A DNA stretch of 64,000 bases from an actinobacterium LLX17. Its GTDB lineage: Bacteria > Actinomycetota > Actinomycetes > Propionibacteriales > Nocardioidaceae. How positions within the stretch are numbered: the first letter of the stretch is position 1; each line of letters starts with the position of its first letter. The position numbers were made by a program, and so were the translations under genes. Shown here in pieces: positions 1-64,000 of the stretch. The stretch spans positions 1,930,060 through 1,994,059 of the forward strand of contig KI301992.1 in NCBI GenBank assembly GCA_000471045.1, written 5' to 3'. Below the pieces are notes generated by a model. It worked only from the letters and a program-made list of their open reading frames with translations. It ran no database searches and was not told the origin of the DNA.

Positions 1-511
1 ACAGCTCGCGCCGCACCTCCTGCCCCGCCACCAGGTACAGCGCGGCGAAGAACCCGCCCAGCACCGCGAGACCGTCACCGGCAAGCGCACGTGTCGAGAC
101 CGTCAGGTCGGTGCCGGAGACCACCAGGACCCCCGCGATCGCCAGGGCCGAGCCGAGGACCGCCGCCAACGGCACCGGGACCCCACGGATCCGGTCGACC
201 ACCAGGACCCAGACCAGCTGGGTCGTCACGAGGGCCGTGGCCGCCGCGACCGACGTCAGCTTGAGCGCCCCCACCCACGTGGCGAAGTGCAGCGCCAGCA
301 TGACCCCGGCGAACAGCACCGCTCGCCGGCCCCGTGGCGACAGCGCGGCGAGCTCTCCACGCCGGCGCACGCCCGCCATCGGCAGCAGCACGGCTGCGGC
401 GGCGGCGTTGCGCCAGAAGGCGATCGCTAGTGCCGGCGCCGTCGTCGCGGCCATCAGGGGCCCGGAGGCGGACACACCCAGGACCGCGATGGCGGCGAGG
501 AGGGCGTTCAC
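1..511 (-). CDS. EamA/DMT family exporter, partial (C-terminus off the window)
   Basis: The reading frame starts at a GTG at 511 and stays open to base 1, giving about 170 residues before the window edge. The product is almost entirely hydrophobic, with short charged loops (VRRR near residue 46, DRIRG near 93), and fits the first five to six helices of a drug/metabolite transporter. Motifs seen are AFWRNAAAA in helix 2 and ATALVTTQLVWVL near the end of the first EamA repeat. An in-frame stop lies upstream at 533-535, so the start must be downstream of it; CTG at 518-520 is the only other choice. The substrate cannot be told from the sequence. It diverges from the small gene at 546. Confidence 0.8.
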   Translation of the reverse strand, partial: MNALLAAIAVLGVSASGPLMAATTAPALAIAFWRNAAAAAVLLPMAGVRRRGELAALSPRGRRAVLFAGVMLALHFATWVGALKLTSVAAATALVTTQLVWVLVVDRIRGVPVPLAAVLGSALAIAGVLVVSGTDLTVSTRALAGDGLAVLGGFFAALYLVAGQEVRREL

Positions 512-533
512 GTCCGCCAGTGTGGTCCACGAC

Positions 534-539
534 TACCGT
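534..539 (+). promoter_or_regulatory. Leaderless-type -10 box before the small membrane gene
   Basis: TACCGT followed by six bases and then the ATG at 546. No Shine-Dalgarno sequence lies in between. TAnnnT-N6 before a start codon is the usual signature of leaderless transcripts in actinobacteria. Confidence 0.5.
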
Positions 540-545
540 GACGCC

Positions 546-737
546 ATGCCCTGGCTGCCCGTCCTCGCGATCCTCGTGCCCACGCTCGTCATCGCCGCCG
601 CCTTCTTCGTGGCCGCGGCCCGCCGCGAGGGGCTGGACCGCCGCAAGAACCTCGTGGGCGGCGTCATGATGTCGATCTGCGGACTCACCGCCGCCGCGGC
701 CGCCGGCCTCCTCGCCAGCGCCCCACCCCCCAGCTGA
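546..737 (+). CDS. Small two-helix membrane protein, 63 aa, unknown function
   Basis: A 63-residue product with two predicted membrane segments, about residues 4-24 (LPVLAILVPTLVIAAAFFVA) and 38-57, joined by a charged loop (ARREGLDRRKN). I do not recognise the family. The start is supported by a TAnnnT box six bases upstream, and codon use is like that of the neighbours. The gene is divergent from the EamA gene and convergent with the wax ester synthase gene; a hairpin-forming repeat lies between it and that gene. Confidence 0.55.
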   Translation: MPWLPVLAILVPTLVIAAAFFVAAARREGLDRRKNLVGGVMMSICGLTAAAAAGLLASAPPPS

Positions 738-746
738 GGCGCCCGG

Positions 747-835
747 GAGCGGTGAGTAGGTGGCCGAACTCGCTCCGGAGCGGTGAGTAGGTGGCCAAAT
801 TCGGCGCTCATTTGGCCACTGGCTCACCACCGCTC
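747..835. repeat. Direct repeat plus hairpin between convergent genes
   Basis: GAGCGGTGAGTAGGTGGCC occurs at 747-765 and again at 778-796 (period 31). A related inverted copy lies at 814-835. The arms GTGGCCAAAT (791-800) and ATTTGGCCAC (810-819) form a perfect 10-bp stem with a 9-base loop. The position between two convergent genes suggests a bidirectional transcription stop or a dispersed palindromic repeat; no T-run follows. Confidence 0.6.
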
Positions 836-863
836 AGGCGATTCGGCCCGTAAGTCACCGCCC

Positions 864-1004
864 GATCAGCCCCAGGACTTCTCCAGCTCCGCCAGCGCTG
901 TCTCGAGGTGGATCAGCAGTCGCTGCAGCGAGCTGCAGCGATCAGCCCCACGACTTCTCCAGCTCCGCCAGTGCCGTCTCGAGGTGGATCAGCAGTCGCT
1001 GCAG
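864..1004. repeat. Tandem duplication of the wax ester synthase 3' end
   Basis: A 65-base segment at 864-928 is repeated at 940-1004 (period 76) with only a few mismatches. The second copy is the last ~20 codons and stop of the acyltransferase gene on the minus strand. The first copy, downstream of that stop, still ends with the same codons EKSWG-stop. It looks like a vestigial duplicate of the gene's tail. Confidence 0.85.
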
Positions 1005-2318
1005 GTGAGGCACGGCGCGGCGGTCGCCGATGATGCCGACGTCGATGAAGCCCTTGCGGCTCGTCAGGGTGATGTTGATGGCCTGGCCGTCCAGCGCGAT
1101 CGAGACCGGGTAGAGCCCGTCGAGCCGTGCCCCGTTGAAGTACATGTCCTCCTTGGGGCCCGGCACGTTCGAGACCACCACGTTGAACGGCGGGTGCGTG
1201 TACTTGACGAACCCGGGCACCGGGCTGAACGCCAACGGCAGCATCTGCAGCGCCGAGAACGCCAGGATCTGCGTGGGCGTGAGGTCACCGAGGATGCGCT
1301 TGGCCTGCTTGGTCGAGTAGGCGATCTCCTCCAGGCGCGTCGATCCGTTGTCGCGATCGGTCGCGAGGTTGACCACGATCGCGCCGGTCTGGTTGCCCGT
1401 CGGACCTCCCGGGCCGGCGCGCAGCGACAACGACACCGGCACCATCGCCGTCAGCGGGTCGTCGGGCAGGGCGTTGTTCTCGAGCAGGTAGTCGCGCAGG
1501 GCGCCCGACACCATGGCGAGCACGACGTCGTTGAGCGTCGTCGCCGACGACCGCGCCACCCGCTGGATGCGATCCATGTCCCACGACTGCGCGGCGAAGC
1601 GGCGCGCGCCACCGACCGGCACGTTGAGCATCGTCTTGGGTGCCCGCGGCATCGTCAGGTCGTTCTCGCCCAAGGCCTCGGCCGCGATCTTCACCGAGGC
1701 CGGCACGAGACCCGCCACCTCTCCCAGCGCCCCAGCGGCGCCGCGCACGAGGCCCATCGGGGCGAACCCTGAAGCCTTCTCGACGCTGGTGCTCCGCGGC
1801 CTCGGCTCGTGGAACCACGGCGGCGTGCAGTCGCGGGCGTCGGGATCGGTGCTGAGCGACTTCTGCAGCAGACGGATCGCCGACACACCGTCGACCATGC
1901 CGTGGTGCACCTTCGTGTAGACCGCCATCCGGCCGTCCTGCAGACCCTCGATCACGTGACACTCCCACAAGGGGCGGTGCCGGTCGAGCAGGCTGCTGTG
2001 CCAGCGCGAGGTCAGCTGGAGCAGCTCGCGGATCCGGCCCGGGTGAGGGAGGGCCGAGTGCCGGACGTGGTAGTCCAGGTCGATCGCGTCGTCGCTGCCC
2101 CACCAGGTCATGCCCAGCGCGCCCACCGGCTCAGCCGGACGCCGGCGGAACAGCGGGTTGACCTCCCGGTCCGCCCGGAACGACTCGACCAGGTCCCGCG
2201 CGAACTCCGGCCCCGATCCCTCCGGCGGTTCGAAGAGCTGCAGGCCCCCCACGTGCATCGGGTGCTCGCGGGACTCGGCCAGCAGGAACATCGAGTCCGT
2301 GGGCGGCATGAACGGCAT
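942..2318 (-). CDS. Wax ester synthase/diacylglycerol O-acyltransferase (WS/DGAT)
   Basis: Predicted to transfer an acyl group from acyl-CoA to diacylglycerol or a fatty alcohol, making storage lipid at the membrane. The 458-residue product has the usual family length. The catalytic motif HHGMVDG is at residues 138-144, preceded by PLWECHVIEGL (116-126). The C-terminal half has the conserved SNVPGP segment and an NQTG motif. ATG at 2318 is preceded by AGGAG at a good distance. It is divergent from an esterase of the HSL family, so making and breaking of neutral lipid may be set from the same intergenic region. Its last codons are duplicated just downstream. Confidence 0.93.
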   Translation of the reverse strand: MPFMPPTDSMFLLAESREHPMHVGGLQLFEPPEGSGPEFARDLVESFRADREVNPLFRRRPAEPVGALGMTWWGSDDAIDLDYHVRHSALPHPGRIRELLQLTSRWHSSLLDRHRPLWECHVIEGLQDGRMAVYTKVHHGMVDGVSAIRLLQKSLSTDPDARDCTPPWFHEPRPRSTSVEKASGFAPMGLVRGAAGALGEVAGLVPASVKIAAEALGENDLTMPRAPKTMLNVPVGGARRFAAQSWDMDRIQRVARSSATTLNDVVLAMVSGALRDYLLENNALPDDPLTAMVPVSLSLRAGPGGPTGNQTGAIVVNLATDRDNGSTRLEEIAYSTKQAKRILGDLTPTQILAFSALQMLPLAFSPVPGFVKYTHPPFNVVVSNVPGPKEDMYFNGARLDGLYPVSIALDGQAINITLTSRKGFIDVGIIGDRRAVPHLQRLLIHLETALAELEKSWG

Positions 2319-2461
2319 GTGGGGCTCCTGAGGGATGGCGCCGGGCGAGGGAGACCGGCCTGGCGTACGCTAGCGAACCAGTGTGAAGCACGTCACGTGA
2401 TGTTGCGATCTCAGCAGGGGTCGATGCATCCCCCATGAGGACGATGAGAGAGGGAGAACCG
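2319..2461. promoter_or_regulatory. Divergent promoter region between WS/DGAT and esterase
   Basis: 143 bases separate the two start codons. It holds Shine-Dalgarno sequences for both genes (AGGAG for the minus gene, AGAGGGAG for the plus gene). I see no convincing operator; a GCTAGC hexamer palindrome sits inside GTACGCTAGCGAAC near 2366-2379. Confidence 0.4.
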
Positions 2462-3523
2462 ATGGGACCCCACCTCGCGGTCGCGGCCGAGGCCGCCTTC
2501 CGGTCCGGTGCCAGCTTGCAGTCCCAACTGCTGGCCCACGCACTCAAGCACACCGTGCGCCCGCTCCTGCACGCCTGGTCCCACCTCCCGGTCGACATCT
2601 TCCTGCCCAACCTCATCGAGCATGCGGCCCGCCTGCTGCCCGCCCCCGAGGGCACCCGGTGGCGTCAGGTCCGGCTCCCCCACTGCCCCGCCGAGTGGGT
2701 CTCGGGCGCCGGAGTCACCGACCGCTCCGGCGACAACCCCTCGGCGATCCTCTACCTGCACGGCGGTGCCTTCCTGACGTGCGGCCTCAACACGCACCGC
2801 CGCCTCGTCTCGCGCATCTCCACCGCCTCCGACCGTCCTGTGCTCAACGTCGGCTACCGGCAGATGCCCCACGAGCCCATCACCGAGTCGATCGCCGACG
2901 GCCTCGAGGGACTCCGCTGGCTGCTGGGCCAGGGCTACCGCGCCGAGGACATCACGATCGCCGGTGACTCCGCCGGCGGCTACCTCGCCTTCGCCGTCGC
3001 CCGCGCGGCGATCGATGCCGGGCTCGGTCGTCCCGCCGGGGTGGTGGCCCTGTCGCCGCTGCTCGACTTCGACCCCACCGGCAAGGCTGCGCACCGCAAC
3101 GCGCACCGCTGCCAGGTGTTCTCGCTCAAGGCGGTCGCGCGACTCACCGACCTCACCGACCGACTCGACGCCCGCCGCGGCGTCTCGGGCCACCGGACCA
3201 ACCCCGTCGACATGCCGCTCGCCGACCTGCCCCCCGCCCTGCTGCACGTGGGCTCGCGCGAGGTCCTGCTCGCCGACGCCGAGCTGATGGCCAACCGGCT
3301 CGTCGCGGCCGGTGTGCCGTGCGACTTCACCGTCTGGGACCGCCAGGTGCACGTGTTCCACGCGGCGGCCTCCTGGGTGCCCGAGGCGCGCGCCGCCATC
3401 GAGGAGATCGGCCAGTTCGTCCAGGCGCTCGACGCTGCGGCGCAGGCACCGGTCGCCCGGCCCGCCGCCGAGTCCGCCGCCGACTCGTCCGAGCGCGACC
3501 TCCAGGCTGTCGCCAGCCGCTGA
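2462..3523 (+). CDS. Alpha/beta hydrolase, hormone-sensitive lipase type
   Basis: A 353-residue esterase/lipase. It has the HSL-family oxyanion motif LHGGAF (residues 99-104), the nucleophile motif GDSAGG (168-173, Ser170), an Asp after REVLLA (Asp272), and a His in QVHVFH near 297-300. It likely cleaves acyl esters or acylglycerols in the cytoplasm; no signal peptide is seen. ATG at 2462 is chosen over the ATG at 2435 because AGAGGGAG lies just upstream of the later one. The last ~35 residues are Ala/Pro rich and probably disordered. It is divergent from WS/DGAT. Confidence 0.9.
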   Translation: MGPHLAVAAEAAFRSGASLQSQLLAHALKHTVRPLLHAWSHLPVDIFLPNLIEHAARLLPAPEGTRWRQVRLPHCPAEWVSGAGVTDRSGDNPSAILYLHGGAFLTCGLNTHRRLVSRISTASDRPVLNVGYRQMPHEPITESIADGLEGLRWLLGQGYRAEDITIAGDSAGGYLAFAVARAAIDAGLGRPAGVVALSPLLDFDPTGKAAHRNAHRCQVFSLKAVARLTDLTDRLDARRGVSGHRTNPVDMPLADLPPALLHVGSREVLLADAELMANRLVAAGVPCDFTVWDRQVHVFHAAASWVPEARAAIEEIGQFVQALDAAAQAPVARPAAESAADSSERDLQAVASR

Positions 3524-3529
3524 CCGGCA

Positions 3530-3535
3530 TAGGCT
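3530..3535 (+). promoter_or_regulatory. Leaderless-type -10 box for the CBS protein
   Basis: TAGGCT, seven bases, then GTG at 3543. It sits just after the esterase stop codon and supplies a start without a ribosome binding site. Confidence 0.55.
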
Positions 3536-3542
3536 GACCGGC

Positions 3543-4838
3543 GTGAGCACGAGCCCCGGTCGCATCTTCCTGTCCCGCATCGTCGGGCAGGAGGTCTTCG
3601 ACCCCGCGGGCGACCAGGTCGGCAAGCTGCGCGACGTCGTCGTGGCCGTCCGCTCGGCCCGCCAGCGTCCCCGTGTCGTCGGTCTCGTCGTCGAGATCCT
3701 CGGACGCCGGAGGGTCTTCCTGCCCATCACGCGCGTCACGTCGCTCGACTCCGGGCAGATCATCACCACCGGCGTGCTGAACCTGCGCCGCTTCGAGAAG
3801 CGCCGCAGCGAGACGCTGGCGATCCACGAGCTCTTCGACCGCTCGGTCACGGTCGCCGACGGACGCCGTGGCACGGTCTACGACCTCGGCATGGAGCAGG
3901 ACCCGCGCCGCGACTGGTACGTCAGCGCCGTCGCCGTGCAGGAGGCCGGCAAGCGATTCGGGCGCCGGGGGCCCCAGCACGTGCTGGAGTGGGACGAGGT
4001 CGGCGGCTTCGTCGACGAGGAGACCGGGCAGGGCGCCACCCACCTGCTCGCCACGATGGACGAGATGCGTCCGGCCGACCTCGCCAACGCCTTGCTCGAC
4101 CTGCTGCCCAAGCGCCGCACCGAGGTCGCCGCCGAGCTCGACGACGAGCGCCTCGCCGACGTGCTGGAGGAGCTGCCCGACGCCGTGCAGGTCGAGCTGC
4201 TGGGGGTCCTCGACCCCGACCGCGCGGCCCACGTGCTCGAGGAGATGGACCCCGACGACGCCGCCGACCTGCTCGGCGAGCTGCCGCACGCCACCTCCGA
4301 GCAGCTGCTGGGGCTCATGGAGCCCGAGGACGCCGAGGACGTGCGCCGGCTGCTCACCTACGAGGACCGCACCGCCGGCGGCATGATGACCACCGAGCCG
4401 GTCATCCTCCCCCCGGACGCCACCGTCGCCGAGGCGCTCGCCCGCGTGCGCGAGCCTGAGATCGGACCGGCCCTGGCCTCGATGATCTACGTCTGCCGCC
4501 CCCCCGTCGAGACCCCCACGGGACGCTTCCTCGGCGTGGTGCACTTCCAGGCCCTGCTGCGGGAGCCGCCGTCGACGCTCGTCGGCCAGCTGGCCGACAA
4601 CGACATCGACTGGCCGCGCCCGGAGAGCTCGCTCGAGCAGGTCGCCAGCCTGCTCGCCTCGTACGACCTCGTGGCCCTGCCCGTGGTCGACGAGAACTCG
4701 CACCTCGTCGGCGTCGTCACGATCGACGACGTGCTCGACCACCTGCTGCCCGAGGGCTGGCGTGAACGCGATGCCGACGAGCCCCGGGTCGACGACCCCC
4801 GGATCGATGTGCCCCCTGCGGCGGTGAAGCATGGCTGA
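3543..4838 (+). CDS. PRC-barrel / MgtE N-terminal / CBS-pair protein
   Basis: A 431-residue soluble protein. Residues 1-75 look like a PRC barrel (GRIFLSRIVGQEVFDPAG). About 170-280 is an MgtE intracellular N domain made of repeated helical hairpins (ADLANALLDLLP, DDERLADVLEELP, DDAADLLGELP), then a CBS pair (~280-420) starting RTAGGMMTTEP and ending VGVVTIDDVLDHLLP. The membrane channel half of MgtE is missing, so it may sense Mg2+ or nucleotide rather than carry ions. M. tuberculosis has a similar gene near mrp. The GTG start fits a leaderless promoter. Its last bases overlap the DUF1003 start (ATGGCTGA). Confidence 0.85.
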   Translation: MSTSPGRIFLSRIVGQEVFDPAGDQVGKLRDVVVAVRSARQRPRVVGLVVEILGRRRVFLPITRVTSLDSGQIITTGVLNLRRFEKRRSETLAIHELFDRSVTVADGRRGTVYDLGMEQDPRRDWYVSAVAVQEAGKRFGRRGPQHVLEWDEVGGFVDEETGQGATHLLATMDEMRPADLANALLDLLPKRRTEVAAELDDERLADVLEELPDAVQVELLGVLDPDRAAHVLEEMDPDDAADLLGELPHATSEQLLGLMEPEDAEDVRRLLTYEDRTAGGMMTTEPVILPPDATVAEALARVREPEIGPALASMIYVCRPPVETPTGRFLGVVHFQALLREPPSTLVGQLADNDIDWPRPESSLEQVASLLASYDLVALPVVDENSHLVGVVTIDDVLDHLLPEGWRERDADEPRVDDPRIDVPPAAVKHG

Positions 4839-5406
4839 GTCCCGCTGGTTCCCCCGTCGTTCCGCGAAGGAGGAGTCGCGCCGCGCCGACAACCGGAACG
4901 CCGAGCGCTCCGACCGCTACCGCCTCGACCAGCCGCGCGACCCCCGCCGCGCGCTGCGGCGCCCGCGGGCGCAGTTCGACTCCGAGCGGTTCGGTCGCTT
5001 CGCCGAGACCTTCGCCCGGTTCATGGGCACCGCCACGTTCCTGGCGTGGATGACGGCACTCATCATCGTCTGGCTGCTGTGGAACGTGCCATGGGGCCCG
5101 GACCGTCCCCGCTGGGACCAGTACCCCTTCATCTTCCTGACGCTGATCCTGTCGTTGCAGGCGTCCTACGCGGCGCCACTGATCCTGCTGGCGCAGAACC
5201 GGCAGGAGGCCCGCGACCGGGTGCAGCAGGAGCAGGACCGTCAGGCCGACGCCCAGGCGCACGCCGACATGGAGTTCCTGGCCCGCGAGGTCGCGAGCCT
5301 GCGCCTCGGTCTCGGCGAGGTCGCCACGCGTGACTTCATCCGCGGTGAGCTGCGGGGGCTGTCGGAGTCGTTGGAGCGGCCCGAGGACGACGCCGACCGC
5401 GCCTGA
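4831..5406 (+). CDS. DUF1003 membrane protein
   Basis: A 191-residue protein with a basic N-terminus, two membrane segments (about 67-86, TATFLAWMTALIIVWLLWN, and 97-120, ending in AAPLILLAQNRQ) and a charged helical C-terminal tail (EARDRVQQEQDRQ onward). This is the DUF1003 layout. It overlaps the upstream CBS/MgtE-N gene by eight bases, so the two are translated together and may act as one system, with the soluble partner lacking the membrane part. Function in the family is not established. Confidence 0.85.
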   Translation: MAESRWFPRRSAKEESRRADNRNAERSDRYRLDQPRDPRRALRRPRAQFDSERFGRFAETFARFMGTATFLAWMTALIIVWLLWNVPWGPDRPRWDQYPFIFLTLILSLQASYAAPLILLAQNRQEARDRVQQEQDRQADAQAHADMEFLAREVASLRLGLGEVATRDFIRGELRGLSESLERPEDDADRA

Positions 5407-5428
5407 CCGACCCCTCGACGGTCCCCCG

Positions 5429-5434
5429 TACCAT
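5429..5434 (+). promoter_or_regulatory. Leaderless-type -10 box for mrp
   Basis: TACCAT, seven bases, then ATG at 5442. It decides between two in-frame ATGs: the one at 5433 lies inside the box, so 5442 is the likely start. Confidence 0.5.
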
Positions 5435-5441
5435 GGAGATC

Positions 5442-6599
5442 ATGGCTGCCGTCACCGAAGATCAGGTCCGCGAGGCTCTCGCCCGCGTCGACGATCCCGA
5501 GATCAAGCGTCCGATCACCGAGCTGGGCATGGTCGACACGATCACGATCGGTGACACCGACATCACCGTCCGGTTGCTGCTGACCGTCGCCGGGTGCCCG
5601 TTGAAGGACACCCTGAACCGCGACATCACCAACGCGGTCGCCACGGTCGCCCCGGCTCACACCGTCACGGTCGACATGGGCGTCATGACCGACGAGCAGC
5701 GTGGCGCGATGCGCGACATGCTCCGCGGCGGCGCCGCCGAGCGCGAGATCCCGTTCGCCCAGGCCGGTTCGCTCACCCGCGTCTACGCGATCGCCTCCGG
5801 CAAGGGTGGTGTCGGCAAGTCGTCGGTCACCGTCAACCTCGCGGTCGCGATGGCCAAGCGCGGGCTCAAGGTCGGCATCGTCGACGCCGACATCTACGGC
5901 CACTCGATCCCCGACCTGATGGGTCTCGGCGACGCCCGGCCCACCCAGGTCGACGACATGATCATGCCCGTGCCGGTGGGTGTCGTGGGCGAGGGCATCC
6001 CCGACCTCAAGGTCATGAGCATCGGCATGCTCAAGCCGCGCAAGGACCAGGTCGTCGCGTGGCGCGGCCCGATGCTCGACCGTGCGCTCGTGCAGATGCT
6101 CAGCGACGTCTACTGGGGCGACCTCGACGCCCTGCTGCTCGACCTGCCGCCGGGCACCGGCGACATGGCCATCAGCATCGGGCAGCACCTGTCCAACGCC
6201 GAGGTCGTCGTCGTCACCACCCCGCAGCAGGCCGCCGCCAGCATCGCCGAGCGCGCCGGCACGATGGCTTCGATGCTGCACCAGCGCGTCGTGGGCGTCA
6301 TCGAGAACATGTCGTACCTGACGCTGCCGAACGGCGACCGCATGGAGGTCTTCGGCTCCGGTGGCGCCGAGCAGGTGGCCCGCACGCTCAGCGAGCGCCT
6401 CGGCTACGACGTGCCGATGCTGGGCCAGATCCCCCTCGAGGAGCAGCTGCGCGTCGGCGGCGACGCCGGTCGTCCCATCGTCGCCACCGACCCCGACGCC
6501 GAGTCGGCCAAGGTCTTGCAGGCGATGGCCGACCAGCTCAGCGGCCGCTCGCGCGGTCTGGCCGGCATGCAGCTCGGGCTCTCCCCCGCCGGCCGCTAG
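5442..6599 (+). CDS. mrp: Mrp/NBP35-type iron-sulfur carrier ATPase
   Basis: A 385-residue P-loop protein of the ApbC/Mrp family, thought to carry or insert Fe-S clusters. An N-terminal MIP18/DUF59 domain (~1-90, DPEIKRPITELGMV) is followed by the ATPase domain with deviant Walker A GKGGVGKSS at 120-128, then DADIYGHSIPDLMG and DLPPGTGD. The CxxC pair found in many Mrp proteins after the ENMSY segment is absent (it reads ENMSYLTLPNGDRMEVFG), so cluster binding, if any, uses other residues. It is followed by tatB. Confidence 0.92.
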   Translation: MAAVTEDQVREALARVDDPEIKRPITELGMVDTITIGDTDITVRLLLTVAGCPLKDTLNRDITNAVATVAPAHTVTVDMGVMTDEQRGAMRDMLRGGAAEREIPFAQAGSLTRVYAIASGKGGVGKSSVTVNLAVAMAKRGLKVGIVDADIYGHSIPDLMGLGDARPTQVDDMIMPVPVGVVGEGIPDLKVMSIGMLKPRKDQVVAWRGPMLDRALVQMLSDVYWGDLDALLLDLPPGTGDMAISIGQHLSNAEVVVVTTPQQAAASIAERAGTMASMLHQRVVGVIENMSYLTLPNGDRMEVFGSGGAEQVARTLSERLGYDVPMLGQIPLEEQLRVGGDAGRPIVATDPDAESAKVLQAMADQLSGRSRGLAGMQLGLSPAGR

Positions 6600-6607
6600 G
6601 TCCTCTC

Positions 6608-6931
6608 GTGCTGGGGATGGGCTGGCCGGAGATCGCCGTCATCGCGATCGTGGCCACGCTCGTCTTCGGGCCCGACCGGCTGCCCGACCTCGCTCGCCAG
6701 CTCGGCCGCTTCCTGCGCACCGTGCGGCAGATGGCCGACAATGCCAAGAACGACCTCGGTCGCGAGATCGGGCACGACCTGTCGGACATGAACCTCCGCG
6801 AGCTCGATCCGCGCGAGATGGTGCGCCGCTCGATGCTCGACGACAACGTCTCGGCACCGGTCACCCCGCGCCCGCAGCGGCGGATGCTGCGGCCCGGCGA
6901 GCGGCCACCGTTCGACGCCGAGGCCACCTAG
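6608..6931 (+). CDS. tatB: Sec-independent translocase subunit TatB
   Basis: A 107-residue TatB, which with TatC recognises twin-arginine signal peptides at the membrane. The N-terminus has a membrane helix followed by the hinge FGPDRLPDLARQLGRF and an amphipathic helix; the tail is charged. I chose GTG at 6608 so that the product reads MLGMGWPEIAV, matching the family pattern of a few residues before the G-x-x-E motif; the ATG at 6617 would cut this. It follows mrp by eight bases and converges with the anti-sigma gene, overlapping its end by four bases. Confidence 0.92.
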   Translation: MLGMGWPEIAVIAIVATLVFGPDRLPDLARQLGRFLRTVRQMADNAKNDLGREIGHDLSDMNLRELDPREMVRRSMLDDNVSAPVTPRPQRRMLRPGERPPFDAEAT

Positions 6932-7794
6932 CCGCTGGTGACCCACGAGGTCATGCGCTCGAGCCCGTCGTCGATGCGGTCGGTGGTCTCGCGGGCGGGG
7001 GTCGTGGGCAGCTGCGCCACGACGTCCTCGATGCGCGCCCACCCGGCATCGGTGATCAGGGTGTAGACGACGCCCTCCGCGTCCCAGGTGACCACGGTGG
7101 GCACACCGTCGCGCACCATGACGGCGGACTCTGCCACGGTGGCCGGGCGGAAGCCGTCGAGCGCCTCGTGGTCGACCGACCCGACCTGCTCGACCAGCTG
7201 CAGACGCACCCGCCCGTCGGAGTAGCGCAGGGAGACGGCATCCTCGGCGTCGACGAGATGACCGTCGAGCCGGCGCAAGTCACCGGCCAGCGTCTCGTGG
7301 CAGGGCCACCCGTCGGCGGCGAGCTCGTCGAGGCGCGCCGGTGAGAGCCGCAGGCCGGCCTGCGCGACCTCGCCGGCGACCTGAGGGGAACGCTCGCGGG
7401 CGATGTCCGACACGAACTGGGCGACGTACGCCTCGACGTCGGGACGGACGGGGTCACCGGCGCGCTCGGGGCCCGGTGCCAGCAGGTAGGCCAGCATCAG
7501 CACCGCCATCGAGGCACCCGTGAGCACGGCCGCCGCACCGAGGGGACGCAGCAGCCGGGACTCGCGCGGCGCCGGCGGTGGCGGATCGACGGCCAGCGCC
7601 GACAGCGAACGGGCCAGGTCGTGCGGGACTCCTGGCACGCCGGTGCGGCCCATGCGGCGCTTGAGCTGTTCCTGCTCGGCGACCGCCTCGCGACACCGGG
7701 CACAGCCGGCCAGGTGCTGACGCGCAGCCGCCTCGCGGACGGGCGGCAGCTGCCCGTCGACGAACGCCGCGACGTCGGCACCCAGGTGCGTCAT
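6928..7794 (-). CDS. rseA: Zinc-binding anti-sigma factor (RseA-like)
   Basis: A 288-residue anti-sigma factor. The ZAS motif HLAGCARC (His27, Cys31, Cys34) is in the N-terminal cytoplasmic domain that should clamp the adjacent ECF sigma factor. A membrane segment follows at about 95-120 (GAAAVLTGASMAVLMLAYLL), then a ~170-residue outer domain with a MucB/RseB-like feel (LRYSDGRVRLQLVEQ). Its ATG overlaps the sigma factor stop by four bases (ATGA), the standard sigma/anti-sigma coupling. M. tuberculosis has the same sigE-rseA-tatB order. Confidence 0.9.
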   Translation of the reverse strand: MTHLGADVAAFVDGQLPPVREAAARQHLAGCARCREAVAEQEQLKRRMGRTGVPGVPHDLARSLSALAVDPPPPAPRESRLLRPLGAAAVLTGASMAVLMLAYLLAPGPERAGDPVRPDVEAYVAQFVSDIARERSPQVAGEVAQAGLRLSPARLDELAADGWPCHETLAGDLRRLDGHLVDAEDAVSLRYSDGRVRLQLVEQVGSVDHEALDGFRPATVAESAVMVRDGVPTVVTWDAEGVVYTLITDAGWARIEDVVAQLPTTPARETTDRIDDGLERMTSWVTSG

Positions 7795-8378
7795 CCGATG
7801 CCGACCGGTCCCAGGACACGCGTACGGCCCGCCGACGGGGCACGGTGCGCGAGGGCGGAGCGGAGCTGCGTGCGTCCGCGGTGGATGCGGGAGCGGACGG
7901 TGCCGATCTTGATGCCCAGCACGTCCGCGATCTCCTCGTAGGACAGACCTTCGACGTCGCAGAGGACGACGGCGACCCGGAAGTCCTCCGACAACGACAG
8001 CAGGGCGGTCTCGACGTCGGCGTCGAAGCCGGCGTCCTGCACCAGCGCCTCGGGCCGGTCGTGACGTCCCTCGATCTTCTCCTCGGCGCCCTCGGCGAAG
8101 CGGTCCATGCGGATGCGGGTCGCGCGGCGCGCACGGTCCAGGAACAGGTTGGTGGTGATGCGGTGCAACCATCCCGGGAAGTTGCCCGGCTCGTAGGAGT
8201 CGAGCGAGCGGAAGACGCGGATGAACACGTCCTGCGTGAGGTCCTCGGCGTCGTGCCGGTTGCCGGTGAGGCGGTACGCGAGGCGGTACACGCGCGCCGA
8301 GTGCTCAGCCACGATGTCGTCCCAGGCCAGGGAGGGGTGCGTCTCCGGCTCCACCATGGCCCCCATGTCGGTCGTCAT
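7791..8378 (-). CDS. sigE: ECF sigma factor SigE
   Basis: A 195-residue ECF sigma factor with region 2 (AYRLTGNRHDAEDLTQDVF, then GWLHRITTNLFLDRAR) and region 4 HTH (GLSYEEIADVLGIKIGTVRSRIHRGR). It directs RNA polymerase to envelope-stress promoters in actinobacteria. Start: ATG at 8378 is chosen because an ECF-type promoter (8408-8434) lies directly upstream, so a longer frame from 8444 would begin upstream of the transcript. A later ATG at 8363 also fits. The anti-sigma gene follows with a 4-base overlap, and the promoter suggests self-activation. Confidence 0.93.
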   Translation of the reverse strand: MTTDMGAMVEPETHPSLAWDDIVAEHSARVYRLAYRLTGNRHDAEDLTQDVFIRVFRSLDSYEPGNFPGWLHRITTNLFLDRARRATRIRMDRFAEGAEEKIEGRHDRPEALVQDAGFDADVETALLSLSEDFRVAVVLCDVEGLSYEEIADVLGIKIGTVRSRIHRGRTQLRSALAHRAPSAGRTRVLGPVGIG

Positions 8379-8407
8379 GTGCTGATCGTGTCGATCCTTG
8401 CTGAGAG

Positions 8408-8434
8408 AACGCCCACAACGTGCTGACCGTTCCC
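8408..8434 (-). promoter_or_regulatory. ECF-type promoter upstream of sigE
   Basis: On the minus strand GGGAAC (8434-8429) is followed, 17 bases after GGAAC, by CGTT (8411-8408). GGAAC-N16/17-CGTT is the consensus for SigE/SigH-type ECF factors, so sigE probably drives its own gene. Confidence 0.7.
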
Positions 8435-8493
8435 GATGACTCATTCGATCACGTCCTCCAGCGTGGTGCCACGGTCTGCGCCGCCGGCGCCAC

Positions 8494-8499
8494 TACGCT
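8494..8499 (+). promoter_or_regulatory. Leaderless-type -10 box for the O-methyltransferase
   Basis: TACGCT, six bases, GTG at 8506, with no Shine-Dalgarno sequence between. It is divergent from the sigE promoter. Confidence 0.6.
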
Positions 8500-8505
8500 G
8501 AGCCC

Positions 8506-9141
8506 GTGGATCCCGTCAATGCGGCCAGCATCGCGTACGCCGAGGCCTTCCCTGTCGAGGACGAGCACCTCGCCGAGGCCCGGCGCCGTGCCAGCCAGGT
8601 GGGGGTCTCCCCCATCGGCACCGGCGGTGCCGCGACACTCGCGTTCCTGACCGCGGCCGTGCGCGCCCGCGCCGTCGTGGAGGTCGGCACCGGCACCGGT
8701 GTCTCCAGCCTGTGGATCCTGCGGGCCCTGCCGTCCGACGGCGTGCTCACCTCGGTCGACCTCGAGGCCGAGCACCAACGCCACGCGCGCGAGGTCCTGA
8801 GCGCGGCCGGCGTCCCCCCGCAGCGATTCCGGCTCATCGCCGGCGCCGCGCTCGACGTCATGTCGCGCCTGGCCGATGCCGCCTACGACGTGGCGTTCCT
8901 CGACGGCGACAAGGTCGAGTACGGCGAGTACCTCGACGAGGCACTGCGACTCGTGCGTCCGGGCGGTCTCATCTGCTTCGACAACGCGCTCTGGCACGAC
9001 CGCGTCGCCGATCCCGCACAGCGTGATCCCGAGACCGCCGCGATCCGCGAGCTGCTGCAGCGCGTCAAGGACGACGAGCAGCTGCGCGCGGTGCTGCTGC
9101 CGGTGGGCGACGGCCTGCTGGTCGTGCAGACCGCCGGCTAG
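8506..9141 (+). CDS. Class I SAM-dependent O-methyltransferase
   Basis: A 211-residue methyltransferase of the catechol/caffeoyl-CoA O-methyltransferase type. The SAM motif VVEVGTGTGVSSLW is near residues 57-70, followed by LTSVDLEAEH and the metal-site motif DVAFLDGDK, then RPGGLICFDNALWHDRVAD. The family uses a divalent cation and SAM. The acceptor is unknown. The homologous gene in M. tuberculosis sits next to sigE in the same divergent arrangement. Confidence 0.9.
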   Translation: MDPVNAASIAYAEAFPVEDEHLAEARRRASQVGVSPIGTGGAATLAFLTAAVRARAVVEVGTGTGVSSLWILRALPSDGVLTSVDLEAEHQRHAREVLSAAGVPPQRFRLIAGAALDVMSRLADAAYDVAFLDGDKVEYGEYLDEALRLVRPGGLICFDNALWHDRVADPAQRDPETAAIRELLQRVKDDEQLRAVLLPVGDGLLVVQTAG

Positions 9142-9144
9142 CCG

Positions 9145-9489
9145 CTACCCCTCGAAGTTCGCCGAGGACCGGAAGCCCGCAGGACCGCGGACGACCGCCA
9201 CGACCTCGAACGGTTCGATGTGCACGGGCACACTGCCGATGATGCGCGTGCCGACAGCACCGCCCACGGTCTCCTCGAACGACGTCTGGAACTTCTCCCG
9301 GGCGTCGGCCGAGACGAACACGTAGCGACCCTCGAACCACTCACCCTCGCGGGCGCCCCAGGTCTTGAACCGCAGGCCGTCGAGTCCGGCGAACTTCGCG
9401 AAGGACTCCTCCTCCACGTACTTGCGCAGGTGCGCGAGCGTGTCGGCAGGTGCGTTGGTCAACGACCAACGCACCGAGAGTCCGAACAT
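9145..9489 (-). CDS. YdhR-like dimeric alpha/beta barrel protein
   Basis: A 114-residue protein. The segment LDGLRFKTWGAREGEWFEG followed by RYVFVSADAREKFQTSFEE resembles YdhR-type putative monooxygenases, small ferredoxin-like folds that dimerise. No cofactor residues can be picked out, so the activity is uncertain. Its ATG overlaps the stop of the DUF3117 gene by one base (TGATG), so the two are one transcript. It converges with the methyltransferase gene, with three bases between. Confidence 0.6.
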   Translation of the reverse strand: MFGLSVRWSLTNAPADTLAHLRKYVEEESFAKFAGLDGLRFKTWGAREGEWFEGRYVFVSADAREKFQTSFEETVGGAVGTRIIGSVPVHIEPFEVVAVVRGPAGFRSSANFEG

Positions 9490-9650
9490 CAGACAGCTTT
9501 GAGCGCGTCGCCGAGCGTCGAGGCTTCCTCGTTGTTCAGCTCGACCACGAGGCGGCCGCCGCCCTCCAACGGGACGCGCATGACGATGCAGCGCCCTTCC
9601 TTGGTGACCTCCATCGGTCCGTCACCGGTCCGAGGCTTCATGGCCGCCAT
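9489..9650 (-). CDS. DUF3117 protein, 53 aa
   Basis: A small, highly conserved actinobacterial protein. It begins MAAMKPRTGDGPMEVTKEGR and continues with MRVPLEGGGRLVVEL, matching the DUF3117 family, which includes an M. tuberculosis protein of near-identical start. Function is unknown. A clear ribosome site AGAGGGGA lies upstream of the ATG, and a SigA-type promoter sits at 9702-9731. The downstream YdhR-like gene is coupled through TGATG. Confidence 0.92.
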   Translation of the reverse strand: MAAMKPRTGDGPMEVTKEGRCIVMRVPLEGGGRLVVELNNEEASTLGDALKAV

Positions 9651-9701
9651 GCGTTCCCCTCTCGTCGAACGACCGGACGCCAGCGCATCGGGTCGGAGAT
9701 C

Positions 9702-9731
9702 ATTATCGCCTATGGATCACCCGTGGGTCAC
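9702..9731 (-). promoter_or_regulatory. Housekeeping promoter for the DUF3117 gene
   Basis: On the minus strand GTGACC (9731-9726), an 18-base spacer and GATAAT (9707-9702). This is a good SigA-type match and leaves a ~45-base leader before the start codon. Confidence 0.5.
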
Positions 9732-10348
9732 GCCGCTCCCCCATGGTGGTCTCCGCGGGGGTTCGCGACGCAGTCGGCGAGGTGGTCGTCGACCATCCCC
9801 ACGGCCTGCATCAGGGCGTAGGCGGTGGTGGGACCGACGAACCGGAAGCCCAGCGCTCGCAGCCGCTTGGCGAGCGCGGTGGACTCCGGCGTGACTGCCG
9901 GGACGTCGGCCGGGCGCGCGGGCCGAGGCCGGTCCTGAGGGGCGAACGACCACACCTCTGCATCGAGGCGGCCCTCGAGAGCCACCACGGCGCGGGCGTT
10001 GGCGACCGTGGCCTCGATCTTGGCCCGGTTGCGCACGATGCCGGCGTCGCCGAGCAGGCGCTCGACGTCGTGGGGGCCGAACCCTGCGACCTGCTGCGGG
10101 TCGAAGCCGCCGAAGGCCTCACGGAACGCCGGCCGCTTGCGCAGGATGATGGCCCAGGACAGCCCTGACTGGAACGCCTCGAGGCTCAATCGCTCGAACA
10201 GGCCGACGTCGCCGTGGACGGGCCGACCCCACTCGGTGTCGTGGTACGCGAGCATGTCGGGCGCCGTGCCCCAGGGGCAGCGGAGCAGTCCGTCGGGTCC
10301 GGGCAGTGCGTCCACGCGTTCATGCTCCCATCCGGTGCCGACAGTCAC
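9728..10348 (-). CDS. tag: DNA-3-methyladenine glycosylase I
   Basis: A 206-residue base-excision enzyme that removes 3-methyladenine from alkylated DNA. The family zinc ligands are visible: Cys in LRCPW (near 24), His in YHDTEWG (near 35), and the C-terminal His and Cys in DDHLADC. FERLSLEAFQSGLSWAIIL and FRFVGPTTAYALMQAVGM are also typical. Length is about that of the E. coli enzyme plus an N-terminal extension. The start at 10348 is uncertain; no ribosome site is obvious. Confidence 0.92.
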   Translation of the reverse strand: MTVGTGWEHERVDALPGPDGLLRCPWGTAPDMLAYHDTEWGRPVHGDVGLFERLSLEAFQSGLSWAIILRKRPAFREAFGGFDPQQVAGFGPHDVERLLGDAGIVRNRAKIEATVANARAVVALEGRLDAEVWSFAPQDRPRPARPADVPAVTPESTALAKRLRALGFRFVGPTTAYALMQAVGMVDDHLADCVANPRGDHHGGAA

Positions 10349-10402
10349 AGCGAACGGCTAGCATGGGCCAGCCCGTCCCGGGCGCCGCACGAGAGGAACC
10401 GC

Positions 10403-11221
10403 GTGATCCCCGCCCGAACACGAGTCCGCACGCTCGTCGACTCCTCGCGCTTCCAGTGGTTCATCATCGCCGTCATCCTCGCCAACGCGGCGATCCTCGG
10501 GCTCGAGACGTCGCCCGACGTGATGGACCGCGCCCCGTGGCTCGCGACGCTCGGCTGGATCACGGTCGGCATCTTCATCGTCGAGATCGCGCTGCGCATC
10601 TTCGCCCACGGCGCGGCGTTCTTCCGCGACGGATGGAGCCTGTTCGACCTGTTCGTGGTGCTGATCGCCCTGGTGCCGGCGTCGGGCAACCTCGGCGTGC
10701 TGCGGGTGCTGCGGGTGCTCCGTGTCCTGCGGCTGCTCTCGGCGGTGCGCTCGATGCGACGGGTCGTGGCAGCCCTGGGGGCCACGCTGCCCGGCATGGC
10801 CTCCATCGGCGCCCTGCTGGTCATGCTGGTCTACGTGAGCGGCGTGATGTCGACGCACCTGTTCAGGGAGACCGACCCCGAGCACTGGGGCGACCTGCCC
10901 ACGTCGCTGCTCTCGTTGTTCCAGGTCATGACCGGTGACGACTGGGCCAACGTCATCCGTCCGGTCACCGACGCCCATCCGGCAGCATGGCTGTTCTTCA
11001 TCACCTACATCCTGATCTCGACCTACATCGTGCTCAACCTGTTCATCGCCGTGGCCGTCGAGGCACTGGAGATGCAGAAGGACGAGGACACGCAGGAGAT
11101 CGTCGCCGAGGTCGAGGAGGGGGAGGCCAACGTGCTGGCGGCCCTCGCCGAGCTGCAGGCCGAGGTCTCTCAGCTGCGCGCAGAGCTGAATCGTGAGGGG
11201 CTGGGTCGCGAGCGAGCCTGA
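10403..11221 (+). CDS. Single-domain voltage-gated cation channel (NaVBac-like)
   Basis: A 272-residue six-helix channel subunit that should form a tetramer. S1 is near 17-36, S2 47-69, S3 78-95. S4 carries Arg at 101, 104, 107, 110, 116, 119 and 120 in an every-third pattern. S5 is 129-153, the pore loop 166-187, and S6 195-222. A C-terminal charged coiled coil (LAALAELQAEVSQLRAEL) is typical of bacterial Nav channels. The filter reads TGDDW (177-181) where NaChBac has TLESW; two acidic residues could favour Ca2+. GTG at 10403 follows GAGAGGAACC, a good ribosome site. Confidence 0.88.
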   Translation: MIPARTRVRTLVDSSRFQWFIIAVILANAAILGLETSPDVMDRAPWLATLGWITVGIFIVEIALRIFAHGAAFFRDGWSLFDLFVVLIALVPASGNLGVLRVLRVLRVLRLLSAVRSMRRVVAALGATLPGMASIGALLVMLVYVSGVMSTHLFRETDPEHWGDLPTSLLSLFQVMTGDDWANVIRPVTDAHPAAWLFFITYILISTYIVLNLFIAVAVEALEMQKDEDTQEIVAEVEEGEANVLAALAELQAEVSQLRAELNREGLGRERA

Positions 11222-11222
11222 G

Positions 11223-11941
<719 letters not shown>

Positions 11942-11945
<4 letters not shown>

Positions 11946-13000
11946 GTCGTCAACCATGTCCTCAGTCGGGTCTCGACCTGCAGCAGGTGCTCGACCGGCA
12001 CGTGCTCGTCGGCCTTGTGGGCGAACAGCGGGTCACCCGGTCCGTAGTTGACCGCTGGGACGCCCAGCAGGGTGAACTGGGCGACGTCGGTCCAGCCGAA
12101 CTTGGGGCTGACCTCGGCCCCCACGGCCTCGACGAAGGCCGTCGCCGCGGGGTGGGAGAGCCCGGGCAGGGCGCCGGGCGCGGAGTCGGTGACGACGAGC
12201 CCGAAGCCCTCGAAGATCTCCTGCAGGTGGGTGAAGGCATCGGCCTCGGAGCGGTCCGGCGCGAACCGGAAGTTGACCGTCACGACGGCCTCGTCGGGCA
12301 CCACGTTGCCCGCGACGCCGCCAGTGATCGCGACGGCGTTGAGGCCCTCGCGGTAGGTGAGTCCGTCGATCGTGACCTGGCGGGCCGTGTAGGTGGCCAG
12401 CAGGTCGAGGACGGGGGCCAAGGCGTGGATGGCGTTCGAGCCCATCCACGACCGCGCCGAGTGCGCGCGCTCCCCCGCGGTGCGGATGTCGATGCGCATC
12501 GTCCCTTGGCAGCCGGCCTCGACGTTGGCGTTCGACGGCTCCATGAGGATGGCGAAGTCGCCGGCGAGCAGCTCGGGGCGCTCCCGAGCGAGCCGGCCCA
12601 GGCCGTTGAACTCGGCGGCGATCTCCTCGGCCTCGTAGAAGACGTAGGTGACGTCGCGCACCGGCTCCGGCACGGTGGCGGCCATGCGGAGGGCCACGGC
12701 GACGCCGCCCTTCATGTCGCAGGAGCCGAGGCCGTGCAGGATGCCGTCCTCGAGTCGCGACGGCAGGTTGTGGTTCTCCGGCACGGTGTCGAGATGCCCG
12801 GCGATGACGACGCGCTCGGCGCGGCCCAGCTGGGTGCGGGCCACGATCGTGTGACCGTCACGCACCACGTCGAGGTGCGGCAGCTGACGGAGCGCGGCCT
12901 CGACGTCGTCGGCGATGACCTGCTCGTGCAGGCTCTCGGAGGGGAGGTCGACGAGCGCGGCGGTGAGCGCGACGACGTCGGCGGTCAGGTCGAGGGCCAC
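11942..13000 (-). CDS. dapE: Succinyl-diaminopimelate desuccinylase
   Basis: A 352-residue M20 metallopeptidase-fold enzyme of lysine/diaminopimelate synthesis. Zinc-site motifs are AGHLDTVP (near 66-73), [10 protein letters not shown] (near 91-100) and [12 protein letters not shown] (near 123-134), with a His near the C-terminus ([10 protein letters not shown]). The GTG start at 13000 lies inside the end of the VOC gene (16-base overlap), and its stop overlaps the LOG gene, giving a tightly coupled set. Confidence 0.92.
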
Positions 13001-13683
13001 GTCCCCACTCTGTCATGGTCGAAGACGCAGAACTCGTTGCCCTCGGGGTCGGCCATCACGGTCCACGAGTCCCCGGCGGTGGGCGTCCGGATCACGCTCG
13101 CCCCGCGTTGCACGAGGTCGTCGATCGTGGTGCCGGAGCGGAGCTTCACGTCCCAGTGCACGCGATTCTTGACGGTCTTCGGCTCCGGCACCGGGACGAA
13201 GTCGAACGAGTCGCCCGGGAACCCGGGCACGTCGTCGAGGTGGGAGTAGCCCGACGGGTCGTCGGTCACCCGGCCACCGAGGACGTCGCACCACCAGCGA
13301 GAGATGGCGGCGGGGTCCACGGCGTCGACGACGAGGTCCTTGAACGCCGGGGACGCGCCCTCCGTGACGAACACGCAGAACTCCTGGCCCTCCGGGTCGG
13401 CGAGGACCGTCCAGGCGAACTCGCCCGGCTCGCTGAGGTGCGGTGCGTCGGCGAGCGCGTCGAGCGAACCGTCGCGGACGTCCAGGTGCACCCGGTTCTT
13501 GACGGTCTTCGGCTCCGGCACCGGGACGATCCACACGGACTGGTCGGGTTGCTCGCCGCGCAGGAGGTACCAATCGTCCTCGACCCGGTCGACGCGCAGC
13601 CCCAGACGTTCGGCCCAGAACAGGGCCTCCGCGCGGGCGTCGACGGCGTCGATGATGAGGTCCTTGAAGGTCACCAGGCTCAT
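12985..13683 (-). CDS. Two-domain VOC (glyoxalase-fold) protein
   Basis: A 232-residue protein made of two glyoxalase-like halves (~1-110 and ~111-232). Each half carries nearly the same stretch, [14 protein letters not shown] plus L/W and DV, and each ends with DPEG(Q/N)EFCVF, so it is an internal duplication. Members of this group are often called antibiotic-resistance or dioxygenase-like proteins, but the substrate is unknown. ATG at 13683 stands six bases after a TACCGT box. It overlaps dapE by 16 bases. Confidence 0.82.
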
Positions 13684-13689
13684 GGCCCG

Positions 13690-13695
13690 ACGGTA
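13690..13695 (-). promoter_or_regulatory. Leaderless-type -10 box for the VOC-dapE-LOG genes
   Basis: Minus strand TACCGT, six bases, ATG at 13683. It can make the VOC-dapE-LOG set independent of the genes upstream. Confidence 0.5.
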
Positions 13696-13720
13696 GGCTC
13701 CTGCACCGGACTCGGCACGC

Positions 13721-14170
13721 TCAGCCGGCGACGCGCTGCAGCAGGAACGGCAGACCGTGACGCCGTCCGCCCGGCACGTCGGTGAAGGTCAGGCCCACGG
13801 CGGACCCGGGGCCGAGGAGTCGGATCTCGTCTCGTACCCACCGCCACGGGCGCGGCGCCTCGGAGGCGTACGAGACGACGGCGGCCGGGCGGCCGTCCGC
13901 CCACGACTCGCCGATCCCGAGCGTCATCGGCAGCCGCTCCTCGACCGCACCGGCTCGACGACGCACCAGGTTGGTGCCAACGCTGCCGTCGAAGCGCTTG
14001 CCCTCCCACCGCGGCAGACCGATCACGGCCAAGCCGACCGGCGCCGCGTGCCGCAAGGGACGCAGGAAGACCGGCCGCCAGGTGCCTTGCAGGTCCGCGA
14101 TGGACGGGACCGCGAGACCTGACCACATCGCCTGGGCACGTCGCACGGTGTCCGGAGCGGTCATGGTCAC
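13721..14170 (-). CDS. Uncharacterised protein, possible GXWXG/DUF4334-like fold
   Basis: A 149-residue soluble protein. Segments LQGTWRP, RWEGKRFDG and AAVVSYA faintly recall the GXWXG and DUF4334 lipocalin-like domains, which share a W-x-GKRF stretch, but the likeness is weak and I would not assign a ligand. It begins nine bases after the acyl-CoA dehydrogenase stop, so it is probably cotranscribed with that gene. ATG codons at 14170 and 14164 are both possible starts. Confidence 0.6.
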   Translation of the reverse strand: MTMTAPDTVRRAQAMWSGLAVPSIADLQGTWRPVFLRPLRHAAPVGLAVIGLPRWEGKRFDGSVGTNLVRRRAGAVEERLPMTLGIGESWADGRPAAVVSYASEAPRPWRWVRDEIRLLGPGSAVGLTFTDVPGGRRHGLPFLLQRVAG

Positions 14171-14179
14171 GACATCGTC

Positions 14180-15343
14180 CTAGAGCGTGGACTGGACGCC
14201 GGCGAGGAGCTGGCGACCCATGACGATGCGCTGGACCTGGTTGGTGCCTTCGTAGATCTGGGTGATCTTGGCGTCACGCATCATCCGCTCGACCGGGTAG
14301 TCGCGGGTGAAGCCGTAGCCGCCGAGCAGCTGCACGGCGTCGGTCGTGACCTGCATGGCGGTGTCGGACGCGAAGGCCTTCGCGGCGGCACCGAAGAACG
14401 TGAGGTCGGAGTCGCCGCGCTCGGAGCGGCCGGCGGCGGCGTAGGTGAGCTGGCGGGCGGCCTCGATCTTCATGCCCATGTCGGCGAGCATGAACTCGAT
14501 GCCCTGGAACTCCGCGATCGCCTTGCCGAACTGCTTCCGCTCCTTGACGTAGCCCAGCGCGTAGTCGAGGGCGCCCTGGGCGACGCCGACGGCCTGCGCG
14601 GCGATCGTGACGCGCGTGTGGTCAAGGGTCTTCATCGCGATGGAGAAGCCCTCGCCGACCTCGCCGATGATCCGATCGCCGGGGATGCGGACCTGGTCGA
14701 AGTAGACCTCGCGGGTCGGTGAGCCCTTGATGCCGAGCTTCTTCTCCGCGGCACCGAACGAGACACCCTGGTCGGACTTCTCGACCACGAAGGCCGTGAT
14801 GCCCTTGCTGCGCTTCTCCGGATCGGTCTGCGCGAGCACGGTGTAGTACTCCGACTCCCCGGCGTTGGTGATCCACCGCTTGACGCCGTTGATGACCCAG
14901 TCGTCACCGTCGCGGGTCGCGCGGGTCTTCTGGTTCGCCGCGTCACTGCCCGCGTCGGGCTCGGACAGGCAGTACGAGAAGCCACCGTCACCGGCCGCGA
15001 GCCGCGTCAGGTACTCCTTCTTGATGGCCTCGCCGCCACCGATCTGCACCGGCAGCGACCCCAGCTTGTTGACGGCCGGGATCAGCGAGCTGGAGACGCA
15101 CACGCGCGCGACCTCCTCGATGACCAGCACCGTCGCCAAAGCGTCGGCGCCGGCGCCGCCGTACTCCTCGGGCACGTGCGGGGCGTGGAAGTCCGCCGCC
15201 ACGAGGGCGTCGTGCGCCTCCTGCGGGTAGCGCGCCTGCTCGTCGACGTCGGCCGCGAACGGCGCGATCTTGGCCTCCGCGACCGCGCGCACAGCCTCGC
15301 GGATCGCCTGGTGCTCCTCGGAGAGGACGAACATGTCAGACAC
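14180..15343 (-). CDS. Acyl-CoA dehydrogenase
   Basis: A 387-residue flavoenzyme that introduces the alpha,beta double bond in an acyl-CoA. The family signatures [14 protein letters not shown] and [13 protein letters not shown] are present, along with [35 protein letters not shown], which carries the usual catalytic Glu (YEGT). The start is GTG at 15343 with AGGAG upstream. Two identical palindromes at 15375-15412 lie just before the gene, so a TetR-type repressor probably controls it. Substrate chain type cannot be read from the sequence. Confidence 0.92.
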
Positions 15344-15374
15344 GGTGGTGCTCCTGGACTCGACGGTCGATGTA

Positions 15375-15412
15375 CTAGGACGTCCTAGCACCTACATCCT
15401 AGGACGTCCTAG
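15375..15412. promoter_or_regulatory. Two copies of a perfect 14-bp palindrome (TetR-type operator)
   Basis: CTAGGACGTCCTAG, its own reverse complement, occurs at 15375-15388 and 15399-15412, 24 bases apart. They sit 32-69 bases upstream of the acyl-CoA dehydrogenase start and ~150 bases before mqo. The size and pairing fit binding of two dimers of a TetR-family regulator. Confidence 0.75.
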
Positions 15413-15557
15413 CAACTGTCCGGCACCGGCCTGCTGCGACGCAGATCACATCCCGAGCGGCCAACATCACACCCGCTCCGTACGGCTTGTGCGCGCGGCG
15501 TTCGGCACCATGGATGAGTGGTTGCCACGAGCGACCAGATCACACCCGATCGAGGAG

Positions 15558-17090
15558 ATGTCGGCGTTGCCCGAGAACGCGAACCGTCCCGCCCCGACCA
15601 CCTCCGCCGTACCCGGTCGCATCACGACCGACGTGCTGCTGGTGGGCGCAGGCATCATGAGCGCCACGCTCGGCTCCCTCATCCGGAGCCTCGAGCCGGA
15701 CTGGTCGATCACGATGCTGGAGCGCCTAGACGGCCCCGCGCTCGAGAGCTCGGACCCCTGGAACAACGCCGGTACCGGCCACGCCGCCCTGTGCGAGCTG
15801 AACTACACCCCGCAGCTGGCCGACGGCTCGGTCGACGTGAGCAAGGCCATCACGGTCAACGAGCAGTTCCAGCTCTCGCGCCAGTTCTGGGCGAACTGCG
15901 TCGACAACGGCGTCCTGCACGACCCCTCGTCCTTCATCAACGCCGTTCCGCACGTCAGCTTCGTGCAGGGCCGCGAGAACGCCGAGTACCTGCGCAAGCG
16001 TCATGACGCCCTCTCGGCCAGCCCGCTGTTCGAGGGCATCGAGTACGTCGACGACCGTGACGAGTTCGCCCGCCGCCTGCCGCTCATGGCTGCCGGCCGC
16101 GACGAGTCCGAGACCGTCGCCCTCAACTGGTCCGAGAACGGCACCGACGTCGACTTCGGCTCGCTGTCGTCGCAGTTCGTGGGCCACCTCGCCCGCAGCG
16201 GCGCCGACATCCGCTACGGCCACCAGGTCAAGAACGTCACCCGCGACACCGACGGCACCTGGCGCGTCAAGGTCAAGGACACCCGCACCGGCGAGAAGAT
16301 CATGATCTCGGCGAAGTTCGTCTTCGTCGGCGCCGGTGGTGGCGCCATCCAGCTCCTGCAGAAGTCCGGCATCCCCGAGATCCGCGGCTTCGCCGGCTTC
16401 CCCGTCAGCGGCCAGTTCCTGCGCTGCCTCGACGAGGACATCGCCACGCAGCACGAGGCCAAGGTCTACGGCATGGCCGCAGTGGGCGCCCCGCCGATGT
16501 CGGTGCCGCACCTCGACACCCGCGTCATCGACGGCCACCGCTCGCTGCTGTTCGGCCCGTACGCCGGCTGGACCCCCAAGTTCCTCAAGGAGGGCTCGTT
16601 CACCGACCTGCCCCTCTCGATCCGTCCGCACAACCTGATGCCGATGGCCGGTGTCGGCGTCACGTCGTGGTCGCTGATCAAGTACCTCGTCACCGAGGTG
16701 CTGAAGACCCAGCGCAAGAAGGTTGACGCGCTGCAGGTGTTCGCCCCGCTGGCCGAGGCCGACGACTGGGAGCTCATCACCGCCGGTCAGCGCGTGCAGG
16801 TCGTGCGCAAGAAGGGCCGCGGCGGCGCGCTGGAGTTCGGCACCACGGTCATCAACTCGGCCGACGGGTCGATCGCCGGTCTGCTGGGCGCGTCCCCCGG
16901 CGCCTCGACGGCCGTGGCCGCGATGCTCGACGTGCTGGAGCGCTGCTTCTCCGATCGCATCGAGTCCTGGCGTCCGCAGCTCAAGGAGCTGGTGCCGTCG
17001 TACGGCACGCCGCTGCAGGACAACCCGTCGCTGCTGGCCGACCTGCGCAGCTGGACCGATCGCTCGCTCGGACTGGTCCCGCCCGCCTGA
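15558..17090 (+). CDS. mqo: Malate:quinone oxidoreductase
   Basis: A 510-residue FAD enzyme that oxidises malate to oxaloacetate and passes electrons to the quinone pool at the membrane. Seen: dinucleotide motif [16 protein letters not shown] near 28-43, [41 protein letters not shown], and a C-terminal [10 protein letters not shown]. Length fits the family. GAGGAG directly abuts the ATG at 15558, which is too close; TTG at 15567 has the right spacing and may be the true start. It converges with purE, nine bases apart. Confidence 0.94.
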
Positions 17091-17099
17091 TCCAGCCGC

Positions 17100-17591
17100 T
17101 CAGCGCGCGTCGCGGACCGTGGCGCCCTTGGCACGGGCCGCGTCGGCAAGAGCGGCCTGGAACTCGAGCATGCGCTGGGTGAGCCCGGCGTCACCGATCG
17201 CGAGGATGCGGGCGGCGAGCAGGCCCGCGTTGCGCGCGTTGCCGATCGACACCGTGGCGACCGGCACGCCGGCGGGCATCTGCACGATCGAGAGCAGCGA
17301 GTCCATGCCGTCGAGGTACTTCAACGGCACCGGCACGCCGATGACCGGCAGCGGAGTGACCGCGGCCAGCATGCCTGGCAGGTGGGCCGCTCCCCCGGCG
17401 CCGGCGATGATGACCTCAAGGCCGCGGGTGTGCGCCTCGCGACCGTAGGCCAGCATCTCGTCGGGCATCCGGTGGGCCGAGACGACGTCGGCCTCGGAGG
17501 CAATGCCCAGCTCGTCGAGGGCCGTCGCCGCGGCCTCCATGGTGGGCCAGTCGGAGTCCGACCCCATGACGATGCCGACGCGAGCGCTCAT
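17100..17591 (-). CDS. purE: N5-carboxyaminoimidazole ribonucleotide mutase
   Basis: A 163-residue class I PurE, which converts N5-CAIR to CAIR in purine synthesis. Motifs: [14 protein letters not shown] near the N-terminus, SAHRMPDEM, and [14 protein letters not shown] in the middle, all part of the active site. ATG at 17591 stands six bases after a TAGGGT box that overlaps the end of purK, so purE can also be made from its own leaderless transcript. Confidence 0.95.
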
Positions 17592-17597
17592 GCAGGC

Positions 17598-17603
17598 ACC
17601 CTA
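17598..17603 (-). promoter_or_regulatory. Leaderless-type -10 box for purE
   Basis: Minus strand TAGGGT, six bases, ATG at 17591; it overlaps the purK stop codon (17601-17603). Confidence 0.5.
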
Positions 17604-18716
17604 GCCGTCGGTGAGCAGGGTGGCGGCGCGGCGGGCGGCCGTCAGCACGGTCTCGAGGTCGTCGCCCGTCACCGTGACGTGGCCGACCTTGCGACCCGGC
17701 TTCACGGCCTTGCCGTACAGGTGCACCTTGGCATCCGGCACGGCGGCGAGGACCGCCGGCAGCTGCTCCTCGAGGTCGGTCACCGCCCCGCCCAGGACGT
17801 TGACCATGACGCTCCACGGCTGGCGCGGGGCGGTCGCCCCGAGCGGCAGGTCGAGCACGGCGCGCAGGTGGTTCTCGAACTGGCTCGTGACGGCACCGTC
17901 GATGCTCCAGTGGCCGGTGTTGTGCGGGCGCATCGCCAGCTCGTTGACGAGGATGCGCCCGTCGGCGGTCTCGAACAGCTCGACCGCCAGCATGCCCACG
18001 ACGTCGAGCTCGGTGGCGACGCGCACGGCCAGCGCCGCGGCCTCGTCGGCGAGCGCCGGAGCCAGGTCGGGCGCGGGCGCGACCACCTCGGCGCACACAC
18101 CGCCGGCCTGCCGCGACTCGACCACCGGGTAGGCCACGACGTCCCCTGAGGGACGGCGGGCCACCTGGGCCGAGAGCTCACGACGGAAGTCGACGAGCTC
18201 CTCGGCGATCAGGGGCACGCCCGCGGCGAGGGCGGGCTCGGCGCCGGCCGGCTCCCGCACGACCCACACGCCTTTGCCGTCGTATCCGCCGCGGGTGGTC
18301 TTGAGCACGAGCGGGAACCCGAACGTGGCGACGTCGTCGGCCGAGGCGATCGGCGCCCAGCGCGGGCACGGCACGCCCAGGGCCGTGAGGCGTTCACGCA
18401 TCTGCTGCTTGTCCTGCGCGAAGAGCAGGGCGTGCGGGCCGGGGCGAGGCGCGTGGCCGGCGTCGGCGAGGGCCCGCAGGTGCTCCGGCGGGACGTGCTC
18501 GTGGTCGAACGTCACGACGGGGGCGCCGTCAGTGACGGCCTCGAGGTCGGCCAGGACCGTGTGGTCGCCGACGATCGTGTCCGGCACGACCTGCGCGGCG
18601 GAGACGTCGGGTCCCTCGGCCAGCAGGCGGATGCGGAGGCCGAGCGCGATGGCGGGCTGCTGCATCATCCGGGCCAGCTGGCCCCCGCCGACGACGGCCA
18701 GGTGCGGGATGGGCAT
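17601..18716 (-). CDS. purK: N5-carboxyaminoimidazole ribonucleotide synthase
   Basis: A 371-residue ATP-grasp enzyme that carboxylates AIR to N5-CAIR using ATP and bicarbonate; PurE then acts on the product. Motifs: AVVGGGQLARMM at the N-terminus, TFDHEHVPPE, LKTTRGGYDGKGVWVV in the ATP-grasp domain, and NELAMRPHNTGHWSIDG near the C-terminus. ATG at 18716 fits a TAGGCT box seven bases upstream and the conserved start of the family; longer in-frame starts exist but lie upstream of that box. Confidence 0.95.
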   Translation of the reverse strand: MPIPHLAVVGGGQLARMMQQPAIALGLRIRLLAEGPDVSAAQVVPDTIVGDHTVLADLEAVTDGAPVVTFDHEHVPPEHLRALADAGHAPRPGPHALLFAQDKQQMRERLTALGVPCPRWAPIASADDVATFGFPLVLKTTRGGYDGKGVWVVREPAGAEPALAAGVPLIAEELVDFRRELSAQVARRPSGDVVAYPVVESRQAGGVCAEVVAPAPDLAPALADEAAALAVRVATELDVVGMLAVELFETADGRILVNELAMRPHNTGHWSIDGAVTSQFENHLRAVLDLPLGATAPRQPWSVMVNVLGGAVTDLEEQLPAVLAAVPDAKVHLYGKAVKPGRKVGHVTVTGDDLETVLTAARRAATLLTDG

Positions 18717-18723
18717 GGGTGGC

Positions 18724-18729
18724 AGCCTA
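18724..18729 (-). promoter_or_regulatory. Leaderless-type -10 box for purK
   Basis: Minus strand TAGGCT, seven bases, ATG at 18716. It gives purK a promoter separate from the upstream cyclase gene. Confidence 0.6.
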
Positions 18730-18786
18730 TTCGGTGCCATGGGCCGAGCCGAAGGCGAGGCAGGCGCCCGGGCGGAGCCCGACACT

Positions 18787-18825
18787 GGCGAGGAACGAGC
18801 CGGTGGAGCGGCGAGGAACGAGCCG
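18787..18825. repeat. Short direct repeat downstream of the cyclase gene
   Basis: GGCGAGGAACGAGCCG occurs at 18787-18802 and 18810-18825 (period 23). It lies between the cyclase stop codon and purK. A related GAGCGAAGCGAACGA theme makes up the accE minisatellite. Confidence 0.6.
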
Positions 18826-18831
18826 CGCGCC

Positions 18832-19821
18832 CTAACGCTGTCGAAAGCCCCGGCGCTGGCTGACGGTGATGGGTGAGACGTTGCCGAAGCCGCGCAGCGG
18901 GCGCGGCGGCAGGGCGCGGGTCTCGAAGTCGGGGCCGAGGGCGGCCGAGGTGGTGTCGTCGACCAGCACGCGGTTGGCGCGGGCGACGTGCGAGAGGCGG
19001 GCCGCGAGGTTGACCGGCGGCCCGAAGACGTCGCCGAGCCGGCTGATCACCAGGCCGGTGGCGAGCCCGACGCGAATGGCCGGCACCTCGTCGCGGGCGC
19101 CGACCTGCGCGACGAGGTCGAGCGCGATGCGGGTGGCCTGCGTGGGCTCGGGGGCGACGTAGAGGATCGCGTCGCCCATCGTCTTGATGACGCGGCCTCC
19201 GCCGACGGTGATGACGTCGGCGCAGCGCTCCTCGAAGCGCTCGACCAGCTCGGCGAGCCCGGTGTCGGAGAGGGTGTTCGACAGGCTCGTGAAGCGGCTG
19301 AGGTCGGCGAACCCGACGCTCATCGCGGTGGTGCGCAGCTCCTCGTCGGCGGCGCCCAGTGCCTCCATCCGCGCGGTCGCGGCGACGAGGTGGCGGCGCC
19401 ACACGTGCACCATCAGCTCCTCGAAGACGGGAGCGACGTTCTCGGCGAGCCACACCGCTCCCCCGAGACGGCTCTCGGTCCGGCCCTGCTCGACGTCACG
19501 CTCGAGCTGGTCGATCAGCGTGGCGACCTCCCAGTCGGCCAGCTTCGACATCGTCTGCCCCAGCGCACGGGTGAGGCGCATCGTCGTGGTCTCGTCGAGG
19601 ATCCCCGACTGCACGGCTCCCCGCATGGCCTCCAGGGCGCGCACGTCGGCCTGCCCGAAGGCGTGCCCGCCGTCGGGCTCGGGGAAGCCCAGCGCGCGCC
19701 ACGTGCGGCGCACGAGGTCGACGTCGACCTGCGCCGTCTCGGCGAGCTCGTCGAGGGTCAGGTCGAGCTCGTCGCGCAGCAGCAACCCGATGAGCCGCTC
19801 GCGCAGCTCAGGTCTGCTCAT
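18832..19821 (-). CDS. Class III adenylate cyclase with N-terminal regulatory domain
   Basis: A 329-residue soluble cyclase. Residues 1-160 are helical and resemble the N-terminal domain of the pH-sensing M. tuberculosis Rv1264-type cyclases. The catalytic domain (~165-329) has metal Asp173 (GFADLSRFT) and Asp217 (GDAIL), adenine-type Lys213 and Asp264, and transition-state Asn271 and Arg275 (VNLAARL). All key residues are present, so it should make cAMP. Its start overlaps the PH-domain gene end by 14 bases. This cyclase is extra relative to the remembered M. tuberculosis purK-birA block. Confidence 0.9.
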   Translation of the reverse strand: MSRPELRERLIGLLLRDELDLTLDELAETAQVDVDLVRRTWRALGFPEPDGGHAFGQADVRALEAMRGAVQSGILDETTTMRLTRALGQTMSKLADWEVATLIDQLERDVEQGRTESRLGGAVWLAENVAPVFEELMVHVWRRHLVAATARMEALGAADEELRTTAMSVGFADLSRFTSLSNTLSDTGLAELVERFEERCADVITVGGGRVIKTMGDAILYVAPEPTQATRIALDLVAQVGARDEVPAIRVGLATGLVISRLGDVFGPPVNLAARLSHVARANRVLVDDTTSAALGPDFETRALPPRPLRGFGNVSPITVSQRRGFRQR

Positions 19822-20314
19822 CGGACCGCTGGTGCGACTCGAAGACGAGGTCGCTCACCGACCGGTGGAACTGCTCGACCTTCGGGATGTCGCGCAGCTT
19901 GAGGCCGGCCTCCTCGGAGGCGTTGAAGACGATCAGCGTGCCGCAGCCGAGGATGCGGTCGTTGAGGTTCTTCTCGAACGACACGTCGTTGATGCGGCTC
20001 AGGGGGATGACGCGGCCGGTGCGGGTCAGGATGCCCTTCTGCTCCACGATGCGCTTGTCCGTCAGCGTGTACGTCCACAGGTACCAGCGCAGGAACGGCA
20101 CCAGCACGAACCACAGGAACACCAGCACGGCCACCCCGATGACGACCCAGCGCAGCACGCCGTCGCCCTGGTCGCCCACCTGTGCGGCGAGGAACGCGCC
20201 GGCGAAGGCGGTGACGAGCATCAGCACGAACGGCACGAACAGGACCTTCACGTGCGTGCGGGTCGTCTGCAGGTTGTGCTCACCGGTCATGAGCATCTTG
20301 TGCGAGAGCGCCAT
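19808..20314 (-). CDS. PH-domain (bPH2/YdbT-like) membrane protein
   Basis: A 168-residue protein with two membrane helices (about 23-45 and 57-78), followed by a bacterial PH domain that reads TYTLTDKRIVEQKGILTRTG, then INDVSFEKNLNDRILGCGTLIVF. The homologous M. tuberculosis gene lies between birA and purK. Role unknown; the family is often tied to envelope proteins. ATG at 20314 is preferred over an upstream ATG at 20356 because it starts at the conserved region 13 bases after the birA stop. Confidence 0.85.
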   Translation of the reverse strand: MALSHKMLMTGEHNLQTTRTHVKVLFVPFVLMLVTAFAGAFLAAQVGDQGDGVLRWVVIGVAVLVFLWFVLVPFLRWYLWTYTLTDKRIVEQKGILTRTGRVIPLSRINDVSFEKNLNDRILGCGTLIVFNASEEAGLKLRDIPKVEQFHRSVSDLVFESHQRSDEQT

Positions 20315-20327
20315 GGGCCTGATCTTG

Positions 20328-21155
20328 TCACGCCGGCGGCGTCGCAGGACGAACATGCGTCACGTCGCCTGCGCTGACCGCCGTCCCGGCCACGACGAGT
20401 CGCCCGTGCTCGTCGACGTCGGTGGCCTCGCCCGACAGCACCGTGCCGTCCGGCATCGAGACGTCGACCGCCCGCCCGAGGGTGTCGCAGCGCTCGCGGT
20501 AGGCCTGGCGGAGGGCGCGGAGGTCACCCCCAGCCCCTGACTCGGCCCAGCGTCGGTAGCCGGCGTCGAGGTGGTGCAGGAGGCGCACCAGCACGGCGGT
20601 GCGGTCGGTGGTGGCACCGACCAGGCGCAAGGACGTGGCGTGCGGCACGGGCAGCTCCTCCTCGGCGAGATCGACGTTGAGCCCGATGCCCACGACGGCG
20701 GCCGGTCCCCCGCCGGTCTCGACCCGCTCGAGCAGGATGCCCGAGATCTTGCGGCCGTCGACCAGCACGTCGTTGGGCCACTTGAGCCCGCCGACGACAC
20801 CGAGGTCACGCAGCGTGGCGTCCAGGGCGAGCCCGGCCACGAGCGGCAGCCACACCCAGTGCGCCGGCGGCACGGCGTCCGGTCGCCAGACCACCGAGAC
20901 CGCGATCCCGCTGCGGCGCGGGATCACGAAGCTGCGGTCGAGACGGCCGCGGCCGGCCACCTGGTGGTCGGCGGTCACGACCGAGCCGTGCGGCGCCCCG
21001 TCGCGGGCCCAGACCGCGGCGTCGGCGTTGGTGCTGCCGGTCTCGTCCGTCACCCGCAGCGCCGCCCACGGCCCGTCCGGAGGCGTGAGCGCCGCGCGCA
21101 GGGCGGCCTCGTCGAGGGCCGCACGACCGGACTCGGGGACGTCGCTGGGTGCCAT
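20328..21155 (-). CDS. birA: Biotin--[acetyl-CoA-carboxylase] ligase
   Basis: A 275-residue biotin protein ligase without the DNA-binding domain of E. coli BirA. Motifs: [25 protein letters not shown] (biotin-AMP loop), [22 protein letters not shown] and VGIGLNV, then the C-terminal SH3-like part. It attaches biotin to the AccA carrier lysine encoded at 29180-30976. ATG at 21155 has GAGG at a good distance. It is divergent from accD, leaving 51 bases for both promoters. Confidence 0.94.
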
Positions 21156-21193
21156 GTCGAAAGCCTCACACAACACGTTCGCACCGACCTCGC

Positions 21194-21199
21194 TAGTCT
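21194..21199 (+). promoter_or_regulatory. Leaderless-type -10 box for accD
   Basis: TAGTCT, seven bases, GTG at 21207. Confidence 0.6.
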
Positions 21200-21206
21200 G
21201 TGCCGC

Positions 21207-22811
21207 GTGACTGAACCGCAGACCACCGAAGAGCTCGAGGTCCACCCGGAGCTCCACACGACCGCCGGCAAGCTCGCGGACTTCCGTGAGCGTCACCACG
21301 AGGCCACCGTCGAGGTGGCCGAGAAGGCAGCCGAGAAGCAGCACGCGCGCAACCGCAAGAGCGCCCGCGAGCGGATCGAGATGCTCTTCGACGAGGGGTC
21401 GTTCGTCGAGCTCGACGCCCTGGCGCGTCACCGCAGCACGGCGTTCGCCCTGCAGGACAAGCGTCCGCTCGGCGACGGCGTCATCACCGGCTACGGCACG
21501 GTCGACGGCCGCCAGGTGTGCGTCTTCAGCCAGGACTTCAGCGTCTTCGGCGGCAGCCTGGGCGAGGTCTACGGCGAGAAGATCGTCAAGGTCATGGACC
21601 TCGCACTCAAGACCGGCTGCCCCATCATCGGCATCAACGAGGGCGCCGGCGCCCGCATCCAGGAGGGCGTCACCTCGCTCGGCCTGTACGGCGAGATCTT
21701 CACGCGCAACGTCCACGCCTCGGGCGTCATCCCCCAGATCAGCATGATCATGGGCAACTGCGCCGGCGGCCACGTCTACTCGCCGGCCGTCACCGACTTC
21801 ACCGTGATGGTCGACCAGACCTCCGCCATGTTCATCACCGGTCCTGACGTCATCAAGACGGTCACCGGCGAGGACGTGTCGATGGAGGAGCTGGGCGGCG
21901 CCCGCACGCACAACACCAAGAGCGGCAACGCGCACTACATGGCCTCCGACGAGGACGACGCCGTCGAGTACGTCAAGGCCCTGCTGAGCTACCTGCCGCA
22001 GAACAACTTCGAGGAGCCCGCGGCCTACGACGAGGCGGTCGACCTCGAGCCGAACGAGACCGACCTGGCGCTCGACACGCTGATCCCGGACTCCTCCAAC
22101 GTCCCCTACGACATCCGCACGGTCATGGAGGCGGTCGTCGACGACGGCGACTTCCTCGAGGTGCAGTCGATGTTCGCGCCGAACCTCGTGGTCGGCTACG
22201 GCCGCGTCGAGGGCCGCAGCGTCGGCATCGTCGGCAACCAGCCGATGCAGTTCGCCGGCTGCCTCGACATCGACGCGTCCGAGAAGGCCGCGCGCTTCGT
22301 GCGCACCTGCGACGCCTTCAACATCCCGGTGCTGACGTTCGTCGACGTGCCGGGCTTCCTGCCGGGCACCGAGCAGGAGTGGAACGGCATCATCCGCCGT
22401 GGCGCGAAGCTCATCTACGCCTACGCCGAGGCCACCGTCCCGCTCGTCACCGTCATCACCCGCAAGGCGTACGGCGGCGCGTACGACGTGATGGGCTCCA
22501 AGCACCTGGGCGCTGACATCAACATCGCGTGGCCGTCGGCCCAGATCGCCGTCGTCGGCGCCTCGGGCGCGGTCAACATCCTGTACCGCAAGCAGGTCGC
22601 GGCCGCCGACGACCCGGACGCCCTGCGCGAGCAGCTGATGACGGAGTACGAGGACACCCTCTGCAACCCGTACATCGCGGCCGAGCGTGGCTACATCGAC
22701 GCCGTCATCGAGCCGTCGCAGACGCGCGCCGAGGTCGTCAAGGCGCTGCGCCTGCTCAAGACCAAGCGCGAGACGCTGCCGCCCAAGAAGCACGGGAACA
22801 TTCCCCTGTGA
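21207..22811 (+). CDS. accD: Acyl-CoA carboxylase carboxyltransferase beta subunit
   Basis: A 534-residue biotin-dependent carboxyltransferase, close to AccD5/PccB of propionyl-CoA carboxylase. It moves CO2 from carboxybiotin on AccA to propionyl- or acetyl-CoA. Seen: crotonase-fold acyl-CoA sites [20 protein letters not shown] and [14 protein letters not shown] in the N half, and [20 protein letters not shown] with [20 protein letters not shown] in the C half. GTG at 21207 follows a TAnnnT box. Its stop overlaps the first GTG of accE (GTGA). Confidence 0.94.
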
Positions 22812-22933
22812 GCGAAGCGAACGAATCAGACGCTGTGAGCGAAGCGAACGAATCAGACGCTGTGAGCGAAGCGAACGAATCAGACGCTGTGAGCGAAGCG
22901 AACGAATCAGACGCTGTGAGCGCAGCGAACGAG
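22808..22933 (+). repeat. 27-bp coding minisatellite at the start of accE
   Basis: Four identical 27-base units start at 22808, 22835, 22862 and 22889. A fifth, altered unit starts at 22916. Each unit encodes VSEANESDA, and each begins with GTG in the accE frame, so every unit offers a start codon. The unit carries the GAGCGAAGCGAACGA theme. Being nine codons long, gain or loss of units keeps the frame. Confidence 0.97.
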
Positions 22934-23158
22934 GAGCCGACTCCCGCGAAGCCCGTCCTGCGGGTCGTCAAGGGCGACCTGACGGCTGAGGAGCTGGCGG
23001 CGCTGGTCGCCGTCGTCGCGGCACGCAACGCCGCGGCGGCGAACGCTGCCTCGCGCGGGGCGCGCAAGCCGCGCACGGAGTGGGGCCACCCGGCCCGGTC
23101 GCATCGCGCGCCGCACCGTGTGGGTCCCGACCAGTGGCGCCGCTCGGCCTGGGGCTGA
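22808..23158 (+). CDS. accE: Acyl-CoA carboxylase epsilon subunit with repeat N-terminus
   Basis: The core (from about residue 46) reads [20 protein letters not shown] and ends with an Arg/Trp-rich tail ([11 protein letters not shown]), the usual form of the small actinobacterial epsilon subunit that bridges AccD and AccA. Ahead of it are four copies of VSEANESDA plus a fifth variant. The longest reading starts at GTG 22808 and overlaps the accD stop as GTGA (116 residues). The shortest sensible one starts at GTG 22916 (80 residues, usual family size). Which GTG is used cannot be told. Confidence 0.85.
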
Positions 23159-23162
23159 GCCC

Positions 23163-23798
23163 GTGCCTGCGGCCACGCTGACCCACGAGCCGGACGTCTC
23201 GCCGGCCGCCTGGTTCGCCGGGCAGCCCGGCCCCGAGTCCTGGCACGGCGTGGCGACCCAGGGTCCCCCGGGCTTCGCGGCGTACGCCACGGTGCGCTTC
23301 GACGAGGTCGATCGTGCCCCGTACCGGCCCGACAGCGAGGTCGTGGCACTGGCGACCCGGCTCGCAGCCGAGCACACCCGCACCCCGCACCGCGTGTTCT
23401 TCGCGCTGTGGGACGGCTGGGGCGAGATCGACGGCGGCAGCGAGATGCTGCTGGGCGTCGACGTGCGGCACAGCTCGTTCGGCCGGTTCTTCACCAAGAC
23501 GCCCGAGCCGTCGTCGCCCCCGGCCTTCTCGGACGCCGTCCTCGCCGCACCCCGGCTCGACCTCGACGGGGAGCGGTCCTACCTGCTTTTCAGCGGTCCG
23601 GTCGACGCCGTCGGCCGGTGGGACGCCCGCCCGCTCGCCCCGGGCTGGCCCCGCAGCCTGCCGCAGGCGTCCCTGACGTGGCCCGAGGACCATGCGTGGT
23701 TCATCGCCTCCGACGTCGACCAGTCGTGGTTCACCGTCGCCGGCTCGCAAGCCCTGGTCGACGCGATGCTGGCGCACCCCGAGCTGGCCGCCTCATGA
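23163..23798 (+). CDS. Uncharacterised protein in the acc operon, 211 aa
   Basis: I do not recognise a named domain. It is soluble, rich in Trp and Pro, with conserved-looking patches: HRVFFALWDGWGEIDGG, SYLLFSGPVDAVG and WPEDHAWFIASDVDQSWF. GTG at 23163 comes four bases after the accE stop, and its end overlaps the maf ATG (ATGA). It is therefore cotranslated between a carboxylase subunit and Maf. The homologous M. tuberculosis interval, as I recall it, goes directly from the epsilon subunit to maf, so this gene may be an insertion. Confidence 0.6.
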   Translation: MPAATLTHEPDVSPAAWFAGQPGPESWHGVATQGPPGFAAYATVRFDEVDRAPYRPDSEVVALATRLAAEHTRTPHRVFFALWDGWGEIDGGSEMLLGVDVRHSSFGRFFTKTPEPSSPPAFSDAVLAAPRLDLDGERSYLLFSGPVDAVGRWDARPLAPGWPRSLPQASLTWPEDHAWFIASDVDQSWFTVAGSQALVDAMLAHPELAAS

Positions 23799-24391
23799 GG
23801 GTCGTCCTCGCCTCCCAGTCGCCCGCCCGGCTCAAGACCCTCCGGGCGGCCGGGCTCGATCCCGAGGTCGTGGTGTCGGGGGTCGACGAGTCCCAGATCG
23901 TCACGCGCGACCCGGCCAACCTCGCCGCCGCCCTGGCCCAGCTGAAGTGCCGCACGGTGGCCCCGGCCCACCCCGACGCCCTGGTCATCGGGTGTGACTC
24001 CGTGCTGGCGTTCGAGGGTGACATCCTCGGCAAGCCCGTCGACGCCGACGACGCCGTGGCACGCTGGCGGCGGATGCGCGGCCGTTCGGGCGTGCTGCAC
24101 ACCGGCCACTGCGTCCGGCTCGGTGACACCGAGCTGGTCGACTCGGCCTCGACCATCGTGCACTTCGCCGAGCCCGACGACAAGGAGATCGCCGCCTACG
24201 TGGCCAGCGGCGAGCCGCTACAGGTCGCCGGCGCGTTCACGATCGACGGACTGGGCGGCGCGTTCGTCCGCGCCATCGAGGGCGATCACCACACCGTGGT
24301 CGGCATCAGCCTGCCGATGCTGCGCGACCTGGTCGCCGACCTCGGGGTGCGCTGGACCGATCTGTGGAGCGTCAGCCGCCCGAGCGTGTGA
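23795..24391 (+). CDS. maf: Maf-like nucleotide pyrophosphatase
   Basis: A 198-residue Maf/YhdE-type protein that hydrolyses non-canonical or modified nucleoside triphosphates. Motifs: MRVVLASQSPARLKTLRAAG at the N-terminus, VIGCDSVL (catalytic Asp) and LGKPVDADDAVARWRRMRGRS, then AGAFTIDGLGGAFV. It overlaps the preceding gene by four bases, and its 3' end runs 20 bases into the 3' end of the convergent HTH regulator gene. Confidence 0.9.
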   Translation: MRVVLASQSPARLKTLRAAGLDPEVVVSGVDESQIVTRDPANLAAALAQLKCRTVAPAHPDALVIGCDSVLAFEGDILGKPVDADDAVARWRRMRGRSGVLHTGHCVRLGDTELVDSASTIVHFAEPDDKEIAAYVASGEPLQVAGAFTIDGLGGAFVRAIEGDHHTVVGISLPMLRDLVADLGVRWTDLWSVSRPSV

Positions 24392-24881
24392 CGTGCTCGA
24401 CCGCCTCGTCGAGCCGCCCGGCGCCGTAGGTGCGCAGCAGCTCGGCGATCTCCGGGTGCCGCTCGCCGACCAGATCGGCGGCTGCGAGGTGGTCGGTGGC
24501 CGAGGCGACGCTGCGGAAGACGGCCTGGACGGCCGCGGCGGTCTCGCGGGCCGTCGACCGGCGGGCCGTGCCCGTGAGGGCCTCCCCCGCGTGCCCCGCG
24601 GCCTCGACCCGCGCGATGGCCGCCTCGACCCCGAGGTCGCCGGTCGCGACCTCGGCCGTCGTCTCGACCAGCACCTGCAGGCGCTGCACGGCGGCAGGGT
24701 TGCCGATCTTGATCCGCTGCGCGCTCATGACCTGCGAGAGCATGGGCGCCGAGATGCCGAGCAGGCCCGCGACCCGGCCCTGCGTCAGGCCCAGCACGGC
24801 CTTGCAGCGGTCGACGACGTCGCCCAGCGGCTCGCCGTAGATCTCGCGCTGTGCCGCGCGGTTCGCGTCGACATCGGCCAT
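24372..24881 (-). CDS. HTH (XRE-like) regulator
   Basis: A 169-residue protein with an N-terminal helix-turn-helix (LTQGRVAGLLGISAPMLSQV, near 32-51) and a long helical C-terminal part with no ligand motif I know. ATG at 24881 has GGAG seven bases upstream. It is divergent from a secreted VWA-domain protein, and two related TTTGC-N4-GC(A/T)AA motifs lie between them, so it probably controls itself and that gene. The 3' end overlaps maf. Confidence 0.75.
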   Translation of the reverse strand: MADVDANRAAQREIYGEPLGDVVDRCKAVLGLTQGRVAGLLGISAPMLSQVMSAQRIKIGNPAAVQRLQVLVETTAEVATGDLGVEAAIARVEAAGHAGEALTGTARRSTARETAAAVQAVFRSVASATDHLAAADLVGERHPEIAELLRTYGAGRLDEAVEHVTRSGG

Positions 24882-24901
24882 GATCACGCTCCGTGTTCGC
24901 A

Positions 24902-24989
24902 GAATGTTTGCAGGTGCTAACGGCTCCATGTTGACACATCAGCGGTTTCGAGTCAGACTCGATCACAGAATTTGCATTAGCAAACATTC
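24902..24989. promoter_or_regulatory. Inverted operator motifs between the HTH and VWA genes
   Basis: GAATGTTTGC at 24902-24911 is matched by its inverse GCAAACATTC at 24980-24989. Each sits in a small dyad: TTTGCAGGTGCTAA at 24907-24920 and TTTGCATTAGCAAA (perfect arms) at 24971-24984. They flank a TTGACA (24931-24936) that could be the -35 of the VWA gene. This is a likely binding site pair for the divergent HTH protein. Confidence 0.6.
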
Positions 24990-25001
24990 CTAGGGGGAAC
25001 G

Positions 25002-26915
25002 ATGCGACGACTTCTCGCCACCGCGGTGCTGGCCTTCACGGCTCTGACGCCGCTCCCGGCGTCAGCCGACGAGGCCGAGCCGGTACCCGTCGGCCGGATG
25101 ATGCTGGTGCTCGACGCCTCCGGCTCGATGGCTGAGCCCGCCGCCGGCGGCCAGGCCAAGATCGACGCCGCCAAGTCGGCCCTGACCACCGTCGTCGACT
25201 CCCTCCCGGACGAGCAGCCCGTGGGTCTGCGCGTCTACGGCGCCACGGTCTTCAGTGCCGCCGAGCCCGGCGCCTGCACCGACTCGCAGAAGGTCGTCGA
25301 CGTCGGCACCGACAACCGCGACGACCTCACTGCGGCCATCGGCGACTACGCGCCCTTCGGTGAGACGCCCATCGGCTACGCCCTGCAGGAGGCCGGCAAG
25401 GACCTCGGGTCCGAGGGACAGCGCTCGATCGTTTTGGTCTCCGACGGCGAGCCGACCTGCGACCCCGATCCCTGCGTCGTCGCCGAGCAGCTCTCGGCCG
25501 ACGGGATCGACCTGCGCATCGACGTCGTGGGACTGAACGTCTCCGGTGCGGCGCGTGACGCACTGGTCTGCATCGCCGACGCCGGCAACGGCACCTACTA
25601 CGACGCCGACGACGCCGCAGGCCTGGTGGACAGTCTCACCGTCGCCCAGACGCGGGCCTCCCGCCCCTTCGACCTCACGGGTGAGCCCGTCACGGGCACC
25701 GCCGACCTCGCCGACGCCCCTGAGCTCGAGGCCCCCGGGCAGTACCTCGACACGATCGCCCCCAGCGGAGCCCTGCACTACCGGGTCCCTCGGGCCGTCC
25801 AGGGCTCCACGATCCACGTCGGGGTGGCCTTCCAGGGCACAGCTGGGACCACGGGCGAGTCCGTCACCCTCACGCTCGCGCCGGGCAGCGACCCGGACGG
25901 CGTCTCGTGCCGCTCCGAAGCGGCCTACGGCGTGGGGCTCGGCGCACGATCGCCGTTGTTCTACGGCGGTGTGCACAGCTGGAAGAGCGACCCGGACGCA
26001 GCTTGCAACACCGATGACGAGCTGATCGTGACCATCGATCAAGGAAGGGGCGCGGACCTCGGAGGGCGACCGATCGAGATCGCCGTCTACGAGGAACCGC
26101 CGCTGGACGACCCGTCAGGACGTGACCTACCGCCGATCGGTGACGAGCCGGAGTGGGAGACGGTGGAGCCGTCATCGACCGTCATCGAGGACGTCGTTCC
26201 CGGGACGAGCCTCGCGAACGCACCCGTCGTCAAGGACGGGACCTACAGCCTCGACATCAACGCCGGGGAGACCCAGGTGCTCGCCGTGCCGCTCGACTGG
26301 GGCCAGACCGTCCAGGCGCAGGTTGACGCCGTCCTGACCGACCCCACGGCGCAGGCGGCCGCTGTCGGCAGCGAGCTGAGCGTCGAGGTGATCGGTCCAC
26401 TACGCCAGGACGGTGAGGTGAGCCTCTACGGGAGCGAACCTGCGGACTGGACCACCGGAGCCCTCGCCAACATGAACGGCGGCGATCCGTATCGCGTGGG
26501 AGCACTCACGTTCCCGGTCACCTACCTGAACCGTGCAGACAACAGCGGCCCCGTCCAGGCCTTCTCGACGGCCGGCCTGCGGTACATCAGCGTCAGCCTG
26601 GAGGTCCGGGGCGACGAGGCGAACCAGCCGTACACGTTGACGATCCGGACCAACGGCGAGGCTGGGGACGGCGAGCCCGAGTACGACACCGCCGACCTGC
26701 CGGCGCCCGAGGCCGACTCGCCGCTGGTCACCTCTCCGGTCACGAGCACCGACGCCGACAGCCCGAGCGAAGCGCGGACCGAGGAGTCCGGCGACAGCGA
26801 CTCCGGCTTCCCGTGGCTGCCTGTCGGGTTGGGGGTGGCGGGCGTGCTGTTCCTCGGAGGCGCGGCGGCCCTCGTGCTGATGAGCAGGCGCAACCGCGTC
26901 AGCGCAGACCGGTGA
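25002..26915 (+). CDS. Secreted, membrane-anchored VWA-domain protein
   Basis: A 637-residue protein with a Sec signal peptide (residues 1-21, cleaved after PASA). A von Willebrand A domain (~30-215) has a complete MIDAS start DASGS at 38-42. A long beta-rich middle follows, then an acidic Ser/Asp stalk and a C-terminal membrane anchor (~604-627) ending [10 protein letters not shown]. It is probably displayed on the cell surface and binds a partner through a metal ion. AGGGGG gives a strong ribosome site. It overlaps the kinase gene tail-to-tail by 17 bases. Confidence 0.88.
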   Translation: MRRLLATAVLAFTALTPLPASADEAEPVPVGRMMLVLDASGSMAEPAAGGQAKIDAAKSALTTVVDSLPDEQPVGLRVYGATVFSAAEPGACTDSQKVVDVGTDNRDDLTAAIGDYAPFGETPIGYALQEAGKDLGSEGQRSIVLVSDGEPTCDPDPCVVAEQLSADGIDLRIDVVGLNVSGAARDALVCIADAGNGTYYDADDAAGLVDSLTVAQTRASRPFDLTGEPVTGTADLADAPELEAPGQYLDTIAPSGALHYRVPRAVQGSTIHVGVAFQGTAGTTGESVTLTLAPGSDPDGVSCRSEAAYGVGLGARSPLFYGGVHSWKSDPDAACNTDDELIVTIDQGRGADLGGRPIEIAVYEEPPLDDPSGRDLPPIGDEPEWETVEPSSTVIEDVVPGTSLANAPVVKDGTYSLDINAGETQVLAVPLDWGQTVQAQVDAVLTDPTAQAAAVGSELSVEVIGPLRQDGEVSLYGSEPADWTTGALANMNGGDPYRVGALTFPVTYLNRADNSGPVQAFSTAGLRYISVSLEVRGDEANQPYTLTIRTNGEAGDGEPEYDTADLPAPEADSPLVTSPVTSTDADSPSEARTEESGDSDSGFPWLPVGLGVAGVLFLGGAAALVLMSRRNRVSADR

Positions 26916-27855
26916 CCACGGCGGCGGCCAGCAGAATGGCGCCCACTACCGCCAGACCAGCGGCCGCCCAGGTGGTGCGGGGCGGCCCGGCTCGTTTCGC
27001 GGCCTCGGGCGCGGGTGGCGCGAGGGGCACGGGCCCGGACGGCCCCCATCCCGGCGGCCAGTCCGGCAGGTGCGAGAACACCTCGACCGGCTCACCGCCG
27101 TGCTCGCTGACCGGCACCGCGGACAACGCGACAGCGGCGGTGGCGGCGTCGGGGAAGCGGTCATCGGGATGGGGTGCCAGCAGGCGCTCCAGGACCGGCG
27201 CGAAGGGGCCCGCGGGCGGACTGACGCTGCCGGTGGCCGGCGGGCGCTCGCCGGTCAGCAGCTCGGTCAGCACGGCGCCCACGGAGTAGAGGTCCTGCCG
27301 CGGGTCCGGGTCGGCACCGGCGCGGGCCTCGGGGGCCGAGTAGCCGGGCGTGTGCAGCACCTCGGTCACTCGCGTCAGGCGCGGCTCGTCCGGCGACGCG
27401 GCGATACCGAAGTCCGACAGGCGCAGCACCGGCGAGCCCGTGCCCGTCGCCTCGAGCAGGAGGTTGGCGGGCTTGACGTCGCGGTGCACCAACCCGGCCG
27501 CATGGACCGCCTGGAGGGCGTCGAGCAGCTGCCCGCCCAGCACGGCGACCCAGGTGTCAGGGAGCGCGCCGTGGTCGGCCAGCAGCACGGCCACGGAACC
27601 CCCATCGACGACCGGCATCGCGAACAGGACCGTGTCGTCCTCGGCCGACCAGCCCGTGGGTGCCACCACGTGCGGGTGGTCGATGCGCGTGGCGGACTCG
27701 CGGACGAACCGCAGCAGGGAGGCACTGTCGGCCTGCCGCTGCAGCTTCGCGGCCCGGTAGACGCCGTCGCGCAGGTCCCACACGCGCCAGACGTCGCCCA
27801 TGCCGCCTCGGCCGAGCACGTCGACCAGCTGATAGCGCCCCGCGAACACCTGCAC
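26899..27855 (-). CDS. Eukaryotic-type Ser/Thr protein kinase
   Basis: A 318-residue kinase with all catalytic residues: Gly loop [10 protein letters not shown], Lys37 in [15 protein letters not shown] (Asp126, Lys128) and DFG (Asp148). The kinase domain ends near 235. A Pro-rich linker leads to one C-terminal membrane helix ([20 protein letters not shown]) with almost nothing outside, so there is no extracellular sensor domain. I use GTG at 27855, seven bases after a TAGGGT box; GTG at 27861 would be only one base from it. Tail-to-tail with the VWA gene. Confidence 0.9.
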
Positions 27856-27862
27856 GCGCACG

Positions 27863-27868
27863 ACCCTA
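27863..27868 (-). promoter_or_regulatory. Leaderless-type -10 box for the kinase gene
   Basis: Minus strand TAGGGT, seven bases, GTG at 27855. It selects the second of two closely spaced GTG codons. Confidence 0.5.
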
Positions 27869-27892
27869 GTGCGTGCGCCGCCCGCGCGACCG

Positions 27893-29065
27893 CTACTCGA
27901 CGGGCAGTCCCAGGCTCCGCGCGATCAGGATGCGCTGGACCTCGGACGTGCCCTCACCGATCTCCAGGATCTTGGCGTCGCGGTAGAACCGGGCCACCGG
28001 GTACTCCTCCATGAAGCCGTACCCACCGAAGACCTGGGTGGCGATGCGGGTGGCCGTGACGGCCGACTCCGAGGTGTACAGCTTGGCGATCGAGGCAGCC
28101 TGCTTGAGGCGCTGCCCGCCGACGCCGGCGTCCTTCATGGCGGCCGCCTGGTAGGTGAGCGCCCGGCCGGCCTCGAGCATCACCGCGAGGTCGGAGATCT
28201 GGAACGCGACACCCTGCTTGGCGCCGATCGGCTTGCCGAAGGTCGTGCGCTCCCCCGCGTACTCGACGCAGAGGTCGAGGCAGGCCTGCATCAGACCGAC
28301 GGCGAGCGCGGCGATGGCGATGCGGCCGTCGTCGAGCGTCGCCAGGAACTGCGCGTAGCCCCGTCCGCGCTGCCCCAGCAGGTGGTCCTGCGGGACCCGG
28401 GCCCCGTCGAAGGTCAGGGGGTGCGTGTCGCTGAGGTGCCAGCCGAGCTTGTGGTAGCCGGGCTCGACGATGAACCCGGGCGTGCCGGACGGAATGGTGA
28501 TGGTCGAGATCTCGGCGCTGCCGTCGTCGCGGGTGCCCGTCCGGGCGGTGACCGTGACGAGCGAGGTGATGGCGCTGCCGGAGTTGGTGATGAACTGCTT
28601 GGCCCCGTTGACGACCCACTCGCCCGTGGCGTCGTCCTGCACGGCCCTCGTGGCGGTGGCACCGGCGTCGGACCCGGCGCCCGGCTCGGTGAGCCCGAAT
28701 CCCGCGAGGGCGCGTCCCGCCACGAGGTCGGGCAGCCAGCGCTCCTGCTGCTCGGGCGTGCCGTAGGTCTGGATCGGGTTGATGCCGAGACCCACCCCGG
28801 CCTCGAGGGTGGCGCCGAGCGACTGGTCGACCCGACCGATCTCCTCGATCGCGAGGCACAGGCTGGTGAAGTCGCCGTCGGCGCCGCCGAACTGCTCGGG
28901 GGCGGTCAGGCCGAACAGCCCCAGGTCGCCCATGGCCTGCACGACCTCGACCGGGAAGTGGTGGTCGCGGTCCCACTTCTCGACGTGCGGGGCGATCTGC
29001 GCGGCGGCGAAGTCGCGCACCGTGCGACGGAAGTCCTCGTGGTCACGGGAGAGCTCGAAGTCCAT
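27893..29065 (-). CDS. Acyl-CoA dehydrogenase (FadE25-like position)
   Basis: A 390-residue acyl-CoA dehydrogenase. Motifs: [33 protein letters not shown], and [35 protein letters not shown] with the expected Glu. It is different from the copy at 14180-15343. It stands head-to-head with accA, as expected if an acyl-CoA oxidation step is co-regulated with a carboxylase; in M. tuberculosis fadE25 lies in the same neighbourhood. AAGGGA lies near the ATG. A palindrome at 29073-29090 overlaps the leader. Confidence 0.92.
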
Positions 29066-29072
29066 TCCCTTA

Positions 29073-29090
29073 GGTTAACACCTGTTAACC
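29073..29090. promoter_or_regulatory. GGTTAACA-CC-TGTTAACC palindrome (TetR-type operator)
   Basis: Perfect 8-base arms around CC, eight bases before the acyl-CoA dehydrogenase start and ~90 bases before accA. It differs from the palindrome at 15375, so a different regulator is likely. Confidence 0.7.
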
Positions 29091-29179
29091 ACCCCGCGTC
29101 GACCCCGACCTCTGGGCGCGCACTCCGAGCACCTCCCCTAGACTCGGCCCGCATCCCTGCAGCCTCGAGGAGATCGTTC

Positions 29180-30976
29180 GTGAGCACACCCCAGCGCCCC
29201 GCCCCGTTGAGCAAGGTCCTGATCGCCAACCGCGGCGAGATCGCCGTCCGAGTGGTCCGCGCGGCCAAGGACGCCGGCATCGCCAGCGTGGCCGTCTACG
29301 CCGAGCCCGACCGCGACGCCGTGTTCGTCCGGCTCGCCGACGAGGCCTACTCCCTCGACGGCTCGACGCCGGCCGACTCGTACCTGTCGATCGAGAAGAT
29401 CATCGACGTGGCGCAGCGCAGCGGCGCCGACAGCGTCCACCCCGGCTACGGCTTCCTGGCCGAGAACGCCGACTTCGCGCAGGCCGTGATCGACGCCGGT
29501 CTGATCTGGATCGGCCCCCCGCCGGCCGCGATCGACGCCCTGGGCGACAAGTCCAAGGCCAAGCAGATCGCGCAGAAGGCCAACGCGCCGCTCGCGCCCG
29601 GCACCAAGGAGCCCGTCAAGGACGCCGACGAGGTCATCGCGTTCGCCGACGAGGTCGGCCTGCCGATCGCCATCAAGGCGGTCTTCGGCGGTGGCGGCCG
29701 TGGCCTCAAGGTCGCGCGCACCCGCGAGGAGATCCCCGACGCCTACGAGTCGGCCGTCCGTGAGGCCGTGTCGGCCTTCGGCCGCGGCGAGTGCCTCGTC
29801 GAGAAGTTCCTCGACAAGCCTCGCCACGTCGAGACCCAGTGCCTCGCCGACAGCCACGGCAACGTCGTGGTCGTCTCGACCCGCGACTGCTCGCTGCAGC
29901 GTCGCCACCAGAAGCTCGTCGAGGAGGCCCCCGCGCCGTTCCTGTCCGACGACCAGATGGAGCGCCTCTACGCCTCGTCGAAGGCCATCCTCAAGGAGGC
30001 CGGCTACGTCGGCGCCGGCACCTGCGAGTTCCTCGTGGCCGCCGACGGCACCATCAGCTTCCTCGAGGTCAACACCCGCCTCCAGGTCGAGCACCCGGTC
30101 TCCGAGGAGGTCACGGGCCTCGACCTCGTGCGCGAGATGTTCCGCATCGCCGCGGGCGAGGAGCTCGGCTACGACGACCCCGAGATCGTCGGCCACTCGA
30201 TCGAGTACCGCATCAACGCCGAGGACGGTGGCCGCGGGTTCCTCCCGGCCCCCGGCACGCTGACCGCATGGGAGCCGCCCGCCGGACCCGGCGTGCGCGT
30301 CGACTCCGGCTACGTCAACGGTCAGACCATCCCCGGCGCGTTCGACTCGCTGGTCGCGAAGCTCATCGTCACCGGCCGTACCCGTGAGCAGGCGCTGGAG
30401 CGCTCGCGTCGCGCGCTCGACGAGTTCGTGGTCGACGGCATGCCCACGGTCATCCCGTTCCACCGCTCGGTCATCGACGACCCGGCCTTCAACGCTGCGA
30501 ACGGCTCGTTCGACGTCTACACGACGTGGATCGAGACCGACTACGACAACCAGCTCGAGCCCTACGCGGGCGCCGGCGCCGACGGTGACGAGCCCGCCGA
30601 GCGCGAGCGCGTCGTCGTCGAGGTGGGCGGCAAGCGCGTCGAGGTCGTCCTGCCCGGCGGCCTGGGTGCTTCCGCGGCGGCCTCCGGCGGAGGCGCCAAG
30701 AAGCCGAAGCGCAAGGCCGGCGGTGGTGGTGGCGCGGCCGTCAGCGGCGACTCGCTCACCTCGCCGATGCAGGGCACCGTCGTGAAGATCGCCGTCGAGG
30801 AGGGCCAGGAGGTCGCCGAGGGCGACACCGTGGTCGTCATCGAGGCCATGAAGATGGAGCAGTCCATCACGGCGCACAAGGCCGGCACCGTCACGGGTCT
30901 CAACGCCACGATCGGCGAGACCGTCGGCGCCGGTGCGGTCATTGCCGACATCTTGGACGCTGCCGCCGACGCCTGA
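29180..30976 (+). CDS. accA: Acyl-CoA carboxylase alpha chain (biotin carboxylase + BCCP)
   Basis: A 598-residue fusion of biotin carboxylase (~1-450) and biotin carboxyl carrier (~525-598), as in AccA3. The carboxylase part has [26 protein letters not shown] (ATP-grasp glycine loop), [11 protein letters not shown] and [14 protein letters not shown]. The carrier ends with the biotin site EAMKMEQ. A Gly/Lys-rich linker near 505-525 separates them. GTG at 29180 follows AGGAGA. It works with AccD and AccE encoded 6 kb upstream and is biotinylated by BirA. Confidence 0.95.
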
Positions 30977-30986
30977 TCGTCCCGCT

Positions 30987-31035
30987 CACGCAGAGAGGGC
31001 CCGTTCACCGTGATGGTGAACGGGCCCTCTGCGTG
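30987..31035. terminator. Strong hairpin between convergent accA and amidase genes
   Basis: AGGGCCCGTTCACC and its exact complement GGTGAACGGGCCCT surround a short GTGAT loop. Outside a small bulge the pairing goes on with CACGCAG/CTGCGTG. No T-run follows, as is common in GC-rich genomes; it can stop transcription from both sides. Confidence 0.8.
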
Positions 31036-31055
31036 CGGCGTGCGGCGTGCGACCG

Positions 31056-33383
31056 CTACTGCGAGATCGGCTCCCCGATTGTGTAGTACGGCTTCTGAGC
31101 GACCGGGAGCTTCTCGATGGGCGGCACTCGACCGCCGCCCATCGAGACCAGCGCCGCGTATGACGTGACGTGGCGGATCGTGCGGCCGTCGCCCCGGTAG
31201 ATCTCCGGCTGGCCGGTGAACTGCACGAACGTGTCGGGCAAGAGCTCCGGGGCGCCGATCGGCAGCGTCGACGTCGTGGCGGCCGACCACTGCAGGATCA
31301 TGGGGCTGGAGTCGCCGGACAGCTCGAGCAGGCGCGCCCACGACCTGACGTGGTGGCGGGCGCCTGTCTCGACGACGTACACGGCGGAGTCACCCTTCTG
31401 CTGCACGAAGAACGGCGGGGACACCGTGCCGCTGGCGATCGCGAGTCCCGGGCACGCCGAGCTCGTCAGGCGGGTGACCGGCAGGCCGGTCGTCCCGACC
31501 CCGTCGATGGCCCGCAGGACACCGTTGCCCACGATGTATTGCGTGGTGCCGCAGGCGACGACGGCCCCGAAGCTTGCAGCCTTCGAGTTGGCCGTCAGCA
31601 GGCCGTCGCCGACGGTCACCATTCGCGTTGCTCCCAGGTCCTCGGCCTGCGCGAAGGACGACACGTGCGCGAGGTCGCCGTTGGTGGACGCGAGGTACAC
31701 CTCGGGCGCCGACGTCTCCTTGACCAGCGTCCCCGGCTCGACGACGGCCGGGCCGACGCCGTACCGCGACGCGCCCGCCAGCGACATGCGCGCCACGTAG
31801 GCCGAGCTGCCTCTGACATCGACCCAGGCCGCGTTGGTCGTGATGACCCGCTTGGTCCAACCGGAGATGAGGTGCAGCGTTGCGCCGGCCTCGATCGAGA
31901 AGACGTCGGCGACCTCGGCACCCGTGGCGAAGGCGTCGATCTGGGACGCCGAGAGCGGCAGGTACGAGCCCACGGCATAGCCGAACTGCCCGACGGCCTC
32001 CGTGGTCGGGAACCTGTGCTTGGTCCCGTCGGACTGCAGCAGGTACAGCGTGCCGTTGCGGTTGTCGCGGGCGTATCGCGAAGCAGGGATGCCGGTCGGG
32101 TAGCGGTCGACGGCCGACTGGTCGATGACGGTCACGCCGCCGAGGCGCGACGACAGCACCGCGAACTCCGCGCCGTCCACGACGTGGTGCTTGACCCCGT
32201 TGACGAGGAGGTAGACCTCGTCGCGGGTCGAGGACTTCACGAAGCCCGACCCACCCATGGCCTGCTCGACCTGGTCGCGCATGCCGCCGGCCGCGTTCAT
32301 CCAGTTGATGGTCTGCTGACCCGGGCAGGCCGTGGACGTCACGTTGTAGTGCCCGGCGATGCGGTTGAGGACCTTGCCGCCCATCGAGTACGTGCCCTTG
32401 GCCGGGATCCCCGCGAGGGAGTGCCGCCACGCGGTGAGCCGGACGACGGCGTCCTTCATGGCCTGCGGCGGCACGTCGTTGACGAACGTGCCCATCATCG
32501 AGAGGCCGGTGGTGTTGAGATTGACGTCGAAGTTGCCGGCGTGGGCGCCACGCGGGGTCGCGGTGATGCCACCGGCGCGACCCTCAAAGATCTGCCCGTA
32601 GCGGTCGATCAGGAAGTTGTACCCCGTGTCGCACCACTTCTGGCCGTCCATGTGATACGCCTGGATCGACTTCACGATGCCGACGGACTGGCTGGCGGAG
32701 TAGTTGTTCGACCCGGCGGTGTGGTGGACGATCGTGCCCTGCATACGGCCGAAGCGCGGCTCCCCGCAGCCCGACGAGGCGCGGGCGCCCCACTGGCTGC
32801 GCGTGATGATGCCGGGCTGTGCGGCAGCGGCCTGAGTCAGGGTGGGCACCTCGCCCGGCGCCACGGTCACGAGGGTCAGGCCCGCGGGGTCGATGTCACC
32901 CTCCGCGACGACCCGCGCCTGAGCGGCGTCCGACGGTCCGACCCACTTGGGCTCGGTGCCGGGAATGCCCCCCTCGACCTCCTGGCTGTCGATGTCGAGG
33001 CGGGTCCAGGGCGACCAGGCGCCATCCTGGCGCCAGCGCACCTGCACCTCGGCGCCCTGGACCGGGACGCCCCCGGTCCATGTCACGCCGAGCAGCTCGA
33101 AGCCCGGCAGGTCGTGCGGCTGCAGCTCGGCCACGATCGTGCCGGACTGGATCGCCGGCACAGCCTCGTCGACCACGGCCACTGCCGCGGCCTCGGCCGG
33201 AGTGTACGGCTCCCGCTCCGACTCGGGCACGGGGGCGAACTCGTTCCGCTCGACCTCAGCGGGCGTGCCGGCGACGTCCTGCTCCGGCATCGAGACGTCG
33301 AGGGCCACCAGGAGGGCGGCGAGAAGCGCGCTGCAGGCAGCGAGTGGCAGAAGCGTGAGCGCGAGGCGGCGGCGCTTGGACAT
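31056..33383 (-). CDS. Secreted PGRP/amidase_2 protein with seven C-terminal repeats
   Basis: A 775-residue exported protein. The N-terminus has a basic stretch and one hydrophobic segment (KRRRLALTLLPLAACSALLAALLVAL). A beta-rich region is followed by an amidase/PGRP domain (~190-370) with zinc-ligand candidates in TIVHHTAGSNNY and GHYNVTSTACPG, predicted to cut the MurNAc-L-Ala bond. From ~389 to the end there are seven repeats of about 56 residues, each opening with a motif like EVYLLVNGVKHHV, spaced as expected for a seven-bladed propeller. ATG at 33383 is chosen; 33395 is also possible. Confidence 0.88.
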   Translation of the reverse strand: MSKRRRLALTLLPLAACSALLAALLVALDVSMPEQDVAGTPAEVERNEFAPVPESEREPYTPAEAAAVAVVDEAVPAIQSGTIVAELQPHDLPGFELLGVTWTGGVPVQGAEVQVRWRQDGAWSPWTRLDIDSQEVEGGIPGTEPKWVGPSDAAQARVVAEGDIDPAGLTLVTVAPGEVPTLTQAAAAQPGIITRSQWGARASSGCGEPRFGRMQGTIVHHTAGSNNYSASQSVGIVKSIQAYHMDGQKWCDTGYNFLIDRYGQIFEGRAGGITATPRGAHAGNFDVNLNTTGLSMMGTFVNDVPPQAMKDAVVRLTAWRHSLAGIPAKGTYSMGGKVLNRIAGHYNVTSTACPGQQTINWMNAAGGMRDQVEQAMGGSGFVKSSTRDEVYLLVNGVKHHVVDGAEFAVLSSRLGGVTVIDQSAVDRYPTGIPASRYARDNRNGTLYLLQSDGTKHRFPTTEAVGQFGYAVGSYLPLSASQIDAFATGAEVADVFSIEAGATLHLISGWTKRVITTNAAWVDVRGSSAYVARMSLAGASRYGVGPAVVEPGTLVKETSAPEVYLASTNGDLAHVSSFAQAEDLGATRMVTVGDGLLTANSKAASFGAVVACGTTQYIVGNGVLRAIDGVGTTGLPVTRLTSSACPGLAIASGTVSPPFFVQQKGDSAVYVVETGARHHVRSWARLLELSGDSSPMILQWSAATTSTLPIGAPELLPDTFVQFTGQPEIYRGDGRTIRHVTSYAALVSMGGGRVPPIEKLPVAQKPYYTIGEPISQ

Positions 33384-33526
33384 GCTGGATCCCATCCGGC
33401 GACGGCCTACGGGGAAGTGCCGTCACTTCGGGAAATTAGACACCACTTCGGTATCACGCGCCACATCCGTATCACTATTGACCGAACTACATCGATGTCA
33501 TTCGAGGCCCGGAAGATGAGGCGGAA

Positions 33527-34897
33527 TCAGGACTGATCGATGCGCCGGGCCGCCTCGGCGACCGAGCCCGACATCGACGGGTAGACCGTGAAGGCGTTGG
33601 CCACCTGATCGACCGTGAGCGTCGCGCTGACCGCGACCGAGATCGCGTGGATCAGCTCGCTGGCGCGCGGCCCGACGACCACGCCACCGATGACGGTGCC
33701 GGTGCCGCGGCGGGCGAACAGCTTGACGAAGCCGTCGTGCACGCCCTGCATCTTGGCGCGGGGGTTGGTGGCGAGCGGCAGCATCGCGACGTCGGCCTGC
33801 AGCCCCTGCTCCGCGATGGCCTTCTGCGAGAGCCCGACCGTCGCGATCTCGGGCGAGGTGAAGATGTTGCTCGAGACCTGCTTGAGGTCGAGCGGGTGGA
33901 CGGCCACGCCCAGCAGGTGGCTCATCGCGATGCGGCCCTGCTGGGCGGCGACGGAGGCCAGCATCAGCACGCCGGTGCAGTCACCGGCGGCGTAGACGCC
34001 GGGCACCGACGTCCGGGAGACGCGGTCGACCTTCACGAATCCGCCGTCGTCGGTGTGCACGCCCAGCTCCTCGAGGCCGAGGCCGACCGTGTTCGGAATG
34101 GAACCGAGGGCCAGCAGGCAGTGGGACCCCTCGACGACCTGACCGTCGGTGAGCGTCACCCGGACGGTGTCGCCCACGCGCTCGACCGACTCCATGCGCG
34201 AGTGACCCATGACCGTCATTCCGCGGCGCTTGAAGACGTCCTCGATCGTGTCAGCGGCGTCGGCGTCCTCGCCCGGCAGCACCCGGTCGCGGCTGGAGAC
34301 CAGCGTGACCCGCGCGCCCAGCCCGTTGTAGGCGCTCGCGAACTCGGCACCGGTGACGCCCGAGCCCACCACGATCATGTGCTCCGGGATCTCCGTCAGG
34401 GCGTAGACCTGCTCCCACGTGAGGATGCGCTCACCGTCGGGCTGGGCGGTCTCGAGCACGCGGGGGTGGGCCCCGGTGGCGACCAGCACCGCGTCGGCCG
34501 TGACGGTCTGCGTCTCGCCGTCCTTGCCCTCCACGACGATGTCGGACGGCGACGTCAGACGGGCGGTGCCGCAGAGGTAACGGACGCCGCTGGTCTCGAG
34601 CCGCGCGGCGATGTCCTCGGACTGGGCGGTCGCGAGGAGGAGCACCCGGTTGTTGACCCGTTCCAGGTCGGCTCCCACGTGGGAGGGGAGCTCGATCCCG
34701 AGCTCACCGGCACCGGACACCTCGGTCAGCACGTCGGAGGTGGCGATCAAGGTCTTGCTGGGCACGACGTCGGTCAGGACCGCCGAGCCGCCGAGCCCGT
34801 CGCGCTCGATGACCGTGACCTCGGCGCCGAGCCGCGCCGCGACCAGTGCCGCCTCGTAGCCGCCGGGTCCTCCACCGATGATCGCCACATGAGTCAT
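33527..34897 (-). CDS. lpdA: LpdA-type NAD(P)H:quinone dehydrogenase, no redox disulfide
   Basis: A 456-residue flavoprotein disulfide reductase fold. FAD motif GGGPGGYEAALVAARLG is at the N-terminus, NAD motif VVGSGVTGAEFASAYNGLG near 180, then YAAGDCTG and a dimerisation domain. The redox-active CxxxxC is absent; the place reads GLGGSAVLTDVVPSK. M. tuberculosis LpdA (Rv3303c) also lacks a working pair and reduces quinones with NAD(P)H, so that is the likely role rather than dihydrolipoamide oxidation. ATG at 34897; transcription is away from the haem genes upstream. Confidence 0.88.
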   Translation of the reverse strand: MTHVAIIGGGPGGYEAALVAARLGAEVTVIERDGLGGSAVLTDVVPSKTLIATSDVLTEVSGAGELGIELPSHVGADLERVNNRVLLLATAQSEDIAARLETSGVRYLCGTARLTSPSDIVVEGKDGETQTVTADAVLVATGAHPRVLETAQPDGERILTWEQVYALTEIPEHMIVVGSGVTGAEFASAYNGLGARVTLVSSRDRVLPGEDADAADTIEDVFKRRGMTVMGHSRMESVERVGDTVRVTLTDGQVVEGSHCLLALGSIPNTVGLGLEELGVHTDDGGFVKVDRVSRTSVPGVYAAGDCTGVLMLASVAAQQGRIAMSHLLGVAVHPLDLKQVSSNIFTSPEIATVGLSQKAIAEQGLQADVAMLPLATNPRAKMQGVHDGFVKLFARRGTGTVIGGVVVGPRASELIHAISVAVSATLTVDQVANAFTVYPSMSGSVAEAARRIDQS

Positions 34898-34915
34898 GCC
34901 CCCATTGTCCCAGCC

Positions 34916-34990
34916 CCGGCGGGGGTGCCGGGCCGTGGGCGGCAAGATTCAACGCCGGCGGGGGTGCCGGGCCGTGGGCGGCAAGATTCA
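34916..34990. repeat. 36-bp tandem repeat overlapping the haem oxygenase stop
   Basis: A 36-base GC-rich unit at 34916-34951 is repeated exactly at 34955-34990 (period 39). The second copy ends with the stop codon of hmuO (34988-34990), so the gene's end has been copied downstream. This is similar in kind to the duplication at 864-1004. Confidence 0.9.
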
Positions 34991-35644
34991 GTTCTGCCAC
35001 CGGTCGAGCTGGTCCGTCAGCTCGACGAAGAGGGCGCCGTTGAGGCCGAAGACCGTCTTGACCTCGGCGAGCACGCCGTCGCGGTCGGCCTCGCTCAGGG
35101 GCAGCGCGTCGAGCCGGGCACGGTAGGCGTCCTTGTACGGCTTCGGCTTGGGGATCTCGGGGAAGGCGTAGAAGGCCACGCCCTGGGCGTCGAGCTCGAA
35201 GGTGCGCGTCAGGATGCGACCGATGGCCTGGCCGCCGGAGAGGTCGCCGAGGTAGCGCGTGTAGTGGTGGGCGACGAAGGACGCCCCTGAGTCGCTGATC
35301 TCGTCGATGCGCGCGACGTAGGCCCGGGTGGCGGGACTGTCGATGTCGACCGGTCCACCCCAGAAGGCGAGGTCGGCGTCGATCGCGGCCAGGCGCTCGA
35401 GCCGGGGATCGATGACCTCGGCGGCGATCGGGTCGGTCGTGAGGCGCCGGGCTGCTCCCTCAAGCGCGGCGTACACGTGCCGCAGGCGCGTGAGGTAGGC
35501 CGCGTACCCGGCCCCGTTGACCCGACCGGCGAGCAGCTCGGACATGAAGCTCGATGACTCGGCGTCCCGGTGCTCGGCGGCCGATCCCTCACGCAGGAGG
35601 GTCGACAGTGGGGTGGCGGCGCGGACGGCTGCGGTGGTGGTCAT
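34988..35644 (-). CDS. hmuO: Haem oxygenase
   Basis: A 218-residue HmuO/HO-1 type enzyme that opens haem to biliverdin, CO and Fe2+. The proximal His is His25 in SAAEHRDAE, and the distal helix motif is YLGDLSGGQAIGR near 130-142. ATG at 35644 has GAAGGA upstream. It is the last gene of the htaA-hmuT-hmuU-hmuV-hmuO run, 46 bases after hmuV, so imported haem can be broken down at once for iron. Confidence 0.94.
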   Translation of the reverse strand: MTTTAAVRAATPLSTLLREGSAAEHRDAESSSFMSELLAGRVNGAGYAAYLTRLRHVYAALEGAARRLTTDPIAAEVIDPRLERLAAIDADLAFWGGPVDIDSPATRAYVARIDEISDSGASFVAHHYTRYLGDLSGGQAIGRILTRTFELDAQGVAFYAFPEIPKPKPYKDAYRARLDALPLSEADRDGVLAEVKTVFGLNGALFVELTDQLDRWQN

Positions 35645-35690
35645 CGGTGTGGTCCTTCGTGGGGAGTGGCGGACGGGTCGTGCCACGTCG

Positions 35691-36503
35691 TCATGGTGAC
35701 ACATTGTCAGGAAATTGTGGAGGACGGGAGCTGCCCCGCTGCGGGATGACGGACAGGTGGAAGTCCGGCGTGCGAACCACGTGCACCGCGATGCCGTAGG
35801 TCGCCTCGACACGCTCGGGGGTCAGGACCTCGTGCGGCCGGCCGTGCGCCACGAGCCGTCCGGCGTCGACGACTGCCACGCGGTCGGCGTAAGCGGCGGC
35901 CACGGACAAGTCGTGCAGCACGACCACGACGGCCCGGCCGCGGTCGGCGAGCTCCCGCGCGACAACCATGACCTCTTCCTGGTGCCGCAGGTCGAGTGCG
36001 GCCGTCGGCTCGTCGAGCAGCACGACCTCCGCGTCCTGGGCCAGCACTCGCGCCAAGGAAGCGCGCGCCTTCTCACCGCCCGAGAGCGCAGTGAACGGAC
36101 GATCCAGCAGGTGGCGGATGTCGGCACGCTCGACGGCGTTCTCGATGGCCCGCTGATCCTCCTCGGCGTCGGACCGGCCGAGCCAGGGACTGCGTCCCAT
36201 CTCGACGACGTCGGCCACCGAGAACGCGAAGCTGACCTCGTTGGCCTGCAGCAGGACCGAACGGCGCACCGCGAGGTCGCGCGGTCGCCAGGACTGGGCG
36301 TCGCGACCCAAGATCTCGACCCTCCCCGCCGACGGGTGGAGGTCCGCGGCCAGGAGCCCCAGAAGACTCGACTTCCCGGCTCCGTTGGGCCCGACCAGCG
36401 CGAGGACTCGGCCGTGCTCGACGTCGAGGCTGACGTCGCGCAGCACCTCGCGGTCCCCCCGCCGACAGGAAGCGCCGATCACCCGGCAGGCGACGGCGCT
36501 CAT
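35691..36503 (-). CDS. hmuV: Haemin ABC transporter ATP-binding protein
   Basis: A 270-residue ABC ATPase of the FecE/BtuD group. Walker A GPNGAGKSS, signature LSGGEKARASLARVLAQ, Walker B VVLLDEP and a switch His (VLHDLS) are all present. The start overlaps the hmuU stop by four bases (ATGA). It powers import of haem through HmuU. Confidence 0.94.
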   Translation of the reverse strand: MSAVACRVIGASCRRGDREVLRDVSLDVEHGRVLALVGPNGAGKSSLLGLLAADLHPSAGRVEILGRDAQSWRPRDLAVRRSVLLQANEVSFAFSVADVVEMGRSPWLGRSDAEEDQRAIENAVERADIRHLLDRPFTALSGGEKARASLARVLAQDAEVVLLDEPTAALDLRHQEEVMVVARELADRGRAVVVVLHDLSVAAAYADRVAVVDAGRLVAHGRPHEVLTPERVEATYGIAVHVVRTPDFHLSVIPQRGSSRPPQFPDNVSP

Positions 36504-37531
36504 GCCCAGCTCCCGAGCCGACGGCGCGACCTGCGGATGAGGTAGAAGAAGAACGGGCCGCCGACCAGTGCGGTGAACAGGCCGATCGGTAGATCGGCGC
36601 CGGCCACCAGCGTCCGGGCGAGGAGGTCGGCCCACACGAGCAGGACGGCCCCACCCAGCGCACTCACGAGCAACAGCGACGAGTGCGCCGGCCCGAGCAC
36701 CATCCGGACGGCGTGGGGCACGACCAGGCCCACGAAGGCGATGATCCCCGCGAACGCCACCCCGACGGCGGCCAGCAGGGTCACGAGCACGATGCTCGAG
36801 ACCCGCAGCAGCTCGACGCGCACGCCCAGGTGGGTCGCGGTGCGTTCCCCCAAGGCCAGCAGGTCGTAGGAACGGCTGAGCGCGACCGCCACGACGGTTG
36901 CGGGCCCCGCGACGATGAGCACGACCAGCACCTCGACCCAGCGCGTGCCGTTCATCGTTCCGAGCTGCCAGAACACGATCTGCTCGCGGGAACCGCTGTC
37001 GCCGGCGAACATCACCAGCGCGAGTCCGGCGCCGGCTATGGCGTTGACCGCGATGCCGGTGAGCAGCAAGGTGACCACGTCGGTGCGTCCTGCCGCTCGT
37101 GCCGTCATGTAGACGAGCAGCGTGGCCGCCAGTGCGCCGACGAAGGCCATGCCGGCCACCGTCCAGCTGCCACCCGCCGTGATGCCGAAGGCGATGGCCG
37201 TCGCGGCGCCCAGCCCGGCGCCGGCAGAGACGCCCACGACCCCGGGCTCGGCCAGCGGGTTGCCGAAGACGGCCTGCATCACGGCACCACTGACCGCGAG
37301 CGCGGCCCCCACCAGGAGGCTCAGGGCCACCCGTGGGAACCGGATGTACCAGAGGGTGCGGACGAGGGTGTCGTCGTCGGGGCGCCACCCGGTGTCCAGC
37401 CCCATCCCGTGCAGCAGGGTGCCGACGACCTGCTGCCCGCTCACCGCAAGCTGGCCGTGAGCCGCCGAGGCGATCACGCCGGTGAGCAGGAGCAGCACCA
37501 GTGTCCCGACGACGCCGACTCGCCTGGTCAC
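36500..37531 (-). CDS. hmuU: Haemin ABC transporter permease
   Basis: A 343-residue FecCD-family permease with about ten membrane helices. Family landmarks: RFPRVALSLLVGAALAVSG, MQAVFGNPLAEPGVVGVSAGAG and IAFVGLVVPHAVRM. GTG at 37531 has GAAGG upstream and begins ten bases after the hmuT stop; an in-frame ATG at 37567 lies inside hmuT and is less likely. Confidence 0.94.
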   Translation of the reverse strand: MTRRVGVVGTLVLLLLTGVIASAAHGQLAVSGQQVVGTLLHGMGLDTGWRPDDDTLVRTLWYIRFPRVALSLLVGAALAVSGAVMQAVFGNPLAEPGVVGVSAGAGLGAATAIAFGITAGGSWTVAGMAFVGALAATLLVYMTARAAGRTDVVTLLLTGIAVNAIAGAGLALVMFAGDSGSREQIVFWQLGTMNGTRWVEVLVVLIVAGPATVVAVALSRSYDLLALGERTATHLGVRVELLRVSSIVLVTLLAAVGVAFAGIIAFVGLVVPHAVRMVLGPAHSSLLLVSALGGAVLLVWADLLARTLVAGADLPIGLFTALVGGPFFFYLIRRSRRRLGSWA

Positions 37532-37541
37532 GGCTGGCCCT

Positions 37542-38654
37542 TCACCGCGACGGCGCATACACCGCACGCGCCAGGGCGGCGAGCACCTCGGCCGAACGGG
37601 GCCCGAACGAGAGCACGTCGCCGTCAGCCATGTCGACGAAGCGGCGCTTCTGTCCCGCAGCCGTCAGGGCGATCGCGGGCTTCTCGGCCAGCAGGCCGTC
37701 GACACCGTTCGTCGACTCCAGCCCACCCGTCATGACCAGGATCAGGTCCGGGTCGGCGGCGACGATCGCCTCGTCGGTCAGCGGACGCATGTCGGTCCAG
37801 CCCAGCTCGGCGGCGACGTCACGTCCCCCCAGCCCGGCGATGAGGTCGGAGGCCCCCGAGTCGCGCCCGAAGATGTAGTAGACGCCGGACGTGCCGCGCA
37901 GGTACAGGAAGATCATCGAGAGCTTCTCGTCGTCGGCCTGCGGCGCGAAGGCCGCGATCTGCGCCGTCGTGGTGGCCACCTCATCGGTGATCCGCCGGGC
38001 CAGCAGCTCGCCGGCCTCGACCGCGCCGAACACCGCGGCCACCTCGCGGGCCAGGTTCGCCGACCCCGAGAACGACGGGTCGTCGGAGACGAAGACGACC
38101 GTGATGCCCGCGTCACGCAGCTGCTCGACCACGTCACGCGGACCGATCGAGCCGTCGGTGATGACGACCGTCGGGTCCAGGCCGATGACCGCCTCCGCGT
38201 TGATGGCGTGTCCGTCCTTGGTGATGACGGGCAGGTCCCGGGCCTCAGGGAAGGTCGTCGAGCCGTCGCGGCCGACGAGGCGGTCGCCGAAGCCCAAGCC
38301 CCACACGGTCGCGGCCAGCGAGCCGGACATGTTGATCGCCAGCACGCGGGACGTGTCCGTGACCGTCACGTCGACGTCGCCCGACCGGTCGTGGGAGACG
38401 ACCGTCGCCGGGAGCGCCTCGGCCGGATGGTCGACGACGGGCTCCACGTCGCGGTGCACCAGGGACGCCGTGCTGGGTCCCTCGAAGGCCTTTGGGTCGG
38501 CGAGGGTCTCGAGCTCGCTCAGCGGGGTGTCGTCACCGGGCAGGCCGTCAACTGCCTCGCCCGAGGACGCCGCGGCGCACCCCACCATCACGAGGATGGT
38601 CATGGTGGCGGCGGCCGCCCGGAGTCGGGAGCTTCTCACGGTCGAGGATTTCAC
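37542..38654 (-). CDS. hmuT: Haemin-binding lipoprotein
   Basis: A 370-residue periplasmic-binding-protein-like lipoprotein. The signal peptide ends in lipobox VMVGC near residue 25; two lobes of a helical-backbone (BtuF-like) fold follow, with ATVWGLGFGDRLVGRD and VVEQLRDAGITVVFVSDD. It should take haem from the HtaA-like protein and hand it to HmuU. GTG at 38654 overlaps the upstream stop as GTGA; GTG at 38639 is an alternative. Confidence 0.92.
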   Translation of the reverse strand: MKSSTVRSSRLRAAAATMTILVMVGCAAASSGEAVDGLPGDDTPLSELETLADPKAFEGPSTASLVHRDVEPVVDHPAEALPATVVSHDRSGDVDVTVTDTSRVLAINMSGSLAATVWGLGFGDRLVGRDGSTTFPEARDLPVITKDGHAINAEAVIGLDPTVVITDGSIGPRDVVEQLRDAGITVVFVSDDPSFSGSANLAREVAAVFGAVEAGELLARRITDEVATTTAQIAAFAPQADDEKLSMIFLYLRGTSGVYYIFGRDSGASDLIAGLGGRDVAAELGWTDMRPLTDEAIVAADPDLILVMTGGLESTNGVDGLLAEKPAIALTAAGQKRRFVDMADGDVLSFGPRSAEVLAALARAVYAPSR

Positions 38655-41600
38655 CGCCGACGCGCCAGCGCCAGGCCCACGCCGGTCGCTCCGACGAGCA
38701 GCACGCCGAGGCCGACCAGCACCCAGGTGAGCCAACCACTCGCCGATCCGTCAGCGAGCGGGGCCGCGGACGAGGCGGATTCTTGGTCGGCGGCGAGCTC
38801 GGGCGCGCCGCACTCCGGGTCGATCGTCAACGTCAGGTCGACGGGATCGAGCTCGGTCCCGGCCTCGTAGGTCGAGAAGGCCACCGATCCCTCCGGTGTC
38901 AGGGCGGCGGGCACGCCGGACGCCGACCACACGCCGTCCTCGCCCTCGGCCAAGGGCACGGCCGACAGGTCGAGCTCGGCGAACGGGACGTCCGGGGTCG
39001 AGGTCGCCACAGCAGTGCCGCTCTCGGCCGCCTCCCGAGACGTGCCTGCGACGTCCACCACGAGTAGCGCGGTGTCAGGGTCGAGCATCCTCACCACCGG
39101 ATCGCTGAGCTGTAGGTCGAGGGCGCCCGCGTGACCGCTGAACGCGAGGCCGCCGCGGAAGTCGAGCTGTCCGCCCGACGTGGCGGGATCGAATTTGCCG
39201 GTGCCTGCGGCGAAGGAGAACACCGGGGTGGCGTACGACGCGTTGCCCGACGTGGTCCAGTCCCCCTTCGCGATCGACCCCGAGACGTAGGCCCGGAAGG
39301 ACTCCTTGACACCCCACGTCAACGTCGCGTCGGAGACGGTGCAGACGTCCAGGTCAGGTCGCTCGACGACCGTGAAGGTCAGGCCGAGGTCGACCGAACC
39401 CTGGAACGTCAGCGTGTGTTCGCCCGGCTCGAGGGTCGCAGGGACAGTGCCGGTCCAGGTGGCCCGGCCGGCGCCGTCGGCAGCCAGGTCGTCACGGAGG
39501 ACGACCGGCTCGGAGTACACGACCACGGCGACGCCGGACTCGTTCGGCTCGAGGCCGGAGCCGAGCACCGTGATCTCCTGGCCCGGCTCCACGGCGTCGA
39601 GGTCGACACCCGGCGCTTCCAGCCCACTGGTCGCCGGGGCGGTCGCCGGTGGGACGAAGGCCGCCTTCCTCTGCGCGGTGGCGACGGTGCGCGCCACACC
39701 GGACCCGAGGGACCCTCTGGCGTTGGAGCCGACGGCGAACGTCACCGGGTCGAGCGCCGAGCCGGCAGCGTAGAAGCCGTTGAAGGCCGGAACTCCGGCG
39801 GTGGTCAGCGTGGCCGGCGCGTTGACGTAGGTGGTGACGCCGGCATCGTCCATCCGTGCCGCCGCAGCCAGGTTGAGGCTGGCCACGGAGACGCGACGTC
39901 CGTTGACCAGCACCGAGAGCGATCCCCGCGCGGGCGAGTCGACGCTCACCTGCGGGTCGGCGAGGCTCAGGTTCAGCTGGCCGCCGTGACCGGTGAACGT
40001 CACCGCGCCGCCGTACGTCGTGAGGCCGGAGCTGCTCGTCGCCCTCTGGGGGAACTGGTAGCCGCTGCCCGCCGTGCCGGCACCGCCGCTGACCGAGATG
40101 CTGCCCCTGGCGATGCCCGTCACGTAGGAGCGGAAGCTCGCCTTGACGCCCCACTGGAGGTAGCCGGCGCCGATCGCCGGTGTCGGCGCCGGGGGGTTGA
40201 CCACCGGCGGTGTCGACGGCGGGTCCGGCTGGTCGACCGGAGGCTGGGTGACGCCGAGCTTCTGGAAGTCCAAGGTGATCGGGGTGGCGGTGGTCTGCGA
40301 CGGGTCGGTCGCGGCCTGGCCGTGTGCCTTCATCGTGTGCACCACGTACTGCTTCGTCGGGTCCAGCTGCGCGATCGTCGCCGCGTCGAGCGAGACGGTC
40401 GTCGCGAAACCGCCGCTGCTGATCGCCGCGGGCGTCAGGAACTGCGTGCCGAGGTACTGCGACGCGTCGGACGTCGACGTCGTCCCCGCTGGAGCGAGCG
40501 ACACGTACAGGCCCGGTGGCGCTCCGCTGAAGCCGCTGCCGATCACGCTGATCGAGAGCTCCGACGGTGACTGCGCCGTGATCGTCGACACCGTCGACGG
40601 GCCGCTCGGATCCGGCTCGGTCAGGGAGGCGAAGTCGATGTCCAGCACGGTGTCGGTCGCCTGCGTGCCACCCGGGTCAGGCATGCCGTGCGCCTTCATC
40701 GTGATGACCGAGTAGGACGTCGCAGGGTCGAGCTTCGCGATGGCGGTCGCATCGAGCTCGAGGGTGGTCGAGAACGTTCCGCCCTCCCCCATCGCGGTGC
40801 TCGAGACCCACGCGGTCGCGAGGTAGGCGCCCGGGTCCTGCGAGTCGGTCGTGCCGGTCTCCCCGATCGACACGTACACGCCCGGGAAGACGACGTCGAA
40901 GCCGGAGCCCTCGACCTGCACGGTCAGACCCTGCGGACTCGAGGACGTGATCTCCGCACTCACCTGCGGCGACTCCGGCTCGGGCGTCGCCCGCGTGAAG
41001 GTGATCGGGGTAGCGGTCTCGTAGGCGGCGACGTTCGCGCCCGACCCCGGGTACGTGTAGATGCCGTAGCTGCCGATGGCCGAGGCAGCGTCGGCAGCGG
41101 CCTTGTCCAGCACCAGCTCGGTCGTGAACGTGCCCTGGGGCGTCAGCTCGACCGCACCTCGCGCCGGGCCTCCGATCGTCGCCATGTCACCGGCCATCAC
41201 GGCCCACTTCTGCGACACGATCGTGCGGCCGGACGACGCCGCCCCCTCGGACGGCCTCCAGTGGTCGGCGAACTTGCCGAACACGACGTAGGCGCCCGCC
41301 GACTTGCCCATCAGCGGCGGGCGCGTGCCCGTGGCCAGGGCGGGGTCGAAGCCTGAGCCCGTCACCGTCACGGTGGTCTGACCGGTCTCGGGAACATCGG
41401 TCTGCGACACCGTCACCGTGGGCACTTCCGGGACGCTCGGCTCCTCCGGATCGACCGGCTCCTCCGGATCGACCGGATCGACCGGATCGACCGGATCGAC
41501 CGACGGTTCCGGCTCGGCCAGACCGAGCGCCACGAAGTCGAGCGCGATGGGCGTGGCGGTGGTCTGGGACGGGTCAGCGGCGGCCTGACCGTGTGCCTTC

Positions 41601-41980
41601 ATGGTGTGCACCACGTACTGCTGGGTCGGGTCCAGGCTCGCGACGGCAGCGGCGTCGAGAGAGACCGTCGCCGCGAATGACCCGTCGACGATCTGCCCCG
41701 CCTGCACCCACGAGGTCCCGAGGTACTGAGAGGCATCGGAGGTCGAGCTCGATCCCTCGACCGCCAACGAGACGTAGACACCCGGGTTCTCGCCGCTGAA
41801 GCCCGATCCGGCGACGTTGATCGCCAAGCCCTCGGGCGACTGCGCCGTGATCGTCGATGCCGTCGCGGGGGTGCCAGCGGCGGTGGCGGACGGCAGGCCG
41901 AGGCCGAGCACGCCGGCCAGGACGAGCACCGAGGCGAGGATGACGGAGAACCCATGACGCAGGGTGGAGGCGGCGGACAT
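38651..41980 (-). CDS. htaA: Cell-surface HtaA-type haem-binding protein
   Basis: A 1109-residue exported protein with a signal peptide (~1-35). Four N-terminal beta-domains follow: the first, third and fourth are closely related (shared GSGFSG, VYVSLA and HTMKAHGQA), the second is a divergent cousin. A VDPVDPVDPEEPVDPEEP linker sits after the first. Two HtaA domains come next, starting WGVKASFRSYVTG near 610 and WGVKESFRAYVSG near 890, and a C-terminal membrane anchor ends ALARRR. In Corynebacterium such proteins strip haem from haemoglobin and pass it to HmuT. The gene is coupled to hmuT (GTGA). Confidence 0.92.
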   Translation of the reverse strand: MSAASTLRHGFSVILASVLVLAGVLGLGLPSATAAGTPATASTITAQSPEGLAINVAGSGFSGENPGVYVSLAVEGSSSTSDASQYLGTSWVQAGQIVDGSFAATVSLDAAAVASLDPTQQYVVHTMKAHGQAAADPSQTTATPIALDFVALGLAEPEPSVDPVDPVDPVDPEEPVDPEEPSVPEVPTVTVSQTDVPETGQTTVTVTGSGFDPALATGTRPPLMGKSAGAYVVFGKFADHWRPSEGAASSGRTIVSQKWAVMAGDMATIGGPARGAVELTPQGTFTTELVLDKAAADAASAIGSYGIYTYPGSGANVAAYETATPITFTRATPEPESPQVSAEITSSSPQGLTVQVEGSGFDVVFPGVYVSIGETGTTDSQDPGAYLATAWVSSTAMGEGGTFSTTLELDATAIAKLDPATSYSVITMKAHGMPDPGGTQATDTVLDIDFASLTEPDPSGPSTVSTITAQSPSELSISVIGSGFSGAPPGLYVSLAPAGTTSTSDASQYLGTQFLTPAAISSGGFATTVSLDAATIAQLDPTKQYVVHTMKAHGQAATDPSQTTATPITLDFQKLGVTQPPVDQPDPPSTPPVVNPPAPTPAIGAGYLQWGVKASFRSYVTGIARGSISVSGGAGTAGSGYQFPQRATSSSGLTTYGGAVTFTGHGGQLNLSLADPQVSVDSPARGSLSVLVNGRRVSVASLNLAAAARMDDAGVTTYVNAPATLTTAGVPAFNGFYAAGSALDPVTFAVGSNARGSLGSGVARTVATAQRKAAFVPPATAPATSGLEAPGVDLDAVEPGQEITVLGSGLEPNESGVAVVVYSEPVVLRDDLAADGAGRATWTGTVPATLEPGEHTLTFQGSVDLGLTFTVVERPDLDVCTVSDATLTWGVKESFRAYVSGSIAKGDWTTSGNASYATPVFSFAAGTGKFDPATSGGQLDFRGGLAFSGHAGALDLQLSDPVVRMLDPDTALLVVDVAGTSREAAESGTAVATSTPDVPFAELDLSAVPLAEGEDGVWSASGVPAALTPEGSVAFSTYEAGTELDPVDLTLTIDPECGAPELAADQESASSAAPLADGSASGWLTWVLVGLGVLLVGATGVGLALARRR
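41440..41510. repeat. Short coding repeat in the HtaA linker
   Basis: A nine-base unit, GATCGACCG on the plus strand, is repeated in a row. It encodes VDP units on the minus strand and looks prone to slippage. Confidence 0.7.
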
Positions 41981-42004
41981 GCAGGTGCCTTTCGGAGAAC
42001 CAAC

Positions 42005-42037
42005 GAGGCAAGCCTGTCCTAAGTGAGGCTTGCCTAA
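42005..42037 (-). promoter_or_regulatory. Overlapping DtxR/IdeR iron boxes upstream of htaA
   Basis: On the minus strand TTAGGCAAGCCTCACTTAG (42037-42019) fits the DtxR consensus. It is followed by TTAGGACAGGCTTGCCT (42022-42006), which overlaps it and gives a second site. They lie ~25-57 bases before the htaA ATG, so the haem operon is probably shut down when Fe2+ is plentiful. Confidence 0.75.
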
Positions 42038-42121
42038 GCACCGTAGCGCGTAGCCACAGGTTCCCCATAGTCGGGGTCCACCAGGCGGACCGCGCCGGGG
42101 AGGACGCCTCTCGAGCGGGCG

Positions 42122-42682
42122 TCAGGCGGAGACGGCGCGCACCACGAAGGACGCGACGGTGGCGCTGGGCAGTCCTCGCGGCTGCAGGCAGGCGTGCACG
42201 AGAGCGATCGTGGCGCCGAGGTCCTCGAAGGCGAACGTTCCGTCGGAGTGACCGGACTCGAGGATGTCGCGCAACACCGTCTCGACCGCCAGCACGTGCT
42301 CACGGATCTCGACGAGCGCGTCGCGCGACAGCATCGCGTACAGCTCTGGGCCGAGCCCGAAGTGGAACTGCTCGGCCGTGTCGAGGTGGTGGCGAACGTA
42401 GGTGCGCAGCCGGTCGCCCGGGGTCTCGGTCCCCTCGAGCGCGGTCAGGAGCCGCGAGACGTAGCGACTGGTCTCGTCGCTGGCGAACGCCACCACCACG
42501 GCTTCCTTGTCGCGGAAGTGGTTGTAGATGGCGGTGCGCCCGATGCCGGCCTCGGCAGCCAGTTCGGCCATCGAGATGGCATCGAACGACCGACGGCCCA
42601 TCAGGGTGCTGAGCGCCTCGAAGACCCGCTGGCGAGTGGTGGCACGGTGCTCCTCCAGCGAGTCACCCAGGATCTTCGGCAC
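42122..42682 (-). CDS. TetR-family regulator
   Basis: A 186-residue TetR protein. The N-terminal HTH (SMAELAAEAGIGRTAIYNHFRDKEAVV) is clear; the C-terminal helical domain has no known ligand signature. The start is GTG at 42682. It lies head-to-head with punA, only 17 bases between start codons, and those bases are a perfect dyad that also contains a -10 box for each direction. It likely represses itself and punA. It could also affect the iron genes, whose promoter is 85 bases beyond its 3' end, but nothing shows this. Confidence 0.88.
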   Translation of the reverse strand: MPKILGDSLEEHRATTRQRVFEALSTLMGRRSFDAISMAELAAEAGIGRTAIYNHFRDKEAVVVAFASDETSRYVSRLLTALEGTETPGDRLRTYVRHHLDTAEQFHFGLGPELYAMLSRDALVEIREHVLAVETVLRDILESGHSDGTFAFEDLGATIALVHACLQPRGLPSATVASFVVRAVSA

Positions 42683-42683
42683 T

Positions 42684-42698
42684 GTCGTAGGGTACGAC
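42684..42698. promoter_or_regulatory. Symmetric operator / bidirectional leaderless promoter
   Basis: GTCGTA-GGG-TACGAC is a perfect dyad. On the plus strand TAGGGT (42688-42693) plus six bases leads to the punA GTG at 42700. On the minus strand TACCCT (42694-42689) plus six bases leads to the tetR GTG at 42682. Both genes would be leaderless, driven by overlapping -10 boxes, with the dyad as a TetR operator on top. Confidence 0.7.
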
Positions 42699-42699
42699 G

Positions 42700-43491
42700 G
42701 TGAGCCCCTCCGAGACCGCCCAGCGGGCCGCCGAAGCCCTCCGTGAACGCACCGGAGGCGGCGACCACGATGTCGCCCTGGTCATGGGGTCAGGCTGGAT
42801 GCCGGCCGCCGACGCCCTGGGCACGCCCGAGCACGAGGTGCCGCTCGAGGAGCTGCCGGGCTTCTCCGCCCCGGCCGTCGCGGGCCACGGTGGCACCGTG
42901 CGCTCGCTGCGCCTCGGCGACCGGCGCGTCCTGGTGTTCCTGGGCCGCACGCACTTCTACGAGGGCAAGGGCGTCGACGCCGTCGTGCACGGGGTCCGCA
43001 CCGCGGCCGCCGCCGGCGTCCGCACGCTGGTGCTGACCAACGGCTGCGGCGGGCTCGACCCGTCGTGGACCCCCGGCACCCCCGTGCTCATCAGCGATCA
43101 CATCAACCTGACCGCCACCTCGCCCTTGGTCGGCGCGACCTTCGTCGACCTGACCGAGGTGTACTCGCGTCGCCTGCGCGACCTCGTCCGCACCGTCGAC
43201 CCCGGGCTCGCCGAGGGCGTGTACGTGCAGGTCACCGGTCCCCACTACGAGACACCGGCCGAGATCGGCATGATCCGCGCCATCGGCGGTCATCTCGTCG
43301 GCATGTCCACGGCGCTCGAGGCGATCGCCGCCCGCGAGGCGGGCCTCGAGGTGCTGGGCATCTCGCTCGTCACCAATCACGCCGCCGGCACGACCGGGGA
43401 GCCCCTCAACCACGAGGAGGTCCTGGAGGCCGGGCGGCAGTCCGCCACCCGCATGGGAGCACTCCTGGCCGAGGTCCTGCCGCGCGTCTGA
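42700..43491 (+). CDS. punA: Purine nucleoside phosphorylase
   Basis: A 263-residue trimeric-type PNP that splits inosine/guanosine (or deoxy forms) with phosphate. Motifs: [50 protein letters not shown] and [15 protein letters not shown], then TNHAAGT with the base-binding Asn. GTG at 42700 is leaderless-type. pmmB follows after 22 bases, so the ribose or deoxyribose phosphate made here can be processed by the next product. Confidence 0.94.
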
Positions 43492-43513
43492 CCACCCGTC
43501 GACTGGAGCAACC

Positions 43514-45169
43514 ATGAACCTGATCGATCGCGCCCGGACCTGGCACGACCAGGACCCCGATCCCCAGACCCGCGGCGAGCTGCAGGACCTGATCGAGCGC
43601 GCCTCCGCCGGCGACGAGGCGCCTCTCGCCGAGCGGTTCTCGGGGCGGCTCCAGTTCGGCACCGCCGGTCTGCGCGGTGAGCTCGGCGCCGGTCCGCAGC
43701 GGATGAACCGGGTGATCGTGGCCCAGGCCGCCGCGGGTCTCGCGGCCTACCTGCACGCCCAGGGCGAGGCCTCCCCCTCCGTCGTCATCGGGTACGACGC
43801 CCGCCACCTGTCCGACGTGTTCGCCCGTGACACCGCCGAGGTCATGGCCGGCGCCGGGGTTCGCGCGGTCCTGCTGCCCGAGCCCCTGCCCACGCCCGTG
43901 CTGGCGTTCGCCATCCGGCACCTGGGCGTCAGCGCCGGCGTCATGGTCACCGCCTCGCACAACCCGCCCCGCGACAACGGCTACAAGGTCTACCTCGCCG
44001 ACTCGAGCCAGATCGTGCCGCCGGCGGACGCCGAGATCTCCGACGCGATCGACCGCGTGGGGCGCGTCGACGAGCTGCCCCGGTCCGACGACTACACGGT
44101 CGGCGGACCTGAGGTGGCTGATGCCTACGTCGCTGCGGCGGTGGCGCTGGCGACGGACGGCCCGCGCGACGTCACGGCGGTCTACACGCCGATCCACGGC
44201 GTCGGTCGCGACACGCTCGACCGCGTGGTCGCGGGAGCTGGCTACCCGGCCCTGCACACCGTGCCCGAGCAGGCCGATCCTGACCCTGACTTCCCCACCG
44301 TGGCGTTCCCCAACCCCGAGGAACCCGGCGCGATGGACCTCGCCCTGGCGCTCGCTCGCGAGGTCGACGCCCATCTCGTCATCGCGAACGACCCCGATGC
44401 CGACCGGTGCGCCGTCGCGGCGCCGCTCCCCCGTCAGGACGGGTCCGGCGACGCCGACTGGCGGATGCTGACCGGCGACGAGGTGGGCGCCCTGCTGGCC
44501 GACCTGATGCTCCGGCGCGGCGTCGCCGGCACCTACGCGTCGTCGATCGTGTCGTCCGACCTGCTCGGGCGGCAGGCCGCTGCGCACGGCCAGCCGTGGC
44601 AGCAGACCCTCACCGGGTTCAAGTGGATCGGCAAGATCCCCGACCTCGCCTTCGGCTACGAGGAGGCGCTCGGCTACAGCGTCGCCCCGCACGTCGCCCG
44701 CGACAAGGACGGCATCACCGCGGCGCTCGCCGTGCTGGAGCTGGCGGCCACCCTGCGGGCCGAGGGACACACGGTGCTCGACCGCCTGGACGAGCTGGCG
44801 CACGAGCACGGTGTTCACCGCACCGGCCAGGTCTCGGTGCGTGTCGAGGACCTCGGCCTGATCGCCGCCGCGATGGAGCGCCTGCGTTCCGCGCCGCCCA
44901 CCGAGCTGGGTGGGCTGGCCGTCGAGTCCGTCGACGACCTCGCGCTCGGCTACCGCGACCTCCCGCCCACCGACGGCATCCGGCTCGGTCTCGCCGCCAC
45001 CGGCGGGAGCGCCCGGGTCATCTGCCGTCCGTCGGGCACCGAGCCCAAGCTCAAGTGCTACGTCGAGGTGGTGCAGCCGGTCGAGGGTGACCTCGAAACG
45101 GCACGGACCGCGGCGCACGACCGGCTCGAGGCGATCCGCGCCGACCTCGCTGGTGTCTTGGGACTCTGA
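43514..45169 (+). CDS. pmmB: Phosphopentomutase/phosphomannomutase-type phosphohexomutase
   Basis: A 551-residue alpha-D-phosphohexomutase. The phosphoserine loop is VTASHNPPRDNGYKVY (near 145-160), the metal loop DPDADRCA (near 295) and the phosphate-binding loop CRPSGTEPKLK near the C-terminus. Its place after punA and near deoC suggests it may act as phosphopentomutase in nucleoside salvage as well as on hexoses. GGAG precedes the ATG. A small stem (45161-45176) covers its stop codon. Confidence 0.92.
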   Translation: MNLIDRARTWHDQDPDPQTRGELQDLIERASAGDEAPLAERFSGRLQFGTAGLRGELGAGPQRMNRVIVAQAAAGLAAYLHAQGEASPSVVIGYDARHLSDVFARDTAEVMAGAGVRAVLLPEPLPTPVLAFAIRHLGVSAGVMVTASHNPPRDNGYKVYLADSSQIVPPADAEISDAIDRVGRVDELPRSDDYTVGGPEVADAYVAAAVALATDGPRDVTAVYTPIHGVGRDTLDRVVAGAGYPALHTVPEQADPDPDFPTVAFPNPEEPGAMDLALALAREVDAHLVIANDPDADRCAVAAPLPRQDGSGDADWRMLTGDEVGALLADLMLRRGVAGTYASSIVSSDLLGRQAAAHGQPWQQTLTGFKWIGKIPDLAFGYEEALGYSVAPHVARDKDGITAALAVLELAATLRAEGHTVLDRLDELAHEHGVHRTGQVSVRVEDLGLIAAAMERLRSAPPTELGGLAVESVDDLALGYRDLPPTDGIRLGLAATGGSARVICRPSGTEPKLKCYVEVVQPVEGDLETARTAAHDRLEAIRADLAGVLGL

Positions 45170-45176
45170 CGAGTCC
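45161..45176. terminator. Small hairpin at the convergent pmmB/deoC junction
   Basis: GGACTC-TGAC-GAGTCC, a perfect six-base stem that includes the pmmB stop codon. It may act as a weak stop signal for transcription from pmmB. Confidence 0.35.
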
Positions 45177-45200
45177 GGCGTCACCGGTGCCAGGTCGGTG

Positions 45201-45920
45201 TCAGTAGCTGGAGTCGTCCCGCGCGCCGGTGCCGACGCCTCCGGACTCCCGGGCCGCGGCGTCGTCGAGGATCGTCGCCGTGGCGCTGGTACCGAAGCGG
45301 GAGACGCCGAGGTCCCGCATCTCCAACAGGGTGTCGAGGTCGCGCACGCCGCCCGAGGCCTTGACCTGCACGGCGTCGCTCACGGCGGCGCGCATCAGGC
45401 GCAGGTGCTCGACCGTGGCCCCTCCCCCGGCGAACCCCGTGGACGTCTTGACGAACGCGGCACCGGCGCGCTCGGCGGCGCGGCACCCGGACTCGATCTC
45501 GTCGTGCGTCAGGTAGGCCGTCTCGAGAATGACCTTGACGACGCGATCGCCGGCCGCCTCGACGACGGCCGCGATGTCGGCCTCGACGTCGTCGAGCAGA
45601 CCGCTGCGCAGGCGACCGATGTTCAGCACCATGTCGAGCTCGACGGCGCCGTCGGCGAGCGCCTGCTGGGACTCGGCCACCTTCGTCGTCGTGGTGGTGA
45701 CGCCGTGGGGGAAGCCGATGACGGTGCCGACGGCGACGCCAGATCCGGCCAGCCGCTCGACCGCGTGAGCGACGTCGCTGGGCCGCACGCACACGCTGAA
45801 GATGCCGTACCGCGCGGCCATGTCGAGGTCGGCGTCGACCTCGGTGCGCGTCAGCTCGGGCTTGAGGATGGCGTGATCGATCGCGCCGGCGATCTCGGCA
45901 GCGGTGACGGTCTCAGGCAT
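45201..45920 (-). CDS. deoC: Deoxyribose-phosphate aldolase
   Basis: A 239-residue class I aldolase that splits 2-deoxyribose 5-phosphate into glyceraldehyde 3-phosphate and acetaldehyde. The Schiff-base Lys is in FVKTSTGFAGGGAT; VKASGGVRD holds the second active Lys; DMVLNIGRL and VIGFPHG are also typical. ATG at 45920 is seven bases after a TAGGGT box. It completes the breakdown of deoxynucleosides released by PunA and DeoA. Confidence 0.95.
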   Translation of the reverse strand: MPETVTAAEIAGAIDHAILKPELTRTEVDADLDMAARYGIFSVCVRPSDVAHAVERLAGSGVAVGTVIGFPHGVTTTTTKVAESQQALADGAVELDMVLNIGRLRSGLLDDVEADIAAVVEAAGDRVVKVILETAYLTHDEIESGCRAAERAGAAFVKTSTGFAGGGATVEHLRLMRAAVSDAVQVKASGGVRDLDTLLEMRDLGVSRFGTSATATILDDAAARESGGVGTGARDDSSY

Positions 45921-45927
45921 GCCGTCC

Positions 45928-45933
45928 ACCCTA
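45928..45933 (-). promoter_or_regulatory. Leaderless-type -10 box for deoC
   Basis: Minus strand TAGGGT, seven bases, ATG at 45920. Confidence 0.55.
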
Positions 45934-45960
45934 CGTGCGGCCCCACGCTCCGCGGGACGC

Positions 45961-46070
45961 ACGATGATGCATTCGGGTAGCCAGGGCTACCGCAAGGCAT
46001 CACCCTCGGGCACCGAGGGGCCGGACGATGATGCACTCGGGCAGCCAGGGCTACCGCAAGGCATCATCCT
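45961..46070. repeat. Two copies of a nested-dyad repeat between deoC and udk
   Basis: A ~45-base unit at 45961-46005 recurs at 46025-46070 (offset 64) with few changes. Each has an outer dyad (GATGATGC and GGCATCA) around an inner hairpin; in the first copy GGTAGCC-AG-GGCTACC is perfect. The pair sits just outside the divergent deoC and udk promoters. It could be a regulator site or a mobile palindromic repeat. Confidence 0.8.
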
Positions 46071-46097
46071 GCGTCCCCGACAGCGGGACGGCGCGAC

Positions 46098-46103
46098 TAG
46101 GCT
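46098..46103 (+). promoter_or_regulatory. Leaderless-type -10 box for the uridine kinase-like gene
   Basis: TAGGCT, eight bases, GTG at 46112. Confidence 0.5.
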
Positions 46104-46111
46104 GACGCCCC

Positions 46112-46678
46112 GTGGGTGTCGTGATCGTGGCCGGGCCGTCGGGCTCCGGGAAGTCGCACCTCGCCGCCCGCCTGGGCTGGCCGGTGCTGCGCCTCGACGA
46201 CTTCTACCGCGAGGGTGACGACCCCGGACTGCCCCGTTCCGACCTCGGCATCGTCGACTGGGACGACGTCGCCTCCTGGGACCTCGACGCCGCCGTGGCG
46301 GCCGTCGTCGAGCTGACCATCACGGGCACCACCGAGGTGCCGGTCTACGACATCGCCGCCAGCCGGCGCATCGGGTGGCACCGGGTCACGGCGCACGGGC
46401 CGTTCCTGGCCGAAGGTCTCTTCGCTCCGGACATCGTGGCTGCGTGCCGCGTGGCCGGAGTGCTCGACGACGCGATCTGCCTGCACCGGCCCCGCCTCGT
46501 CACGTTCGTGCTGCGGCTCGTGCGCGACCTGCGCGAGGGCCGCAAGGCGCCCTGGGTCCTGGTGCGCCGCGGCTGGCGGCTCCTGCAGGCCGACCCCGCC
46601 GTGGTCGAGGCCGCCGTGGCCGCCGGGTGCCGTCCGGTCGGCCCGCGCCGGACGCGCCGGGAGCTCGCGCGGCGGTAG
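46112..46678 (+). CDS. udk: Uridine kinase-like P-loop protein
   Basis: A 188-residue nucleoside-kinase-like protein: Walker A GPSGSGKSHLAARLG (near 8-22), LRLDDFYREGDDPGLP with the DD-FY motif of uridine kinases, DWDDVASWD, and VPVYDIAASRR. It should phosphorylate uridine or cytidine; shorter than E. coli Udk. The salvage context (deoC, add, deoA, cdd) supports this. No ribosome site; the GTG fits a leaderless message. Confidence 0.82.
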   Translation: MGVVIVAGPSGSGKSHLAARLGWPVLRLDDFYREGDDPGLPRSDLGIVDWDDVASWDLDAAVAAVVELTITGTTEVPVYDIAASRRIGWHRVTAHGPFLAEGLFAPDIVAACRVAGVLDDAICLHRPRLVTFVLRLVRDLREGRKAPWVLVRRGWRLLQADPAVVEAAVAAGCRPVGPRRTRRELARR

Positions 46679-46736
46679 TCCACAGGCTGTTGCCCGGGGT
46701 GAACCGGGTGTCGGTGGGGGTGGTGAGAGTGGGGTC

Positions 46737-47882
46737 ATGTCCTCGTTGCTCGCCGTCTCGTCGGCCCAGCTCACTGAGCTGGGTCGGGTCGTTGCGCGGG
46801 CCGAGGCTGCTCGAGATGCCGCGATGCTGGCGATGGCCCGGCAGATGCGGGCCGATGCCTCCCGGGCGGAGTCGTCGAGGCGCAGGCAGGTCGAGCTGTC
46901 CGTCATTCCGCTCACGCTCGGGCAGGCGATGGGGTTGTCCGAGGGACAGGTGACCCACCGGTTGGCCGCGGTCGAGCGGGTCCACGACCAGCTCCCCGCC
47001 ACGTGGGCCGCCTACCGCGACGGCACCATCGACGCCGCCCGGGTTCGTGAGATTGGGCGTGCTGCCGGTCGACTCGAGCGCGATGAGTCGTTCGAGCGGC
47101 TCGACACCAAGGCCGCCCGCTATGCCTCCACTCACACCGTCCCCGAGCTGCGCGCATGGTTGAAGCGGTTCGTCGTGCGCGTCGAGCCTGACCGGGCTGC
47201 GGTGCGTGCTGAGAAGGAGCGCGCCGCTCGGCGGGTCGACGTCTCCCATGACGACGACGCGATGGCCTGGCTGACCGCCTACCTGCCGTCGCACGTGGCT
47301 GCGGCGATCGACAAGCGCCTCGACCGCGCCGCCCGCGCCATCGGATCGGACGACGAGCGGACCCTGCCGCAGCGGCGGGCCGACCTGCTCGCCTCGTGGA
47401 CCACGACGAACGAGACCGACGCCACCGACCCGGTCCTGCGGACCGACATCGCCGTCACCATCGGTGCCGACGTGTTGGCCGGCGCCACCGAGGGGTTCGG
47501 ATTCGCCGCCGACGGCTCCTGGGCAGTGCCCAGCGGTTGGATTGCCGAGCTCGCGCAGACGGGCAGCCCGTTCTGGCACCGGATGGTCCTCGACCCCGTC
47601 ACCGATGACGTCCTCTCCCACGAATACGCGGGCAGGTTCGCACCCGAGATCCTCACCAAGGCGTTGATCTTCCGCGACGGCGTCTGCCAGGCACCCGGCT
47701 GTCTCACGCCGGCCGATCGGTGCGACATCGACCACCGACAACCCTGGCCCAACGGCCCCACCACCGGGAAGAATCTCAGTCCCATGTCACGGCGTCACCA
47801 CTCCCAGAAGGGCCACGGCGTCATCTGGGTCCTGCCCGACGACAGCCGACGAGTCGTCGAACCACTCGACCGAACCGCCTGA
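46737..47882 (+). CDS. HNH endonuclease, DUF222 / 13E12 repeat family
   Basis: A 381-residue protein with an N-terminal DUF222 helical region (~1-260) and a C-terminal HNH nuclease domain whose centre reads CQAPGCLTPADRCDIDHRQPWPNG and continues GKNLSPMSRRHHSQKGH. Such genes are present in many copies in actinobacterial genomes and are thought to be mobile or homing-like, though the action is unproven. It is placed between udk and add, breaking the salvage set. The HNH residues are intact. Confidence 0.9.
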   Translation: MSSLLAVSSAQLTELGRVVARAEAARDAAMLAMARQMRADASRAESSRRRQVELSVIPLTLGQAMGLSEGQVTHRLAAVERVHDQLPATWAAYRDGTIDAARVREIGRAAGRLERDESFERLDTKAARYASTHTVPELRAWLKRFVVRVEPDRAAVRAEKERAARRVDVSHDDDAMAWLTAYLPSHVAAAIDKRLDRAARAIGSDDERTLPQRRADLLASWTTTNETDATDPVLRTDIAVTIGADVLAGATEGFGFAADGSWAVPSGWIAELAQTGSPFWHRMVLDPVTDDVLSHEYAGRFAPEILTKALIFRDGVCQAPGCLTPADRCDIDHRQPWPNGPTTGKNLSPMSRRHHSQKGHGVIWVLPDDSRRVVEPLDRTA

Positions 47883-47885
47883 GAA

Positions 47886-49016
47886 CTAGGGCGTCCCGTC
47901 GGCGAGCGACGCGTAGGCCGGCTTGATGACCTCGTTGATCAAGCTGAGGCGCTCGTCGAACGGCAGGAACGCGCTCTTCATGGCGTTGACCGTGAACCAC
48001 CGCAGGTCGTCGAGACCGTAGTCGAACGCATCGACCAGCAAGGACATCTCCCGGCTCATCGACGTGCCGCTCATCAACCGGTTGTCGCAGTTGACGGTGA
48101 CGCGGAACCCCAGCTCGGCCAACGGACCGATCGGGTGGTCGGCGATCGACGTCATGCCGTGCACCGCATTGGTCTGCAGGTTCGACGAGGGGCACATCTC
48201 CAAAGGGATGCGGGTGTCGCGCACATACGCCGCGAGCCGTCCCAGACGCGGGCCTCCCGGGGCGTCGAAGTCGATGTCGTCGACGATGCGCACACCATGG
48301 CCGAGGCGGTCGGCGCCGCAGCGCTGCACCGCCTGCCAGATCGAGGGCAGCCCGAACGCCTCCCCGGCGTGAATCGTGAAGTGCGCGTTCTCCTGCCTCA
48401 GGTACTCGAACGCCTCCAGGTGCAGGATCGGCGGGAAGCCGTCCTCGGCCCCGGCGATGTCGAAGCCGAAGACCCCGCGGTCGCGGTACTCGACGACGAT
48501 CTCGGCCACCTCACGACCGCGCATCGCGTGCCGCATCGCGGTGAGCAGCTGACCGACGACGATCGTGCGCCCACCCGCGGCAGCCTGGGCGCGACCCTCG
48601 TCGATGCCCGACTGCACGGCCTCCACCGCGTCGCGCAGGCTCAGCCCCGCGCCGGTGTGCTGCTCGGGCGCCCACCGCAGCTCGGCATAGACGACACCGT
48701 CGGCCGCGAGGTCGAGCACGGCCTCCCGCGCGACACGGGCGAGGTCCTCGGGCCGCTGCATGACGGCCACGGTGTGCACGAAGGTCTCGAGGTAGCGCGG
48801 CAGCGAGCCGGAGCTGGCCGCCTCGGCGAACCACTGCCCGAGTCCGGCCTGGTCGGCGACCGGCAGCTCGTGACCGATCTGATCGGCGATCTCGGCGACC
48901 GTGGCCGGCCGCACCCCACCGTCGAGGTGCTCGTGCAGGGCGACCTTCGGCGCAGCGGCGATCTGCCCCGGGGCGACCTTGGGAGCCCCGCCGACAAGCC
49001 CCGTGGTGGGGCTCAC
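47886..49016 (-). CDS. add: Adenosine deaminase
   Basis: A 376-residue zinc enzyme converting adenosine or deoxyadenosine to inosine forms. Motifs: [10 protein letters not shown] (zinc His28 and His30), [10 protein letters not shown] (His, Glu), RLGHGVRI and [13 protein letters not shown] (Asp). GTG at 49016 overlaps the stop of the MaoC gene as GTGA. Its product inosine is the substrate for PunA. Confidence 0.95.
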
Positions 49017-49474
49017 GCGCCCTGCTCCATCAGCAGGGTGACGGTCTCGGCGATGCAGGCGGGCTTCTCGACGCCCTTGATCTCGATCTGGTGCTTCAGC
49101 GTGACCTGCTGGCCCTTGTCGATGTCGCGCACCTCGGTCATCGTGACGCGGTTGCGCACCCGGGCGTCGACCAGCACCGGCGTCATGAACCGCACCTTGT
49201 TGAGCCCGTAGTTGACGCGGGCGAGGTCGCCGGCAAACGCGTAGACCTGCGCCCCGAGGAACGGCAGCAGCGAGAGCGTCAGGTACCCGTGGGCGATCGT
49301 GGCGCCGAACGGCCCCTCGGCCGCGCGCTCGGGATCGACGTGGATCCACTGCCGATCACCGGTGGCGTCCGCGAACAGATCGATGCGCTCCTGGCTGATC
49401 TGGAGCCACTCGCTGACCCCCAGCTCCGTTCCGGCGGCGGCGGCAATCTCTCGGGCGTCGTTCAGGACCTGCAT
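49013..49474 (-). CDS. MaoC-like (R)-enoyl-CoA hydratase
   Basis: A 153-residue hot-dog protein with the hydratase-2 motif [18 protein letters not shown] and [16 protein letters not shown], holding the catalytic Asp and His. It should add water to trans-2-enoyl-CoA. ATG at 49474 is six bases after a TAGGGT box, so it starts its own transcript, with add coupled behind it. A fatty-acid type enzyme at the head of add is odd. Confidence 0.9.
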
Positions 49475-49480
49475 GTCTCG

Positions 49481-49486
49481 ACCCTA
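49481..49486 (-). promoter_or_regulatory. Leaderless-type -10 box for the MaoC-add pair
   Basis: Minus strand TAGGGT, six bases, ATG at 49474. Confidence 0.55.
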
Positions 49487-49514
49487 ACCCGGACGCGTCG
49501 CGGTTCCCTGCCGC

Positions 49515-50816
49515 TCATCGGTCGATCCGCTGCAGGACGACCTGGCGCGCGCTCGGCTCCTGACCGTCAGGACCGACGGTGATCGCGCCCTCGAGCGCCT
49601 GCTCCGCGCGGGCGAACCGCTCGGGCGTGTCTGTCTGCAGCGTCAGGAGCGGCTGTCCCTCCACCACACGGTCGCCGACTGTGGCGTGCAGGACGACACC
49701 GGCCGCGGCCTGGACCTGCTCGCCCGGGCGCGAGCGTCCGGCGCCCAGCCGCCACGCCGCCACCCCGACCCCCAAGGCGTCGAGACCGGTCAGCACGCCC
49801 GTGGTGGGCGCGGTGACGACCTGGGTCTCGCGCGGGGTCGGCAACGGCGCGTCGGGGTCGCCACCCTGGGCACTGATCATGCGACGCCAGAAGTCCATGG
49901 CGCGACCGTCGGCCAACGCATCGGCCGGATCGACGTCGTCGCGCCCCGCCGCGGCCACCATCTCGCGCGCGAGCGCGATCGTCAGCTCCACGACGTCGCG
50001 CGGTCCCCCGCCGGCCAGCACCTCCACCGACTCGGCGACCTCGACGGCGTTGCCGGCGGTCAGGCCCAGCGGCACCGACATGTCGGTGAGGAGGGCGACC
50101 GTGCGGACACCCGCATCGGTGCCGAGGGCCACCATCGTCTCGGCCAGCTCGGTGGCTTGCTCGAGATCCTTCATGAAGGCGCCGGACCCGACCTTGACGT
50201 CCAGCACCAACGTGCCGGTGCCCTCGGCGATCTTCTTGCTCATGATCGAGCTGGCGATCAACGGGATCGCCTCGACCGTGCCGGTCACGTCGCGCAAGGC
50301 GTACAGCTTCTTGTCGGCCGGGGCGAGTCCCTTGCCAGCCGCGCAGATGACTGCGCCGACGTCCTCGAGCTGCGCCAGGATCTCGGCGTTCGACAGCTCG
50401 GCGCGCCAGCCCGGGATGGCCTCCAGCTTGTCGAGCGTGCCACCGGTGTGCCCGAGGCCGCGGCCCGACAGCTGCGGCACGGCGACGCCGCACGCGGCGA
50501 CGAGCGGCGCCAGCGGCAGGGTGATCTTGTCGCCCACACCACCGGTGGAGTGCTTGTCGGCCGTGGGACGCGAGAGGCTCGAGAAGTCCATCCGCTCGCC
50601 CGAGGCGATCATGGCGGCGGTCCACCGGGCGATCTCGGGGCGCTCCATGCCGTTGAGCAGGATCGCCATCGCCAGGGCCGACATCTGCTCGTCGGCCACG
50701 ACGCCACGGGTGTAGGCGTCGACGACCCAGTCGATCTGCGGGTCGCTCAGTCGACCACCGTCGCGCTTGGTCGCGATGACCTCGACAGCGTCGAAGGCTT
50801 CTGGGGTGTCAGTCAT
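49515..50816 (-). CDS. deoA: Thymidine phosphorylase
   Basis: A 433-residue pyrimidine nucleoside phosphorylase that turns thymidine plus phosphate into thymine and 2-deoxyribose 1-phosphate. Signatures: KHSTGGVGDKITLPLAP, SGRGLGHTGGTLDKLEAIPG and DVKVGSGAFMKDLE. ATG at 50816 overlaps the cytochrome P450 stop by four bases. It belongs to the long coupled operon beginning at the BmpA-type gene. Confidence 0.95.
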   Translation of the reverse strand: MTDTPEAFDAVEVIATKRDGGRLSDPQIDWVVDAYTRGVVADEQMSALAMAILLNGMERPEIARWTAAMIASGERMDFSSLSRPTADKHSTGGVGDKITLPLAPLVAACGVAVPQLSGRGLGHTGGTLDKLEAIPGWRAELSNAEILAQLEDVGAVICAAGKGLAPADKKLYALRDVTGTVEAIPLIASSIMSKKIAEGTGTLVLDVKVGSGAFMKDLEQATELAETMVALGTDAGVRTVALLTDMSVPLGLTAGNAVEVAESVEVLAGGGPRDVVELTIALAREMVAAAGRDDVDPADALADGRAMDFWRRMISAQGGDPDAPLPTPRETQVVTAPTTGVLTGLDALGVGVAAWRLGAGRSRPGEQVQAAAGVVLHATVGDRVVEGQPLLTLQTDTPERFARAEQALEGAITVGPDGQEPSARQVVLQRIDR

Positions 50817-52012
50817 GAGGTTCCGTCCAGGTCGACGATCAGCTTCTCGTAGCCGCGCAGCACCCAGGTGGGCCGGCGGGGCGCCTCGAGCACGGGGCCC
50901 AGGTGCGGGTGCCGTTCCAGCAGGGCCCGCAGGCTGATCTGCAGCTCGAGCCGCGCGAGTGGCGCTCCGAGGCAGAAGTGCAGTCCCATGCCGAACCCGA
51001 CGTGCGGATTGGGGTCGCGGGCGACGTCGAACGTGTCGGCCCGCTCGAAGACGTCGGCATCGCGGTTGGCGGAGCCCATCAGGCAGGCGACGACCTGTCC
51101 CGCCTCGACGACGGTGCCGGCGATCTCGACGTCGGCCGTGGCGGTGCGCTCGAACAGCTGCAGGGGCGCGTCGAAGCGGATCAGCTCCTCCAGCGCGACG
51201 TCGGCGCCCACCTCGCCCGAGATCACGCGGGCCAGCTGGTCGGGATGGTCGAGCAGGGCGGCCATGCCGTTGCCGAAGGTGTTGACCGAGGCCTCGTGAC
51301 CGGCATTGAGCAGCAGGACGACGGTGGCGACGAGCTCGTCGTCACTGAGCTTCTGTCCCGAGTCGCGGGCGGCGATGAGGTCGGTGACCAAGTCGTCGCC
51401 GGGATGATGGCGGCGGTGCTCCACCACGTCGCGCACGTAGGCGGCGAACTGCTCGCTGGCCTCGACCGCCGCAGCGCGGGTGGCCTCGTCGACCGACGGC
51501 TCGTACATGTGCACGATGGCCTGCGACCAGTCGCGCAGTGACTCGTGGTCGTCGCGCGGCACGCCCAGCAGGTCGGCGATGACGAAGACCGGCAGCGGCT
51601 CGGCGTACTCGGCCAGGAGGTCGACCCGCCCGTCGGCGCCATCGCTCAGCCGGTCGGCCATCGACGCGGCGAGGTCCTCGATCCGCGGGCGCAGCCGCTC
51701 GACGTGGCCCCGGCCGAACGCCCCGGCGAGCAGGCGCCGCATGCGGGTGTGCGCCGGCGGCTCGTTCTCCATCAGCTGGTTGCGGTGCAGCGTGTTGAAG
51801 GGCTCCATCTCGCCGGCCGGCTCGAGATCGGTCCAGAGCCGGCCGAGCGCACGGTTGCGCAGCACGGCGCCGACCGCGGCATGGGTCGTGGCGAGCCACC
51901 GCTCGCTGGGCTCGTGCCACAGCAACGGGCCCTGGCGCCGCAGCTCGGCGAGCGCCGGGTACGGGTCGGCGGCGAAGTCGGGATCGGTGAGGTCGAGGGT
52001 CGCGACCGTCAC
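50813..52012 (-). CDS. Cytochrome P450
   Basis: A 399-residue soluble P450 monooxygenase. I-helix LLLNAGHEASVNTFGN (Ser where Thr is usual), ExxR in EELIRF near 272, and haem loop FGMGLHFCLGAPLARLE with the Cys ligand near 347. The start GTG at 52012 overlaps the cdd stop (GTGA), and its stop overlaps deoA (ATGA), so it is translated as part of the pyrimidine salvage set. The substrate is unknown; the placing hints at a nucleoside, base or linked metabolite. No ferredoxin gene is nearby. Confidence 0.93.
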   Translation of the reverse strand: MTVATLDLTDPDFAADPYPALAELRRQGPLLWHEPSERWLATTHAAVGAVLRNRALGRLWTDLEPAGEMEPFNTLHRNQLMENEPPAHTRMRRLLAGAFGRGHVERLRPRIEDLAASMADRLSDGADGRVDLLAEYAEPLPVFVIADLLGVPRDDHESLRDWSQAIVHMYEPSVDEATRAAAVEASEQFAAYVRDVVEHRRHHPGDDLVTDLIAARDSGQKLSDDELVATVVLLLNAGHEASVNTFGNGMAALLDHPDQLARVISGEVGADVALEELIRFDAPLQLFERTATADVEIAGTVVEAGQVVACLMGSANRDADVFERADTFDVARDPNPHVGFGMGLHFCLGAPLARLELQISLRALLERHPHLGPVLEAPRRPTWVLRGYEKLIVDLDGTS

Positions 52013-52443
52013 ACGCGCCCCAGGTCGTCGGCGTCGAACTGCTCGGGCAGCAGCTCGGCCATGGTGCGGACGCCCGACGTCGTCTGCAGCTGCATCGTGG
52101 GACCGCCGTTCTCCCACAGGAGCTGGCGGCACCGACCGCACGGTGTGATGAGCGCGCCCTCGGCGTTGACGCAGACGACGGCGATCAGGCGTCCGCCGCC
52201 GGTGGCGTGCAGGGCCGAGACCATGCCGCACTCGGCGCACAGCGCGACGCCGTAGGCCGCGTTCTCGACGTTGCAGCCCAGCACGACCCGGCCGTCGTCG
52301 ACGAGTCCGGCCGCGCCCACCTTGTACTGCGAGTACGGCGCGTAGGCCCGCTGCATGACCTCGGTGGCGTACCGGGTCAGCGCGGTCCAGTCGATGGGGT
52401 CCTCGGCGCCCGTGATGCCCAGGCCCTTGATGTCGACGGCCAC
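52009..52443 (-). CDS. cdd: Cytidine deaminase
   Basis: A 144-residue homotetramer-type cytidine deaminase. Zinc motif VALCAECGM and TPCGRCRQLLWE give the three Cys ligands and catalytic Glu; GCNVENAAYG binds ribose. Starts at GTG 52443, which shares its first base with the TAG stop of the permease gene (TAGTG), with GAGGGGAGG upstream. Confidence 0.95.
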   Translation of the reverse strand: MAVDIKGLGITGAEDPIDWTALTRYATEVMQRAYAPYSQYKVGAAGLVDDGRVVLGCNVENAAYGVALCAECGMVSALHATGGGRLIAVVCVNAEGALITPCGRCRQLLWENGGPTMQLQTTSGVRTMAELLPEQFDADDLGRV

Positions 52444-53675
52444 TAGCCCGCCTCCCCTCGTCGATAGGATTTTCCGTCGGCCGCGGGCATTCGCAGGTTC
52501 TGCGCGAACACCGCGATGACGAAGAGCGTGATGACGTACGGCGTCATGCCGGTGAAGGATCCGTTGACCTCGTCGGTCGAGAGGTACCAGGCCAGGGTCG
52601 CGACGGCGATGAGCGCCAGGACGATGCCGGTCGTGCGCTCGCCCTTGCGGACCTTGATCACGGCGAAGACCACCAGCAGCACGGCGATGAGCAGCAGCAG
52701 CGCGTGCACCAGCGGACCACTGTTGGGCAGCAGGGTGATGCCGTCGGTGTAGCCGAACATCAACGAGCCGGCCAGCACGCCGCTGGGGCGCCAGTTGCCA
52801 AAGATCATCGCCGCCAGGCCGATGTAGCCACGGCCGCCGGTCTGGCCGACCGAGAACGACGACGACGCCACCATGGTCAGGTAGGCGCCACCGAGTCCGG
52901 CGAACGCGCCGGAGATCAGCACCGCCACGTACTTGTAGCGATAGACGTTGACGCCCAGAGTCTCGGCGGCCTGGGGGTTCTCGCCGCACGACCGCAGCCG
53001 CAGCCCGAAGGCGGTGCGCCACAGGACGTAGGCGGTCAGCGCCACGAGCGCGGCCGTCAGCACCGTCAGCAACGAGATGCGTGTCGTCAGCGCGGCAACT
53101 GCGCCGGCGACGTCGGAGATGACGAACCACTCCTGCTCGGCCAGCTTCAACGCCCCGTCGGAGACCCCGGGCACCGTGATGTTCGGCAACGTGTCGTAGC
53201 CCGACAGGTTGCGCGGACCGCCGCCCTCGAGGTCGTCGAAGAACGTCTTGGCCAGGTAGCCGACCGCGCCGAGACCGATGATGTTGACCGCGACACCCGA
53301 GATGATGTGGTCGACGCCGAACGTCACCGTGGCCACGGCGTGCAGCAGGCCGCCGAGCAGCCCCATGAAGGCGGCGCCGACCAGGCCCATGTACGGGCCG
53401 TAGTGGTAGGCGAAGAACGCCGCCCCCCACGTGCCCAGCAGCATCTGCCCCTCGAGACCGATGTTGACGATGCCGGCGCGCTCGGCCCACAGACCACCGA
53501 TGCCGGCCAGCAGGATGGGGCTGGCACCGATCAGCGCCGCCCGCAGCGTGCCCGGCGCGGTCATCCGCTCCGCACCGGTGACGATGCGGACGACCGACAC
53601 GGTCACGATGACGCCCAGCACGATCAACCACATCGTGTACCGGTACGTCCGGGCCCGCATGACTTCTGCGCTCAT
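52443..53675 (-). CDS. Nucleoside ABC transporter permease (second)
   Basis: A 410-residue BPD_transp_2-type permease with about ten helices. Landmarks: GIGGLWAERAGIVNIGLEGQMLLG, FGVDHIISGVAVNIIGLG and SCGENPQAAETLGVNVYRYK. The extra C-terminal helices (~330-400) are typical of this half of the NupQ/YufQ pair. It overlaps the first permease gene by four bases (ATGA). Confidence 0.92.
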   Translation of the reverse strand: MSAEVMRARTYRYTMWLIVLGVIVTVSVVRIVTGAERMTAPGTLRAALIGASPILLAGIGGLWAERAGIVNIGLEGQMLLGTWGAAFFAYHYGPYMGLVGAAFMGLLGGLLHAVATVTFGVDHIISGVAVNIIGLGAVGYLAKTFFDDLEGGGPRNLSGYDTLPNITVPGVSDGALKLAEQEWFVISDVAGAVAALTTRISLLTVLTAALVALTAYVLWRTAFGLRLRSCGENPQAAETLGVNVYRYKYVAVLISGAFAGLGGAYLTMVASSSFSVGQTGGRGYIGLAAMIFGNWRPSGVLAGSLMFGYTDGITLLPNSGPLVHALLLLIAVLLVVFAVIKVRKGERTTGIVLALIAVATLAWYLSTDEVNGSFTGMTPYVITLFVIAVFAQNLRMPAADGKSYRRGEAG

Positions 53676-54756
53676 GCTGAGACCCCCTCCCGCTCGGCGT
53701 CGAGCTGTCGGGCGACCCGCTCCTGCTCGGCCTGGGCGCGGCGCCGGCCGACGACGGCGTAGGCGACGACGACCGCCAGCACGACGATGCCCTGCGTGAT
53801 GTCGACGACCTCCTTGGCGATGCCCTCCTGCTGCAGGGCGTTGGACTGCCCGGCCAGGAAGGCGAACAGCACGGCACCCACGAAGATGCCGATCGTCCGG
53901 TTGCGACCCAGCAGTGCGACCGCGAGTCCGGTGAAGCCCAGGCCCGCCTGGAAGTTCTCCGGGGGGCCGAAGCTGTGCACCGAGCCGAAGAAGGCCGGCA
54001 TCCACACCAGGCCCGCGACGGCTCCCGAGAGCGCCATCACGATCAGCACCATGCGACCAACACTGACACCGCTCGCCAGGGCTGCCGAGGTGGACTCGCC
54101 CGTCGCGCGCAGGTCGAAGCCGAAGCGGGTGCGGCTCATCAGGAACCAGTACCCGACACCCACGATGACCGCGAGGGTCGACAGCGCCCAGACGTCGCCG
54201 GGTGCGTTGGGGAAGAGGTTGAAGCCGAGCGGCTGGCTGCTGGGCGGGATCTCGGCGGTGACGTACGTGTAGCCGCTGGTCTCGCCGTACCGGGCGACCA
54301 GGTAGCCGGCCATCGTCAACGCGATGTAGTTGAGCATGATCGCGCTGATGACCTCGCTGACACCGCGCCCAACCTTCAGCAGCGCGGCGATCAGGGCGTA
54401 GCCGGCACCGGCCAGCATCGCGACGACGAGCGTCACGAGGATGTTCAGCGGTCCGGGCACCAGGCCGCTGCCGGCGAAGAACGCCCCGGCACAGGCGCCC
54501 ACGGTGTACTGGCCCTCGACGCCGATGTTGAACAGGCCCATGCGGAAGCAGATCGCTGCGGCGAACGCCGAGAGCGAGAGCATCGCGCTCTGGTTGATGA
54601 TCGTGATGAGCACGCGCTCGTTGGGCACCGAGAAGATCGTGGCGACGAAGTCGACGGCCGAGCCGCCCGAGACGGCGATGACGAGGCTGGTCGCCGCCAT
54701 CGCGCCGAGCACGGCGACGAGCGGGGGCACGATCGCCCCGACGATGCTGGAGCGCT

Positions 54757-54760
<4 letters not shown>
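53672..54760 (-). CDS. Nucleoside ABC transporter permease (first)
   Basis: A 362-residue permease. Landmarks: FRMGLFNIGVEGQYTVGA, VGRGVSEVISAIMLNYIAL and LRATGESTSAALASGVSVGRM. It pairs with the following permease to form the channel. ATG at 54760 overlaps the stop of the ATPase gene. Confidence 0.92.
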
Positions 54761-56262
<1,502 letters not shown>

Positions 56263-56300
56263 CGGGTCATCCTCTCGCACGATGGGTCCGCGGACACGCG

Positions 56301-56334
56301 CGACCGGCCGCCTCGGGTGCGAGACGGCCGGTCG
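56301..56334. terminator. Hairpin between binding-protein and ATPase genes
   Basis: CGACCGGCCG (56301-56310) pairs perfectly with CGGCCGGTCG (56325-56334) around a 14-base loop. It lies just after the binding-protein stop codon. It probably acts as a partial stop or an mRNA end protector, so that more binding protein than transporter is made. Confidence 0.65.
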
Positions 56335-56344
56335 GGCGAATGAC

Positions 56345-57424
56345 CTACGGCTCGGTCGGGACCTCGACGTCACCGGAGATGATGTCGGCCTTGTACTTCT
56401 CCAGCTCGGCGATCGTCTCGGGGGTCAGGAACCCACCGGACTCGCTGTAGCCCACGCCCTCGTCGGCCAGGGTGAAGGTCGTGAAGCCCTGGTCCGGCTC
56501 GCCGTTGACGGCCGACTCGATGAAGCCGAACGTCGCGGTGTCGACGCGCTTGAGCATCGAGGTGAGGATGCGGGGCTTCTGCGCCTCGCTGGCGGTCAGG
56601 AACTGGTCGGAGTCGACGCCGATGGCCAGCATGTCGGCCTCGACGGCGGCGTCGAAGACACCCGAGCCCGAGGCTCCGGCAGCGTGGAACACGATGTCCG
56701 CGCCCTCGCTGTAGAGACCCTGGGCGGCAGCCTTGCCACCCGCGGGGTCCTGGAAGCCCTTGGTGTCCTTCTCCTCGATGTACGTGGAGGTGACCTCGAC
56801 GTCGGGGTCGGCCGCCTTGGCGCCGGCCTCGAAGCCCGCCTCGAACTTCTGGATCAGCGGGTTGTTGACGCCACCGACGAAGCCCAGCTGACCGGTCTCG
56901 GACTGCAGCGCAGCCGCAGCACCGACGAGGTAGGAGCCCTCGTGCTCGGCGAAGCCGAGGTAGGCGACGTTGCAGTTGACGTCGTCCTCGGTCGGGTCGA
57001 AGCCGTCGATGACGCCGAACGAGACGTTGGGGTACTCGGGGGCCACGGTGTCGATCGCGGTGCTGTAGGCGAAGCCGACGCCCACGATGACGTTGTGGCC
57101 GGCGTCGGCGAAGGTGCGCAGGCGCTCCTCGCGGACCTCCTCCGGCTCGTCCTGGGCGGCCTCGCCCTCGGTGACCTCGGCAATGCCGAGCTCGGTCTGC
57201 GCGCGCTCGAGACCCGCGTAGGCGGAGTCGTTGAACGACTGGTCGCCACGGCCACCCACGTCGTACGCGAGGCCGACCTTGACGTCACCCTCGATCTGGA
57301 CCGGGTCGCACTTCGCCTCGACCTCGTCGTTGGCGTTGTCCTCGTCGTCGGCCGCGGTGCCACACGCGGACAGGATCAGACCACACGTCGCGACAGCGAC
57401 GCCGTACTTGGCCAGTCGACGCAC
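56345..57424 (-). CDS. BmpA/PnrA-type nucleoside-binding lipoprotein
   Basis: A 359-residue solute-binding lipoprotein. Signal and lipobox LILSACG (near 18-24), then an acidic stretch and the BMP fold: VGLAYDVGGRGDQSFNDSAYAGL, GVGFAYSTAID, FGVIDGFDP, GQLGFVGGVNNPLIQKFEAGF, ADIVFHAAGASGSGVF and AIGVDSDQ. In other bacteria these bind purine or pyrimidine nucleosides. GTG at 57424 with GAGGAGG just before. It heads the transporter-cdd-P450-deoA operon. Confidence 0.93.
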   Translation of the reverse strand: MRRLAKYGVAVATCGLILSACGTAADDEDNANDEVEAKCDPVQIEGDVKVGLAYDVGGRGDQSFNDSAYAGLERAQTELGIAEVTEGEAAQDEPEEVREERLRTFADAGHNVIVGVGFAYSTAIDTVAPEYPNVSFGVIDGFDPTEDDVNCNVAYLGFAEHEGSYLVGAAAALQSETGQLGFVGGVNNPLIQKFEAGFEAGAKAADPDVEVTSTYIEEKDTKGFQDPAGGKAAAQGLYSEGADIVFHAAGASGSGVFDAAVEADMLAIGVDSDQFLTASEAQKPRILTSMLKRVDTATFGFIESAVNGEPDQGFTTFTLADEGVGYSESGGFLTPETIAELEKYKADIISGDVEVPTEP

Positions 57425-57562
57425 TTTTCCTCCTCGAGTTCCCGGTCGTTCTGGTGACGACCTGCGGCCGACCCTAGTCACGCTCTCGTTCACCCGGAAG
57501 TCACTTGGACCGAAAGCCCCGCACCGTAACCAACTTGTCACCCGAGGGGGGCGGTGAGCGCC

Positions 57563-58729
57563 TCAGGAGACGGCGGCGGCAGCGAGCACGCGGGCGCCGA
57601 TGGCGACGGCGCGCTCGTCGACGCGGAGGTTGCCCTGGTGCAGGTCGTACGTGGGGCCGTCCGGCGTGCGGGTGCCGAGCCGGCCCATCGCACCGGGCAC
57701 CGCCTCGACGTACCAAGCGAAGTCCTCGCCGCCGAGACTCTGGGACGTGCTGGCGACACCGCTGGGCCCGATGACCTCGGTGACCGCGCGGCGCATCGTC
57801 TCGGTGGCGGCGAAGTCGTTGACCACGGGCGGCACGCCGCGCACGTAGAGCACGTCGGCGCTGACGCCCCACGGTTCGATGATGTCGGCGATCAGGCCCC
57901 GCACGAGGTGCTCGGCCTCGTGCCAGGCGGCGGCGTCGAGCATGCGCAGGGTGCCGGTGAGCTCGCCGGTGGCGGGGATGACGTTGGCCGCGTGCCCGGC
58001 ACTGAGCTGGCCCCAGACCATCGAGGCGCCCGCGCGGGGGTCGAAGCGGCGTGACAGCACCGCCGGCAGCTGCGTGACGAGGCTGGCCAGGGCGTAGGTG
58101 AGGTCCTCGGTGAGGTGGGGCCGGGAGGTGTGTCCGCCCCGACCGCTCAGGGTCACGTGGATGCGGTCCGACGCCCCGGTGATGGGGCCCTCGCGCAGGC
58201 CGACCTGGCCGACGTCGAGCGAGGGGTCGCAGTGCAGCGCGAAGATGCGCGAGACGCCCTTGAGCACGCCGAGCGAGAGGAGCTTGAGCGCTCCCCCGGG
58301 CATGACCTCCTCGGCGGGCTGGAAGATCAGCCGTACCCGGACGGGCAGCCGGTGGGCGGCGTGCGCCTCGGCGAGCGCCGCGCCGGCACCGACGAGCGCA
58401 GCCACGTGCACGTCGTGCCCACAGGCGTGCGCCACGTTGGGCACGGTGGAACGCCAGGGGTCCTGGGTGGTGTCGGGGATCGGCAGGGCGTCGAGGTCGG
58501 CGCGCAGCGCGACGATCGGTCCGTCCTCCCGGCCGACCTCGGCCACCAGGCCGGTGCCGGGCAGGCGGTGGTGCTCGATGCCGTACTTGTCCATCCACCG
58601 GGCGACCGTGTCGGTCGTGCGGTCCTCGTTCCAGGACAGCTCGGGGCTGGAGTGGACGTCGCGGCGCAGCTCGATCAGGTCGGGCGTGATCGTGTCGATC
58701 GTGCGCGTCAGTGACTCCAGCAGGGGCAT
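57563..58729 (-). CDS. M20D-family amidohydrolase
   Basis: A 388-residue metal-dependent amidohydrolase: ELRRDVHSSPELSWNE, HACGHDVHVAALVGA (Cys and His metal ligands), FQPAEEVMPGGALKLL and SLGGEDFAWYVEAVPGAMGRLG. It removes acyl or aminoacyl groups from small amides; in M. tuberculosis two such genes (amiA1/amiB1) lie near lpdA and punA. ATG at 58729 is six bases after a TATCCT box. Confidence 0.9.
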   Translation of the reverse strand: MPLLESLTRTIDTITPDLIELRRDVHSSPELSWNEDRTTDTVARWMDKYGIEHHRLPGTGLVAEVGREDGPIVALRADLDALPIPDTTQDPWRSTVPNVAHACGHDVHVAALVGAGAALAEAHAAHRLPVRVRLIFQPAEEVMPGGALKLLSLGVLKGVSRIFALHCDPSLDVGQVGLREGPITGASDRIHVTLSGRGGHTSRPHLTEDLTYALASLVTQLPAVLSRRFDPRAGASMVWGQLSAGHAANVIPATGELTGTLRMLDAAAWHEAEHLVRGLIADIIEPWGVSADVLYVRGVPPVVNDFAATETMRRAVTEVIGPSGVASTSQSLGGEDFAWYVEAVPGAMGRLGTRTPDGPTYDLHQGNLRVDERAVAIGARVLAAAAVS

Positions 58730-58733
58730 CCGA

Positions 58734-59168
58734 TCAGGATATCGGCTGGAGGACGGAGGTGATGGACGCGATCGTCTCGTCGGCGAGCTTCTCGACCGAC
58801 CGGCGCAGCAGCAGGGGCGCGAGGGCGCTCAGCGGGAACGGGAAGTCGAACACCGCGCGGTAGTGGATGATCGTGCGCGCACCGTCCGCGGTGAAGGTGA
58901 GGTGGTCGGTGGCCGTGGTGCTGCCGTTGCGGCCGCGGCAGACGAAGTGCGTGGGCCGGTCATGGGCGATCGTCTCGTACTCCAGCTCGACCTCGCGCTT
59001 CATGAATCGCGAGCGGTTGCGGTACGTGGTGCCGACGCCACCGTCACCGGCGGTCCGGGTGGTCTGGAGCGTGCCCGGGTCCCACTCCTCGGTGTGCTCG
59101 AAGTCGGCGAGGTAGTCGAAGACCTCCTCGATCGGACGGTCCACCGTGAACGTGCGCTCGACCTCCAT
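58734..59168 (-). CDS. SRPBCC (polyketide cyclase-like) protein
   Basis: A 144-residue START-like fold protein: VERTFTVDRPIEEVFDYLAD at the N-terminus, HTEEWDPGTL, and the long last helix. These bind hydrophobic ligands; no catalytic residue can be assigned. ATG at 59168 is six bases after a TACCGT box; GAGGGC next to the ATG may also help. It runs into the M20 gene four bases downstream. Confidence 0.82.
   Translation of the reverse strand: MEVERTFTVDRPIEEVFDYLADFEHTEEWDPGTLQTTRTAGDGGVGTTYRNRSRFMKREVELEYETIAHDRPTHFVCRGRNGSTTATDHLTFTADGARTIIHYRAVFDFPFPLSALAPLLLRRSVEKLADETIASITSVLQPIS
58736..58741 (-). promoter_or_regulatory. Leaderless-type -10 box for the M20 gene
   Basis: Minus strand TATCCT, six bases, ATG at 58729; it overlaps the last codons of the SRPBCC gene. 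Confidence 0.45.
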
Positions 59169-59174
59169 GCCCTC

Positions 59175-59180
59175 ACGGTA
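59175..59180 (-). promoter_or_regulatory. Leaderless-type -10 box for the SRPBCC gene
   Basis: Minus strand TACCGT, six bases, ATG at 59168. Confidence 0.45.
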
Positions 59181-59182
59181 GG

Positions 59183-60499
59183 TCAGGCGACGTCGATGCG
59201 CTGGTCGGTGCCGGCCGAGCCGCGCAGGCTGCGGCGCCGGCGCGACAGCGACAACCGCAGGGCGGGGTCCTGGCGCAGGAACCACAGCGCGGACGCCGAG
59301 ACCCCCAGGCCGACGACGACACCGCTGGCGACGAGGGCCCACCGCGCACCGAACGCCTCGGCGAGCCAGCCGATGACCGGGGCTCCCAGGGGCACGCTCC
59401 CGAGGAAGACCATGAGGTAGAGCGAGGCGACGCGGCCCCGCATCGCCGGGGTGGTCGACATCTGGATCAGCGCGTTGGCCGTCGTGATCGCGGTCAGCAC
59501 CGTCAGGCCGACCAGTGGCAGCACCGCGGCGTAGGTGACGTAGGTGGGCATCACGGCCGACAGCACCTGCACGGCGGCGAAGACGAGGGCCGCCCCGACG
59601 ATGAACCGCAGCCGTGGCGACTCCCGGCGGGCCGCGAGGAGGGCGCCGACGAGCGAGCCGATCGCGACGATCGAGCCGAGCAGCCCGAACTCGCTGGCCC
59701 CGCGGCCGAACTCGTCGGTGGCCATGAGGGCGCTCGTGACGGGGAAGTTCATGCCGAACGAGCCGAGGAAGAACACGACCGAGAACATCAGCACGAGGTC
59801 GGGACGCGAGCGCACGTAGCGCACGCCCGCTCGCACGGCGCCCCGCCGGTCGCCCGTGAGCGGCGCGGGAAGCAGACGATCAGGGTCCATGAGCCGCAGC
59901 GCCAGCAGGACGAACCCGTTGCTGAGGGCGTTGAGCAGGATGACCCACCCCGTGGCCGCGACGCCCGAGCCGAGGGCCGCGATCATCACGCCGGCGACGG
60001 CCGGTCCGACGAGCCGGCCGGCGTTGAAGGAGGCCGAGTTGAGCGAGACCGCGTTGCTGAGGTGCTCGGGCCCCACCATCTCGGCGACGAACGACTGACG
60101 GGCGGGCGCCTCGAGCGCGCGGGCCGATCCGAAGACGACGGCGATGACCAGCACGTGCCACAGCTGCACCACTCCGGTCACGGCCACCAGGCCGAGCACG
60201 GCGGTTGGCAGAGCCATGGCGACCTGCAGCCACCCCAGCAGCGCCCGCTTGGGCACGCGGTCGGCCAGGACCCCACCGAACGGCGAGAGGAACAGCGACG
60301 GCAGGAGCTGGAGGGCGATCGTCAGCCCGAGAGCGGCACCGCTGCCGGTCAGCTCGAGCACCAGCCACGCCTGCGCCGTGATCTGCAGCCACGTGCCGAC
60401 GTTCGAGAAGATCGCGCCGGTCGCGTAGATCCGGTAGTTGCGGATCGTCAGCGACGAGAACATGCCGCGACGCGACGGCGCAGTGGGGGCTGCTGTCAC
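59183..60499 (-). CDS. MFS exporter (enterobactin/macrolide-exporter-like)
   Basis: A 438-residue major facilitator with twelve helices. Landmarks: FLSPFGGVLADRVPKRALLG between helices 2 and 3 and QMSTTPAMRGRVASLYLMV in the second half, as in MFS_3/EntS-like exporters. Start GTG at 60499 overlaps the MarR regulator stop (GTGA), so it is controlled by that regulator and probably exports a toxic compound. Confidence 0.88.
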   Translation of the reverse strand: MTAAPTAPSRRGMFSSLTIRNYRIYATGAIFSNVGTWLQITAQAWLVLELTGSGAALGLTIALQLLPSLFLSPFGGVLADRVPKRALLGWLQVAMALPTAVLGLVAVTGVVQLWHVLVIAVVFGSARALEAPARQSFVAEMVGPEHLSNAVSLNSASFNAGRLVGPAVAGVMIAALGSGVAATGWVILLNALSNGFVLLALRLMDPDRLLPAPLTGDRRGAVRAGVRYVRSRPDLVLMFSVVFFLGSFGMNFPVTSALMATDEFGRGASEFGLLGSIVAIGSLVGALLAARRESPRLRFIVGAALVFAAVQVLSAVMPTYVTYAAVLPLVGLTVLTAITTANALIQMSTTPAMRGRVASLYLMVFLGSVPLGAPVIGWLAEAFGARWALVASGVVVGLGVSASALWFLRQDPALRLSLSRRRRSLRGSAGTDQRIDVA

Positions 60500-60906
60500 G
60501 ACTCGGCCAGCCGTTCGAGGATTGCCGACGCCTCCCTCAGGACGGCCCGCTCACGCTGGTCGAGGCCGCGCAGCTGCTTGTGCAGCCACGCATCACGCCG
60601 GGCGCGCTCCTCGGTCAGGACCTTGTGGCCGAGCTTGGAGACGCTGACCAGCACCTGGCGCCCGTCGGTCGGGTGCGGCTCGCGGGTGACCAGTCCGTCC
60701 TCGCTCAAGCACGTCAGCATGCGCGTGATCGACGGCGGCTGCACCTTCTCACGCGAGGCGACGGCGCCCGGCGTGGTGGGGCCGAGCTGGCTGAGCGTGC
60801 CGAGCACCGAGAGCTGCGAGGGGGTGAGGTCGGAGTCGCGCTCCTGGCGGAGACGGCGGTTCAGACGGGCCACGGCCAGGGAGAGACGTTCGGAGTCGGT
60901 CGGCAT
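60496..60906 (-). CDS. MarR-family regulator
   Basis: A 136-residue winged-helix protein: LTPSQLSVLGTLSQLGPTTPG, then KVQPPSITRMLTCLSEDGLV and EPHPTDGRQVLVSVSKLGHKVL. It is translated together with the MFS gene, the classic repressor-exporter pair. The upstream bases hold a small palindrome and two AACAAATTA repeats, which are probable operators. Confidence 0.9.
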   Translation of the reverse strand: MPTDSERLSLAVARLNRRLRQERDSDLTPSQLSVLGTLSQLGPTTPGAVASREKVQPPSITRMLTCLSEDGLVTREPHPTDGRQVLVSVSKLGHKVLTEERARRDAWLHKQLRGLDQRERAVLREASAILERLAES

Positions 60907-60909
60907 GTC

Positions 60910-60939
60910 GTTAGCCTAACAAATTACCCAAACAAATTA
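60910..60939. promoter_or_regulatory. Probable MarR operator/promoter region
   Basis: GTTAG-C-CTAAC at 60910-60920 is a perfect short dyad. AACAAATTA occurs at 60918-60926 and 60931-60939. This AT-rich stretch stands out in the GC-rich surroundings and lies directly before the marR ATG. Confidence 0.55.
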
Positions 60940-61494
60940 GCCGGCTGAATGATCTCCCGAGCTGCTGCGCTGCCGGGCCCGGTAGGCCACGGCCGCCACT
61001 CGGTTGCCGCAGGACGTGCTGCAGAACCGCCGCGAGCGGTTGCGGGAGAGGTCCAGCACCACCCCGTCGCAGTGCGGGTCGTGGCAGCGGGCCAGCCGCG
61101 ACATCTCGTCGGCGCGAATGACGTCGACCATGGCCATCGCCGTCTCGACCATGATCCGCTCCGCGAAGGGCCGCTCGTCCTCCACGGCGTGCAGGTGCCA
61201 GTCGGTGTCACCGTGACGCTGCAGCTGGGGCAGCGCGCGACCGTCACGCAGCATCGCGTTGACCAGGGGGACCGCCTCGTCGCGGGAGGCGACGAGGACG
61301 CTCCGCAGCCGTGGCCGCAGTTCCCGCACCTCCTGCAGCTCGCTGCGGTCGTGCCGACGAGACCCCGTGTAGTGGTGTTCGCGGGCGAACTCGTCGAGCT
61401 GGTCGACCGTCGTCAGGGTGTCGGGCGGCTCGGCGCTGTTCGCGAGCCAGACCGCGGCGGCCAGCGCGAGCTCGACGTCATGAGCGAAGACCAT
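60937..61494 (-). CDS. CGNR zinc-finger protein (ABATE-type regulator)
   Basis: A 185-residue protein of the CGNR group. The C-terminal zinc finger has Cys in RCHDPHCDG and RRFCSTSCGNRVAAVAYRARQ (the CGNR signature). The N-terminal ABATE-like domain (~1-130) is thought to sense ligands in stress-linked transcription. ATG at 61494 is six bases after a TAAGGT box. It is divergent from an EamA exporter, which it may control. Confidence 0.87.
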   Translation of the reverse strand: MVFAHDVELALAAAVWLANSAEPPDTLTTVDQLDEFAREHHYTGSRRHDRSELQEVRELRPRLRSVLVASRDEAVPLVNAMLRDGRALPQLQRHGDTDWHLHAVEDERPFAERIMVETAMAMVDVIRADEMSRLARCHDPHCDGVVLDLSRNRSRRFCSTSCGNRVAAVAYRARQRSSSGDHSAG

Positions 61495-61500
61495 GTTGAC

Positions 61501-61525
61501 ACCTTACGCTGGTACCGCCTAGCGT
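61501..61525. promoter_or_regulatory. Back-to-back leaderless -10 boxes (CGNR and EamA genes)
   Basis: Minus strand TAAGGT (61506-61501), six bases, ATG at 61494. Plus strand TAGCGT (61520-61525), eight bases, ATG at 61534. ACGCT (61506-61510) and AGCGT (61521-61525) form an inverted pair between them. The 39-base gap therefore serves both genes. Confidence 0.55.
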
Positions 61526-61533
61526 CAGGACCC

Positions 61534-62484
61534 ATGACAGTCGTGACCCCTGACGCACGGGTCGGCGCCGGCCTGCTGCTGGCCGTCGCGAGCGCCGTCG
61601 CCTTCGGCAGCTCGGGCACCCTCGCGCGGGGCCTGATCGACGCGGGCTGGTCCCCCGGCGCTGCCGTGACGATGCGCATCCTCGTCGCGGCCGCGGTCCT
61701 CGTCGTGCCCGCCCTGATGTCGCTGCGCGGTCGGTGGACGCTCCTGGTCCGCAACGCCCGCCTGGTCACGGCTTACGGCGTCGGCGCCGTGGCGGGCGCC
61801 CAGCTCTGCTACTTCCAAGCCATCGCCCGCATGGACGTCGGCCTGGCCCTGCTCATCGAGTACACCGCGCCCGTCGCCATCGTGCTCTGGCTCTGGCTCC
61901 GGCGCGGTGAGCGTCCCGGGCGACTGACCCTGGTGGGCGCCGCCGTCGCCGCGGTCGGCCTGGTGCTCGTGCTCGACCTGATCTCCGGCGGATCGATCGA
62001 CCCGGTCGGCGTGCTGTGGGCACTGGGCGCCATGGTCGGCGTCGCGTCGTACTTCCTGCTCTCGGCCGACGAGACCACCGGTCTGCCGCCGCTGGCGCTG
62101 GTGGGCGGCGGGCTCGTCGTCGCCGGCGTCGGACTCGGCCTGGCCTGCCTCGTCGGGGTGCTGCCGTGGGCGGCGTCGACGGCCGACGTCACCTACGCCG
62201 TGGGCACCGTCCCGTGGTGGCTGCCGGTGCTGGCGCTGGGCGTGCTGGCCGGGGCCGTCTCGTACCTCACGGGCGTCGCCGCGGCACGCCGCCTCGGCTC
62301 ACGCCTCGCGTCGTTCATCGCCCTGTCGGAGGTGCTCGCGGCGATGATCTTCGCCGCCCTGCTGCTCGACCAGGTGCCGACCGCCGTGCAGCTGGTCGGC
62401 GCCGTGGCCGTGCTGGCCGGCGTGGTGCTGGTCAAGCTCGGAGAACCGCGCCCCGCGCCGGTGCCGAGTCAGCCGATGGTCTGA
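61534..62484 (+). CDS. EamA/DMT family exporter
   Basis: A 316-residue protein with ten membrane helices in two EamA repeats (~12-145 and ~158-300). Motifs: [40 protein letters not shown] and [21 protein letters not shown]. It likely exports amino acids or other metabolites. The last 16 bases overlap the 3' end of sdhB on the other strand. Confidence 0.88.
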
Positions 62485-63218
62485 CGCGACAGCGCGCCGA
62501 GCAGATCGCGGTTGAGGCGGGAGATCGTGTCGAGCGGGATGCCTTTGGGACAGGCCGCCGTGCACTCACCGATGTTGGTGCAGCCACCGAAGCCCTCGGC
62601 GTCGTGCTGCTCGACCATGCCCAGCACGCGGGAGTCGCGCTCCGGCTGGCCCTGCGGCAGCAGGCCCAGGTGCGTGATCTTGGCAGCGGTGAACAGCATC
62701 GCCGAGCCGTTGGGGCACGCCGCGACGCAGGCGCCGCACGAGATGCACGTGGCCGCCTCGAACGCGTGGTCGGCGTCGGCCTTCGGCACGGGGATGTTGT
62801 TGGCCTCGACCGCCGAGCCGGTCGGCGCGCTGATGTAGCCGCCGGCCTGGATGATGCGGTCGAACGCGCCGCGGTCGACGACGAGGTCCTTGATGACCGG
62901 GAACGAGCCCGCCCGCCACGGCTCGATGTCGATGACGTCGCCGTCCTTGAACGTGCGCATGTGCAGCTGGCACGTCGTGGTGACCTCGGGACCGTGCGGG
63001 ATGCCGTTGATGACGACGCCACACGTGCCGCAGATGCCCTCGCGGCAGTCGGAGTCGAACGCCACGGGGTCGTTGCCCTCGAGCGTGAGCTGCTCGTTCA
63101 GGACGTCGAGCATCTCCAGGAAGGACATGTGCTCGCTGACCTCGTCGAGCACGTACGGGACCATCGAGCCCTTGGACTCCGCGTCCTGCTGGCGCCAGAC
63201 GTTGACGGTGATCTTCAC
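62469..63218 (-). CDS. sdhB: Succinate dehydrogenase iron-sulfur subunit
   Basis: A 249-residue SdhB. The [2Fe-2S] site uses Cys58, Cys63, Cys66 and Cys83. The ferredoxin-like part has Cys158, 161, 164 and 168, and Cys213, 219 and 223 for the [4Fe-4S] and [3Fe-4S] clusters. It links SdhA to quinone reduction in the membrane anchor. It starts 13 bases after the sdhA stop and is probably the last gene of an sdhCDAB-type operon. Confidence 0.94.
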
Positions 63219-63231
63219 TGGTGGCTCTCCA

Positions 63232-64000
63232 TCACTTGTAGGACCGGGCCTTCATCTCGACGTACTCGTACTCGAGCGGCTCCTTGTGCAGGATCGGCTT
63301 GCCGCCGACCTCCGCGGGGTGCTCCCAGGCCGAGACGTAGGCGAACTCGTCGTCGTGACGCAGCGCCTCGCCGTCCTCGGTCTGGCTCTCGGCCCGGAAG
63401 TGACCGCCGCAGGACTCGCGGCGGTTCAGGGCGTCGATGCACATGAGCTCGCCCAGCTCGAGGAAGTCGGCCACGCGGCCGGCCCGCTCGAGCGTCTGGT
63501 TGAGCTCCTCGTTGGTGCCCGTGACCTTGACGTTGGTCCAGAACTCGTTCTGCAGCTCGCGGATCAGGCCGATGGCCTTCGTCAGGCCCTCCTCGCTGCG
63601 CTCCATGCCGCAGTACTCCCACATGATCTGGCCGAGCTCCTTGTGGATGGAGTCGACCGTGCGGGTGCCGTTGATCGCCAGCATCTTCTGCAGTCGCTCT
63701 TCGACGGCCTGGCGGGCCTCGAGGACCGCGGGGTGGTCGTCGGCGATCTTCTCGAACGGGCTCCCGGCCAGGTAGTCGGCCAGCGTGTTCGGCAGGACGA
63801 AGTAGCCGTCGGCCAGGCCCTGCATCAGCGCCGAGGCGCCGAGGCGGTTGGCGCCGTGGTCGGAGAAGTTCGCCTCACCGGCGCAGAACAGGCCGGTGAT
63901 GTTGGTCTGCAGGTCGTAGTCGACCCAGAGGCCACCCATGACGTAGTGCACTGCGGGGTAGATGCGCATCGGGCGCTCGTACGGGTCCTCGCCGGTGATG
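63232..64000 (-). CDS. sdhA: Succinate dehydrogenase flavoprotein subunit, partial
   Basis: The C-terminal ~255 residues of SdhA; the N-terminal FAD domain lies beyond the window. Visible: [32 protein letters not shown] with the active-site region, [23 protein letters not shown] (FAD binding), and CGGHFRAE near the C-terminus. It oxidises succinate to fumarate in the TCA cycle. Confidence 0.94.

What the first reader, a model, noticed from the sequence alone, without database searches (positions are those of the whole stretch)
50813..52443. Cytochrome P450 locked into a pyrimidine salvage operon
cdd, P450 and deoA are joined by GTGA and ATGA overlaps behind a nucleoside ABC importer. A P450 here is unexpected: it implies oxidation of a nucleoside, base or sugar brought in by the importer, or a shared need for the operon's signal. 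No electron-transfer partner is encoded nearby. The I-helix has Ser in place of the usual Thr.
Basis: partly seen in the sequence, partly recalled or inferred. Interest (0 to 1): 0.75.

Follow-up and report, generated by a model that had tools for sequence, protein, structure and literature searches.

The report
Cytochrome P450 inside nucleoside salvage operons
Many actinobacteria carry, within or near their genes for importing and recycling nucleosides, one particular oxidising enzyme (a cytochrome P450) that comes and goes with one kind of nucleoside importer, which suggests an unrecognised oxidation step in nucleoside recycling.

Summary
One detail is wrong: the conserved I-helix Thr is Ala (AGHEASVN); Ser is the next residue.

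It is not a strain oddity. In the window's family, 91 of 91 genomes whose P450 locus I read have cdd-P450-deoA. Relatives of this P450 sit in other nucleoside-gene arrangements in freshwater acI-like lineages, Jatrophihabitans, Sporichthyaceae and Pseudonocardiales. But 51 of 80 named loci show no cdd, deoA or ada nearby.

New: the operon exists with two distinct importers, and the P450 goes with type A. Family table: P450+/A 108, P450+/B 1, P450-/A 5, P450-/B 76, no importer match 7. On a deoA tree both switch together, though partly as one DNA block. Outside the family, 101 of 107 P450+ genomes have A, 0 only B, 6 no match.

Best reading: the P450 oxidises a nucleoside, or its first product, taken up by importer A; dealkylation of modified RNA nucleosides is my committed guess. 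The substrate is unproven. Text searches found no earlier report.

The parts
57563..58729 (-). M20-family amidohydrolase, upstream neighbour
   Evidence: Pfam PF01546, NCBIfam TIGR01891 over cut-off; conserved neighbour in many family loci
56345..57424 (-). BMP-type lipoprotein, nucleoside-binding protein of importer type A (GTG start at 57424; searches used 56345-57421)
   Evidence: Pfam PF02608 208.4 bits; nearest solved chains Lbp 7x0r, TmpC 2fqw
54757..56262 (-). importer ATPase with two ABC domains
   Evidence: Pfam PF00005, two stretches
53672..54760 (-). importer permease 1; GTGA overlap with ATPase
   Evidence: Pfam PF02653; overlap
52443..53675 (-). importer permease 2; ATGA overlap with permease 1
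   Evidence: Pfam PF02653; overlap
52009..52443 (-). cdd, cytidine deaminase; TAGTG overlap with permease 2
   Evidence: NCBIfam NF004064 and TIGR01354 over cut-off; overlap
50813..52012 (-). cytochrome P450, 399 aa, I helix AGHEASVN; GTGA overlap with cdd, ATGA overlap with deoA
   Evidence: Pfam PF00067 over cut-off; translation; overlaps
49515..50816 (-). deoA, thymidine / pyrimidine-nucleoside phosphorylase
   Evidence: NCBIfam NF004490 and TIGR02644 over cut-off
49013..49474 (-). MaoC-like dehydratase, in the operon in this genus, elsewhere often on the other strand
   Evidence: Pfam PF01575; positions
47886..49016 (-). ada, adenosine deaminase; GTGA overlap with the MaoC gene
   Evidence: NCBIfam NF006847 and TIGR01430 over cut-off; overlap

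Best explanation
The P450 is a working part of a nucleoside salvage pathway. Shown: a PnrA/TmpC-like importer (type A), cdd, P450, deoA and ada are laid out as one coupled operon, and the P450 tracks importer A. Inferred: importer A brings in nucleosides, some of which the salvage enzymes cannot use, and the P450 oxidises these to a usable form. My committed guess for the chemistry is oxidative removal of a methyl or other alkyl group from modified RNA nucleosides (2'-O-methyl, N-methyl or N6-isopentenyl kinds); a methyl on the ribose or the amino group would block phosphorylase or deaminase, and P450 dealkylation would release it. Ala in place of the I-helix Thr suggests that a hydroxyl of the substrate, such as one of the ribose, takes part in oxygen activation, as recalled for EryF. 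Electrons would come from ferredoxins encoded elsewhere. The confidence is for 'a nucleoside or its first product is the substrate'; for the dealkylation alone I would say about 0.25.
For: Same order in 91 of 91 family genomes read. P450 and importer type co-segregate in 197 family genomes: +/A 108, +/B 1, +/none 2, -/A 5, -/B 76, -/none 5; both combinations occur within eight genera. Of the five -/A genomes one has a P450 broken over two frames in place (G046), one truly lacks it (G007), and three end at a contig edge before the place could be seen. 31 type-B genomes and G007 were read: cdd and deoA without P450 in the stretch. On a deoA tree of 95 genomes P450 needs 21 changes and importer type 22; 6 independent pairs on well-supported branches go the same way in 5.9 of 6 on average, median p 0.03. 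Other arrangements: permease-P450-cdd-deoA (L109), cdd-deoA-ada-P450 (L087, L112, L115 and others), cdd-ada-P450 (L141, L146, L244), P450 divergent from importer A (L241), P450 behind purine-nucleoside phosphorylase (L135). In acI-like loci ribokinase, deoC and a nucleoside hydrolase follow. Two of four complete small genomes checked have this as their only P450. Substrate-contact segments are more conserved than the rest: 0.66 against 0.52, control P450 family 0.56 against 0.53.
Against: No substrate is shown. 51 of 80 named loci (a capped list of the best 80) and 18 of 20 class loci have no cdd, deoA or ada in the stretch, and their neighbours are unrelated housekeeping or regulatory genes. 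G072 keeps the P450 with importer B; five genomes of one genus and G472 have the P450 and no match to the importer protein. 42 genomes outside the family have importer A and no P450 found. cdd partly moves with the importer (9 changes on the cdd tree against 22 on the deoA tree), so co-segregation is partly physical linkage. The conservation contrast is modest, with segment borders set by me.
Confidence: 0.55

Rival explanations
1. Gatekeeper: the P450 inactivates toxic nucleoside analogues or nucleoside antibiotics that importer A lets in.
For: Presence with one importer type and scattered loss would fit a protective enzyme; many soil actinobacteria meet such compounds (general knowledge).
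Against: Retention as the only P450 in two of four small complete genomes checked and well-conserved substrate-contact segments fit one fixed substrate better than variable toxins.
Confidence: 0.15
2. The P450 acts on a product of nucleoside breakdown, a base such as thymine or uracil, or a deoxyribose-derived aldehyde, and so opens an oxidative catabolic branch.
For: Neighbours include phosphorylases, hydrolases, deoC and aldehyde dehydrogenase genes in acI-like loci.
Against: Importer-type dependence is not expected if the substrate arises from every nucleoside; no oxidative pyrimidine enzyme such as barbiturase was searched for.
Confidence: 0.15
3. Passenger: the P450 has another, general function and merely shares the operon's expression or travels with the importer block.
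For: Most named loci outside the operon lineages lack nucleoside neighbours; cdd, importer and P450 partly move as a block; G072 keeps it with importer B.
Against: At least five changes of linkage forced by well-supported branches of the P450 tree (eight on the best tree), with several different nucleoside-gene arrangements, and no genome with only importer B among 107 P450+ genomes outside the family.
Confidence: 0.15

Closest known systems
EryF (CYP107A1) and PikC (CYP107L1), macrolide-oxidising P450s
   Same: Among the nearest named solved P450s (PikC 250 bits, EryF 217 bits). EryF is recalled to have Ala in place of the I-helix Thr, with a substrate hydroxyl taking its place.
   Different: Gene context is nucleoside import and salvage, not antibiotic synthesis; PikC is far below the nearest chain 8yhn; the window protein is below all NCBIfam P450 cut-offs.
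PDB 8yhn, unnamed 'Cytochrome P450'
   Same: Nearest solved chain (372.8 bits to the window P450; 737.9 bits to the free-standing Streptomyces-group member L096). It has AGHEATVN. It is probably a member of this family.
   Different: It belongs to the free-standing branch; its function is not stated in the listing and no held paper names it.
PnrA / TmpC / BMP-type nucleoside ABC importers with cdd and deoA
   Same: Binding protein, ATPase with two ABC domains and two permeases beside cdd, deoA and ada.
   Different: A P450 lies between cdd and deoA, and the operon occurs with two importer kinds of which one carries the P450.
FasA P450 of the Rhodococcus fas operon (recalled; only listings seen)
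   Same: A P450 that oxidises an adenine derivative (cytokinin), by recall.
   Different: Biosynthetic plant-hormone operon; no sequence comparison was made here.

Membership tests
Cytochrome P450 superfamily | Pfam PF00067 over its curated cut-off | tested here: met
   97.4 bits against 22.8
Cytochrome P450 superfamily | heme-cysteine loop and ExxR motif | tested here: met
   C347 in FGMGLHFCLG, E276-R279, conserved in the 19-row alignment
Cytochrome P450 superfamily | I-helix acid-threonine pair (usual, not defining) | tested here: not met
   Ala in 91 of 91 family rows at the Thr position; Thr in 17 of 17 control rows
CYP107 family | at least 40% identity to a named CYP107 member | not tested
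   PikC and EryF are in the hit list, but identity to them was not computed
EryF-like substrate-assisted P450 | substrate hydroxyl replaces the Thr in oxygen activation | not testable with these tools
   Ala at the position; mechanism recalled for EryF
BMP/PnrA-type nucleoside importer | BMP lipoprotein with ABC ATPase and two PF02653 permeases | tested here: met
BMP/PnrA-type nucleoside importer | binds nucleosides | not testable with these tools
   inferred from similarity to TmpC and related chains
Nucleoside salvage operon | cytidine deaminase, pyrimidine-nucleoside phosphorylase and adenosine deaminase over curated cut-offs | tested here: met

The most novel reading that the evidence does not exclude
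A P450-dependent step of nucleoside salvage: actinobacteria, including abundant freshwater acI-like lineages, use one dedicated P450 to strip alkyl marks from modified RNA nucleosides taken up by importer A, so that a monooxygenase is a core enzyme of nucleic-acid scavenging.
Probability: 0.25. Interest if true: 0.85.

Novelty: new variant of a known kind. Interest (0 to 1): 0.7.

Why it matters
Bacterial P450s are mostly known from secondary metabolism and from the breakdown of hydrophobic compounds. A P450 kept in primary nucleoside scavenging, even in 1.3-1.5 Mb genomes, would point to an unrecorded reaction in the recycling of RNA or DNA, give a function to a large unassigned P450 family, and explain why one operon exists with two importers. 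It is directly testable with purified protein and commercial nucleosides.

Tried and rejected
Rejected: that the order is peculiar to one strain. Rejected: that genes inserted between P450 and deoA in some genomes supply a partner; they differ from genome to genome (by eye: a CPBP-like membrane protein, an MFS-like transporter, a globin-like protein; no family search was run on them). Looked for a constant partner of the free-standing P450s: 69 loci without cdd, deoA or ada clustered by neighbour; the largest neighbour cluster covers 15 of 69 and the ones searched are housekeeping or regulatory. The 15-locus cluster's representative hits complex I subunit D models. Two-component regulators lie upstream in the Streptomyces group. 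No substrate clue came from these.

The first conservation figures (0.65 against 0.49, control 0.47 against 0.47) overstated the contrast, because the control had gaps in one segment; columns filled in 90% of both sets give 0.66/0.52 and 0.56/0.53.

Fisher tests are not used: genomes are related. The handle lists and genus codes were copied by hand. Class searches scored only the 4 or 5 best candidates of each genome, so P450-negative calls in P450-rich genomes may be misses. Importer type was read from the best BMP match anywhere in a genome, not only beside cdd.

Papers: searches gave none joining a P450 to nucleoside salvage genes (open-licence PMC only). Passages only were seen of PMC5301498 (no 'P450' in it; three of four acI strains have these salvage enzymes, C1 lacks several) and PMC6408508. 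The rest were listings.

Full report
What is there. On the minus strand the window carries an M20 amidohydrolase (58729-57563), a BMP-type lipoprotein (57424-56345), an ABC ATPase (56262-54757), two permeases (54760-53672, 53675-52443), cdd (52443-52009), a P450 (52012-50813), deoA (50816-49515), a MaoC-like gene (49474-49013) and ada (49016-47886). From the ATPase to deoA each gene overlaps the next: GTGA, ATGA, TAGTG, GTGA, ATGA. The P450 is intact. The genome is 3.0 Mb, complete and in one contig, and has 7 P450 genes by my reading of 11 matched pieces. It is most likely an Aeromicrobium: a same-genus genome has a contig of the same length (223,722) as Aeromicrobium flavum NZ_BJZQ01000003.1. 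Six Fer2 matches and one Fer4_15 match lie outside the window; the Fer4_15 match is some 120 bases from another P450 match, and one Fer2 match about 1 kb from a third.

The I helix. The sequence is LLLNAGHEASVN. Position 241, where other P450s have Thr, is Ala in 91 of 91 diverse family members, and position 242 is Ser in 83 and Thr in 8; a control P450 family from the same search has Thr at 241 in 17 of 17. I recall the same replacement in EryF, where a substrate hydroxyl does the work; that was not tested here.

Spread in the family. A protein search in 197 genomes of the window's family gives two clearly separate score groups. I count 111 P450+ genomes, two of them by contig-edge fragments (G017, G051). 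I read the P450 locus in 90 of these 111, and in G046, where the gene is broken over two frames; all 91 have cdd before and deoA after it. The remaining 21 were not read.

Two importers. Genomes without the P450 also have importer, cdd and deoA together, but the importer is another kind: binding protein mostly about 27-34% identical to the window's, against 46-69% in P450+ loci outside the closest relatives; ATPases of the two kinds are about 46% identical. With the binding protein as query the best E-values fall in two groups with a gap between 1e-56 and 1e-38. Family table: P450+/A 108, P450+/B 1, P450+/no match 2, P450-/A 5, P450-/B 76, P450-/no match 5. Of the five P450-/A genomes G046 has the broken gene, G007 lacks it, and in G022, G039 and G032 the contig ends before the place can be seen; the P450+/B genome G072 has cdd-P450-deoA behind a B importer. 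B itself comes in two orientations, forming two groups in the ATPase tree, and neither read set has the P450 except G072. Both combinations occur within genera g2, g5, g7, g12, g13, g14, g23 and g24.

Is it only kinship? On a deoA tree of 95 family genomes (genus g1 thinned to 12) P450 needs 21 changes and importer type 22. Six independent pairs rest on well-supported branches; importer type goes the same way in 5.9 of 6 on average and never the other way, median p 0.03. In one close pair, G034 and G012, deoA is very similar while one has A with P450 and the other B without. On the cdd tree (96 rows) the changes drop to 9 for importer and 12 for P450, so importer, cdd and P450 often move as one block. 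The link in the family is therefore partly physical.

Outside the family. Among 357 class genomes outside the family: P450+/A 101, P450+/only B 0, P450+/no match 6 (G472 and five genomes of genus g73), P450-/A 42, P450-/only B 96, P450-/no match 112. In a family of small genomes (f29) the split is 15 P450+/A, 22 P450-/B, 2 P450-/A. The P450 thus occurs almost only where importer A occurs, while A often occurs without it. In most class loci read the P450 is not beside the importer, so linkage cannot explain this, but kinship can in part: in Streptomyces (f22) every BMP-bearing genome has A (33 P450+, 6 P450-), and in f21 five P450+ genomes have no importer match. Only the 4-5 best candidates per genome were scored.

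Gene order elsewhere. 29 of 80 have cdd, deoA or ada in the stretch: 14 of 14 Nocardioidaceae, all named Nanopelagicales (3 of 3), single loci of Jatrophihabitans, Sporichthyaceae and Pseudonocardiales, and others; none of 11 Geodermatophilaceae, 7 Micromonosporaceae or 5 Intrasporangiaceae, and 1 of 14 labelled Streptomycetaceae. Arrangements differ: cdd-P450-deoA; permease-P450-cdd-deoA (L109); cdd-deoA-ada-P450 followed by ribokinase, nucleoside hydrolase, deoC, a sugar-phosphate mutase-like gene and purine-nucleoside phosphorylase (L087 and kin); cdd-ada-P450 with uridine-phosphorylase-like genes (L141, L146, L244); P450 behind purine-nucleoside phosphorylase (L135); P450 divergent from importer A (L241). 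Of these neighbours purine-nucleoside phosphorylase, deoC and ribokinase pass curated cut-offs; the hydrolases, the uridine phosphorylase and the mutase fall below theirs. The P450 tree (91 family rows and 3 distant rows) needs 8 changes between linked and free, at least 5 on well-supported branches.

Pocket. Segments that I took as substrate contacts (from general P450 knowledge) have mean pairwise identity 0.66 against 0.52 for the rest; a control P450 family has 0.56 against 0.53. Invariant or nearly invariant residues there include the run WSQAIVxMYE and the polar N236. This is modest support for one fixed substrate.

How it likely works. Importer A (similar to nucleoside-binding TmpC) brings nucleosides in; cdd, deoA and ada convert ordinary ones. 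A P450 made at a fixed ratio with them would convert nucleosides, or a first product, that these enzymes cannot use. Dealkylation of modified RNA nucleosides is the guess I commit to: it gives P450 chemistry a purpose in an otherwise hydrolytic and phosphorolytic pathway, and a ribose hydroxyl could replace the missing Thr. Shown: anatomy, conservation, co-segregation. Inferred: import of nucleosides, substrate, chemistry, electron donors. None of four small genomes checked has a Fer4_15 ferredoxin, though all have Fer2 matches, so the donor is open.

Novelty. The searches of open-licence full text named in Tried and rejected found no paper joining a P450 with cdd, deoA or nucleoside salvage; subscription papers are not covered. 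The family has one probable solved member, 8yhn, of unstated function. I file it as a new variant of a known kind: a known operon type and a known superfamily in an unreported combination with importer-type dependence.

Noticed in passing
window 52443-57424; L196, L210-L227, L229, L279-L289: The cdd-deoA operon of this family is found with two distinct importer cassettes (A and B), exchanged many times; B occurs in two orientations.
   Followed up: yes
L231:6322-7477: In G046 the operon P450 is broken over two reading frames (a true loss in progress or a sequencing error).
   Followed up: partly
L230: G072 keeps cdd-P450-deoA but has importer B.
   Followed up: partly
L087, L141, L146, L244: acI-like small genomes have a larger nucleoside-use island around the P450: deoC, nucleoside hydrolase, purine or uridine phosphorylase genes, and ribokinase in part of them.
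   Followed up: partly
L103:6134-7324: A contig labelled Janibacter limosus holds an Aeromicrobium-like P450 (69% to the window) without the operon; transfer or mixed assembly.
   Followed up: no
L135, L163, L123: MAG records labelled Gulosibacter, Bifidobacterium and Streptomycetaceae have loci resembling small freshwater actinobacteria; labels may be wrong.
   Followed up: no
L095 and genus g73 (G397, G540, G619, G654, G668): Five genomes carry the P450 but gave no match to the importer binding protein.
   Followed up: no
L120, L127, L133, L134, L149, just upstream of the P450: In Aquiluna-like loci a nitroreductase-family gene lies directly before the P450; a possible partner, not examined further.
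   Followed up: no
L050:7039-7590: A globin-like gene (by eye) sits between P450 and deoA in one genome.
   Followed up: no
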